A DNA stretch of 40,617 nucleotides from Actinomycetes bacterium (GTDB taxonomy: Bacteria; Actinomycetota; Actinomycetes; Streptosporangiales; Streptosporangiaceae), in contig JAJYTD010000037.1 of NCBI GenBank assembly GCA_021793235.1, positions 1 to 40,617 of the forward strand, given 5' to 3'. A program made the translations under genes and the position numbers. This document shows, piece by piece, positions 1-40,617 of the stretch. Below the pieces are notes generated by a model. It was not told the DNA's origin. It did not search any database and saw nothing but the letters and a program-made list of their open reading frames with translations. Each line of letters opens with the position of its first letter. The first letter of the stretch is position 1.

Positions 1-220
1 AAACATGGCACAAAGAAAAACAAACACGCGCTGTTGAGTTCTCAAGAAACAACCGCTCATCCCGTACAAACCCACCCGAACCACAACCGGCCCGGAAGGC
101 TCTTCCGCAAGAGGCGGAGTTCCGCTTGATTGTTGGAGTCTTCCCCGCCCTGAGCCGAAACCCTGGGTCGAGGACAACTCCTCTATCTTACTCCCGATCC
201 TACCCCTGTCAAATGACGGA
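1..220 (-). promoter_or_regulatory. rRNA operon promoter and leader, reading off the left edge
   Basis: On the minus strand there is a near-consensus promoter, TTGACA (207-212), a 16-base spacer and TAAGAT (185-190), so transcription should start near 178. Two small hairpins follow in the leader: 93-107 (6-bp stem) and 114-125 (5-bp stem). At 29-54 the minus strand reads TTGTTTCTTGAGAACTCAAC followed by AGCG, the antitermination-type motif found in actinomycete rRNA leaders, then a T-rich stretch to position 1. The combination of a very strong promoter, a long untranslated leader and this motif indicates that a 16S rRNA gene begins just outside the window. The gene itself is not visible, so this part is inference. 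Confidence 0.82.
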
Positions 221-253
221 GTGTGTTCTCGGAAGTGGTTCCACTCTACCCTA

Positions 254-273
254 GGTCACGAGTGCTCGTGACC
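254..273. repeat. perfect 9-bp inverted repeat between pcrA and the rRNA promoter
   Basis: GGTCACGAG, a 2-base gap, then CTCGTGACC. The repeat lies about 40 bases upstream of the minus-strand rRNA -35 box and about 215 bases beyond the pcrA stop. It could be an operator or activator site for rRNA transcription or a weak terminator of pcrA; no U-tract follows. The rest of 274-487 shows no gene that I can support. Confidence 0.5.
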
Positions 274-487
274 GTCTGGATTGAGCGGGCCCATCGGCTC
301 GCCCGCGGTGCGAACCCGCGTTCGTTTCGCTCGATGTTTCTTCAGCCTACAGGCTCACCAGAGTGCTCAGTACCGGCTTTCGGCGAGCACACCGCCGACC
401 TGCACGCGGACCGTAATCCTCCGATCCGGCATCGCGATCGGCGCCGCCTTCTGTCCCGGTACAACCACGGCCGCACCAGGGATATTC

Positions 488-2794
488 CTACGTAAGCTTC
501 TCAATCGGCGCGAACTTCACCAGGAAGTCCTTCTCACCGATGTCGGCGCCGAAGTCGATCCGCGCCTTGGCCTTGTCGGCCACCCCATCGACGAGCAGCA
601 CCGTGCCCAGGCCGAACGAGTCGTGGTTGACCTTGTCGCCGGGGCTGAGTGCGGGAATGTTCGCGGCGGTCTTCGTCGCCTTCGCGCGAAATGGTGAACC
701 GCTCCGCGGCCGTGCTGCCGCGGACGTCATGTTCGCGGCGACCGCGGATTCCGGGCGGCGCCACTCGATGAGGTCCTTGGGGATCTCGTCGAGGAACCTG
801 GACGCCGGGTTGTAGGACGGCGTGCCCCATGCGCTGCGGACCGCTGACCTGGTGACGTACAACCGCTGCTGCGCCCGGGTTATTCCGACGTAGGCCAGGC
901 GCCTTTCCTCTTCCAGTTCGGCCTTCTCCCCCAGTGTGCGCATGTGCGGGAAGACGCCGTCCTCCATGCCGGTGAGGAACACGACCGGGAACTCCAGGCC
1001 CTTGGCCGCGTGCAGCGTCATGAGGGTGACGACACCGCCGCTCTCGTCCGCGTCGGGGATCTGGTCGGTGTCGGCGATAAGGGAGACCTGCTCCAGGAAG
1101 TCGACCAGGGTGGGCTCGCCCGGCTCGGGGGGTGCCTCCCCTGCCACCGCTTCCGCGTCCTCCTCGGCGTCCGCGTACAGGGGCCCGGTGAAGGAGTTCT
1201 CGAACTCCCGGGCGACCTCCACGAACTCCTCCAGGTTCTCCACCCGGCTCTCGTCCTGGATGTCCGTGGAGTTGGCGAGTTCGGAAAGGTAACCGGTGCG
1301 CTGCAGCACCGCCTCGATGATCTCCGCCGGGGTACTGTCCGGGATGAGCTCTTCCAGCTCCTCCAGCAGTGCCGTGAACTCGCGGACCGCCTTGAGCGAC
1401 CGGGTGGCGATCCCCGGTGCGTCCTCGGCCCTGCGCAGCGCCTGGGAGAAGGAGATGCGCTCGCGCGCCGCGAACAGCTCGATCGTCTCCTCGGCCCGGT
1501 CGCCGATGCCCCGCTTGGGGACGTTGAGAATGCGGCGCAGGCTCACCGTGTCCTCGGGGTTGGCCAGTACCCGCAGGTAGGCGAGGATGTCGCGGATCTC
1601 CTTGCGTTCGTAGAAGCGCACCCCGCCGACGATCTTGTAGGGCAGCCCGGTGCGGATGAAGACGTCCTCGAACACCCGCGACTGCGCGTTGGTCCGGTAG
1701 AAGACCGCGACCTCACCCGGTGCGCAGACGTCCTCGTCGTTGAGCTTGTCGATCTCGCCGACGACGAACGCCGCCTCGTCGTGCTCGTTGTCGGCGACGT
1801 AGCCGACGATCGACGGCCCGGCTCCCTGCTCAGACCACAGGTTCTTGGCCGGGCGGCCCTGGTTGCGCTCGATCACGGCGTTCGCCGCGGTGAGGATGGT
1901 CTGGGTCGACCGGTAGTTCTGCTCCAGCAGGATCGTGCGCGCCTGGGGGTAGTCGCGTTCGAACTCCAGGATGTTGCGGATCGTCGCGCCGCGGAAGGCG
2001 TAGATCGACTGGTCGGCGTCGCCCACCACGCACAGCTCCGACGGCGGCACGGCAGTTTCCGGCCCGCCCTCTCCGACGAGCAGGCGCACCAGCTCGTACT
2101 GCGCGTGGTTGGTGTCCTGGTACTCGTCGACGAGGATGTGCCGGAAGCGGCGCCGGTAGTACTCGGCGACGTCGGGGAACATCTGGAGCAGGTTGACCGT
2201 GATCATGATCAGGTCGTCGAAGTCCATGGCGCCGGCCTCGTGCAGCCGCCGCTGGTACAGCGTGTAGGCCTCGGCGAGTTTCTTCTCCTGCTCGGTCTGG
2301 GCCTGTTCGGTGAAGGTGTCGTAGTCGACGAGCTCGTTCTTCAGGTTGGACACCTGCGCCGAGAACGACTTCGGCGGGAACCGCTTGGGGTCCAGGTCCA
2401 GTTCCTTGCAGACCAATTGCATGAGCCGCTTGGAGTCGGCCGAGTCGTAGATGGTGAAGCTGCTCGGATAGCCGAGCCGGCCCCCCTCGCGGCGCAGGAT
2501 GCGTACGCACGCCGAGTGGAACGTCATGACCCACATGGCGTTGGCGACACGGGAGCCGAGCAGGTCCTCGATGCGCTCCTTCATCTCGGCCGCGGCCTTG
2601 TTGGTGAAGGTGATGGCCAGCACCTCGCCCGCGCGCACGTCTCGTTGGGCGAGCAGGTAGGCGATGCGGTGGGTCAGCACCCGGGTCTTTCCGGAGCCGG
2701 CGCCCGCGACGATCAGCAGCGGACTGCCGGAGTGTGTCACGGCGTCGCGCTGGGGAGCGTTGAGACCTTCGAGAAGCAGCTCTTGGGAGGACAC
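488..2794 (-). CDS. pcrA: ATP-dependent DNA helicase PcrA/UvrD1 (superfamily 1)
   Basis: The 768-residue protein is a 3'-5' DNA helicase of the PcrA/UvrD family, acting in nucleotide excision repair and in clearing stalled forks and transcription complexes. Visible motifs are Walker A AGAGSGKT (residues 30-37), motif Ia ITFTNKAA (61-68), Walker B VDEYQDTN (222-229), GDADQSIYAFRGA (motif III), QNYRST (motif IV) and VVTLMTLHAAKGLEF (motif V) with VGITRAQ (motif VI). The C-terminus carries the PcrA Tudor-like tail (PGDKVNHDSFGLGTV). The start chosen is GTG at 2794, giving MSSQELLLEGLNAPQ; the open frame continues upstream to 3733, but that part lies antisense to the nucleoside hydrolase and has no family match. 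The ribosome site is weak (GGTGGGG). Length agrees with the family's usual 720-780 residues. Confidence 0.95.
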   Translation of the reverse strand: MSSQELLLEGLNAPQRDAVTHSGSPLLIVAGAGSGKTRVLTHRIAYLLAQRDVRAGEVLAITFTNKAAAEMKERIEDLLGSRVANAMWVMTFHSACVRILRREGGRLGYPSSFTIYDSADSKRLMQLVCKELDLDPKRFPPKSFSAQVSNLKNELVDYDTFTEQAQTEQEKKLAEAYTLYQRRLHEAGAMDFDDLIMITVNLLQMFPDVAEYYRRRFRHILVDEYQDTNHAQYELVRLLVGEGGPETAVPPSELCVVGDADQSIYAFRGATIRNILEFERDYPQARTILLEQNYRSTQTILTAANAVIERNQGRPAKNLWSEQGAGPSIVGYVADNEHDEAAFVVGEIDKLNDEDVCAPGEVAVFYRTNAQSRVFEDVFIRTGLPYKIVGGVRFYERKEIRDILAYLRVLANPEDTVSLRRILNVPKRGIGDRAEETIELFAARERISFSQALRRAEDAPGIATRSLKAVREFTALLEELEELIPDSTPAEIIEAVLQRTGYLSELANSTDIQDESRVENLEEFVEVAREFENSFTGPLYADAEEDAEAVAGEAPPEPGEPTLVDFLEQVSLIADTDQIPDADESGGVVTLMTLHAAKGLEFPVVFLTGMEDGVFPHMRTLGEKAELEEERRLAYVGITRAQQRLYVTRSAVRSAWGTPSYNPASRFLDEIPKDLIEWRRPESAVAANMTSAAARPRSGSPFRAKATKTAANIPALSPGDKVNHDSFGLGTVLLVDGVADKAKARIDFGADIGEKDFLVKFAPIEKLT

Positions 2795-2910
2795 CCCACC
2801 AAGGTTACGAGGGTGTGCGGACACCTGTATCCCTATCCCGCTTCGATCCGACGGGTCCGGGGGTCGCCGACCGGGTTCTGGGGGCCGCCCGGCTTTACAG
2901 GTGACCGGTG

Positions 2911-2948
2911 CGCTCAGCGGCAAGCTGGCTTGCTCGCTGCGCTGAGGC
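2911..2948. repeat. short hairpin related to the dispersed palindromic element (copy D)
   Basis: CTCAGCGGCAAGC and GCTTGC...CGCTGAG pair around a 2-base loop, with a bulge on the right arm. The words AGCGGCAAGC and CTCGCTGCGCT match the right arm of the larger elements at 18489-18757 and 22244-22508. It sits in the 225-base gap between divergent pcrA and the nucleoside hydrolase, so it could also serve as a regulatory structure. The relationship to the larger elements is modest. Confidence 0.4.
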
Positions 2949-3019
2949 CACCACACCCGCGACTCCGCTTCTGAGAGGCTGGCCCAAAGAATCCAGGATC
3001 GGATGGTTGGGGAGACATC

Positions 3020-3952
3020 GTGCGGATCTTTGTCGACTGCGACCCGGGAATCGATGACGCGCTGGCACTCGCGTACCTGGCCGCGCGCCCCGATATCGAG
3101 ATCACCGGGGTGGGGTCGGTCTTCGGCAACAACAGCGTCGACATCACCACGGACAACGCGCTGCGGCTCATGGAACTCTACGGCCGCCCGTCCGTTCCCG
3201 TGGCGCGCGGCGCACAGCGCCCGCTCGTGCAGCCGCCGTCGTTCGCCGAGTCGGTGCACGGCGCCAACGGGCTCGGCGGCGTCGAGACGCCCGCCCCGCA
3301 GGGCACGTTCTTCCACGAGTCCGCTGCCGAGCTGCTGGTCCGTTCGGCCCGGTCGGCGCCGGGCGAGATCGACGTACTGGCGCTCGGCCCGTTGACCAAC
3401 CTCGCGCTCGCGCTGGGGCTGGAGCCGCGGCTGCCGAAACTGGTGCGCCGCGTGGTGGTCATGGGCGGCGCCGTCCGGGCCCCGGGCAACGTGACCCCGT
3501 GGGCGGAGGCCAACATCGACAACGACCCCGAGGCGGCCGAGGTGGTGTTCGCGGCGGGGTTCGACCTGACGCTGGTCGCGCTGGACGTCACGATGCGGAC
3601 AACGGCGTCGGCCGCCTGGCTCGACGAGCTCAAGGCGATCGAGGGCGACCGCGCCCGGATGACCTCGGCGTTCCTGGACTGCTACGTCGACTGGTACACC
3701 GGCGTGTTCGGGACCCGCCAGTGTGCGATGCACGACCCGTTGGCCGCCGCGGTCCTGCTCGACCCGGACCTGGTGACGGCGGCGGTGGACGTCCCGATCC
3801 GGGTGGAGCTGAAAGGCGAGTACACCCGGGGCCAGACGATCGCCGACCTCCGCCCCAACGCCGACGCCTTTGCCGATCGGCCGGGGGTCCGGCTCGCCAC
3901 CGAGGTCAACGGCGAGGTGTTCTTCGCCAGGATGCTGGACGCGCTGCGCTGA
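3020..3952 (+). CDS. Inosine/uridine-preferring nucleoside hydrolase family protein
   Basis: The 310-residue protein belongs to the IunH nucleoside hydrolase family, which cleaves the N-glycosidic bond of ribonucleosides to a base and ribose in purine or pyrimidine salvage. The N-terminal calcium-binding signature DCDPGIDDALAL (residues 6-17) is the family's DxDxGxDD motif. Further family blocks are ALGPLTNLALAL, VVMGGAV, NIDNDPEAAEVVF and the C-terminal CAMHDPLAAA, which supplies the catalytic His and a metal-binding Asp. Length is typical (300-330). The start is GTG at 3020 with GGGGAG about 5 bases upstream. It is a single gene divergent from pcrA and ends 30 bases before the convergent response regulator. 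Substrate preference (inosine, uridine or broad) cannot be read from the sequence. Confidence 0.92.
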   Translation: MRIFVDCDPGIDDALALAYLAARPDIEITGVGSVFGNNSVDITTDNALRLMELYGRPSVPVARGAQRPLVQPPSFAESVHGANGLGGVETPAPQGTFFHESAAELLVRSARSAPGEIDVLALGPLTNLALALGLEPRLPKLVRRVVVMGGAVRAPGNVTPWAEANIDNDPEAAEVVFAAGFDLTLVALDVTMRTTASAAWLDELKAIEGDRARMTSAFLDCYVDWYTGVFGTRQCAMHDPLAAAVLLDPDLVTAAVDVPIRVELKGEYTRGQTIADLRPNADAFADRPGVRLATEVNGEVFFARMLDALR

Positions 3953-3982
3953 CCGGCCGGCGGCGCCGTCCGGGCCGCGGCC

Positions 3983-4654
3983 TCAGACCAGTTTGCGGGC
4001 CGTGGCCCAGCGGCTGAGTTCGTGGCGGTTGGAGAGCTGTAGTTTGCGCAGCACCGAGGACACGTGGGTCTCGACCGTCTTCACCGAGATGAACAGTTCC
4101 TTGGCGACTTCCTTGTAGGCGTAGCCGCGTGCGATGAGCCGCAGGACCTCGCGTTCGCGCTGGGTGAGGCGGTCGAGTTCGGGGTCCAGGGGCGGGGCGT
4201 CGGTGGCGGAGAAGGCGTCCAGGACAAAGCCCGCCAGCCGGGGCGAGAAGACGGCGTCGCCGTCGGCGACCCGAACGATCGCGTTGGCGAGCTCCTTGCC
4301 GGAGATCGTCTTGGTGACGTATCCGCGTGCTCCGCCGCGGACCACGCCGATCACGTCCTCTGCCGCGTCGGAGACCGACAGCGCGAGGAAGCGGATCTCC
4401 GGATGGCGGGAGAGGACGCGGCGGAGCACCTCCACTCCGCCCCCTCCGGGCAGGTGGACATCCAGCAGGACGAGGTCGGGCTGCTTGTCGCTGATGACGT
4501 GTACGGCGCTGTCCACGTCTCCGGCTTCGCCGATCACGTCGACGGCGTCGCCGAGTTCTCCCCGGACGCCGCTACGGAAGAGCCGGTGGTCGTCCACGAT
4601 CACGACGCGCGGGATCGCGGCGCCGCTGGCAAAGGTGCTGTTCTCGTCTTCCAC
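3983..4654 (-). CDS. LuxR/NarL-family response regulator, partner of the PspC-containing kinase
   Basis: The 223-residue response regulator has an N-terminal receiver domain: acidic pair DD at 21-22, phospho-acceptor Asp65 in LVLLDVHLPG, conserved Ser/Thr in LSVSD and Lys114 in YVTK. A C-terminal LuxR helix-turn-helix covers about 155-220 (LTQREREVLRLIARGYAYKEV...SVKTVETHVSSVLRKL). It lies directly downstream of the sensor kinase on the same strand, so the two form a two-component pair, by layout of the LiaRS/VraSR type that senses envelope stress. The start is uncertain. GTG at 4654 places the receiver close to the N-terminus, but in-frame GTG codons at 4729, 4672 and 4663 would add up to 25 residues and none has a strong ribosome site. 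It ends 30 bases from the convergent nucleoside hydrolase. Confidence 0.9.
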   Translation of the reverse strand: MEDENSTFASGAAIPRVVIVDDHRLFRSGVRGELGDAVDVIGEAGDVDSAVHVISDKQPDLVLLDVHLPGGGGVEVLRRVLSRHPEIRFLALSVSDAAEDVIGVVRGGARGYVTKTISGKELANAIVRVADGDAVFSPRLAGFVLDAFSATDAPPLDPELDRLTQREREVLRLIARGYAYKEVAKELFISVKTVETHVSSVLRKLQLSNRHELSRWATARKLV

Positions 4655-4761
4655 ACCCTGGACTGTACCCACACGTACCGGTTCGCGGCGGTCTGCTGCC
4701 GACCCCGGCCATAGTGTCGGCTCGGCCACACTGCCGGCCCCGGCCGCGGGGCGGGTCGGGG

Positions 4762-5967
4762 CTACTCCTTCGAGCGCGGCACGCGCAGCTGCACCTCGGT
4801 CCCCTCACCTGGGGCGGTGCGGATGCGGGCGCTGCCGCCGTGCCGTTCCATCCGGCCGATGATGGAGCCGCGCACGCCCATGCGGTCCTCGGGGACCGCG
4901 TCGAGGTCGAAGCCCTCGCCCCGGTCGCGGATGAAGATGAGCACCTCGTCGGGGTCGACCTCCCCGAACACCGAGATGGCGTCGGTGCCGGCGTACTTGG
5001 AGGCGTTGACCATGGCCTCCCGCGCCGCCCGCAGGGCGGCGTGAATCCCGTCGTCGATCGGGCAGTCGCCGACGCAGACGACCTCGATCGGGACCCCGTG
5101 GACCTCTTCCACTTCGGCGGCGACGCGTTCGAGGGCGGGGGTCACGGTGGTTTCGGCGTCGGCGGGGCGCTGGTACAGCCAGCTGCGCAGGGCGCGTTCC
5201 TGGACGCGGGCCAGGCGCTGCACTTCCCGGGGGTCGTCGGCGCGGCGCTGGATGAGGGTGAGCGTGTGCAGCACGGAGTCGTGGATGTGCGCGGCGAGTT
5301 CCGCGCGCTCCTGGTTGCGGATGCGCTCGCGGCGCTCCTTGTCGCGTTCGCGTACCAGGCCGATGATCCACGGGGCGGCGATCAGCGAGATTCCGGTGAG
5401 TATCGTGAGCGCGAACGTGAGGCCGGCGCGTGCCTCGTGGAGCTGGCGCTGGAACGCCAGGAACCCGATGACGCCGATGACGATGAGGAGGACCCCGGCG
5501 CCGGTGCGCACCCAGCTTTTGCGGCTGCGCAGGACGGTGGCCGACATCCATTCGTCGCGCAGGGCGGGGTTGGCCTGCTGCCACAGGATGGTGGCGCCGA
5601 GCGCGCCGAAGACGAGGAACCAGAGCAGGGGGTCGAAGACCCCGCCGAAGACGAGGAAGAGCACGCCCAGCCCGCCGGCGAGGGCGAGGTAGGCGAGCAG
5701 TTGGCTGATGTCGCGCCCTTTGCGTTCGCGGACGCTTTCGGGGTCTGTTTCCTCGGTGTCGTCGGTCGCGGGCTGCGGCGGGACGAAGAACACCAGCGCC
5801 AGGTAGACGGCGATGCCGATACCGCCGAAGCCCAGCGCGAGCAGGGCGAGGCGGGTCACCACCGGGTCGATGCCGAGGTGGCGGGCCAGGCCCACGCCGA
5901 CGCCGGCGACCAGCCGGCCGTCGCGCGCGCGGTAGAACCGCGGCGTGTCGCTCGCCGTCTCGGTCAC
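4762..5967 (-). CDS. PspC-domain sensor histidine kinase (envelope stress)
   Basis: The 401-residue membrane kinase begins with a PspC domain (about residues 10-65: RFYRARDGRLVAGVGVGLAR then a hydrophobic segment). More membrane segments follow near 90-128 and 157-204, then a HisKA_3-type dimerisation helix with the phospho-acceptor His229 (AAHIHDSVLHTL). The ATPase domain shows the N-box REAMVNASKYA and the G-box RDRGEGFDL. The start chosen is GTG at 5967, which has AGGAGG 9 bases upstream; the ATG 33 bases further out lacks a good site. It is translated upstream of the LuxR-type regulator and is divergent from a second PspC protein, so PspC domains stand on both sides of the shared promoter region. 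PspC in the phage-shock system binds partners at the membrane; whether this domain is the stress sensor here is inference. Confidence 0.92.
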   Translation of the reverse strand: MTETASDTPRFYRARDGRLVAGVGVGLARHLGIDPVVTRLALLALGFGGIGIAVYLALVFFVPPQPATDDTEETDPESVRERKGRDISQLLAYLALAGGLGVLFLVFGGVFDPLLWFLVFGALGATILWQQANPALRDEWMSATVLRSRKSWVRTGAGVLLIVIGVIGFLAFQRQLHEARAGLTFALTILTGISLIAAPWIIGLVRERDKERRERIRNQERAELAAHIHDSVLHTLTLIQRRADDPREVQRLARVQERALRSWLYQRPADAETTVTPALERVAAEVEEVHGVPIEVVCVGDCPIDDGIHAALRAAREAMVNASKYAGTDAISVFGEVDPDEVLIFIRDRGEGFDLDAVPEDRMGVRGSIIGRMERHGGSARIRTAPGEGTEVQLRVPRSKE

Positions 5968-6150
5968 AGGTCCGCGCCTCCTCATTTCTCGTACGGTCAC
6001 TCTCCAGGATGCCCGTTGCCCGTGCTCAGGGCATCAGGGGCGTACCCCCCGGCCCCGCCGATGCCGTATCAGGGTGGGTTCAGGGTCCTCCCCGATGGGC
6101 ACCGGCGCAGGTGGATGAGGACGATGGGATGTGGGAGGTGGTGGTCGGCC

Positions 6151-7593
6151 GTGAGCGGCAAGCGAGAGGCGATGGGCGGTGCGCAGCAGCGCGGCGCGGC
6201 GCCGGCGCCGGGCGGTTCCGCCTCTGCGGCCGCGGAGCGCACACTCGCCAAGGACAACGAGTCGGGTGTCATCACCGGGGTGTGCGCCGGTCTTGGCGCG
6301 TACACCCGTATCGATCCCGTCGTGTGGCGGGTGGGCTTCGCGACCACGGCGCTCGCCGGCGGCACCGGCCTGTGGCTCTATACCGCCGCCTGGCTGATGA
6401 TGCGGGACGGCAGCGGACCGGCGATGTTCGAGCAGTTGTTCAACCGCCGGATCGCCGACCGGGCGGTGCCGGCGCTGTTGAGCCTGGGGCTGGCCGCGGC
6501 GACCGCGCTCAGCCTGGTCGGGGGGGTCAGCTGGGGGACGCTGGTGCTGGCGACTCCGCTCATCCTCGGTGCCCTGGTCGCCCACAACCGGGGGGTGAAC
6601 CTGCAGCAGACCTACCGTGAGCTGCCTGGTCTGCTGCAGTCCAGGGAGCCGCCGCCGACGGCGCCGGAGCCGGAGCCCAAACCCGCCTACTACAACCCCG
6701 CACAGCCCTGGGCGCAGGCGCCGGACGGGCCGATCGATCTCGCGGTCGTCGCAGAGAGGTCGGGGGACGCGGAGGTCGCGGACCACGGGGATCCGGATGG
6801 CGGGGATCCGGATGGCGCCCCGGATGAGGAGTGCGGCTCAGGGGGCTCTGCCGAGCGGGCCCAGGAAAGGGCGCGGGAGCGTGCCCGCGAGCGGCGCCGC
6901 GCCAAGGCCTGCCGAAACCGCGGAGTCCGGCTGCTTCCCCTGGTGCTGTGGGCGGTCGTCGCCGTGACCGGAATTGCCTTCGGGGTGGCCGGAGGAGCGT
7001 CGGTGGCGGTTCTTGTCGGCCCGCAGACCGGCCCCGTCTATCTGGGGAGCGTCGTCGTGATCATCGGAGTGGCCCTTCTGGTGGGCGCCTGGGTGGCAGA
7101 GCCCCGCGGCCTGGTCACCCTCGGCACGCTGACGACACTGCTGCTCATAGCGTCGGTGAGCGTGGATCTGACGGCCATGCGCTTTGGCCACATCCAGTGG
7201 CGCCCCGCGACGGCCGCCGAGGCGCAGGAGGCCTACGCGCTCACGGGTTGGCGGGCGGATCTGGATCTGACCGCGGTGCCGCTGGAACCCGGGCAGCAGG
7301 TGGACGTCTCCGCGAGCGTGCGTTTCGGCAACCTCGACGTGCTGGTTCCGGACACCGCGCGGGTGATCGTGCACGGCAAGGTCACGGTCGGTGAGCTCCG
7401 GATCGATGACATGGTGCGCACCGGTGCCCGACTGGACATGCGCAGGACACTGGAACCGGAGCCGGTGCCCCGGGGCAGTGCGGACGGGGACGCGGACCAA
7501 GGCCGGGAGGGCGCATCGGGTGATCCGCCCACGCTGGTGGTGAATCTGATGTCCTACACCGGTGATGTGGAGGTGCGGCGTGTCTCGCCATAG
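6151..7593 (+). CDS. PspC-domain membrane protein with LiaF-like C-terminal domain
   Basis: The 480-residue protein has a PspC domain at about 30-90 (RTLAKDNESGVITGVCAGLG, then a transmembrane helix). Further hydrophobic helices lie near 105-145, and a charged, Arg/Glu-rich linker spans 165-258. Three transmembrane segments follow at about 259-342. The C-terminal domain at about 365-480 (ADLDLTAVPL, RFGNLDVLVPDTARV, VNLMSYTGDVEVRRV) has the repeated short beta-strand pattern of LiaF/YvqF-type proteins, which inhibit LiaRS-like two-component systems in other bacteria. With the divergent kinase-regulator pair it forms a likely stress-sensing module. The start is GTG at 6151 with GGGAGG 12 bases upstream; ATG at 6172 is an alternative. 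The long open frame extending upstream to 4714 is antisense to the kinase and is not coding. Confidence 0.85.
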   Translation: MSGKREAMGGAQQRGAAPAPGGSASAAAERTLAKDNESGVITGVCAGLGAYTRIDPVVWRVGFATTALAGGTGLWLYTAAWLMMRDGSGPAMFEQLFNRRIADRAVPALLSLGLAAATALSLVGGVSWGTLVLATPLILGALVAHNRGVNLQQTYRELPGLLQSREPPPTAPEPEPKPAYYNPAQPWAQAPDGPIDLAVVAERSGDAEVADHGDPDGGDPDGAPDEECGSGGSAERAQERARERARERRRAKACRNRGVRLLPLVLWAVVAVTGIAFGVAGGASVAVLVGPQTGPVYLGSVVVIIGVALLVGAWVAEPRGLVTLGTLTTLLLIASVSVDLTAMRFGHIQWRPATAAEAQEAYALTGWRADLDLTAVPLEPGQQVDVSASVRFGNLDVLVPDTARVIVHGKVTVGELRIDDMVRTGARLDMRRTLEPEPVPRGSADGDADQGREGASGDPPTLVVNLMSYTGDVEVRRVSP

Positions 7594-7780
7594 GCCCGAC
7601 TGGGGGTCGCTGATCGCTGGTCTGCTGTTCGTCCTGCTGGGAGCGGCTTTTGTCGTCAGCGGCACGACGAACTGGGGATTCGACGCGATCTGGATCCTTC
7701 CGGTGCTGGCGATCGGTCTGGGCATCGCGGGTATCGTCCGCGCTCTCACCCGGTCCCGCGATCACGACACCCGGCTCTGA
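7580..7780 (+). CDS. Small two-helix membrane protein coupled to the PspC/LiaF-like gene
   Basis: This 66-residue protein has two predicted membrane helices (about 8-28, LIAGLLFVLLGAAFVVSG, and 33-54, IWILPVLAIGLGIAGIV) and a short basic C-terminal tail. The start is GTG at 7580 with a perfect GGAGG 6 bases upstream, which lies inside the preceding gene; the two genes overlap by 14 bases, so translation is probably coupled. Size and arrangement recall LiaI-type small membrane proteins next to LiaF, but I do not see a diagnostic motif and would not assign a function beyond membership of the stress module. Confidence 0.75.
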   Translation: MSRHRPDWGSLIAGLLFVLLGAAFVVSGTTNWGFDAIWILPVLAIGLGIAGIVRALTRSRDHDTRL

Positions 7781-8031
7781 GGCGCGAGGACGGGGAGTCC
7801 CCGCCGTCCGCCCGTGCTGGTGAGGCTGGTGCGGCCGGCGAGGCTGCCGCTGCTGTCGAGACGGCCCGGGCAGACCGGGCGGCCGTGGGCGCCTGAATCC
7901 CCGCAGAACCCGATTACGTGTTCTTGATTTTTCTATCACCCCTGTCTTCCCCGGTCATCCTGGTTTACGTTGTCCCTACCTCTGCCGGTGCTTCTTTACG
8001 AGACCGCTACTCCAGGAGGTCGGGTACCCCC
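7781..8031. other. Intergenic region before the molybdenum hydroxylase operon
   Basis: No gene is seen in these 251 bases. A short G/C hairpin (CGGGG, 3-base loop, CCCCG near 7789-7801) just after the small membrane protein could end that operon. An AT-rich patch at 7921-7970 probably holds the promoter of the following operon, but I cannot pick a convincing -35/-10 pair. AGGAGG at 8014-8019 is the ribosome site of the next gene. Confidence 0.4.
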
Positions 8032-8583
8032 ATGCCCAATATCCGCGTCACTGTCGACGGTGTGCGCTACGACGACCAAGTCGAAGCGCGCAACCTGCTG
8101 GTTCACTATCTGCGCGAGCAACTAGGCAAGGTCGGCACCCCCATCGGGTGCGACACGTCCAACTGCGGAGCCTGCACCGTTCTTTTGGACGGGCTGTCCG
8201 CGAAGAGCTGCTCGGTACTCGCCGTCCAGGCGGACGGGCACGACATCACCACAATCGAAGGGCTGGCCGCGGACGGCCGGTGGCATCCCCTCCAGCGGGC
8301 CTTCCACGAGCACCACGCCCTGCAGTGCGGCTACTGCACACCAGGCATGATCCTGGCCGCGATCGACCTGTTGCGCGAGAACCCCGACCCCTCAGACGAG
8401 GAGATCCGCGAAGGGCTCGAAGGCAACCTGTGCCGCTGCACGGGCTATGCCAACATCGTCGCGGCGGTGCGCGCCGCCGCGGCCGAGATCCGGGCGGCGG
8501 CCGCCGCTCCGGCGCCCCGGGCCTCCGCTGATCCGGTCCCGTCGGCGGCCGCCGCGGCCCCGAGCGTGGAGGCGACGCCATGA
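8032..8583 (+). CDS. CoxS-like [2Fe-2S] subunit of a molybdenum hydroxylase
   Basis: The 183-residue protein is the small electron-transfer subunit of a xanthine oxidase/CO dehydrogenase-type enzyme. The N-terminal plant-ferredoxin-like domain has cysteines 40, 45, 48 ([12 protein letters not shown]) and 60. The C-terminal helical domain has cysteines 99 and 102 (CGYCTPGM) and 134 and 136 (NLCRCTGY). All eight ligands of the two clusters are present. About 30 residues of Ala/Pro-rich tail after residue 150 exceed the usual 155-165 length. The start ATG is 12 bases after AGGAGG, a long but usable spacing. The stop overlaps the ATG of the next gene (ATGA), so S, L and M subunits are translated as one operon. 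Confidence 0.93.
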
Positions 8584-10952
8584 CCACCACCCCCGAGGCC
8601 CCCAACCTGGGCCGGGCGCAGGCGCGCAAGGAGGACGCGCGGCTGCTCACCGGCCGGACCAACTGGACCGACAACATCCGGCTCCCCGGCGCGCTGCACG
8701 TGGCGTTCGTGCGCAGCCCGCTCGCGCACGCCCGCATCACCGGTGTCGACTACTCGGCCGCGCTGGAGCTGCCGGGCGTGGTCGCGGCGTTCAGCGGCGC
8801 CGACTTCGCCGATGAGCAGGGCAGCCTGCCGTGCGCCTGGCCCGTCACCGAGGACATCGTCACTCCCGCCCACCCGCCGATGGCCGTGGACGAGGTGCGC
8901 TACGCGGGCGAGGCCGTGGCCTGCGTGGTGGCGCGGGACGCCCAGTCCGCGGCCGATGCGCTGGAGGCCGTCGACGTCGACTACGAACCGCTGCCGGCGG
9001 TCCTGGACATGGAGGCGGCGCTGGCGGACGGGGCCGACCTGGTGCACGCGGACGCGGGCACGAACAGGTCGTTCCTCTGGCCGTTGACCGAGGGCGACGT
9101 GGACGCCGCGTTCGACGGCGCCGATGTCGTGGTGACCCGGCGCTACCGGCAGCAGCGGCTGATCCCCGCGGCGATGGAGCCGCGCGCGGTGGTCTGCCGC
9201 CCCGAGGGCGACTCGTTCACGCTGTGGTCGGCCACGCAGATCCCGCACGTGCTGCGGGTGATGCTGGCGATGACCACCGGCATACCGGAGCAGGACATCC
9301 GCGTCATCGCGCCCGATGTCGGCGGCGGCTTCGGCTCCAAGCTGCAGGTGACGGCGGAGGAAGTGCTGGCGCTGCTGCTCGCGCGGCGCCTGGGCCTGCC
9401 GGTGAAGTGGACCGAGACGCGGTCGGAGGGGTTCCAGACCACCCACCACGGCCGCGACCAGATCCAGGACGTGTCGATCGCCGCTGACGCGGACGGGCGG
9501 ATCCGCGGGCTCAAGGTCGACCTGCTCGCCGACATGGGCGCCTATCTGATGCTGGTGACACCTGGTGTGCCGATCCTGGGCGCGCTCATGTTCCCGGGGA
9601 TCTACAAGATGGACGCCTACTCCTTCTCCTGCACCGGGGTCTTCACCACCAAGATGCCCACGGACGCCTATCGGGGCGCGGGCCGCCCCGAGGCGACCTA
9701 TGCCATCGAGCGGATCATGAACGAGCTCGCTGACGAGCTCGGCATGGACCCGCTGGAGCTGCGCCGGCGCAACTGGATCGCGCACGAGGAGTTCCCCTAC
9801 ACCACGATCGCGGGCCTGACCTACGACTCCGGGAACTACGAGGCGGCGACCGAGCGCGCCGTGGAGCTGTTCGGCTACAGCGAACTGCGCGCCGAGCAGG
9901 AGCGGCGGCGCGCGGCCGGCGATCCCGTCCAGCTCGGCATCGGCGTTTCGACGTTCACCGAGATGTGCGGGCTGGCGCCGTCGCGGGTCCTGGGTTCGCT
10001 GCGCTACGGCGCGGGCGGTTGGGAGCACGCGTCGGTGCGGATGCTGCCCACCGGCAAGGTGGAGGTGGTCACGGGCTCTTCGGCGCACGGCCAGGGCCAT
10101 GAAACCGCGTGGAGCCAGATCGTGGCGGACCGGCTCGGTGTCCCGTTCGAGGACATCCGGGTCCTGCACGGCGACACCCAGGTCGCTCCCCGGGGCATGG
10201 ACACCTACGGTTCGCGGTCGCTGGTGGTGGGCGGTACCGCTGTCGTGCGGGCCTGCGACCGGGTCGTGGACAAGGCCCGCGCGATCGCCGCGCACATGCT
10301 GGAGGCGGCAGAGGAGGACCTGGAGTTCTCGGGTGGCGTGTTCCGGGTGCGTGGCACCGAGCGGCCTTCGGCGACGATCCAGGAGGTGTCGCTGGCGGCG
10401 TTCGCAGCGCACGACCTGCCCGAGGAGATGGAGGCGTCGCTCGATTCCGAGGCCACGGTCGACCCGGACGACTTCTCCTACCCGCACGGCACCCACCTGT
10501 GCGCGGTGGAGGTGGACACCGAGACCGGCCGTACGCGGATCCGCTCCTATGTGGCCGTGGACGACGTCGGCACGATCGTGAACCCGATGATCGTGGAAGG
10601 CCAGGTGCACGGCGGGCTGGCGCAGGGCATCGCCCAGGCGCTGTATGAGGAGGCGGTCTATGACACCGAGGGCAACCTGGTGACGTCGACGATGGCCGAC
10701 TACCTGCTGCCGTCGGCGGCGGACCTGCCGGACTTCACCACCGATCGGACCGTGACGCCCTCGACCACCAACCCGCTGGGGGTCAAGGGCGTCGGCGAGG
10801 CCGGCACGATCGCCTCCACGCCGGCCGTGGTCAACGCGGTCGTGGATGCGCTGCGCCCCTACGGGGTGCGCGACGTGCCCATGCCGTGCACGCCCGAGCG
10901 CGTGTGGCGGGCGGTCACCGGTGTCCAGGACAACGAGGGAGCGGCACAGTGA
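8580..10952 (+). CDS. Molybdopterin-binding large subunit, form II CoxL-like (AYRGAGR)
   Basis: The 790-residue catalytic subunit belongs to the xanthine oxidase superfamily and binds molybdenum with molybdopterin cytosine dinucleotide. Key blocks are the N-terminal RKEDARLLTG, DVGGGFGSK (247-254), the signature AYRGAGR (363-369) and the near-C-terminal GVGEAG whose Glu is the base next to molybdenum. Bona fide form I CO dehydrogenase has AYxCSFR; AYRGAGR defines form II (BMS-type) enzymes, for which CO oxidation is disputed and the substrate is often unknown. The S-L-M gene order also matches form II rather than the M-S-L order of form I. It overlaps coxS-like and the FAD subunit by 4 bases each. 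No maturation genes (coxD/E/F/G-like) are in the window. The 721-residue open frame on the opposite strand is a GC-shadow. Confidence 0.93.
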   Translation: MTTTPEAPNLGRAQARKEDARLLTGRTNWTDNIRLPGALHVAFVRSPLAHARITGVDYSAALELPGVVAAFSGADFADEQGSLPCAWPVTEDIVTPAHPPMAVDEVRYAGEAVACVVARDAQSAADALEAVDVDYEPLPAVLDMEAALADGADLVHADAGTNRSFLWPLTEGDVDAAFDGADVVVTRRYRQQRLIPAAMEPRAVVCRPEGDSFTLWSATQIPHVLRVMLAMTTGIPEQDIRVIAPDVGGGFGSKLQVTAEEVLALLLARRLGLPVKWTETRSEGFQTTHHGRDQIQDVSIAADADGRIRGLKVDLLADMGAYLMLVTPGVPILGALMFPGIYKMDAYSFSCTGVFTTKMPTDAYRGAGRPEATYAIERIMNELADELGMDPLELRRRNWIAHEEFPYTTIAGLTYDSGNYEAATERAVELFGYSELRAEQERRRAAGDPVQLGIGVSTFTEMCGLAPSRVLGSLRYGAGGWEHASVRMLPTGKVEVVTGSSAHGQGHETAWSQIVADRLGVPFEDIRVLHGDTQVAPRGMDTYGSRSLVVGGTAVVRACDRVVDKARAIAAHMLEAAEEDLEFSGGVFRVRGTERPSATIQEVSLAAFAAHDLPEEMEASLDSEATVDPDDFSYPHGTHLCAVEVDTETGRTRIRSYVAVDDVGTIVNPMIVEGQVHGGLAQGIAQALYEEAVYDTEGNLVTSTMADYLLPSAADLPDFTTDRTVTPSTTNPLGVKGVGEAGTIASTPAVVNAVVDALRPYGVRDVPMPCTPERVWRAVTGVQDNEGAAQ

Positions 10953-11800
10953 TACCTCCGCGATTCGACTACACCCGGCCCGCCACCCTCGCCGAGGCCG
11001 TCGGCATCCTGGCCGCCGACGAGGACGCCAAAGTCCTCGCCGGCGGGCAGAGCCTGCTGCCGCTGCTGCGTTTCCGGCTGGCCTCCCCCACCTCGGTGGT
11101 GGACCTGGGTGCGATCGCCGGGCTGCGGGGCGTTGCAGACGAGGGCGGCCACGTGCGGGTCGGCGCGCTGACCACCCACTACGAGGTGGTCAACGACCCG
11201 CTGATCGCGGCGCACTGCGGCCTGCTCGCCCAGGCGACCCGGACGGTCGCCGACCCCGCGGTCCGGCACCGGGGCACCATCGGCGGTTCCATGGCCCACG
11301 CCGATCCGGCGGGCGACCTGCCCGCGGTGGCGCTCGCCTTGGCCGCCGAGTTCCTGGTGACCGGCCCCGGCGGCGACCGGTCCGTTCCCGCGGCCGAGTT
11401 CTTCGTGGACTACCTGACCACGGCGCTCGAACCCGGGGAGGTGCTGACGGCGATCCGCATCCCCAAACTGGACGGGTGGTCGTTCCACTACGAGAAGTTC
11501 TCCCGGACCGCGCAGGCATGGGCTATCGTCGGAGTAGCCGCCGCGGTACGCCGCGTCAACGGCGACATCACCGAGGCTCGGGTGGGGCTGACCAACATGG
11601 GCACCACCCCCGTCCGCGCCGACAGCGTGGAATCGGCCTGCCGGGGGATCCCCGCTCAGGCCGACGCGATACATGAGGCCGCCCGGTCCGCCGACGCCGA
11701 AGCGGACCCGCCGAGCGACCTCAGTGCCCAAGCCGATTACCGCCGCCACCTCGCCCGGGTGCTCACCGGCCGCGCTCTGGCGCGCGCCGCTGGCAGCTGA
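10949..11800 (+). CDS. CoxM-like FAD-binding subunit of the molybdenum hydroxylase
   Basis: The 283-residue protein carries FAD, which takes electrons from the 2Fe-2S subunit. The two flavin-binding motifs are AGGQSLLPLLRFRLA (about 31-45) and TIGGSMAHADPAGDLPA (about 109-125). The CO dehydrogenase C-terminal domain follows (FHYEKFSRTAQAWAIVGVAA). Length matches the usual 280-300. The start is GTG at 10949 overlapping the TGA of the large subunit (GTGA), which fixes the reading frame. It is the last gene of the operon: a strong hairpin begins 14 bases after its stop. The electron acceptor (quinone, or oxygen) cannot be told from sequence. Confidence 0.93.
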   Translation: MIPPRFDYTRPATLAEAVGILAADEDAKVLAGGQSLLPLLRFRLASPTSVVDLGAIAGLRGVADEGGHVRVGALTTHYEVVNDPLIAAHCGLLAQATRTVADPAVRHRGTIGGSMAHADPAGDLPAVALALAAEFLVTGPGGDRSVPAAEFFVDYLTTALEPGEVLTAIRIPKLDGWSFHYEKFSRTAQAWAIVGVAAAVRRVNGDITEARVGLTNMGTTPVRADSVESACRGIPAQADAIHEAARSADAEADPPSDLSAQADYRRHLARVLTGRALARAAGS

Positions 11801-11814
11801 ACGGGGCCGGGACG

Positions 11815-11859
11815 GGGATGGGGCCGCGGACGTCCGGGGGGCGATCGCGGCCCCATCCC
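11815..11859 (+). terminator. 14-bp hairpin ending the molybdenum hydroxylase operon
   Basis: A perfect 14-bp stem (GGGATGGGGCCGCG paired with 11846-11859) closes a 17-base loop, 14 bases after the FAD-subunit stop. There is no clear U-run, which is usual for high-GC actinobacterial terminators. The remaining bases up to 12029 show no gene. Confidence 0.7.
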
Positions 11860-12029
11860 ATGCGCGATGCGGGAGCGGCGGCAACGGCTCGAACGGCGCG
11901 GCCCGCCACGGCGCGCGCAGGGGGGCTCCGCCCGGAAAAAGGGGAGCTGCACGAGCGCGGTAGGCTTCGTACCCGCGGAAGCGGTCCGGGTCCGGGCCGC
12001 TCGGCGAAACTGTGATCAGGAGTCCCCCC

Positions 12030-12713
12030 GTGCCTTTGCTCTCCCCCCGTGCCCCCGGTGTGTACCGCGGCATCGCGCCCACCCTCCTCGCCATCGCGCT
12101 GGCGGTCCCGCTCGCCGGCTGCGAATGGCGTGACGACCCCGCCGCGGACGATCCCTCCCCTCAGGAGTCACCAGAGGCGTCGGCTTCGCCCAGCGCCGAA
12201 GACGAGGGGCAGGACAGCGAGGAGTCGCCCGCCGCGGCGATCGAACTGGAGCAGTCGGTGGAGAACCCGCCGTGGCGGGGCGAGGTCGGAGAGCCCCCAG
12301 ACCAGTCGAGCACGTACCAGATCTCCGTCTACAACGACGAGCTCGGCCCCGACCCCACCCACATCCTGGTGCGGCCGGTGAGCGCCGAGCAGACCGCCGA
12401 CGGTATGGCGTTCGAGCTGAGTTTCACCTGGAACGTCGCCGAGCAGACCGGCGAGATCTACCACGACCAGTTCTATGTGGAGGCCGGCGGCGAGCGCTAC
12501 ACCACGGGTGAAGACGGCGTCCTCACCTCCTACGCCCTGGCCGAGGGCGGCAGCGAGATGGTGATCGAGCACAGCCTCACCATCCCCGAAGCCCCCGAGT
12601 CCGGGGCCCTCTTCTTCCAGGGCGAGGGCTATGCGACTGACGGCACCGGGCTTCCCCCTATCGGCGTGTGCTACCAGGCCGGCGGCGAGTTCAGCATCGG
12701 CACCTGCGGCTGA
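12030..12713 (+). CDS. Secreted lipoprotein of unknown function
   Basis: The 227-residue protein has a type II signal peptide: a short basic N-region, hydrophobic LLAIALAVPLAGC and the lipobox L28-A29-G30 before Cys31, so it should be lipid-anchored outside the membrane. A Ser/Glu/Pro-rich low-complexity linker (about 34-75) leads to a compact beta-rich domain (about 85-227) with two cysteines near the end (GVCYQ and GTCG) that may form a disulfide. The start GTG at 12030 has AGGAG 7 bases upstream; an in-frame GTG at 12012 lacks one. I do not recognise the domain. It could be a partner of the receptor kinase just downstream, but they are separated by a hairpin and a promoter-like site. Confidence 0.8.
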   Translation: MPLLSPRAPGVYRGIAPTLLAIALAVPLAGCEWRDDPAADDPSPQESPEASASPSAEDEGQDSEESPAAAIELEQSVENPPWRGEVGEPPDQSSTYQISVYNDELGPDPTHILVRPVSAEQTADGMAFELSFTWNVAEQTGEIYHDQFYVEAGGERYTTGEDGVLTSYALAEGGSEMVIEHSLTIPEAPESGALFFQGEGYATDGTGLPPIGVCYQAGGEFSIGTCG

Positions 12714-12718
12714 GCGCA

Positions 12719-12743
12719 CCGCCGGCCCCTCGGGGAGCGGCGG
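12719..12743 (+). terminator. Hairpin just after the lipoprotein gene
   Basis: CCGCCG (12719-12724) pairs with CGGCGG (12738-12743), and an inner CCCC/GGGG stem sits within the loop. It begins 5 bases after the lipoprotein stop codon. No U-run follows. Together with the spacing it suggests separate transcription of the lipoprotein and kinase genes. Confidence 0.5.
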
Positions 12744-12896
12744 CCCCCGCGGATCGGCGAACGGAGCCGCCAGGCCCCGGAAGGGGGATGCCCTTGCCGC
12801 CCCGCCCCTTCCGCCTCGGCCGCAAGGCGCGGCCGCCGCAATCGGCGACCCCCTTGGCCGGGGGATCTGGAGGCATATGCGCACTCCGGCACGGTT

Positions 12897-12902
12897 TATG
12901 AT
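12897..12902 (+). promoter_or_regulatory. Candidate -10 box (TATGAT) of the Ser/Thr kinase gene
   Basis: TATGAT lies 33 bases before the kinase ATG in an otherwise very GC-rich spacer. No consensus -35 is found 16-18 bases upstream, so this may be an activator-dependent or extended promoter. The ribosome site AGGAAG (12924-12929) follows. Confidence 0.35.
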
Positions 12903-12935
12903 CACCCGAACAAGGACCTAACTAGGAAGAAAACG

Positions 12936-15119
12936 ATGACCTCGGGCAACGACGCGGGAGGCACGCCTCTCCCCCCGGAACTGCGGCCGCTGACCGACAA
13001 AGATCCGAGGAGAATCGGCCCGTACCGGGTCGTGGGGCGGCTCGGCGAGGGCGGCATGGGCGCCGTCTACGGAGCCCTTGACGACCAGGACCGGTGCATC
13101 GCGGTCAAGGTCGTGCACGAGCGGTTCGCCGAGGACGCGGAGTTCCGCACGGCGTTCGCGCGCGAGGTCCAGTTGATGCGCCAGGTCGGCGGTGTCTGCG
13201 CCGCCGCTGTGCACGCCGCCGACACCGAAGCCGCGCGGCCGTGGGTGGCCACCGACTTCATTCCCGGACCGACCCTGCGCCGGCACGTCGACGAGCACGG
13301 CCCTGTTGCCCCGGAGATGCTGTTCGCCTTCGCCGCGGGCACGGCCGAAGCCCTCGCGTCCGTCCATGCGGCCGGAATCGTGCACTGCGACGTCAAACCC
13401 GGCAACGTCATCCTCTCCCCTGATGGCCCGAAGGTCCTGGACTTCGGCATCGCGCGGCCGGTAGCGGCCACAGATCCCACGGGCGCCGTGTTCGGCTCGC
13501 CGGGGTGGCTGAGCCCCGAGCGCTACCGGGGTGAGGCGCCCACCCCCGCCGCCGATGTGTTCGCCTGGGGCGGCCTGGTCGCCTTCGCCGCCACCGGCCG
13601 CACGCCTTTCGGCCGCGGCGACACCGCCGAACTGCGCCGCCGCACTCTGGAGGAGGACCCCGACCTCGACGGCCTGGCCCCCGAACTGCTGCCGCTGATC
13701 CAGTCGGCCATGGCCAAGGACCCCAGCGCGCGCCCGACGGCGGAGAGCGCCTACCGCGGCATCATCGCTTTCACCGCACCCGACGACACCAGCGGCATCG
13801 CAACAGTCGACCTCGCCCAGCGCCTGCGCGGTCTCATCACACACCACTGGCGCGGCATCGACGTCAGTTGGCACAACCCCGCCCTGTGGCTCGCCGCGGC
13901 TCCGTTCATCGGCGCCGCGGGCGGCACCGCTCTGGCCGCCGGGACCGGCGCCGCGGGCGGTGCGGCCGCGGCGGGAGCCGCAGGGGCGGCCGGGACCGCG
14001 GGGGCCTCCACCGCGTCCGCCGGGATCGCGGGCGGAGCGGCCGCGGGCGGCACCGCGACCGCGAGCACCGCCGCGGCCGTAGGCGGCGGTGCCGTAGCCG
14101 GCGGGGCCGGCACGGCCAAGGTCGCGGCCATCGTGACATCGGCGGTCGTCGCCACGGCTGCGGTGGGCACCGGCGGGTACTACGCCGCCGAGGCGCTCTC
14201 CGACGAGGGGGCGCCGCAGGCCCAGGCGAGCCCGAGCCCCAGCCCGTCACCGTCGCTGGGCCCGCCCGAGGACATCGTCGCGGACATCATCACCCTCATC
14301 GAGTCGGCGGACAGCTACCGCGCCAGCCACACGACCGTGGTCGAGGGCGGCAATGTTCCCGGCACCGAAGAGTTCGCCTTCAGCAGCGAGGGCGAACCGG
14401 TCTACCAGTGGTTCACCGGAGGCAACTCCACGGCGGGCGGGACCGACCGCCTCTACCGCGAGGACCAGGACCTGCTGCTCATACGCGAGTGGGGCGCGAC
14501 TGTCCCCGAGGACCACTACATGCAGTCGCCCGGCCCGTCGGAGGAGGAGGCGGCCGGCTTCTCGCGTGAACCGGTGCTCGCCCCGTTCCAGGAGCTCAGC
14601 GCGTCCATGGAGGTGACGGACCGCACCGAGGACGAGGTCGACGGAGTGGCGGCCACCCTGATCACCGGGACGTTCGACCACGTGGACGAGCGGACGGGCA
14701 CGGAGTATCCCGGGATCGACTTCCAACTGTGGGTGGACGCCGGGGGAACCCCGGTGCGGTTGAGCTACCAGACCGACACCGGCGAGCACTCCTGGCTCTA
14801 CAGCGACATCGGCGGCGGGCTCAACGGGCGCAACTGCGGTGCCGTGGACGGTGTCCACACGGTGGGCGAGGCACTGGTCGTCCCGCTGAACCGGGACCTC
14901 ACCTGCGAGGAGGTGGTCCCCGTCGTCGAGGAGTACCTCGCGATGCCCGACGACCAGAAGGAGGGCACGGGCTACCTCGCCGAGATCGACGGCTGGACCT
15001 GCGGGGTGCCGACCGCCGCCGAGATCGGGGCGCGCAGCAGCGAGGACGTCGCCACGTGCCGCACCGACGAGGCGGAGACGACGTCGGGCCGGCGCGTCGA
15101 CCTGCTCCGCCTGGACTGA
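12936..15119 (+). CDS. Receptor-type Ser/Thr protein kinase with an LppX/LprG-like extracellular domain
   Basis: The 727-residue protein has a cytoplasmic kinase domain (about 28-278): glycine loop LGEGGMGAVY, Lys58, catalytic loop HCDVKPGN (150-157), DFG (169-171) and SPERY. The Arg of the usual HRD motif is Cys151, so it is a non-RD kinase and may not need activation-loop phosphorylation. An Ala/Gly-rich hydrophobic stretch (about 317-420) contains the membrane helix (395-417), followed by a Ser-Pro linker. The outside part (about 442-628: DIVADIITLIESADSYRASH onward) resembles the lipid-binding LppX/LprG lipoprotein fold. The last 100 residues contain four cysteines (634, 657, 689, 708), probably two disulfides. 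PASTA repeats, common in such kinases, are absent. The fold assignment of the outside part is inference from strand pattern. ATG has AGGAAG 6 bases upstream. Confidence 0.88.
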   Translation: MTSGNDAGGTPLPPELRPLTDKDPRRIGPYRVVGRLGEGGMGAVYGALDDQDRCIAVKVVHERFAEDAEFRTAFAREVQLMRQVGGVCAAAVHAADTEAARPWVATDFIPGPTLRRHVDEHGPVAPEMLFAFAAGTAEALASVHAAGIVHCDVKPGNVILSPDGPKVLDFGIARPVAATDPTGAVFGSPGWLSPERYRGEAPTPAADVFAWGGLVAFAATGRTPFGRGDTAELRRRTLEEDPDLDGLAPELLPLIQSAMAKDPSARPTAESAYRGIIAFTAPDDTSGIATVDLAQRLRGLITHHWRGIDVSWHNPALWLAAAPFIGAAGGTALAAGTGAAGGAAAAGAAGAAGTAGASTASAGIAGGAAAGGTATASTAAAVGGGAVAGGAGTAKVAAIVTSAVVATAAVGTGGYYAAEALSDEGAPQAQASPSPSPSPSLGPPEDIVADIITLIESADSYRASHTTVVEGGNVPGTEEFAFSSEGEPVYQWFTGGNSTAGGTDRLYREDQDLLLIREWGATVPEDHYMQSPGPSEEEAAGFSREPVLAPFQELSASMEVTDRTEDEVDGVAATLITGTFDHVDERTGTEYPGIDFQLWVDAGGTPVRLSYQTDTGEHSWLYSDIGGGLNGRNCGAVDGVHTVGEALVVPLNRDLTCEEVVPVVEEYLAMPDDQKEGTGYLAEIDGWTCGVPTAAEIGARSSEDVATCRTDEAETTSGRRVDLLRLD

Positions 15120-15204
15120 CGGGGCGCGTGGCGGCCGCAGCGGGCAGGCGGCCGCAGCGCAGGACCGGCGCGGGACGGCGATCCTGGTCAGGACGGCGCC
15201 GGTA
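15120..15204. other. Convergent intergenic spacer with a tandem 12-mer
   Basis: GCGGCCGCAGCG occurs twice about 18 bases apart in the spacer between the kinase gene and the convergent ABC operon. No intrinsic terminator with a U-run is seen. Confidence 0.4.
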
Positions 15205-16077
15205 TCAGGCGGTCTGGCGGGCGCCCAGGCCGATCCCCGGCGCCGCGGCCGCGCTCCCGTTCGGCGCACCGCGGCGCGCGGAACCGGGGCGGCGGTCGGC
15301 GGGGACGACGAGAGGGGCGCCGGTCTCAGGGTCGGGGATGACCCGCACCGGCAGCCCGAAGACCTGCTCCACCAGTTCCTCGGTGATGATCCGGTGCGGT
15401 TCGCCCTCGGCCACCACCCGGCCGTCCTTCATCGCGATGAGGTGGGTGGCGTAGCGGCAGGCGTGGTTGAGGTCGTGCAGCACGGCGACGAGCGTGTATT
15501 CGCGCTCGCCGTGCAGTTGCGCGCACAGGTCCAACACGTCCATCTGGTGGGCGATGTCGAGATAGGTGGTCGGCTCGTCGAGCAGCAGCAGCGGTGTCTG
15601 CTGGGCCAGCACCATCGCCAGCCAGACCCGCTGGCGCTGGCCGCCGGACAGTTCGTCCACCATGCGCGCCGCCAGGTCGACCACGCCGGTGGCCGCCATG
15701 GCCTCGTTGATGATCCGCTCGTCGGCGCGGGACCACTGCTTGAGGAACTTCTGGTGCGGGTAGCGCCCGCGCGCCACGAGGTCGGCCACGGTGATCCCGT
15801 CGGGGGCGATCGAGGACTGCGGCAGCAGGCCCAGCCGCCGCGCGACCTCCTTGGAGGGGTAGGAGCTGATGAGCCGACCGTCGAGGTGGACGGCGCCCTC
15901 GGAGGGCTTGAGCATCCGCGACAGCGCGCGCAGCAGCGTCGACTTGCCGCAGGCGTTGGGCCCCACGATCACCGTGAAGGAATTGTCCGGGATGGCGACC
16001 TCCAAATCCCGGGAGATGACGCTCTGGTCATAGGCCAGGGTCAGGTTCTCTCCCCACAGCCGGGAGGTTTCGGGCAT
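15205..16077 (-). CDS. Iron-siderophore ABC transporter ATPase (FecE/FepC family)
   Basis: The 290-residue ATPase shows Walker A GPNACGKST (39-47), Q-loop LPQSS, signature LSGGQRQR (143-150), Walker B LLLLDEPTTYLD (163-174) and H-loop VLHDLNHACRYA. The wording SGGQRQRVWLAMVLAQ and DEPTTYLDIAHQMDVLDL is typical of ferric-siderophore, heme and cobalamin importers. The start is ATG at 16077 with GGAGAG 5 bases upstream; the upstream ATG at 16122 has no ribosome site and falls on the end of the permease gene. It is the third gene of the permease-permease-ATPase operon, starting 37 bases after the second permease. A Gly/Pro/Ala-rich C-terminal tail of about 35 residues exceeds the family core. Confidence 0.93.
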   Translation of the reverse strand: MPETSRLWGENLTLAYDQSVISRDLEVAIPDNSFTVIVGPNACGKSTLLRALSRMLKPSEGAVHLDGRLISSYPSKEVARRLGLLPQSSIAPDGITVADLVARGRYPHQKFLKQWSRADERIINEAMAATGVVDLAARMVDELSGGQRQRVWLAMVLAQQTPLLLLDEPTTYLDIAHQMDVLDLCAQLHGEREYTLVAVLHDLNHACRYATHLIAMKDGRVVAEGEPHRIITEELVEQVFGLPVRVIPDPETGAPLVVPADRRPGSARRGAPNGSAAAAPGIGLGARQTA

Positions 16078-16114
16078 CGTCTCTCCTTGGTGCGTGACGT
16101 GAAAGGGGGCGGTA

Positions 16115-17188
16115 TCAGGCACGTCCGGTGCGCCATTCGCGGTAGAGCAGCCAGATGAGGTAGCTTCCGCCGATGACCGCGGTCACCGCGCCCACGGGAA
16201 GCTGGGCCGGGGCCAGTGCCCGCTGCCCCACCAGATCGGCGGTGACCAGCAGGAGTGCGCCCATGAGGCCCGCACCGAAGATGGGGGTGCCGGTGGTGCG
16301 CGCCAGTCGGCGGGCCAGCTGCGGGGCGGCCAGGGCGATGAAGCCGATTGGTCCGGACACGGCGATGGCGGCCCCGGTGAGGGCGCTCGCCAGGATCAGC
16401 GCGGTCACCTGGGTGGTCTGCACCGGCACGCCCAGCGCGTGCGCGGTGTCGTCGCCCATTTCCATGAGCCGCAGCCGCTGCCCCAGTGCGAGCACGGCCG
16501 GACCCAGGACGCCGACGCCGATCGCGACGGCGATGACCTCGCCCCACCCCCGGCCGTGGAGGCTGCCGATCATCCACACCTGCGCGGCCACCGCCTCGGT
16601 GAGGTCGGCCCGGGTCATGAGGTAGTCGCGGACGGCCAGCAGCAGCGCGTTGATGCCGATGCCGACGAGGATCAGCCGGTACCCCTGCACGCCCTTCTTC
16701 AGGGCGAGCAGGTAGACCAGGCCGGCCGTTGCGATGCCGCCGATCACGGCACCGATGGAGACCTGGGTCATGGTGCCGCCGAAGACCAGGATGGTCGCGA
16801 CCGCCGCGGTCGACGCGCCGCCCGTGAAACCGATGATGTCGGGGCTGCCCAGCGGGTTGCGCGACAGGCTCTGGAACACGCCGCCCGCGATGCCCAGAGC
16901 CACGCCGACCAGGACCGCTGTCCAGGCCCGCGGCAGCCGGACCCCCTGCACGAAGAAGACGTCCAGCCGCTTGCCCTCGCCGGTCAGCGCGAGCAGCACA
17001 TCAGGCAGCGCGATCGCGTAGTCCCCGACCATCAGGGAGACCGCGAAGACGGCGGTGGTCGCGGCGAGCAGCGTGCCGTAGACAGCGGCGATGCGCAGGC
17101 GCCGCGCGGAGAAGGCGAGCCGGGCGCCGCGGGCAGGAGGCGGTGCGGAGCCGGTCCACGGGTGCGGACGCGGTGGTGCTGTCGTCAT
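16115..17188 (-). CDS. FecCD-family iron-siderophore ABC permease (second subunit)
   Basis: The 357-residue polytopic permease has about nine to ten membrane helices and the FecCD hallmark segments RLPRAWTAVLVGVALGIAGG, SRNPLGSPDIIGFTGGAS, ALGVPVQTTQ and SGPIGFIALAAPQLARRL, the region that contacts the ATPase. About 40 N-terminal residues are polar and Pro/Arg-rich before the first helix. The ATG at 17188 overlaps the TGA of the upstream permease (ATGA), which fixes the start; the longer open frame to 17356 lies within that permease gene. It pairs with the upstream permease as a heterodimer, as in FepD/FepG. Confidence 0.93.
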   Translation of the reverse strand: MTTAPPRPHPWTGSAPPPARGARLAFSARRLRIAAVYGTLLAATTAVFAVSLMVGDYAIALPDVLLALTGEGKRLDVFFVQGVRLPRAWTAVLVGVALGIAGGVFQSLSRNPLGSPDIIGFTGGASTAAVATILVFGGTMTQVSIGAVIGGIATAGLVYLLALKKGVQGYRLILVGIGINALLLAVRDYLMTRADLTEAVAAQVWMIGSLHGRGWGEVIAVAIGVGVLGPAVLALGQRLRLMEMGDDTAHALGVPVQTTQVTALILASALTGAAIAVSGPIGFIALAAPQLARRLARTTGTPIFGAGLMGALLLVTADLVGQRALAPAQLPVGAVTAVIGGSYLIWLLYREWRTGRA

Positions 17189-18294
17189 AGCTGGGCCATC
17201 CTCGTGCGCCTCACCAGGGCGATGAACAGCGGAGCGCCGACCAGGGCGGTGACGATGCCCACCTCCAGCTCTCCGTTGGCGACCACGATCCGGCCCAGGG
17301 TGTCGGCTCCGGTGAGCAGCACCGCGGCGAGCACCGCCGAGTAGGGCAGCACCCACCGCTGGTCCGGTCCGACGATCGCGCGGGCGACGTGGGGAATGGT
17401 GAGTCCGACGAACCAGATCGGCCCGGCGGCGGCCGTGGCGCTACCGCATAGGAGCACGATGGCCAGTGCCGTCAGCACCCGCGTGTGGTTGATCCGCGCC
17501 CCGAGGGCGGCGGCCAGGTCCTCGCCCAGCGCGATCGTGTTGAGGGCGGGGCCGAGCAGCAGCGCGATGACGATGCCCACCGCCAGGAACGGCCAGACCT
17601 TCAGGAAGACGTCGAGGTCGCGACCTGCCAGGGAGCCGACCTGCCAGAAGCGGATCTGGTCGAAGACGAACTCGTTGAACACGATGACGCTGTAGACGAA
17701 GCCCTGGAGGACGGCGGCGAGGGCGGCCCCGGCCAGGGCCAGGCGCACCGGTGTGGCTCCGCTGCGCCCGCGTGATCCGAGCGCGTACACCACGACCGCG
17801 GCGATCCCGGCGCCGGCGAACGCGAACCACACGTAGGCGCCCGGACTGGTCAGGCCGAACACGAAGATCGCGACCACGACGGCGGCCGCCGCTCCGGAGT
17901 TCACGCCGAAGATCCCGGGTTCGGCCAGCGGGTTGCGGGTCAGCGCCTGCATCAGCGCACCGGCGAGGCCGAGCGCGGCACCGACGAAGACGCCCAGGAC
18001 CGTCCGGGGCAGCCGCAGTTCGAAGATGACGCTGTGGTCGTAGGAGCCGTCGAAGTTCCACAGCGCGTCCCATACGGTCGGCAGCGGGATCGATTTGGCG
18101 CCCACGGCGATGCTGAGCAGGATGCACAGGACGAGCACGCCGAGTGCGGCGAGCAGCCCCGCTCCCCGCAGGGCATGGACCCGGGCGTGTGCCCGCGTCC
18201 GGCGGTCGAGCATACTCTCGGCGACGGCCGGATCCTCCGCGTCGTCGGCGCCGTCGATGCCGCTGACAACTGTGGAGGGCTGCTCCAGGCTCAC
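17185..18294 (-). CDS. FecCD-family iron-siderophore ABC permease (first subunit)
   Basis: The 369-residue permease shows FecCD segments ELRLPRTVLGVFVGAALGLA, LTRNPLAEPGIFGVNSGAAA, QVGSLAGRDLD, ALGARINHTR and GPIWFVGLTIPHVARAIVG. It is the first gene of the iron-regulated operon. The start is not certain. GTG at 18294 (MSLEQPSTVV) has GGACGGG 5 bases upstream and lies about 82 bases downstream of the iron box; ATG at the MLDRRTRAH segment, 87 bases further in, is an alternative. The open frame running upstream to 18648 crosses the iron box and a repeat element and is not coding. No substrate-binding lipoprotein is encoded in the operon, so one must come from elsewhere. Confidence 0.9.
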   Translation of the reverse strand: MSLEQPSTVVSGIDGADDAEDPAVAESMLDRRTRAHARVHALRGAGLLAALGVLVLCILLSIAVGAKSIPLPTVWDALWNFDGSYDHSVIFELRLPRTVLGVFVGAALGLAGALMQALTRNPLAEPGIFGVNSGAAAAVVVAIFVFGLTSPGAYVWFAFAGAGIAAVVVYALGSRGRSGATPVRLALAGAALAAVLQGFVYSVIVFNEFVFDQIRFWQVGSLAGRDLDVFLKVWPFLAVGIVIALLLGPALNTIALGEDLAAALGARINHTRVLTALAIVLLCGSATAAAGPIWFVGLTIPHVARAIVGPDQRWVLPYSAVLAAVLLTGADTLGRIVVANGELEVGIVTALVGAPLFIALVRRTRMAQL

Positions 18295-18376
18295 CGCGTC
18301 CCGTCCGGGCGCATCCCGGGCGCACGCCGAAGTCGCAGGGACACCACTATCCTCCGAGAGGTCGACACCATCGAAC

Positions 18377-18394
18377 TTAGTAAAGGCTAACCTA
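18377..18394 (-). promoter_or_regulatory. Iron box (IdeR/DmdR/DtxR-type operator) of the siderophore importer
   Basis: TTAGTAAAGGCTAACCTA on the plus strand matches the DtxR/IdeR consensus palindrome; the half AGGCTAACCTA is perfect and the other half deviates at three positions. It lies about 82 bases before the first permease start. In actinobacteria an iron-loaded DtxR-family repressor on such a site shuts off siderophore uptake when iron is plentiful. The repressor gene is not in this window. Confidence 0.8.
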
Positions 18395-18488
18395 TGTCCC
18401 TTTCCGGAGAAAGCAGGGCATCCGAGGTGAGACCCATTCCGCACCGGACGGCCGGAGGCGGCCTGCCGCGCTCGCCGCACTCGCCGCA

Positions 18489-18757
18489 CTGACGCTTCCA
18501 TGCCGGCGGCCCCTGCTGCAGAGACTGCGGCGGGGAGTGCCCCTTGCCCACCGCCGCCACTCCACAGGTTGCGGCAATGGGGCATCCCGAGCGCAGCGAG
18601 GAATGCCGGCTTGCCGCCCAACACACCAGCCACCGAAAAACCAGGCAACCACCACGGCTCCCCGGGCCGCTCTCAGAAAGGAAGCACCCGTCTGCTCAGC
18701 GGCAAGCCGGTCCCCACTCGCTGCGCTCGCAGAGCCCCATTGCCACAACCAGAAACC
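18489..18757. repeat. Dispersed palindromic element, copy A (about 269 bp)
   Basis: The element begins GACGCTTCCATGCCGGCGG (18491), followed about 80 bases later by a left arm at 18569-18618. An 80-base loop leads to a right arm at 18698-18749. The right arm, reverse-complemented, matches the left over about 50 bases with roughly 80% identity; shared words are GGCAATGGGGC, GAGCGCAGCGAG and CCGGCTTGCCGC. Copy B (22244-22508) has the same length, spacing and end (CCAGAAA). It fills the gap between the BisC-like gene and the iron box. No coding capacity is seen. It could be a MITE-like element, a REP/BIME-type repeat or a structured RNA. Confidence 0.8.
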
Positions 18758-18795
18758 CAGCCCCAGACACAGAGGCGGCGGGGCCCGCGTCCTCC

Positions 18796-21117
18796 TTACT
18801 CTCGGACCGTGATGCGCGGAGGGGTGAAGGCGCGCACCGGGGGCGGGGCAGAGCGGTACTTCTCCACCTCCACCAGAGCGCGCTGGCCCGTGGTGCCCTG
18901 GCTCAGGGACGACGTTCCGACATCGGCGGTGAGGACATTGGGGTTGCCGTGCGCGCAGGTCACATCTGGGGCAGACGGATCGAACCAGGCCCCCGTGGAA
19001 AGCTGGGCCACCCCCCGGCGCAGGTCCTCGCTGACCTCCACCCCGGCGAGGCAGCTGCCGCGGTCGTTGAAGACCCGGACCACGTCGCCGTCGGCGATCC
19101 CCCGTTCCGCGGCGTCCTGCGGGTGCAGCCGGAGCGGAGCGCGGTCGGCGATCTTCTGCGACCTGCTGTGCGCCCCCATGTCCTGCTGGCTGTGCAGCCG
19201 CCCGCTCGGCTGGTTGGCGATGAGCAGCAGCGGCCAGCGTTGGGCCCGCTGCGAGCCGAGCCGTTCCTCGGAGGGCAGCCACACCGGGTGCCCCGGGCAG
19301 TCGGGGTAGCCGAATGAGGCGATGGTCTCGGAGAACAGCTCGATGCGCCCGCTCGGCGTCTGCAGCGGATGGGCCCGGGGGTCCTCCCGGAAGCGGCCGA
19401 GCAGGGTATCGTCCTCGGCGCGGGCGGGGATGTCCACGCCTCCCGCCGCCCAGAAGTCGTCGAACTCGGGCAGGTCACCGGGCTGGGCGGCGCGCCAGTC
19501 CGCGTAGATGCGCCGCAGCCACTGCGCTGATGTGCGCCCTTCGGTGAACTCGTGTTCGGTGCCCAGCCGCCGGGCGAGACCTGTGTAGATGTCGTACTCG
19601 TCGCGGGCCTGCCCGTGCGGGGGCACCGCCCGGGGCATCGCCCGCAGCCGGAGGTCGCCCTGGCTGGCGGCGTAGTCGTCGCGCTCCAGCGACGTGGTCG
19701 AGGGGAGCACGATGTCGGCGTGCCGTGCGGTCGCGGTCCAGTGCGTCTCGGCGACGACGACCGTGTCGGGGCGGCCGAACGCCCGGCTCAGCCGGGCGAG
19801 GTCCTGGTGGTGGTGGAAGGGGTTGCCGCCGGACCACGCGACCAGCTTGATCTGGGGATAGGTGCGCCGTTCGCCGTTGTAGTCGTAGGGCTGCCCCGGG
19901 TGCAGCAGCATGTCGGCCACGCGCGCGACGGGAATGAAGGAGTCGACGGGGTTGTGTCCCTGCGGCAGTGTGGGCAGGCCGAACGGTGTGGCCCCGCCCC
20001 CGTAGCTGCCCATCGACCCGTACCCGGCGGCGAAACCGCCCCCGGGAAGCCCGATCTGGCCGAGGCAGGCGGCCAGCGCGATCCCCGCCCACAGCGGCTG
20101 CTCACCGTAGCGCGCCCGCTGCACCGACCACCCGACGTTGATCAGTGTCCGGCCGTGCGCCATGCGGCGGGCGAGGTCGGTGAGCGTGCGGGCGGACAGG
20201 CCGCACTCCTGCGCCGCCCACTCGGGGGTCTTGGCGATACCGTCGGTCTCCCCCAGCACATAGCGGCGCAGCGTGTCGGCGCCCACCGTGTACCGGTCCA
20301 GGAACCGCTGGTCTGCGAGCCCTTCGGTGAAGAGCACATGCATCAGCGCGAGCAGGATCGCGGTGTCCTCGCCCGGAGCGGCCGGCAGCCATTCGGCGCC
20401 GATGTCGGCGAGGGTGTCGTCGCGCAACGGACTGACCGACACCACCTCCATGCCGCGCTGGGCGGCGGCCCGCATGCCGGGTTCGGCGGTGTGCGCGGAC
20501 CGGCCGCCGGAGGCGGTCCAGTTGTTGGAGACCCGCAGCCCGCCGAACGTCACGAGCAGGTCGGTGTGCTCGGCGACGGCTTCCCACGTGGGGGGACGGC
20601 GCAGCAGGTCATGGGCGCCTTGGGCGCCGAGGACGTGGGGGGTCAGCACCTCGACGGCGGCGTGGCTGTAGGTGTTCTTCTTACCGGTGTAGCCGCCGAT
20701 GGTGTTGAGGAAGCGGTGCAGTTGGCTCTGTGTGTGGTGGAACCGTCCGGCGCTGCCCCAACCGTAGGACCCGCCGTAGATCGCGGCGTTGCCGAAGGTG
20801 CGGCGCACCCGGTTGAACTCGTCGGCGAGCAGGTCGAGCACCGTGTCCCAGTCCAGCGCCACGTACTCGTCTTCGGGGTCGCCCCGCCGTTCGTCGGGGC
20901 CGGGGCCGTTCTCCAGCCAGCGGCGGCGCACGGCGGGGCGGTCGATGCGCGTGGCGTGGTGCTGGGCGCCGGGCGTGTTCTCGATGAGGGGGGACGGGGC
21001 AGGATCATCGGGGTCGGGCCGCACGCCCACCACCTGGCCGCCGTCGACCAGGACCCGGTAGGTCCCCCAATGCGAACTGGCCGGGTATTCCAGCACACCA
21101 GGGTTCTGCTGATCCAC
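18796..21117 (-). CDS. BisC/DMSO-reductase-family molybdopterin oxidoreductase
   Basis: The 773-residue protein matches the length of biotin sulfoxide reductase (BisC) and the TorA/DMSO reductase branch. Landmarks are SSHWGTYRVLVDGG near the N-terminus, GGSYGWGSAGRFHHTQ (residues 116-131) with the serine that ligates molybdenum in this branch, YTGKKNTYSH, NVGWSVQRARYGEQP, WSGGNPFHHHQDL, VVVAETHWTATARHADIVLPS and the C-terminal MGD-binding segment with QPSGRLHSQQD and HGNPNVLT. No Tat signal and no N-terminal cysteines for an FeS cluster are seen, so the enzyme should be cytoplasmic, as BisC is. The start is GTG at 21117 (MDQQNPGVLEYPASSHWG). Likely substrates are biotin or methionine sulfoxides or other S/N-oxides; the sequence does not decide. 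It is divergent from a CitE-like lyase. Confidence 0.9.
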   Translation of the reverse strand: MDQQNPGVLEYPASSHWGTYRVLVDGGQVVGVRPDPDDPAPSPLIENTPGAQHHATRIDRPAVRRRWLENGPGPDERRGDPEDEYVALDWDTVLDLLADEFNRVRRTFGNAAIYGGSYGWGSAGRFHHTQSQLHRFLNTIGGYTGKKNTYSHAAVEVLTPHVLGAQGAHDLLRRPPTWEAVAEHTDLLVTFGGLRVSNNWTASGGRSAHTAEPGMRAAAQRGMEVVSVSPLRDDTLADIGAEWLPAAPGEDTAILLALMHVLFTEGLADQRFLDRYTVGADTLRRYVLGETDGIAKTPEWAAQECGLSARTLTDLARRMAHGRTLINVGWSVQRARYGEQPLWAGIALAACLGQIGLPGGGFAAGYGSMGSYGGGATPFGLPTLPQGHNPVDSFIPVARVADMLLHPGQPYDYNGERRTYPQIKLVAWSGGNPFHHHQDLARLSRAFGRPDTVVVAETHWTATARHADIVLPSTTSLERDDYAASQGDLRLRAMPRAVPPHGQARDEYDIYTGLARRLGTEHEFTEGRTSAQWLRRIYADWRAAQPGDLPEFDDFWAAGGVDIPARAEDDTLLGRFREDPRAHPLQTPSGRIELFSETIASFGYPDCPGHPVWLPSEERLGSQRAQRWPLLLIANQPSGRLHSQQDMGAHSRSQKIADRAPLRLHPQDAAERGIADGDVVRVFNDRGSCLAGVEVSEDLRRGVAQLSTGAWFDPSAPDVTCAHGNPNVLTADVGTSSLSQGTTGQRALVEVEKYRSAPPPVRAFTPPRITVRE

Positions 21118-21172
21118 TCTGCCCCCTTGCGTCGGATGTATGCCTGGAACGCACTTTATGCCCCGCTCGTTC

Positions 21173-21184
21173 GCGCGTACGCGC
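21173..21184. promoter_or_regulatory. 12-bp perfect palindrome between divergent BisC-like and lyase genes
   Basis: GCGCGTACGCGC is a perfect palindrome centred between the two divergent genes (150-base gap). It could be a shared operator. GC-rich palindromes of this length can occur by chance, so the call is tentative. Confidence 0.35.
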
Positions 21185-21267
21185 ACACGCACCATCCCGG
21201 TCGCGGCCTCCCGACCGCGTATTTGCGAAGATAGCGGTCACCGGCCTGTCGACCTTGGGAGTGGTGC

Positions 21268-22215
21268 ATGAGTGCGGTGATGTCGCGGCCGCGTCGATCG
21301 GTCCTGGCGGTCCCCGGATCCAACCCGCGGTTCATCGAGAAAGCGCGCGGCCTGGACGTGGACGCGTTCTTCTTGGACCTGGAAGACGCCGTGGCCCCGC
21401 TGGAGAAGGAGAAGGCCCGCGACACCGTTGTGGCCGCGCTGAACGAGGGCGGCTGGGACGGCAAGGTCCGCACGGTCCGCGTGAACGACCTCACCACGCA
21501 CTGGACCTACCGCGACGTGATCACCGTGGTGGAGGGGGCCGGCGCCAACCTGGACTGCCTCATCCTGCCCAAGGTCACCGACGCGAGCCAGGTGCGGTGG
21601 CTGGACCTGCTGCTCACCCAGATCGAACGCGCCACCGGCCTGGAGCCCGGGCGGATCGGCATCGAAGCCCAGATCGAAGACGCCCGCGGGCTCGTGGAAG
21701 TGGACGCCATCGCGGCCGCGTCGCCGCGCCTGGAGGCCCTCGTCTACGGCCCGGCCGACTTCATGGCCTCGATCAACATGAAAACGCTGGTCGTGGGGGA
21801 ACAACCACCCGGATACGACGTCGGCGACGCCTACCACTACGTCCTCATGCGCATCCTCATGGCCGCCCGCGCCAACGACCTCCACGCGATCGACGGCCCT
21901 TACCTGCAGATCCGCGATGTAGAGGCGTTCCGCCGCTCGGCCGGACGCGCCGCCGCGCTGGGCTTCGACGGCAAATGGGTGCTACACCCTCTCCAGGTCG
22001 ACGCCGCCAATGAGGTGTTCACCCCGTCCCAGGAGGACTACGACCACGCCGAAGAGATCCTCGACGCCTACGAGCACGCCACAACGGTGCAGCGCCGAGG
22101 CGCGGTGATGCTCGGCGAGGAGATGCTGGACGAGGCCTCGCGCAAGATGGCCCTTGTGGTCGCCGCCAAGGGACGCGCCGCAGGCTTGGAAAGGACGACC
22201 GAACCCCGCCGGTGA
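21268..22215 (+). CDS. HpcH/HpaI-family CoA ester lyase (CitE/malyl-CoA lyase-like)
   Basis: The 315-residue TIM-barrel enzyme belongs to the CitE/HpcH family, which cleaves or forms 3-hydroxyacyl-CoA thioesters such as citramalyl-CoA or malyl-CoA. Family blocks are RSVLAVPGSNPRFIEKA (10-26), AFFLDLEDAVAPLEK with the Mg-binding acid, VRVNDLTTHW, LILPKVTDA, IGIEAQIEDARGL with the second metal Glu, and LEALVYGPADFMAS. The C-terminal part, FDGKWVLHPLQVDAANEVFTPSQ, is typical of the malyl/citramalyl-CoA lyase subgroup. ATG at 21268 has GGGAG about 7 bases upstream. Closest known roles are itaconate/citramalyl-CoA breakdown or a glyoxylate-linked step; the substrate is not decided. A dispersed palindromic element begins 29 bases after the stop. 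Confidence 0.88.
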   Translation: MSAVMSRPRRSVLAVPGSNPRFIEKARGLDVDAFFLDLEDAVAPLEKEKARDTVVAALNEGGWDGKVRTVRVNDLTTHWTYRDVITVVEGAGANLDCLILPKVTDASQVRWLDLLLTQIERATGLEPGRIGIEAQIEDARGLVEVDAIAAASPRLEALVYGPADFMASINMKTLVVGEQPPGYDVGDAYHYVLMRILMAARANDLHAIDGPYLQIRDVEAFRRSAGRAAALGFDGKWVLHPLQVDAANEVFTPSQEDYDHAEEILDAYEHATTVQRRGAVMLGEEMLDEASRKMALVVAAKGRAAGLERTTEPRR

Positions 22216-22243
22216 AATACACCCCATATCCGCTCCCCCGCGC

Positions 22244-22508
22244 CGACACTTCTATGCCGACGGGCCTGGCCGCAGGGGTTTGGGTGGAGTGTCCTTCGGC
22301 TACCTTCGCCACGTGCAGGGGCTGCGGCAATGGGGCATCCCGAGCGAAGCGAGGAATGCCGGCTTGCCGCCGGACACGCCGGCCACCGAACTGCCAGACC
22401 GCCACCACGGTTTCGGGGGACCGTCCGGAAAAAGAGCGCCGGTCTGCTCGGCGGCAAGCCGGTCCCCGCTCGCTGCGCTCGCAGGGCTCCCATTGCCGCA
22501 ACCAGAAA
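22244..22508. repeat. Dispersed palindromic element, copy B (about 265 bp)
   Basis: The element has the same architecture as copy A: GACACTTCTATGCCGACGG at 22245, a left arm at 22322-22371 (GCGGCAATGGGGCATCCCG onward), an 80-base loop and a right arm at 22450-22502 ending CATTGCCGCAACCAGAAA. The arms are better matched to each other than the loop is to that of copy A. It separates the lyase gene from the response regulator, and the open frame of the regulator runs back through it without being coding. Confidence 0.8.
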
Positions 22509-22590
22509 GGCATGCCCGAGCACGGCAGCAGTCCCACCCGCCTATCGTGTCTCTTACCGGCGGCTAACCCTGATGGGCGACGATGATCCC

Positions 22591-23301
22591 ATGAGCTCAG
22601 CCAGTCGTGTGCTTATCGCCGACGACGACCGCGCCATCCGGGAGTCCCTCGAACGGGCCCTGCAGCTCGAAGGCTATGCGGTGCGGACGGCGGCCGACGG
22701 CGTGCAGACACTCGCGGAACTCCACTCCGACCCGGTGGACGTGCTCGTTCTCGACGTGATGATGCCGGGCGTCGACGGGCTCGGCGTGTGCCGGGTGCTG
22801 CGCGCCGAGGGCGACCGCACCCCCATCCTGATGCTGACGGCCCGGGTCGAGACGCCCGACCGCGTGGCCGGCCTCGACGCCGGCGCTGATGACTACCTGC
22901 CCAAACCGTTCGAACTCGACGAGCTGCTGGCCCGTCTGCGCGCACTGCTGCGCCGCGCCAACCCGCCCGCCGCGGGCGTTGGCCCCGAACCTCCGCTGCA
23001 GGTGGGGGACCTCCGCCTGGATCCGAGCGCACGGCGGGTCTGGCGCGGCGGAAACGAGGTGGAGCTGTCCAAGACCGAGTTCGACCTGCTGGAGCTGTTG
23101 ATGCTCAACGCCGGCATCGTGTTGGACCACGCCACCATCTACGACCGCATCTGGGGATACGACTTCGGCCCGGAGTCCAAGAACCTCGCGGTCTACATCA
23201 GCTACCTACGCCGCAAACTGGAGCCCGCGGGCACGCAGCCGCTGATCCAGACCGTGCGCGGGGTGGGGTACACGATACGCGCCCAGACGCCGCCGCGATG
23301 A
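22591..23301 (+). CDS. OmpR-family response regulator (MprA-like)
   Basis: The 236-residue regulator has a receiver domain with DDD at 11-13, phospho-acceptor Asp55 (LVLDVMMPGVDGL), Thr83 (LTAR) and Lys106 (DDYLPKPFELDELLARL). A C-terminal winged helix-turn-helix follows (about 140-232: ELSKTEFDLLELL, VYISYLRRKLE, IQTVRGVGYTIR). The wording is closest to the MprA/TcrA type of actinobacterial regulators. Its TGA overlaps the ATG of the kinase gene (ATGA), so the two are co-translated. The start ATG 22591 gives MSSASRVLIADDD; an in-frame ATG at 22573 adds six residues (MGDDDP) and cannot be excluded. Neither has a strong ribosome site. Confidence 0.92.
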   Translation: MSSASRVLIADDDRAIRESLERALQLEGYAVRTAADGVQTLAELHSDPVDVLVLDVMMPGVDGLGVCRVLRAEGDRTPILMLTARVETPDRVAGLDAGADDYLPKPFELDELLARLRALLRRANPPAAGVGPEPPLQVGDLRLDPSARRVWRGGNEVELSKTEFDLLELLMLNAGIVLDHATIYDRIWGYDFGPESKNLAVYISYLRRKLEPAGTQPLIQTVRGVGYTIRAQTPPR

Positions 23302-24719
23302 CGGGTAAGACGGGCGGCCCGGGTTGCCGCCGGCGCATCCGGCCCCTGGGCGAGTGGCGCCTGGGCACCCGGTTCGCGGTATCGTTCGCGCTGGTCGCCA
23401 CCGCTGTCATCGCGCTCGTGGGCTCGCTCGCCTACAACGCGGCCGCCTCCCTGATCCGCACCGACGCCCAGGCCGAGTTCGACGCCACCGTCACCAGCCT
23501 CAGCTTTGACCTGCGCAACTCGCCGCCGGGCAAGGACACCTACAGCGGTGACACGCTGACCCTGCTGCATTCGGACTCCTTCACCTTCCAGATCGTTCAG
23601 GCCGACGGCGGTCTGTCCGTCCCGGTCAGAAACCGCCGGAAGATCGAGGTCCTGCCGGTGACACCGTCGGACGAGGAGGTCGCGGCCGAGCAGGCGGCCG
23701 GGACCGTCCGCACCCGCGAGGACAGCACGCAGGACGAGGACTACCGGATCGCCACCGTGTCGCTGGGCGGCGGCAGGGGCGCGATCCAGATCGGCCAGCG
23801 CCTCTCCCCGACCGAGCAGATGCTGGACCGCCTTGCCGCGCAGATGGCGGGGGTGGGTGTGGCCGTACTCATCGGCGCCGGGCTGGCCGGCTGGTATGTC
23901 GGCCACCGGGTCACCAACCGACTCGTGCGGCTGACCGATGCGGCGGAGTATGTGACCTCCACCGGGCGGTTGGATTACGCGCCGCCGGGCGGAGAGACCG
24001 CGGGCCGCGACGAGGTCGGCCGGCTCGGCAACGCCTTCAGCGCGATGCTGGCCCGGCTCGCCACGGCCAAGGAGGAACAGCGGCGCCTGGTCCACAACGC
24101 CTCGCACGAACTGCGCACCCCATTGACCAGCCTGCGTACCAACGTCAGCGTCATGCAGCGCTTCGACCGGCTTTCGCCCGAGGCCCGCGAACGCCTCATC
24201 GACGACCTGCAGGGGGAGACGCGGGAGTTGACCGACCTGGTCAACGAGCTGGTGGAGCTGGCGACGGACAGCAGGGGGGACGAGCAGCCGCGCGAGGTGG
24301 AGCTGGGGGAACTCGCCGAGCGTGTCGCCGCGCGCGCCCGGCGGCGCACCGGGCGGGAGATCGTGGTGGACGCCGACGACACGGTGGTCATCGGCCGCCC
24401 TGGTGCGCTGGAGCGCGCGCTGTCCAACCCGGTTGAGAACGCCGCCAAGTTCGATGCCGATGGGGACTCCCCGATCGAGATCGTGGTCAGAGAGGGGCGG
24501 GTCGAGGTCCGCGACCGCGGACCGGGCATCGACCCCAGTGAAGTGGACCATATTTTCGAGCGGTTCTACCGCGCCGCGTCGGCGCGCAGTATGCCCGGCT
24601 CGGGCCTGGGGCTGTCCATTGTGCACGACATCGCCACAGCTCACGGGGGCGGGGTCGACGCGCGCAACCGCGAAGGCGGAGGCGCCGTTATCGGCTTCTG
24701 GATTCCGGTACGGCCCTAA
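23298..24719 (+). CDS. Sensor histidine kinase (MprB-like), partner of the OmpR-type regulator
   Basis: The 473-residue kinase has a first membrane helix at 26-50, an extracytoplasmic sensor of about 130 residues (52-182), a second helix at 183-203 and a HAMP linker (about 204-258). A HisKA domain with His270 follows (HNASHELRTPLTSLR), then an ATPase domain with N-box Asn381 (SNPVENAAKF), G1 DRGPGI, F-box FERFYRA and G2 GSGLGLSI. The layout agrees with MprB, which in mycobacteria senses extracytoplasmic stress and acts with the protease PepD. An HtrA/PepD-like protease lies 1.4 kb downstream on the other strand. Translation is coupled to the regulator by a 4-base overlap. Confidence 0.93.
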   Translation: MTGKTGGPGCRRRIRPLGEWRLGTRFAVSFALVATAVIALVGSLAYNAAASLIRTDAQAEFDATVTSLSFDLRNSPPGKDTYSGDTLTLLHSDSFTFQIVQADGGLSVPVRNRRKIEVLPVTPSDEEVAAEQAAGTVRTREDSTQDEDYRIATVSLGGGRGAIQIGQRLSPTEQMLDRLAAQMAGVGVAVLIGAGLAGWYVGHRVTNRLVRLTDAAEYVTSTGRLDYAPPGGETAGRDEVGRLGNAFSAMLARLATAKEEQRRLVHNASHELRTPLTSLRTNVSVMQRFDRLSPEARERLIDDLQGETRELTDLVNELVELATDSRGDEQPREVELGELAERVAARARRRTGREIVVDADDTVVIGRPGALERALSNPVENAAKFDADGDSPIEIVVREGRVEVRDRGPGIDPSEVDHIFERFYRAASARSMPGSGLGLSIVHDIATAHGGGVDARNREGGGAVIGFWIPVRP

Positions 24720-24835
24720 CCCCGGTTTCCCCTTTACCGACGTTTCACCGTTTCTCCCTGAGGATTCCCAAGGTCACGCGGGGTCGGCGGCATGGCCCGT
24801 ACGGGGGACCGGCGGAGCGGCCCGCGATCGGCGTC

Positions 24836-24870
24836 GGCCGCGGTGGCCGCGGTGGCCGCGGTGGCCGCAG
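24836..24870. repeat. Tandem 9-mer (GGCCGCGGT, nearly four copies)
   Basis: Nearly four head-to-tail copies of GGCCGCGGT lie 36 bases before the membrane transporter start. This stretch is noncoding on the chosen start. The remainder of the 187-base gap has no clear promoter or terminator. Confidence 0.6.
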
Positions 24871-24906
24871 ACGGGGAACGCAGGAATGGAAGGGGCGGAG
24901 CCTGAG

Positions 24907-25911
24907 ATGACGACGCCGGTGATCGTCGCCGTTGCCAGCGCTCTGGCCACCGCGGCCGGTGCCGCCTTCCAAGAGCGGGCCGCGATCGCGGCGCCCGCGT
25001 CCGGGATCAGCCAGGCGCGGCTGCTGCGGCACCTCGTGCGCAGCCGCCGGTGGCTCGCCGGAACCCTGCTGACCGTGTGCGGAGTCGCCGCGCACATGTG
25101 GGCGCTGGGGCACGCGCCGCTCGTCATCATCCAGCCGATCGGGATCAGCGGACTGCTGTTCGCGGTGGTGCTTTCGGCGTTCTTCCGCAAGCGGCGGCTG
25201 ACCACGGCGGAGGTCGTGGGTTCCCTGGCTGTCACGGGCGCGCTCACCGGCCTGCTTGCGGTGCTTCCCATGCATGCCGGCGCTCCGCGCCTGTCCCCTG
25301 CGGAACTGGTGCTCATGCCCGCGGTGAGCATCGGCGTGATGCTGTGCTGCCTGGTCGCGGCACGCTTCGCGGGCGGTGCGGCGCGGGCCTGGACGCTCGC
25401 CCTGGCGGGCGGGGTGGCCTATGGTGCGACCTCCGCGTTCGCCCGGATGATCGGGGTGGACGCGCTGCGGGATCCGGCCGCGCTGCTGAGCCCGCTGACG
25501 CTCATCGCCCTGGCCATCGGCCTGAGCGGCGCGGTGATCGTGCAGAACTCCTACCGCACCGGCCATTTCGCCCTGGCCTATGCCACGCTGCTGATCAGCG
25601 ACCCGGTTGCGGCGGGCGTCATCGGGGTGGCGTTCTTCGGAGAGCGGCTGCCCGCCGATCCGGTCAACGCGTCCGTGGCGGCTGCGGCCGTTGTCGTGGG
25701 GGCCGCCGGTGTTGTGACGCTCGCGCGCGCCGCCCGGCCCGGCCCCGCCCGGCTCGCTCCGGCCCAGCGGCCCCCGTGGCGCGCACCGCGTCCCGAAAGG
25801 CCCGCTCGCAGCGGGCAGGATCAGTCCGGAACCGTGCTGTGCGCGAGCGTTCTCAAGGCCGCGGCGATCCGGGCGGGACTCAGCCCGCGCTCGTACCGCT
25901 GGTGGACGTAG
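24907..25911 (+). CDS. DMT-superfamily (EamA/NIPA-like) integral membrane protein
   Basis: The 334-residue protein has nine or ten membrane helices across residues 1-280. The first half has PLVIIQPIGISGLLFAVVLSAF and the second GGVAYGATSAFARMIG, ALAYATLLISDPVAAGVIGV and FGERLPAD, which match drug/metabolite transporter-type paired repeats. Substrate is unknown. ATG 24907 has GGAG 6 bases upstream; ATG 24886 would add seven residues. The last 50 residues (ARPGPARLAPAQRPPW onward) are Pro/Arg-rich and unlike the family. They read across a terminator-like hairpin (25800-25816) and then 91 bases antisense into a TetR relic, so the original stop was probably upstream and the present C-terminus is likely acquired by mutation or rearrangement. 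Confidence 0.82.
   Translation: MTTPVIVAVASALATAAGAAFQERAAIAAPASGISQARLLRHLVRSRRWLAGTLLTVCGVAAHMWALGHAPLVIIQPIGISGLLFAVVLSAFFRKRRLTTAEVVGSLAVTGALTGLLAVLPMHAGAPRLSPAELVLMPAVSIGVMLCCLVAARFAGGAARAWTLALAGGVAYGATSAFARMIGVDALRDPAALLSPLTLIALAIGLSGAVIVQNSYRTGHFALAYATLLISDPVAAGVIGVAFFGERLPADPVNASVAAAAVVVGAAGVVTLARAARPGPARLAPAQRPPWRAPRPERPARSGQDQSGTVLCASVLKAAAIRAGLSPRSYRWWT
25800..25816. terminator. 7-bp hairpin between the DMT gene and the TetR relic
   Basis: GCCCGCT, a 3-base loop, AGCGGGC: a perfect stem 5 bases beyond the relic's stop codon on the minus strand and inside the open 3' extension of the DMT gene. It fits a former bidirectional terminator of two convergent genes. Confidence 0.5.
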
Positions 25912-26117
25912 ACGTCCGGTGCGAGAGGGGCGAGCAGGATGTCGACGAGCGCGTCGGAGTCGGCCGCTCCCGCCGCGATGGCGAGCGCGCGCACGTGGGT
26001 CCGCCAGCCCCCGTAGGCCCCGGTGGCCGATCGCGAGTGCCCGGTCTCGGCAGCGAGCGCGAGGGGGCGTGGCGCTCCAGGAGCTGGACCATAGCGGCGC
26101 AGAAGGCGGCCAGGCGC
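25821..26117 (-). pseudogene. TetR-family regulator relic: C-terminal ligand domain only, frameshifted
   Basis: On the minus strand the residues AAERLAAFCAAMVQLLERHAP are read in one frame (26115 down to about 26060). After a run of five C at 26063-26067 they continue in the next frame as LALAAETGHSRSATGAYGGW and THVRALAIAAG. The frame ends LAPDVYVHQRYERGLSPARI and a stop at 25821. This is the wording of a TetR-family C-terminal ligand-binding domain. Restoring one C in the C-run joins the two frames. The N-terminal helix-turn-helix (about 90 residues) is absent: the upstream side runs straight into the HtrA-like gene. I call it a decayed, truncated gene; a sequencing error could explain the frameshift but not the missing half. 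Confidence 0.75.
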
Positions 26118-27719
26118 TCAGCTGCCGATGCTGTCGGCGGACTGGGCGGAGAGGGTGACCTCGGCCGTGTCCTCCTCGCCGTCGCGGATGTAGCCCAGCT
26201 CGACCGTGTCGCCCGGCCGGTGGGAGCGCACCTCCGCGATGAGGGCATCGGGGCCTTCGACCGATTCGCCGTTCACCGAAGTGATGATGTCGCCGCGGCG
26301 CAGCCCGGCCGCTGCCGCGGCGCCTCCCTCCCGGGTCTCCACGATGGCGGCGCCGTCGCCCCGGCGCGAGGAGGTGATGGTGGCGTCGATCGCGGCGTAG
26401 TCCGCGCGGCCTTCCGCGACCAACTGCTCGGCGATGGGCTTGGCGTGGTTGATCGGGATGGCGAAGCCGAGGCCGATCGACCCTGCTTCACCGAACTGGC
26501 TGGTGTCGGCGATAGCGGTGTTGATCCCGATGACCTCCGCGTTCATGTTCATCAGCGGGCCGCCGGAGTTTCCGGGGTTGATCGGCGCGTCGGTCTGGAT
26601 GGCGTTGATCACCGTCGCCGTCCGGGCCTCAGGGGAGTCCTCCTGCCGCGGCTGGTCGAAGGGATCCCCCTGCTCCGGTTCCTCCGGCTCGGCCGCCCCG
26701 GTGTTGACGGGCCGTTCGAGCGCGCTGACCACGCCGGAGGTCACCGTCCCGGACAGGCCCAGCGGGGAACCGATGGCGACGACGTCGGCGCCCACCTCGA
26801 CCTTGTCGGAGTCGCCGAAGACGGCCGGTGTGAGATCACCCACTCCCTCGGCCTTGATCACAGCGAGGTCGGACACCGGGTCGGCGCCCATCACCTCGGC
26901 CTCGGCCTCGCTGCCGTCGTTGAACCGAACGTTCACCGCGTCCCCGTCCGCGCTGGCGACAACGTGGCTGTTGGTCAGGATCTGGCCGTCGGAGCTGATG
27001 ATGACGCCGCTTCCCGATCCCTCCCCGACCTCGATGGAGACCACGCTGGGCAGTGCCTTCTCGGCGACGGCGCTGACACTGCCGGTGGAGACCGAGGACG
27101 CCTGCCCATTCGTGAGCGAGCCCTCCCCCGGCCCGCCGTCCCGGGTGAGGTACAGGGTGAGGGCCACGGCCAATGGGCTGACGATCAGGCTGGTGATCAG
27201 CGCCGTGACAGCGGCGATCACCGGGACTTTGCCGCGCTGCCAAAACGACGGCTTCTTCGGCTGCGGTTCCGGCATTTCAAACCCCGTCTCCGGCGGGGGC
27301 GGCGGCCCGAAGCCGTCGCCGCCCGCGGCGGAGGAACCGATGGAGTCGGCAGGACCGGATGCACCGGCGGGTCCGCGGGGATCGTGCGGTGCCCCGGGCG
27401 CACGGTCGCCGCCCGCCGGATCCCCGCCCGCTGACGCCCATACGGCCTGTTGATCGGGGGTGCCGGCCCCGGGGGTCTCGCCCAGGGCGATGCTGTGCGC
27501 ACGCGGCGGCCGGTTGGGGACGGCCGATCGCCACGGAGGCCCGGGGGCTTCGGGTGCTTCGGGCGCCTCGGGCACGTCGAGCGCCTCGGACGTTTCGGGC
27601 GCCTCGGGTGTGGGCCGAGGATCGGCCGCGTTGCTCGCCCCGACGGGTTCCGGATCGGAGCGGCCGGCGCCTTCCGCCTCTTCAACGGGGGCGCTCTCAG
27701 TGGGGTCGGTCACGCTCAT
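26118..27719 (-). CDS. HtrA/DegP-like (PepD-like) membrane-anchored serine protease with PDZ domain
   Basis: The 533-residue protein has a disordered, Pro/Ala/Glu-rich cytoplasmic N-terminus (1-163, with tandem PEA repeats near 50-60) and one membrane helix (164-191). An S1C trypsin-like domain outside the cell shows the triad His252 (TNSHVVAS), Asp284 (SDLAVI) and Ser385 (GNSGGPL). A C-terminal PDZ domain lies at about 435-525 (GGAAAAAGLRRGDIITSVNG). It should degrade or refold damaged envelope proteins; the mycobacterial relative PepD works with MprAB, and an MprAB-like pair lies 1.4 kb away. ATG 27719 has GGAGG 6 bases upstream. The C-terminus abuts the TetR relic with no spacer. Confidence 0.93.
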   Translation of the reverse strand: MSVTDPTESAPVEEAEGAGRSDPEPVGASNAADPRPTPEAPETSEALDVPEAPEAPEAPGPPWRSAVPNRPPRAHSIALGETPGAGTPDQQAVWASAGGDPAGGDRAPGAPHDPRGPAGASGPADSIGSSAAGGDGFGPPPPPETGFEMPEPQPKKPSFWQRGKVPVIAAVTALITSLIVSPLAVALTLYLTRDGGPGEGSLTNGQASSVSTGSVSAVAEKALPSVVSIEVGEGSGSGVIISSDGQILTNSHVVASADGDAVNVRFNDGSEAEAEVMGADPVSDLAVIKAEGVGDLTPAVFGDSDKVEVGADVVAIGSPLGLSGTVTSGVVSALERPVNTGAAEPEEPEQGDPFDQPRQEDSPEARTATVINAIQTDAPINPGNSGGPLMNMNAEVIGINTAIADTSQFGEAGSIGLGFAIPINHAKPIAEQLVAEGRADYAAIDATITSSRRGDGAAIVETREGGAAAAAGLRRGDIITSVNGESVEGPDALIAEVRSHRPGDTVELGYIRDGEEDTAEVTLSAQSADSIGS

Positions 27720-28036
27720 CTAGACCTCCGGTCGTCGTCCTGTCACCCGCGAGAATCGGTCACTGGAGTAAGAACCCGGTGAGATTGCGGATAGCTCAGG
27801 TTTCGATTCGGGACCTGCTACCCGGTCGGTCCCGTTTCACGACACGGCGCACCCATGATCCCCTTTTCGGACAGCATGCTAATGGGGCCAGGTTTTGTCC
27901 GTAACAGGTGACATCGGCGCGTCGCCCTCGTTTCTGGCCGAACCTGGCCGACCATGGAAATCACTCCCGCCCTCCTCGCACGATCCACCGCGTGGCCGCC
28001 CACTGACCCGGTTTCCGTGTGCCACGCGGTGTTGGC
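27720..28036. other. Intergenic region upstream of the HtrA-like gene
   Basis: These 317 bases lie between the sulfurtransferase stop and the protease start, both on the minus strand. They are less GC-rich than the flanks and must carry the protease promoter, but I could not identify an unambiguous -35/-10 pair. No gene or strong hairpin is evident. Confidence 0.4.
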
Positions 28037-28900
28037 CTAGCGCCTCCCCCTGTCCCCGGTCTCGGCGGGGAGTCCGGAGTCGGCCGCCCAGGCGCTCCAC
28101 GACCCCGGGTACAGGCGAGCACCGAAGAATCCGGCGTGTTCCAGGGCGAGCAGATCATGGCAGGCGGTCACACCGGACCCGCAGTAGGCGGTGATGGTTC
28201 GGGCCTCCTCGGCGCCGAGGGCGGCGAAGCGCTCGCGGAGCCGCTCCGGGGCGGCGAACCGGCCGTCTTCGGTGAGGTTGTCCGGCCAGGCCGCGCTCCG
28301 TGCGCCCGGGATGTGCCCGGGGCGGAGGTCGACCGGCGCCGGCTGGTCGCCGGTGTAGCGGCCGTGCGTGCGGGCGTCCAGCAGCAGCCGCGTATCGTCG
28401 CCGGTTGCGACGAGCACGGTACCGGTGTCCGCGATCCGGTCGGCCGGCCAGGGAACGGGCGTCCGCTGCCGCCGACGGGGCGTGGCCGGCCCCGTCTCCA
28501 GCCCTCCCCGCCACGCCGGAATGCCGCCGTCCATAAGCGCCGCGGAAGAGCCGAGCGTGCGCAGCATCCACACCAGCCGAGCGGCGACAGAACCGCCCGC
28601 GTCGTCGTAGGCGACAACGGGCGTGTCGTCGCCGATGCCCAGTCGGGCCAGTGACTCGGCGAACGCCTCGGGGGCGGGCAGGGGGTGGCGTCCGCTCCCA
28701 GCCGTCGCGGGCGCCGAGAGGTCGGTGTCCACGTCGGCGAACACGGCGCCGGGCACGTGGCCGCCCAGGTAGGCGTCGCGGCCCGACCTGCCGTCGAGGT
28801 ACCAGCGGACATCGACGACGACCACGTCGCCGAGGTGGTCGGCCGTCCACTCGGGGTCGACGACAACAGGCAGGCCGGCACCATTCTGCGGATACGTCAT
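28037..28900 (-). CDS. 3-mercaptopyruvate/thiosulfate sulfurtransferase (tandem rhodanese)
   Basis: The 287-residue protein has two rhodanese domains. The N-terminal one (about 12-135: VVVDVRWYLDG, YLGGHVPGAVFADVD) lacks a catalytic Cys. The C-terminal one (about 160-280) carries LLLDARTHGRYTGD, GHIPGARSAAW and the active-site loop CGSGVTA with Cys240. The loop CGSGVT is the mercaptopyruvate sulfurtransferase form; thiosulfate-specific rhodaneses have CRxGx(R/T). The enzyme moves sulfane sulfur to cyanide or thiols, in cysteine breakdown or sulfur trafficking. The start is ATG 28900; length is typical (275-300). It is 9 bases after the end of the small membrane protein gene and may be the last gene of that operon. 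Confidence 0.93.
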   Translation of the reverse strand: MTYPQNGAGLPVVVDPEWTADHLGDVVVVDVRWYLDGRSGRDAYLGGHVPGAVFADVDTDLSAPATAGSGRHPLPAPEAFAESLARLGIGDDTPVVAYDDAGGSVAARLVWMLRTLGSSAALMDGGIPAWRGGLETGPATPRRRQRTPVPWPADRIADTGTVLVATGDDTRLLLDARTHGRYTGDQPAPVDLRPGHIPGARSAAWPDNLTEDGRFAAPERLRERFAALGAEEARTITAYCGSGVTACHDLLALEHAGFFGARLYPGSWSAWAADSGLPAETGDRGRR

Positions 28901-28909
28901 GCGGAAAAA

Positions 28910-29386
28910 CTACCGCGTGCCCGGCCGGGCGCCATTGGGCGCGTGCGTTTCGCTCGCCGGCCGCGGACGCGCGGGGCTCACCGGTCGACGGCCGAGCCGG
29001 GCGAGGTGCCGCAGCCAGAGGAGGCCGAGCACCGGCAGCACCAGCGGGATGAAGAGGTAGCCGCTACCGAAGCGGGACCACACGGTGTCGTCGGGGAAGG
29101 TCGCGGGGCTGACCATGCTGAGGGCGCCCACGATCAGCACTCCGAGCAGTTCGACCGTGCACGCGACCGCCGCGACCCGGTGCGACGTCTCCCCGGTGCG
29201 GGCGATGCCCACCGTGGCGACGATGTAGACGACACCGGCGAAGGCCGACAGGAGGTAGGCCAGCGGCGCCTCATCGAAACGGGTGAGGATCTGCACGGTG
29301 GCGCGGGCCGTGGCGGCCAGTGCGAAGACGGCGTACACCGCGATCAGCACTCGGCCGGGGCCGGTGCGGCTTTTGGTCTCAGACAA
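28910..29386 (-). CDS. Four-helix integral membrane protein of unknown function
   Basis: The 158-residue protein has four predicted membrane helices (about 11-31, 42-62, 70-92 and 106-124) and a basic, Pro-rich cytoplasmic tail. The start appears to be TTG at 29386, overlapping the end of the preceding gene by 8 bases (TTGTCTGA). No better start with a ribosome site exists nearby, so the overlap supports coupling with the gene upstream. I recognise no family motif. Together with its neighbour it looks like a pair of small membrane proteins in one transcript with the sulfurtransferase. Confidence 0.75.
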   Translation of the reverse strand: MSETKSRTGPGRVLIAVYAVFALAATARATVQILTRFDEAPLAYLLSAFAGVVYIVATVGIARTGETSHRVAAVACTVELLGVLIVGALSMVSPATFPDDTVWSRFGSGYLFIPLVLPVLGLLWLRHLARLGRRPVSPARPRPASETHAPNGARPGTR

Positions 29387-29744
29387 GAGCGGGATCCCAG
29401 AGCTGTTCGAGCCGGACCGTCATGACCGGCAGAATGAGGCAGGCGAAGGCGATCACCGCCGGGCCCCAGCGGCTGCGCTCCCAGAAGCCCCAGACGGCGC
29501 ACGCCGGGGGGATGAGCACGATCGTGGCCAGATAGCTGATGAAGGTGGCCGTCTCGGCCGGGCGTTCGCCACCCGCCATCTGCACCGTGGCCACCACGGC
29601 CTGGCCGATGGTCAGCAGCCACAGCACCGCCACCCCCACCAGGTGCGGCACCACCATCGGCTGGTCGCGGAAGGTGGAGACCAGGCACCACACGGCCAGG
29701 ATCAGCGATGCGATCTGGATGGTGGCGGTCACCCCGTCGACCAC
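29379..29744 (-). CDS. Small four-helix integral membrane protein of unknown function
   Basis: The 121-residue protein has four hydrophobic helices (about 6-25, 31-55, 66-88 and 92-112) with short charged loops. The start chosen is GTG 29744 with GGAGG 5 bases upstream; another GTG 12 bases earlier (29756) has no free ribosome site. It overlaps the next gene by 8 bases. There are no conserved catalytic residues. The shared size, topology and overlap suggest that the two proteins act together or arose by duplication, which would need an alignment to decide. Confidence 0.75.
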   Translation of the reverse strand: MVDGVTATIQIASLILAVWCLVSTFRDQPMVVPHLVGVAVLWLLTIGQAVVATVQMAGGERPAETATFISYLATIVLIPPACAVWGFWERSRWGPAVIAFACLILPVMTVRLEQLWDPALV

Positions 29745-29855
29745 GTGTTCCTCCACCCGTCATCCGGTCTTGCCGCCCGCGTCGCCCACGCAGGTCAGGC
29801 AGGCGCACAGCACCTTCACGACGGACTGTAGTACGTGGTGGGCGGTTACCGGCAA

Positions 29856-29876
29856 CCGGGTGGTCCGACCCCCCGG
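29856..29876 (-). terminator. Imperfect hairpin at the end of the aquaporin gene
   Basis: CCGGGTGGTC and GACCCCCCGG form an imperfect inverted repeat immediately past the aquaporin stop. There is no U-run, so this is a moderate candidate. Confidence 0.4.
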
Positions 29877-29877
29877 G

Positions 29878-30597
29878 TCAGATCATCTCATGGGCGACCG
29901 TGCCGAGCAGGCCGCCGAGTACGCCGCCGATGATCGGGCCGACGATCGGAACCCAGGCATAGCCCCAGTCCGAGGAGCCCTTGCCGCTGATCGGCAGCAG
30001 CTGGTGCACGATGCGCGGGCCGAGGTCGCGTGCGGGGTTGATGGCATAGCCGGTCGGCCCGCCGAGCGAGAGGCCGATCCCCGTGACCGTGAAGGCCACG
30101 ATCAGCACGCCCAGGCCCGACAGCGCCAGCGCCTCGTTCTGCCCGGTGGCCACCACCAGGAACAGCAGCATGAAGGTGGCGATGGTCTCGGTCATCAGGT
30201 TCTGCCACGGTCGGCGGATCTCCGGTTCAGTGGAGAAGATCGACAGGAACGGCCCGTCCGAAGCGCGGAACTGGCCGAAATAGGTGAGCCACATCAGCAC
30301 GGCACCCGTCATCGCCCCGAGGATCTGCGCGGCAAGGTAGACCGGGACCGTCGACCATTCGCCGGTCGACGCGGCAAGGCCGAGGGTCACGGCCGGGTTG
30401 ATGTGCCCGCCGGACAGGGGAAGCGCGAAGTAGGCCCCGGCCATGACGCCGAACCCCCAGCCGAACGTGATGGCGATCCATCCTGCCCCTTGCCCTTTCG
30501 ACTTGTTCAGCAGATGCGCCGCGACGACTCCGCCACCGAAGAGGAGCAGGATCGCCGTGCCGAGGAATTCACCTACGAAAATCGATGCGGTGGTCAA
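29878..30597 (-). CDS. MIP-family aquaporin/glycerol facilitator
   Basis: The 239-residue channel has six membrane helices and two half-helices with the NPA motifs at 67-69 (GGHINPAVT) and 187-189 ([12 protein letters not shown]). The Asp following the second motif (NPARD) is a mark of glycerol-type facilitators, whereas strict water channels have another residue there, so passage of glycerol or similar small solutes is likely. The start is TTG 30597 with GGAGG 5 bases upstream, a convincing TTG initiation. It is divergent from helD across about 300 bases containing repeated GCGGTAAAAT sites. No glycerol kinase or dehydrogenase is adjacent. Confidence 0.92.
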
Positions 30598-30710
30598 CTC
30601 TGCCTCCGTTCAATGGTGGAGTCATCTCCTCCCTACCCTTCGCAGTCGTCGCCTATGGGGGGCAAGCCAGGGTAAAAGCGGAGTAATGAGAAATCCGTCT
30701 CCTGACCGTG

Positions 30711-30770
30711 GCGGTAAAATCAATCGCCGCCGTTACCGGGATTGCCACTACCGCGAATCAGCGGTAAAAT
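30711..30770 (+). promoter_or_regulatory. helD promoter with paired GCGGTAAAAT sites
   Basis: TTGCCA (30742-30747), a 17-base spacer and TAAAAT (30765-30770) form a good plus-strand promoter about 125 bases before helD. GCGGTAAAAT occurs exactly at 30711-30720 and again at 30761-30770, 50 bases apart. Each copy has an inverted partner: CGGTAA/TTACCG (30712-30717, 30733-30738) and TACCGC/GCGGTA (30749-30754, 30761-30766). A related GGTAAAA lies at 30671. The half-sites overlap the -10 box, so a repressor or a DNA-looping regulator of helD is plausible. Confidence 0.6.
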
Positions 30771-30895
30771 TCCTTGCTTGCTCTGGCGGCGTGATTTCAG
30801 CGCTGAGGATCGGCACGAACCGGACTGCTCATCCGGGGCGGGACCCAGGCACCCCGCCGCCGCTGCCCGTTCCCGCCGAATCCCGAGGTCTCCTC

Positions 30896-32974
30896 ATGGC
30901 CGTTTCCGAGCCCTCTCCCGCCGTCGACCCCGAAATCCTGGCCGAGCGCGCCCACCTGGCCGCCTCCCGCGACGCGCTGCACCGCATGTACGAGGACGTG
31001 CTCGCCACCGAGACCCCCGAGGTCTTCGGCGACTGGGTCTCCACCCAGGTCCTCCTCCAGGCCCGCGCGCTGCGCGCCGAAGCCCTGGCCGACATCCCCG
31101 ACACGCCGCTGTTCTTCGGTCGGCTCGACTTCGCACCCGGCACCGTGTTCGACAACGGCACCTCTGCGGACGGCGCTTCTGCTGCCGACCGCGTCCATAT
31201 CGGCCGCCGCCATGTCCACGACGAGCAGGGCCGCGCCATGGTGCTCGACTGGCGGGCGCCCGTCTGTGTCGCGTTCTACCGCGCCACACCGGAGAACCCG
31301 ATGGGCGTGCGCGCCCGCCGGCGCTACGGGTTCGGCAACGGCGCCGAACTCACCGCCTTCGAGGACGAGTCACTGACAGACGGCGCACCAGGGGCAGGCC
31401 ACTCCGGCGAACTGCTCACCGCCGAGATCGAGCGCCCGCGCAGCGGCCCCATGCGCGACATCGTCGCCACCATCCAGCCCGAACAGGACGATCTGGTCCG
31501 CGCTCCCCTCGGCACGACCCTGTGCGTCCAGGGGGCGCCCGGAACTGGAAAGACCGCCGTCGGCCTGCACCGCATCGCCTACCTGCTCTACACCGAACGC
31601 AAGCGGCTGAGCCGCTCGGGTGTGGCGATCGTGGGACCCAACCGCTCGTTCCTGTCCTACATCCGCAACGTCCTCCCGGCCCTGGGCGAGGTCGACGTGG
31701 TCCAGACCACCCTGCGGGAACTGCTGGAGGTCGTTCCCGTACGCAGGACCGACGACCCGAACACCGCCCGGATCAAGGGCGAGGCCCGCATGGCCGAAGT
31801 CATCCGGCGCGACCTCTGGTCGTCGCTGCGGCCGCCCGCCGAAACACTCGTCGTGCAGCGGGGAGCGCGCCGCTGGCGGCTCTACCCCGATGAACTCGCT
31901 GACCTCACCGACGAGCTGCGCCAACGCGGGGTGACCTACGGCGCGGGCCGCGAACTGCTGGCGCACCGCATCGCGCACGCGGTCCTGAGCCGGATGGAGG
32001 CCGCGGGCGAGGCCTGCGACGACAGAACACACGACCAGGTGCGGCGCAACCGGGACGTGCGCGCCGCCGTAGCGGCGATCTGGCCCAAGGCCGACCCCGT
32101 CCGCACCGTGCTCGGCCTGCTCACCGACCCCGAACGGCTGGCCCGCGCCGCGGACGGCCTGCTCGACCCCGCGGAGCAGGCCGCCGTCATGCTGCCCGGC
32201 CGCCCGCGCGGGCCGAAGTCGGCGCGCTGGTCAGAGGCTGACCTGGTGCTGATCGACGAGGCCGCGGCGCTCATCGAGCGGCCCGAGGGCCTGGGGCACA
32301 TCGTCGTGGACGAGGCCCAAGACCTGAGCCCCATGCAGTGCCGCGCGCTCGGCCGCCGCGCCGCGTCCGGCTCCTGCACCGTGCTGGGCGACATCGCCCA
32401 GGGCACCGGGCCGGGCGCCATCGACGACTGGCCGAGCCTGCTGCGCCACCTCGGCAAACCGGACGGCCACCTGTCGGTCCTGGACCGCGGCTACCGCGTC
32501 CCCGCCCAGATCATCGACTTCGCGGCGCAACTGCTGCCCGCCATCGCCCCCGGTCTCGGCGCGCCGGTCGCGGTGCGCCGCTCCCCCGGCTCCCTGCGCG
32601 TGGCACGGGCCGCGAAGAACGACTACCCCGGCGCGGTCGTCGAGGCGTGCCGCTCCGCGCTCAACGGCGAGGGGTCGGTCGGGCTCATCGCCGCCGACAG
32701 CGACCTGCCCGGCCTGCATCGAGCCCTGACTGCGGCCGGCCTGGAAACCGGCGTGCTCGGAGAGAGCGGCGACGCGCTGGAGGCGCACCGCCTGGTGTGC
32801 GTACCGGCCTCCCTGGCCAAGGGCTTGGAGTTCGACACCGTTGTGGCCGCCGAACCGGCTCGCATCGTCGCCGCCGAGCCCCGCGGGCTGCACCGCCTCT
32901 ATGTGGTCCTCACCCGCGCGGTCAGCGCGCTGCATGTCGTGCACAGCGAACCGCTCCCTGCTCTCCTCGCCTGA
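30896..32974 (+). CDS. helD: HelD-like RNA polymerase-recycling helicase (UvrD/Rep superfamily)
   Basis: The 692-residue protein has an N-terminal antiparallel coiled-coil region (about 10-70) and then an SF1 core: Walker A GAPGTGKTAVGLHR (213-226), Walker B VDEAQDLSPMQ (471-481), GDIAQGTG, a segment LDRGYRVP, LAKGLEFDTVV and VVLTRAV. The split core with a long insertion (about 280-450) marks HelD, which binds stalled RNA polymerase and releases it from DNA and nascent RNA, and in some actinobacteria helps against rifampicin. The size agrees with actinobacterial class II HelD. ATG 30896 has GAGG 8 bases upstream. The longer open frame starting at 30443 lies in the aquaporin region and promoter and is rejected. 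Confidence 0.9.
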   Translation: MAVSEPSPAVDPEILAERAHLAASRDALHRMYEDVLATETPEVFGDWVSTQVLLQARALRAEALADIPDTPLFFGRLDFAPGTVFDNGTSADGASAADRVHIGRRHVHDEQGRAMVLDWRAPVCVAFYRATPENPMGVRARRRYGFGNGAELTAFEDESLTDGAPGAGHSGELLTAEIERPRSGPMRDIVATIQPEQDDLVRAPLGTTLCVQGAPGTGKTAVGLHRIAYLLYTERKRLSRSGVAIVGPNRSFLSYIRNVLPALGEVDVVQTTLRELLEVVPVRRTDDPNTARIKGEARMAEVIRRDLWSSLRPPAETLVVQRGARRWRLYPDELADLTDELRQRGVTYGAGRELLAHRIAHAVLSRMEAAGEACDDRTHDQVRRNRDVRAAVAAIWPKADPVRTVLGLLTDPERLARAADGLLDPAEQAAVMLPGRPRGPKSARWSEADLVLIDEAAALIERPEGLGHIVVDEAQDLSPMQCRALGRRAASGSCTVLGDIAQGTGPGAIDDWPSLLRHLGKPDGHLSVLDRGYRVPAQIIDFAAQLLPAIAPGLGAPVAVRRSPGSLRVARAAKNDYPGAVVEACRSALNGEGSVGLIAADSDLPGLHRALTAAGLETGVLGESGDALEAHRLVCVPASLAKGLEFDTVVAAEPARIVAAEPRGLHRLYVVLTRAVSALHVVHSEPLPALLA

Positions 32975-33016
32975 CCTTCCTGCCGGACCGCCGTCTGGCC
33001 GTCTGGCCGTCTGGCA

Positions 33017-33033
33017 GCCCGCGCGCCGCGGGC
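33017..33033. terminator. Bidirectional hairpin between helD and guaA
   Basis: GCCCGCG, a 3-base loop, CGCGGGC: a perfect 7-bp stem in the 107-base convergent gap. Three tandem copies of CTGGCCGT (near 32995-33013) precede it. It probably ends both transcripts. Confidence 0.55.
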
Positions 33034-33081
33034 GGCAGGAGGCTTGCGGAAAAGGGGAAGGACAGCGGCGGGCCACCGCTG

Positions 33082-34668
33082 TCACTCCCACTCGATGGTG
33101 CCCGGGGGCTTGCTCGTGACGTCCAGGACCACCCGGTTGATCTCGCGGACCTCGTTGGTGATGCGGTTGGAGATCGTGGCCAGGACCTCGTAGGGGACCC
33201 GCGACCAGTCGGCGGTCATGGCGTCCTCGCTGCTCACCGGCCGCAATACCACGGGGTGGCCGTAGGTGCGCCCGTCGCCCTGCACGCCCACCGACCGGAC
33301 ATCGGCGAGCAGCACGACCGGGCACTGCCAGATGTCGCGGTCGAGCCCGGCGCGCGACAGCTCCTCGCGCGCGATGGCGTCGGCTTCGCGGAGCACGTCG
33401 AGGCGCTCCCGGGTGACCTCGCCGACGATGCGGATCCCCAGCCCCGGTCCGGGGAACGGCTGGCGCCACACCATCTCCGGCGGCAGGCCCAGCTCCTCGC
33501 CGACGCGCCGCACCTCGTCCTTGAACAGTTCGCGGAGCGGCTCCACCAGGGTGAACTGCAGATCCTCCGGCAGGCCGCCGACGTTGTGGTGCGACTTGAT
33601 GTTGGCGGCTCCGGCACCGACCCCGGACTCCACGACATCGGGGTAGAGGGTGCCCTGGACCAGGAACTCCACGTCGTCGCCTGCCGCGCCGCCCTCGGCC
33701 ACGACCTCGCGCGCCGCCTGCTCGAAGACCCGGATGAACTCCCGGCCGATGATCTTGCGCTTCTGCTCGGGGTCGCTCACCCCGGCGAGCGCCGCCAGGA
33801 AGCGCTCCTGGGCGTCGACGACCTTCAGCTCCGCGCCCGTCGCCGCCACGAAGTCCTTCTCGACCTGTTCGGCCTCGCCTTTGCGCAGCAGCCCGTGGTC
33901 GACGAAGACGCAGGTGAGCTGGTCGCCGATGGCGCGCTGGACCAGGGCGCCGGCGACCGCGGAGTCCACGCCGCCGCTGAGCCCGCAGATGGCGCGCTTG
34001 CTGCCGACCTCGGAGCGGATCCGCGCGACCTGCTCGTCGACGATGTTCACCATCGTCCAGGTGGGGCGGCACCCGGCGCCGTTGTAGAGGAAGTGCCGCA
34101 GCACGGCCTGGCCGTGCTCACTGTGCAGCACCTCGGGGTGGAACTGCACGCCGTACAGTCCGCGCGCGGGGGCCTCTATGGCCGCTACGGGTGTGCTGGC
34201 GGTACTTCCGGTGGTGCGAAAGCCCTTCGGCGCCTCGGTGACGGAGTCGCCGTGGGACATCCACACGGCCTGCACGGCGGGCAGCCCGCCGAACAGGACG
34301 GTGTCGGTGCCCACCTCGATCTCGGTCCGGCCGAACTCGCTACGGCCCGTCCTGGCGACCGTGCCGCCCAGGGCCTGGACCATGGCCTGGTAGCCGTAGC
34401 AGATGCCGAATGTCGGCACGCCCGTCTCGAACAGCTCCGCCGGAGCCTGCGGCGCACCGTCGGCGTAGACCGAGGAGGGCCCCCCGGAGAGGATGATGGC
34501 CTTGGGGTTCTTGGCGATCATCTCCTCGACCGGCATGGTCGAGGGGACGATCTCGCTGTACACGTGGCATTCGCGTACCCGCCGTGCGATCAACTGCGCG
34601 TACTGCGCACCGAAGTCGACGACGAGGACGGTGTCGAACGTGCTGTCGCCAGCACCGTCAAAGGACAC
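33082..34668 (-). CDS. guaA: GMP synthase (glutamine-hydrolysing)
   Basis: The 528-residue enzyme converts XMP to GMP using glutamine and ATP. The N-terminal class I amidotransferase domain has [20 protein letters not shown], the nucleophile Cys90 in GICYGYQ and GVQFHPEV for His and Glu. The ATP-pyrophosphatase domain has the P-loop [10 protein letters not shown]. The C-terminal dimer domain ends [13 protein letters not shown] and [10 protein letters not shown], the family's usual terminus. The start GTG 34668 has GGAAGG 7 bases upstream; the upstream open frame to 34860 passes through a repeat element. Length matches E. coli GuaA (525). It is convergent with helD. Confidence 0.96.
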
Positions 34669-34784
34669 GTAACGGCCTTCCCGCAGGTAGGTATGGATGG
34701 GCTCCAGTCTAGAACCTCTGCGGCGGGCACAGATCGGCACACGGTCTGCCGGACATCGGTGGAATGGCACTGCCCGCTCTCCTG

Positions 34785-34869
34785 GCCGCGGCAAGCCGGC
34801 ACCCTCGCTGCGCTCGGAATGCCCCATTGCCGCACCCCCCGTGACCGGGCCCGCCGACATAGAAGCGTC
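34785..34869 (-). repeat. Dispersed palindromic element, inverted single-arm copy C
   Basis: Read on the minus strand, it begins GACGCTTCTATGTCGGCGG (from 34869) and, after a spacer about 44 bases shorter than in copies A and B, continues GCGGCAATGGGGCATTCCG, GAGCGCAGCGAG and GCCGGCTTGCCGC (to about 34785). The loop and second arm are missing. Its outer end contains the TGA stop codon of the aldehyde dehydrogenase gene. It occupies the gap between guaA and that gene. Confidence 0.7.
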
Positions 34870-36439
34870 AGCGGAGGCGGAACCGTTTCATCAGGCGGGC
34901 GCCGAGGGTGAGGACGCGGGCCAGCGTCGCACCGTCCATCCCGGGGGTGCCGCCGAGCCCCACGTAGTGCTGGCTGGCGACGGCCTGCGTCTCGGTGAAG
35001 CGCAGCAGGCCTTCGGTGCCGTGCCTGCGGCCCAGGCCCGAGCGTTTCATCCCGCCCATTGGGGCGCCGTAGCTGGCCCAGGCCGCGCCGTACCCCTCGT
35101 TGATGTTGACCGTTCCGGCCCGGATCCGTTCGGCGATCCGCCGGCCGCGGGCGGTGTCGCGGGTCCAGATGCTCGCGTTGAGGCCGTAGTCGGTGGCGTT
35201 GGCGAGGTCGGCGACTTCGTTTTCGTCGGTGTAGCGGTAGACCGACACCACCGGCCCGAAGGTCTCGTCCGCGCAGGCGTCCATGGTCGGGGCGACACCG
35301 ACCATGACGGTCGGTTCGTAGAACAGGGGGCCGATGTCGGGCCGGGGGCGGCCGCCCGCGAGGATCCGCGCGCCCTTTGCCCGTGCGTCGTCCACGTGCG
35401 CGGTGACCCGGTCGAGCTGGCGCTGGTAGGTCAGGGAGCCCATGTCGGCGGTGAAGTCGAATCCGGCGTTGAGCACCATGCCGCGCACCGCCGTGGCGAA
35501 CCGGCTGACGAACTCGTCGTAGACCGCTTCGTGGACGTACAGGCGCTCCATGGAGACGCAGAGCTGGCCCGCGTTGCTGAAGCAGGCCCGCAGCAGCCCT
35601 TCGACCGTCCAGTCGATGTCGGCGTCTTCGCAGATGATCGCGGGGTTCTTACCGCCGAGTTCGGCGCAGCAGCCGATCAGGCGCGCGGCGGCGCGCTGGG
35701 CGATCCGGGCTCCGGCCGCCGAAGAGCCGGTGAAGGCGACGTAGTCGGCGTGGTCGACGAGTGCGTCACCGATGTCCGCCGGTTCGCCGAGGACGGGGAT
35801 GATCAGGTCTTTTGGCAGGCCGGCCTCGATCAGCAGGTCGATGGCCCACAGGGAGCTGAGCGCCGTCTGCGTGTCGGGCTTGGCGACGACGGCGTTGCCG
35901 GCCATCAGCGCCGGGAAGCCGTCGCCGACCGGTAGCACCAGTGGATAGTTCCACGGGGTGATGACGCTGACGACTCCCTTGGGGTGGTGGTGCACGCGGG
36001 TGCGGGTGGCCACGGGCATCGCTCCGGGGATGCGGCGGCGGCGCAGCATGGCGGGGGCGCGGCGGGCGTAGTAGAGGGTGCCCGCCGCTGCGTCGTAGAC
36101 CTCTTCGAAGGCGTGTCGACGCGCCTTGCCGGTCTCCCACTGGATGATGTCGAGGATTTCGCGCTGGCGGTCGAGCACCATGTCGTGGAAGCGCGCGAAC
36201 GGCCGGACCCGTTCGCGCGGCGGCAGTGCCGCCCAGGCCTTCTGGGCCGTGCGGGCGCGCTCGAAGGCGTCGGCCACGTCGGCCGCAGAGGACTGCGGCA
36301 GCTTTGCGATCGGTTCGCCGGTGAACGGTGCTCTGGTGGTGATGGCCGCCCCGGAGGCTGCGACACGGGCGGTGAGCCGGCTGACCATGGCGGGATCCAG
36401 CGTCGGGGTCGTTGCGGAGCTGCTCGTGGCGGTACCCAT
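34868..36439 (-). CDS. Aldehyde dehydrogenase, succinate-semialdehyde dehydrogenase-like (GabD2-type)
   Basis: The 523-residue NAD(P)-dependent dehydrogenase shows [13 protein letters not shown] (158-170), [10 protein letters not shown] (180-189), [11 protein letters not shown] (236-246), the general base Glu260 (AELGGKNP), the nucleophile Cys294 ([15 protein letters not shown]) and [10 protein letters not shown]. The wording [16 protein letters not shown] and [23 protein letters not shown] resembles the actinobacterial succinic-semialdehyde dehydrogenase GabD2 group; the substrate remains inference. The start is ATG 36439. Two inverted repeats lie just upstream (36452-36489) in the region shared with the divergent FAD monooxygenase. 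Its final codon and stop (ending at 34868) lie in the outer end of a palindromic repeat. Confidence 0.92.
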
Positions 36440-36451
36440 GCCGGTCAGGTT

Positions 36452-36489
36452 AATCGGGTCACACCCGATTTACTACCTATCGGTAATAA
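36452..36489. promoter_or_regulatory. Two abutting operator-like inverted repeats in the ALDH/monooxygenase gap
   Basis: AATCGGGT-CAC-ACCCGATT (36452-36470) is a perfect 8-bp inverted repeat with a 3-base gap. TTACTACC-TATC-GGTAATAA (36470-36489) is an inverted repeat with one mismatch, similar in form to TetR-family operators. They lie 13 and 31 bases before the dehydrogenase ATG and could control both divergent genes. No intact candidate regulator is adjacent. Confidence 0.6.
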
Positions 36490-36661
36490 GGCCCGTGCGC
36501 GGGAGCGGCCAGCGGCCGGGCGCCGCCCCGGAGTCGGGCGACCGGACGGATGGACGATCCGCGCGGCTTGCCTTCTGGACAGACCCCACGCGCGGTGGTT
36601 GCATTTCACTGTCCGATGAATTATGCGCACAGCACCGGTGAACATCCCCTTGGAGGCTGCA

Positions 36662-37942
36662 ATGGTGCACACCGAGGAAACGACCGTCGCCATCTCGGGG
36701 GGCGGTCCCGCGGGGATCACGCTCGGGCTCCTGCTCGCCCGCGCCGGTGTGGACGTCACCGTCCTGGAGAAGCACGGCGACTTCCTCCGCGACTTCCGGG
36801 GGGACACGGTCCACCCCTCGACCCTGGAACTCCTCGACGAACTCGGGCTCGCCGAGGAGATGGAGCGCCTGCCGCACCGCAAAGTCACCACTGTGACCGT
36901 GGGAAACGCCGAGCAGCCCATCGTCGCGGCCGACCTTGGCGACCTTCCCGGCAAGTACCACTACGTCGCCATGACCCCGCAGTGGGACTTCCTGGAGATG
37001 CTCACCCGGCACGCCGCCCGCTATCCGACCTTCAACCTGCTGATGAACTCCGAGAGCACGGGGCTGATCGAGGAGGACGGCGCCGTGCGCGGCCTGACGT
37101 ACACGACACGCGCGGCGGACGGCACGGACACCGGGGAACAGCACCGCCTGCGCGCCGTACTGACCGTCTCGGCCGAAGGGCGCCGCTCCGACCTGCGCGG
37201 GGCCGCCGGGATGGTCCCCCGCGACCTCGGCGCGCCCATGGACGTGGTGTGGCTGCAGGTCCCCCGCGATCCCGGAACCGCGGAGGGCTTCAACGGGCGC
37301 CTGGGAGCGGGAGCGATCGGGGTCGCCATCGACCGGGGCGACTTCTGGCAGGTCGGCTATGTCATCCCCAAAGGGGGCCTCGACGAGATCCGCTCCCAGC
37401 CCATCAGCGCACTCCAGGATCGGCTGCTGGAGCTGCTCCCGTTCCTCGGGGAGCGGGTCCGCGAGGTCGACGACTGGCAGCAGGTCGCCTTCCTCGAAGT
37501 GGGGCTGAACCGGCTGACGCGCTGGCACCGGACCGGGCTGCTGTGCATCGGCGATGCCGCGCACACCATGACGCCCGTCGGCGGGGTCGGCATCAACCTC
37601 GCGGTGCAGGACGCGGTCGCCGCCGCCAACCTGCTGGCGGACCCGCTGTTCGAGGCGCAGCAGGACCCCGACCGGTTCGGCAAGACGCTCAACCCCGAAC
37701 TCCTGGAGCGGGTCCAGCGCCGCCGCCAGGTGCCCACCGTGGGCACCCAGGCCATCCAGTGGCTCCTGCAGCGCCAGGTCATCAGCCGCGCACTGGCCGA
37801 GGACCCGACACCGCCGCCGCTGCTGCGGCTGGTGGCCGGTACCCGGGCCTGGTCCCGGCTGGTCGGCCGGGTCATGATGCAGGGCATCCGCCCCGAACAC
37901 GTACAGACACCGGAACGGGCACCGGCCTTTGCGGAGGGGTGA
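36662..37942 (+). CDS. FAD-dependent monooxygenase (PHBH-fold aromatic hydroxylase family)
   Basis: The 426-residue flavoprotein has the Rossmann motif GGGPAGITLGLLLARAG (13-29), FRGDTVHPSTLELLDELGL (substrate/FAD loop, about 46-64) and VSAEGRRSDLRGAAG, the place of the NADPH-linked DG motif with Glu in place of Asp. CIGDAAHTMTPVGGVGINLAVQDA is the FAD ribityl-binding GD motif. A C-terminal helical part of about 110 residues follows. Such enzymes hydroxylate aromatic or polyketide-like substrates; the substrate is unknown. ATG 36662 has GGAGG 5 bases upstream. It is divergent from the aldehyde dehydrogenase and ends 5 bases before the convergent galE. Confidence 0.92.
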   Translation: MVHTEETTVAISGGGPAGITLGLLLARAGVDVTVLEKHGDFLRDFRGDTVHPSTLELLDELGLAEEMERLPHRKVTTVTVGNAEQPIVAADLGDLPGKYHYVAMTPQWDFLEMLTRHAARYPTFNLLMNSESTGLIEEDGAVRGLTYTTRAADGTDTGEQHRLRAVLTVSAEGRRSDLRGAAGMVPRDLGAPMDVVWLQVPRDPGTAEGFNGRLGAGAIGVAIDRGDFWQVGYVIPKGGLDEIRSQPISALQDRLLELLPFLGERVREVDDWQQVAFLEVGLNRLTRWHRTGLLCIGDAAHTMTPVGGVGINLAVQDAVAAANLLADPLFEAQQDPDRFGKTLNPELLERVQRRRQVPTVGTQAIQWLLQRQVISRALAEDPTPPPLLRLVAGTRAWSRLVGRVMMQGIRPEHVQTPERAPAFAEG

Positions 37943-37947
37943 CCGGG

Positions 37948-38982
37948 TCAGGAACCGGCGAAGGCGTCAGCGTCACCGAACCCGTTCGGGTTGGCGGACT
38001 GCCAGCGCCAGGCGTCGGCGCACGCGTCGTCGAGGCTCTTGGCGGCCTGCCAGCCCAGGTCGCGCAGTGCGGCGGAGGGGTCGGCGTAGCAGGTGGCGAT
38101 GTCCCCCGGGCGGCGGCCCACGACCTCGTAGGGTATTGTGCCGCCGATCGCCCGCTCGAACGCGCGGATCGCCTCCAGGACCGATGTGCCCCTGCCGGTG
38201 CCGAGGTTGTAGGCGCGGTACCCGGCGGTGTCGGCGAGGTGCTCGACAGCGGCGACATGGCCCCGTGCCAGGTCGACCACGTGCAGGTAGTCCCGCACGC
38301 CCGTGCCGTCGGCGGTGCCGTAGTCGTCGCCGAACACCCGCAGCCGGCCCCTGCGGCCGGACGCGACCTGCGCGATGTAGGGGAACAGGTTGTTCGGGGT
38401 GCCCTGCGGGTCCTCCCCGATCAGGCCGCTGGGGTGGGCGCCGATGGGGTTGAAGTAGCGCAGCGAGATGATGTGCCATTCGCCGTCGGCCGCCGCCGTG
38501 TCCCGCAGGATCTGCTCGGCGAAGAGCTTGGTGGCGCCGTAGGGGTTGGCCGCCGAGAGCGGCATGTCCTCGGTGATGGGGACCGTGGCGGGGTCGCCGT
38601 AGACCGTCGCGGAGGAGCTGAACACCATCCGCCGCACATCGCGCGCGGCCATCACCTCGCACACGGTGAGCAGGGTGTCGATGTTGTTGCGGTAGTAGCG
38701 GAGCGGCTCCCGGGTGGATTCGCCCACGGCTTTGAGGCCGGCGCAGTGGATGACGGCGTCGATGGCGTGCTTGGCGAAGATCTTCTCCACCGCTGCGGGA
38801 TCGGTGCAATCGTCCTCGTAGAAGGGGATCGCGCACCCGGTGATGCGCTCAACGCGGTGAACGGCTTCGCGGTGGCTGTTGGCGAGGGAGTCCAGCAGCA
38901 CGGCCTCGTGCCCGGCGTTGACGAGTTCGACGGCGGTGTGCGTCCCGATGTACCCGGCGCCACCGCTTAGCAGAACCTTCAT
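37948..38982 (-). CDS. galE: UDP-glucose 4-epimerase
   Basis: The 344-residue short-chain dehydrogenase interconverts UDP-glucose and UDP-galactose. It has the NAD-binding GGAGYIGTH (7-15), Ser124 (FSSSATVYGD), the catalytic pair Tyr148 and Lys152 (NPYGATKLFAEQIL), LRYFNPIGAHPSG and VRDYLHVVDLARGHV. Length and wording match bacterial GalE (330-345). ATG 38982 has AGGCGG about 6 bases upstream. It stands alone, convergent with the monooxygenase, with no other Leloir genes in the window, so a role in cell-wall or exopolysaccharide galactose is as likely as galactose breakdown. Confidence 0.95.
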   Translation of the reverse strand: MKVLLSGGAGYIGTHTAVELVNAGHEAVLLDSLANSHREAVHRVERITGCAIPFYEDDCTDPAAVEKIFAKHAIDAVIHCAGLKAVGESTREPLRYYRNNIDTLLTVCEVMAARDVRRMVFSSSATVYGDPATVPITEDMPLSAANPYGATKLFAEQILRDTAAADGEWHIISLRYFNPIGAHPSGLIGEDPQGTPNNLFPYIAQVASGRRGRLRVFGDDYGTADGTGVRDYLHVVDLARGHVAAVEHLADTAGYRAYNLGTGRGTSVLEAIRAFERAIGGTIPYEVVGRRPGDIATCYADPSAALRDLGWQAAKSLDDACADAWRWQSANPNGFGDADAFAGS

Positions 38983-39540
38983 GTATCGCCGCCTTTGTCG
39001 GGGGTCTGCTACTCACGGCGCCCCAAGAATATGCGGCCCCCGACCCCGGCCTGCCGCCGGTCCCGGCATTACCGCCCGGGGTCGGCCCCGGCGCGCCGCC
39101 CGGAGCCGGGCACCGGGGCCTACAGGTGTGGCCGGTGCTACAGCTCAGCGGCGCGGGCGGCGGTGCGGCCTGGACATCGGTCTTTGACCGCCCGATGTGG
39201 CCCACGTGGAGGGTGGACTGCACGGGATACATCGGTGGACCGTGCACACGGTTCGCGCTGTCTGCACATGGGGCCAGTGGGATACCGCACGCCAGGTTGA
39301 CTACTGTGGCGGTGTGGGGCCGCTGTGTGTCAGCGCGATGGTGGTTCGGCGGGGTTCCCAGGTGCGGGATCGTCATGCTCGGGCGACACTTGGGGCCCAT
39401 GGGGCGGAAGAACTATTCTTCCTTCCACCTGGTTGCCCCGGCCAGTCGAACGGACACGGGTCCGCAGACGCTCCTGCTGTGAATCGCTGCCCTGGTGCGG
39501 GGTGGCTGCCATACCCCCAATCTAGCAAGGAGAGCCATCG
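38983..39540. other. Long intergenic region before the metallopeptidase-like gene
   Basis: These 558 bases hold no gene that I can support; the open frames here lack family wording and ribosome sites. A possible plus-strand promoter is TTGGGG (39390-39395), 18 bases, TATTCT (39414-39419). AGGAGAG at 39528-39534 is the ribosome site of the next gene. The region marks the change from housekeeping to accessory sequence. Confidence 0.4.
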
Positions 39541-40466
39541 ATGGGCGAGGATTACCTGACCGCGCGCGACCAGGTCAGCCCCGAGGTATACCATGGCTCG
39601 GGGCTGACATCCACGAGGCCGGACACCTGGCCGGTGTGCTGGCTCTGGGGCTGAAGCCCGATTACATCGCCATAGGACGCGACCACACCACACAGGCCAG
39701 CGGGGGCGTCTCCTTCCAGATGGCCGGCGCCGATGCGCAGCACGTAGCGGTCATCGTCAAGCTCGGTGTAGCCGCTGAGGAGAGGTATTACTCCGAACTC
39801 GGCTACACCGAGCAGTCCCACCCCGAGTTCGTCCGCGATATGCGCGCCCGCAGCGGCGCCGGCGACGAGATCTTTCTGTCCTCCCTTCAGGAGAACAACC
39901 CGCGCCTGGTCATCAACCAAGAGCAGGCCTGGGCCGATGCCCGGCGGATGGTCGCCAACCCGGCCTTTTGGGAGCTGACCAAAGCGCTTGGCCGGGAAGC
40001 GGGCCAGCGCCTCTATATGGAGACCGACGCGATCATGGAAGCCGCGGCCCCCTTCGAACCGGCGACCCTGCTGGAACGGGAGGGCATCCGCGCGTGGGTG
40101 CCGGGTGCGGAACAGGTGCGCAAAGCATGGGAGGCAGCGCAGTTCAGCCTAAAGGATCTGCTTTCTGAAGAGACCCAGAGGAACCCGCGGGTTTCGCAGC
40201 TAGCCGAAGAGGTGCGCCGGCAGGCCGCAGCCGCAGCGCAGGAGCGCGTCGCCGATACGGCGCCCGAACGAAACGTGTCACAGGAGACCTCCGCCGATCC
40301 GAAGCCTCAGGCGGGCACCGGTCCTGCGCGGATGAGCCCCGCCACGATCCGTTCCGCCCTGCGGGCCGGCCAGTCCAGAGGATCGGGTCAGCGCCGGGGA
40401 GGCCACTTGAAGACCCTGTTCTCCCGAGGCTTCGGCAACAGGAAAAGCAACCGACGGGCAACATAA
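39541..40466 (+). CDS. HEAGH metallopeptidase-like protein with an apparent -1 frameshift near its start
   Basis: The main frame encodes about 285 residues from HEAGHLAGVLALGLKPDYIA onward, with the zinc-binding HEAGH (39612-39626) and a downstream GGVSF. This arrangement resembles the M41 (FtsH peptidase) family but without the AAA domain. A long helical region (ADARRMVANPAFWELTKALG) and a Gln/Arg-rich, basic C-terminus follow. The only start with a good ribosome site, ATG 39541 after AGGAGAG, is in another frame (MGEDYLTARDQVSPEVYHGS) and stops after 39 codons. Adding one G in the GGGG run at 39600-39603 joins it to the HEAGH frame. The main frame alone would need GTG 39495 without a ribosome site. 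This may be an indel, programmed slippage or a decayed gene. Function is unknown. Confidence 0.6.
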
Positions 40467-40479
40467 TCGAGCGCTTCGC

Positions 40480-40617
40480 AGGGCCGGGCGCACGATCGTG
40501 TGCCCGGCTGCGGCCATCGCGGCCTGGATCCCGGCCCCGGCAAAGCCCTTGTCGCACACCAGCGGCACCGGTCCCGGGGCGATCTGCCGGGCGTGGGCCA
40601 GGTGCAGAGCCTGCTTG
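40480..40617 (-). pseudogene. Truncated DDE transposase fragment running off the right edge
   Basis: On the minus strand the open frame from 40616 reads ALHLAHARQIAPGPVPLVCD, KGFAGAGIQAAMAAAGHTIV and RP, the wording around the second catalytic Asp (CDKGFAG) of IS4/IS5-like transposases. After RP (about 40482) the resemblance stops and the frame enters sequence antisense to the preceding gene, so the C-terminal part with the catalytic Glu is missing. The 5' part lies beyond the window. It is an insertion-sequence remnant abutting the metallopeptidase-like gene. Confidence 0.65.

Follow-up and report, generated by a model that had tools for sequence, protein, structure and literature searches.

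FtsH and its relatives (family M41; PDB 2di4, 4ww0, 2dhr) are the closest described counterparts of the protein presented here, and in M41 peptidases the third zinc ligand is an Asp in a downstream helix. Concerning genes that are divided between two frames, gene 60 of bacteriophage T4 is the model of translational bypassing and has a stop codon beside its take-off codon; to our knowledge, very few bacterial cases of bypassing exist. Frames can also be altered by mutation at quasipalindromes: template switching is an established route by which imperfect inverted repeats become perfect in E. coli (PMC7202029) and is known to alter coding genes in yeast (PMC8604942), and a single template-switch event is described as able to create a stem (PMC8794818).

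The gene presented in our work lies at the end of a 40,617-nt contig of a member of the Streptosporangiaceae, analyzed over its whole length (hereafter the window). As in the quasipalindrome cases, its change of frame falls at a perfect inverted repeat, but the ancestral imperfect repeat is not seen, as no relative above 34% identity was found. Like T4 gene 60, it has a hairpin between matched codons and a change of frame; unlike gene 60, it has neither a stop after the putative take-off codon nor conservation of the arrangement, and the joined product is only hypothetical. Its predicted protein shares with FtsH the HExxH helix, the Glu of the A-A-E motif and the helical fold, but it lacks an AAA ATPase, leaves too little space ahead of the domain for membrane segments, is shorter than 320 residues and carries a basic tail. 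What is new here is a break inside a perfect 12-bp inverted repeat, together with a second repeat of 14 bp in the same gene.

Two Reading Frames of the Gene

A Shine-Dalgarno-like AAGGAG at 39527-39532 of the forward strand is located 8 nt before an ATG at 39541. The frame opened by this ATG (position mod 3 = 1; 39541-39654) runs for 37 codons, instead of the 39 counted in the original prediction, and ends with a TGA stop at 39652-39654. The HEAGH zinc motif, at 39612-39626, is encoded out of frame with it (mod 3 = 0), in a frame of the same strand that is open across 39483-40466 and has GTG 39495 as its sole ATG, GTG or TTG ahead of HEAGH. The coding part of this downstream frame, 39603-40466, comprises 287 codons for an M41-like peptidase domain and a basic tail.

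Each frame was scored by codon log-odds derived from 38 genes of this genome. For the stretch 39541-39600 the scores are +8.7 bits in the ATG frame and -24.7 in the HEAGH frame, while reference windows of 20 codons have a mean of -9.5 and a maximum of 2.9 when intergenic (n = 480, overlapping) and a mean of 9.7 when truly coding (n = 178). From 39603 on, the HEAGH frame is coding, with +42.0 bits over 100 codons versus -92.4 and -127.8 for the other two frames. Measured against these reference windows, the scores before and after the break show that the switch of frame exceeds chance. With a finer split, 39541-39570 in the ATG frame gives +8.3, a value reached by none of 510 overlapping intergenic windows. 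The following stretch, 39571-39600, gives 0.3, which is reached by 7.1% of intergenic windows and lies at or above the scores of 10.8% of coding windows; codon usage is ambiguous in this hairpin stretch.

Based on the coarse and the finer scores by frame, the gene begins at ATG 39541, its true N-terminal start, stays coding-like in that frame to at least 39570 and changes frame between 39571 and about 39606. The split of one gene into two frames is real in the assembled sequence, and no credible start belongs to the 287-codon HEAGH frame itself, both in agreement with the original prediction. The join, which had been placed at GGGG 39600-39603, is less sharply defined: the GGGG is present and is one possible switch place, but codon usage allows the switch anywhere from about 39571 to 39606.

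Predicted Fold of the Protein

Neither Pfam nor NCBIfam gave a match for the window protein, and its identity was read from a structure model built from two sequences (mean pLDDT 60.9; among the first 16 blocks of ten, 13 reach 70 or more). Structure comparison with VIA-align, which re-ranked 421 chains preselected by Foldseek, gave Z 10.1-13.3 for rows 1-23 and 3.2 for the next row. Twenty-two of these 23 rows are FtsH, AFG3L2, YME1 or FtsHi motors if 2ce7, whose title says no more than 'EDTA treated', is taken to be FtsH, as we do here; row 22 is 5iqj, a Vibrio cholerae structure of unknown function. Foldseek alone returned nothing at E 0.001 or better, its best match being an FtsHi complex (E 0.034). 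The predicted structure decides for an FtsH (M41) peptidase domain. The FtsH-type zinc motif that had been recognized from the letters thus finds its counterpart in the predicted fold, although the profile search of the HEAGH frame gave no match.

Sequence profiles gave mixed matches. The A1 family profile searched against PDB reached FtsH 2di4 at E 0.079, with NEDD8 ultimate buster 1 higher (E 0.011) through a match that covers the part after the HExxH region. Peptidase_M41 of Pfam matches one of nine family members (E 0.34), and Peptidase_M50B (PF13398) matches five of nine at E up to 1 (best 0.00059), with the window member unmatched and the predicted fold favouring FtsH. Among the Pfam and NCBIfam models tested, the family is covered by weak Peptidase_M50B, M41 and daptide-HExxH scores only. 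Regarding single residues, Glu59 is common to 11/11 FtsH-like rows and to 5/7 homologues (Gln in L015 and L060). Asp88 of P0001, a candidate for the third zinc ligand, is conserved in 7/7 homologues compared, though not in L006, but only 2/11 FtsH-like rows align an Asp with it.

Since only about 20 codons precede the peptidase domain, the protein has no AAA module, in agreement with the original prediction; further upstream there is intergenic sequence and then a gene on the opposite strand. The upstream-frame peptide is similar to the residues that precede HExxH in FtsH and in the family, with p = 0.008 to 0.021 for the best 6-mers across three variants of the test, while the HEAGH frame in the same test gives p = 0.17 to 0.41. 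Reference 6-mers were picked by eye (19 FtsH-like, 5 from the family) and two 6-mers of the window, LTARDQ and VSPEVY, compete for the match, and this likeness was set aside for sizing the change.

A Patchy Actinobacterial Family

Two paralogues, L002 and L003, are encoded in the same genome (E about 1e-16, 29 and 34% identity), the latter value being the best identity to any relative found. Sequence comparison places the window protein in a thin, patchy actinobacterial family of stand-alone M41-like proteins, which comprises L002, L003, L004 (Marinitenerispora sediminis TPS16), L005, L006, L011, L014 and L015, with L060 more distant. The members share with the window member 21-34% identity, HExxH and an invariant A-x-x-D (residues 109-112 of P0001). 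The basic C-terminus described in the original prediction is present and occurs in L002-L005 as well. Genomes with matches at E 0.001 or better, our own included, numbered 3/100, 5/341, 2/60, 9/197 (several FtsH-length frames), 19/296 (mostly FtsH-length) and 13/250 (some weak) in overlapping sets, the wide searches having scored part of their first-look candidates. In the 19/296 set, the FtsH-length frames that make up most of the hits from other genomes were not counted as family. One genome (G042) carries up to four relatives.

The family members are single-frame, in contrast to the window member with its split and its two perfect inverted repeats. Specifically, ten HExxH homologues (the nine listed above and L038) have the motif and the domain behind it encoded in one open frame, with an ATG, GTG or TTG start codon 9 or more codons ahead of HExxH. 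L007 of Marinitenerispora sediminis (G042:C440) seems, by eye, to be broken by a frame change after HEGAH and has a TGA inside the match, but its break lies elsewhere than that of the window gene. The comparison with homologues for which the original prediction had called therefore gave ten intact frames, and as far as the sequences tell, no examined homologue supports a conserved split. The search match of L014 extends over three stop codons past the end of its frame.

Two loci from the same taxonomic family, L008 and L062, have no HExxH and keep the downstream motif as judged by eye, and catalytically dead versions of the family seem to exist. L003 (in L024) and L004 (in L026) are both located, by eye, within a few kb of MSVTQVVRDSTVVEHAKVAAQQKRKMF and MRIVIAGGHGKIAL genes. 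Because they share these two neighbours, L003 and L004 look orthologous, and the L003-type paralogue may be old in the family.

Searches of plasmids, phages and viral contigs with the 287-residue protein found no relative, so that at their sensitivity nothing points to a mobile or phage gene. PHROGs gave nothing, and PADLOC gave one TIR match (E 0.062) in one family member. A first scan of genome contigs also returned nothing, and a scan with L004 returned Marinitenerispora sediminis alone, both scans needing near-exact stretches of 8 residues. No paper on this gene family was found in our literature searches.

Inverted Repeats in the Gene

The break lies within a perfect 12-bp inverted repeat with an 11-nt loop (39574-39608, forward strand; arms 39574-39585 and 39597-39608), whose 3' arm contains GGGG 39600-39603. 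This repeat had been missed in the first reading of the sequence, and a weak mir-486 match first pointed to it. The hairpin is predicted to fold at -28.7 kcal/mol for 56 nt (z-score -3.67), and 1 of 200 shuffles was as stable. An Rfam scan of 39400-40617 gave no family at gathering score; mir-486 alone was listed at E up to 1, with scores of 20.3 and 18.7 against a gathering score of 69. The 12-bp repeat has no other copy in the genome with 3 mismatches allowed, and an exact search found none in 99 other genomes.

Two features of the protein coincide with this hairpin. The residue two before HExxH is Asp in the window, coded by the last three bases of the 3' arm. At that site Ala is found in 15/16 short homologues (Leu in L006) and in 19/19 longer FtsH-like frames, 34/35 in all, in a count whose motif filter was passed by 16/17 short loci and 19/22 longer loci (L007, L020, L043 and L052 dropped) and whose short group takes in L049, L050, L063, L064, L066 and L067, which may belong to other M41-like or HExxH families. 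L007, outside the filter, has Cys at the site when read by eye. Moreover, counted manually, the interval between the two coding parts is some 2, 17-23 or 38 nt longer than expected, the value varying with the homologue that is aligned to the upstream frame. All these versions leave the same remainder and the data give no choice among the lengths, but in every alignment version the excess coincides with the hairpin.

A second perfect inverted repeat, with arms of 14 bp (39761-39774 and 39800-39813), is located at 39761-39813 of the forward strand, inside the peptidase domain, where the frame is intact. Its 5' arm uses codons that are rare in the genome (GGT -0.69, GTA -1.50 bits) and looks as if copied from the 3' arm, which encodes residues common to L002 (LGYTE).

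The 40.6-kb window contains five perfect repeats of at least 12 bp (spacer 3-40), and the 0.93-kb peptidase gene accounts for two of these, under a cut-off that was set after the repeats had been seen. Two further 16-kb stretches of the genome contain one perfect repeat each. The expectation from six first-order shuffles is 0.17 per 40.6 kb, and the genome overall is thus richer in such repeats than shuffles of this kind. Among 1000 synonymous-codon shuffles of the gene, 14 had one repeat and none had two, and no arm exceeded 12 bp. Forty sampled genes of this genome (49 kb) contain one such repeat in total, the sample being restricted to genes of at least 200 residues and thus leaving out a 164-residue gene with a 12-bp repeat (L025:3993-4022). 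Nine homologous genes have no repeat of 10 bp or more, and three of them have one of 9 bp. Elsewhere in the window, a perfect 14-bp inverted repeat at 11815-11859 stands right behind a gene ending at 11800 and is probably a terminator-like hairpin.

Origin of the Split

Our favoured reading, held with somewhat better than even confidence, is that the peptidase gene was broken by a hairpin-associated mutation and that its loss is recent; a recent inactivation had been the second option of the original prediction. This is supported by the frame switch in codon usage, by the perfect repeat exactly over the break, by the second repeat in the same gene, by Asp at the Ala site and by the homologues that are intact in a single frame. 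Most economically, one mutation at the hairpin, either a template switch in which one arm was rewritten as a copy of its partner or a short foldback insertion, would have altered the gene by a net length not divisible by three. Translation from ATG 39541 would then leave the peptidase frame and end at 39652-39654, yielding a 37-residue peptide. Because translation would leave the frame and end early, no peptidase would be made from the gene as assembled, and its function would presumably be lost. The downstream frame is still open and motif-bearing, which suggests that the event is recent, and the two intact paralogues may make the loss tolerable. Some observations sit less easily with this reading. 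The N-termini of the homologues fit several net lengths, and the closest relative found, at 34% identity, is too distant to reveal the ancestral sequence or how large the change was. The second inverted repeat left the frame unbroken and could be due to chance or selection, and L007 likewise has no Ala at the site that is Asp in the window gene.

The main rival, to which we give a clearly smaller though substantial weight, is an error of sequencing or assembly at the hairpin, in which case the living strain has an intact gene. For Illumina dephasing errors, inverted repeats and GGC have been described as triggers (PMC3622629), and the break is placed inside a GC-rich inverted repeat with a G run, in a gene whose downstream frame is otherwise undamaged and with the contig end 1 kb further on. 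However, the same source describes such errors as strand-biased miscalls, the G run is just four long, and an error of a few bases alone would leave the perfect 12-bp repeat and the second repeat unexplained.

The remaining explanations are improbable. The HEAGH frame might be translated alone, from GTG 39495 as a leaderless start or from a rare start codon. Actinobacteria use leaderless starts, and the frame is open from 39483 with one GTG; nevertheless, it scores -11.3 bits over the 15 codons from 39495 and keeps its strongly non-coding score over 39541-39600 (-24.7 bits), and AAGGAG serves ATG 39541, which makes this option an unlikely one.

Programmed -1 slippage at GGGG, yielding a joined peptidase, was the mechanism put forward in the original prediction, on the condition of conservation, and we now regard it as very unlikely. 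A tRNA on GGG in the P site could shift back by one base and pair again, a GAGG stands about 14 bases upstream and a strong hairpin is found at the site. On the other side, the ten examined HExxH homologues are unsplit here, the site reads C TCG GGG and offers no X-XXY-YYZ heptamer, and the hairpin contains the site rather than following it by 5-9 nt, so the ribosome has melted the hairpin by then. Further stems are predicted downstream. The joined product would furthermore carry Asp at the Ala site, unusual in a catalytic helix, and its spacing before HExxH is found in few homologues (L038 and perhaps L049, by manual count). A literature search for frameshifting in Streptomyces metalloproteases gave nothing relevant.

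We think it highly improbable that the two hairpins are RNA elements under selection in a functional gene, acting for example in decay or attenuation with the split peptide as a regulatory product: two perfect stems beyond chance would fit, but the nine homologous genes have no such repeats, there is no T-run behind the first stem, no Rfam family reaches its gathering score here and the 12-bp repeat is unique among the genomes searched. Least probable of all is translational bypassing in the manner of T4 gene 60, with the ribosome skipping the hairpin from GAC 39568-39570 to GAC 39606-39608; the hairpin fills nearly the whole gap, identical codons flank it in the appropriate frames, codon scores are favourable as far as 39570, ambiguous between the two codons and favourable again from 39606, and the residues before HE would be 11, as in L004 and L005 (manual count), but the take-off codon is followed by CAG and not by a stop, a matched codon pair is expected by chance among an estimated 60 or so possible pairs, and no examined homologue has such a gap.

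Genomic Surroundings

A fragment of an insertion-sequence transposase gene is located at 40472-40617 on the reverse strand. It is 146 bp long, begins 5 nt after the stop codon of the peptidase gene and runs to the contig end, clear of the frame break. It shares 98% identity with a stretch of contig C111 that carries an ORF matching DDE_Tnp_1 (E 1.5e-8), while the fragment itself has no Pfam match; the IS remnant reported beside the gene is hereby confirmed. Two neighbouring window genes in 18796-22215 have look-alikes side by side in G041 (L027; N-termini compared by eye), about 3 kb from the M41-like gene L005; at the equivalent position, no M41-like gene appears in the gene list of the window.

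Biological Meaning

The split of this gene is most likely a recent loss, possibly an artefact and hardly a switch used by the cell. If bypassing were true after all, the locus would be a cellular counterpart of T4 gene 60, a chromosomal gene in which a perfect hairpin of about 35-38 nt is skipped, and would matter for decoding in general. If hairpin-associated inactivation is correct, the gene would offer a clean single-gene example of how inverted repeats break bacterial genes, with the paralogues intact, in a family of FtsH-like peptidase domains that lack the ATPase which normally feeds them.
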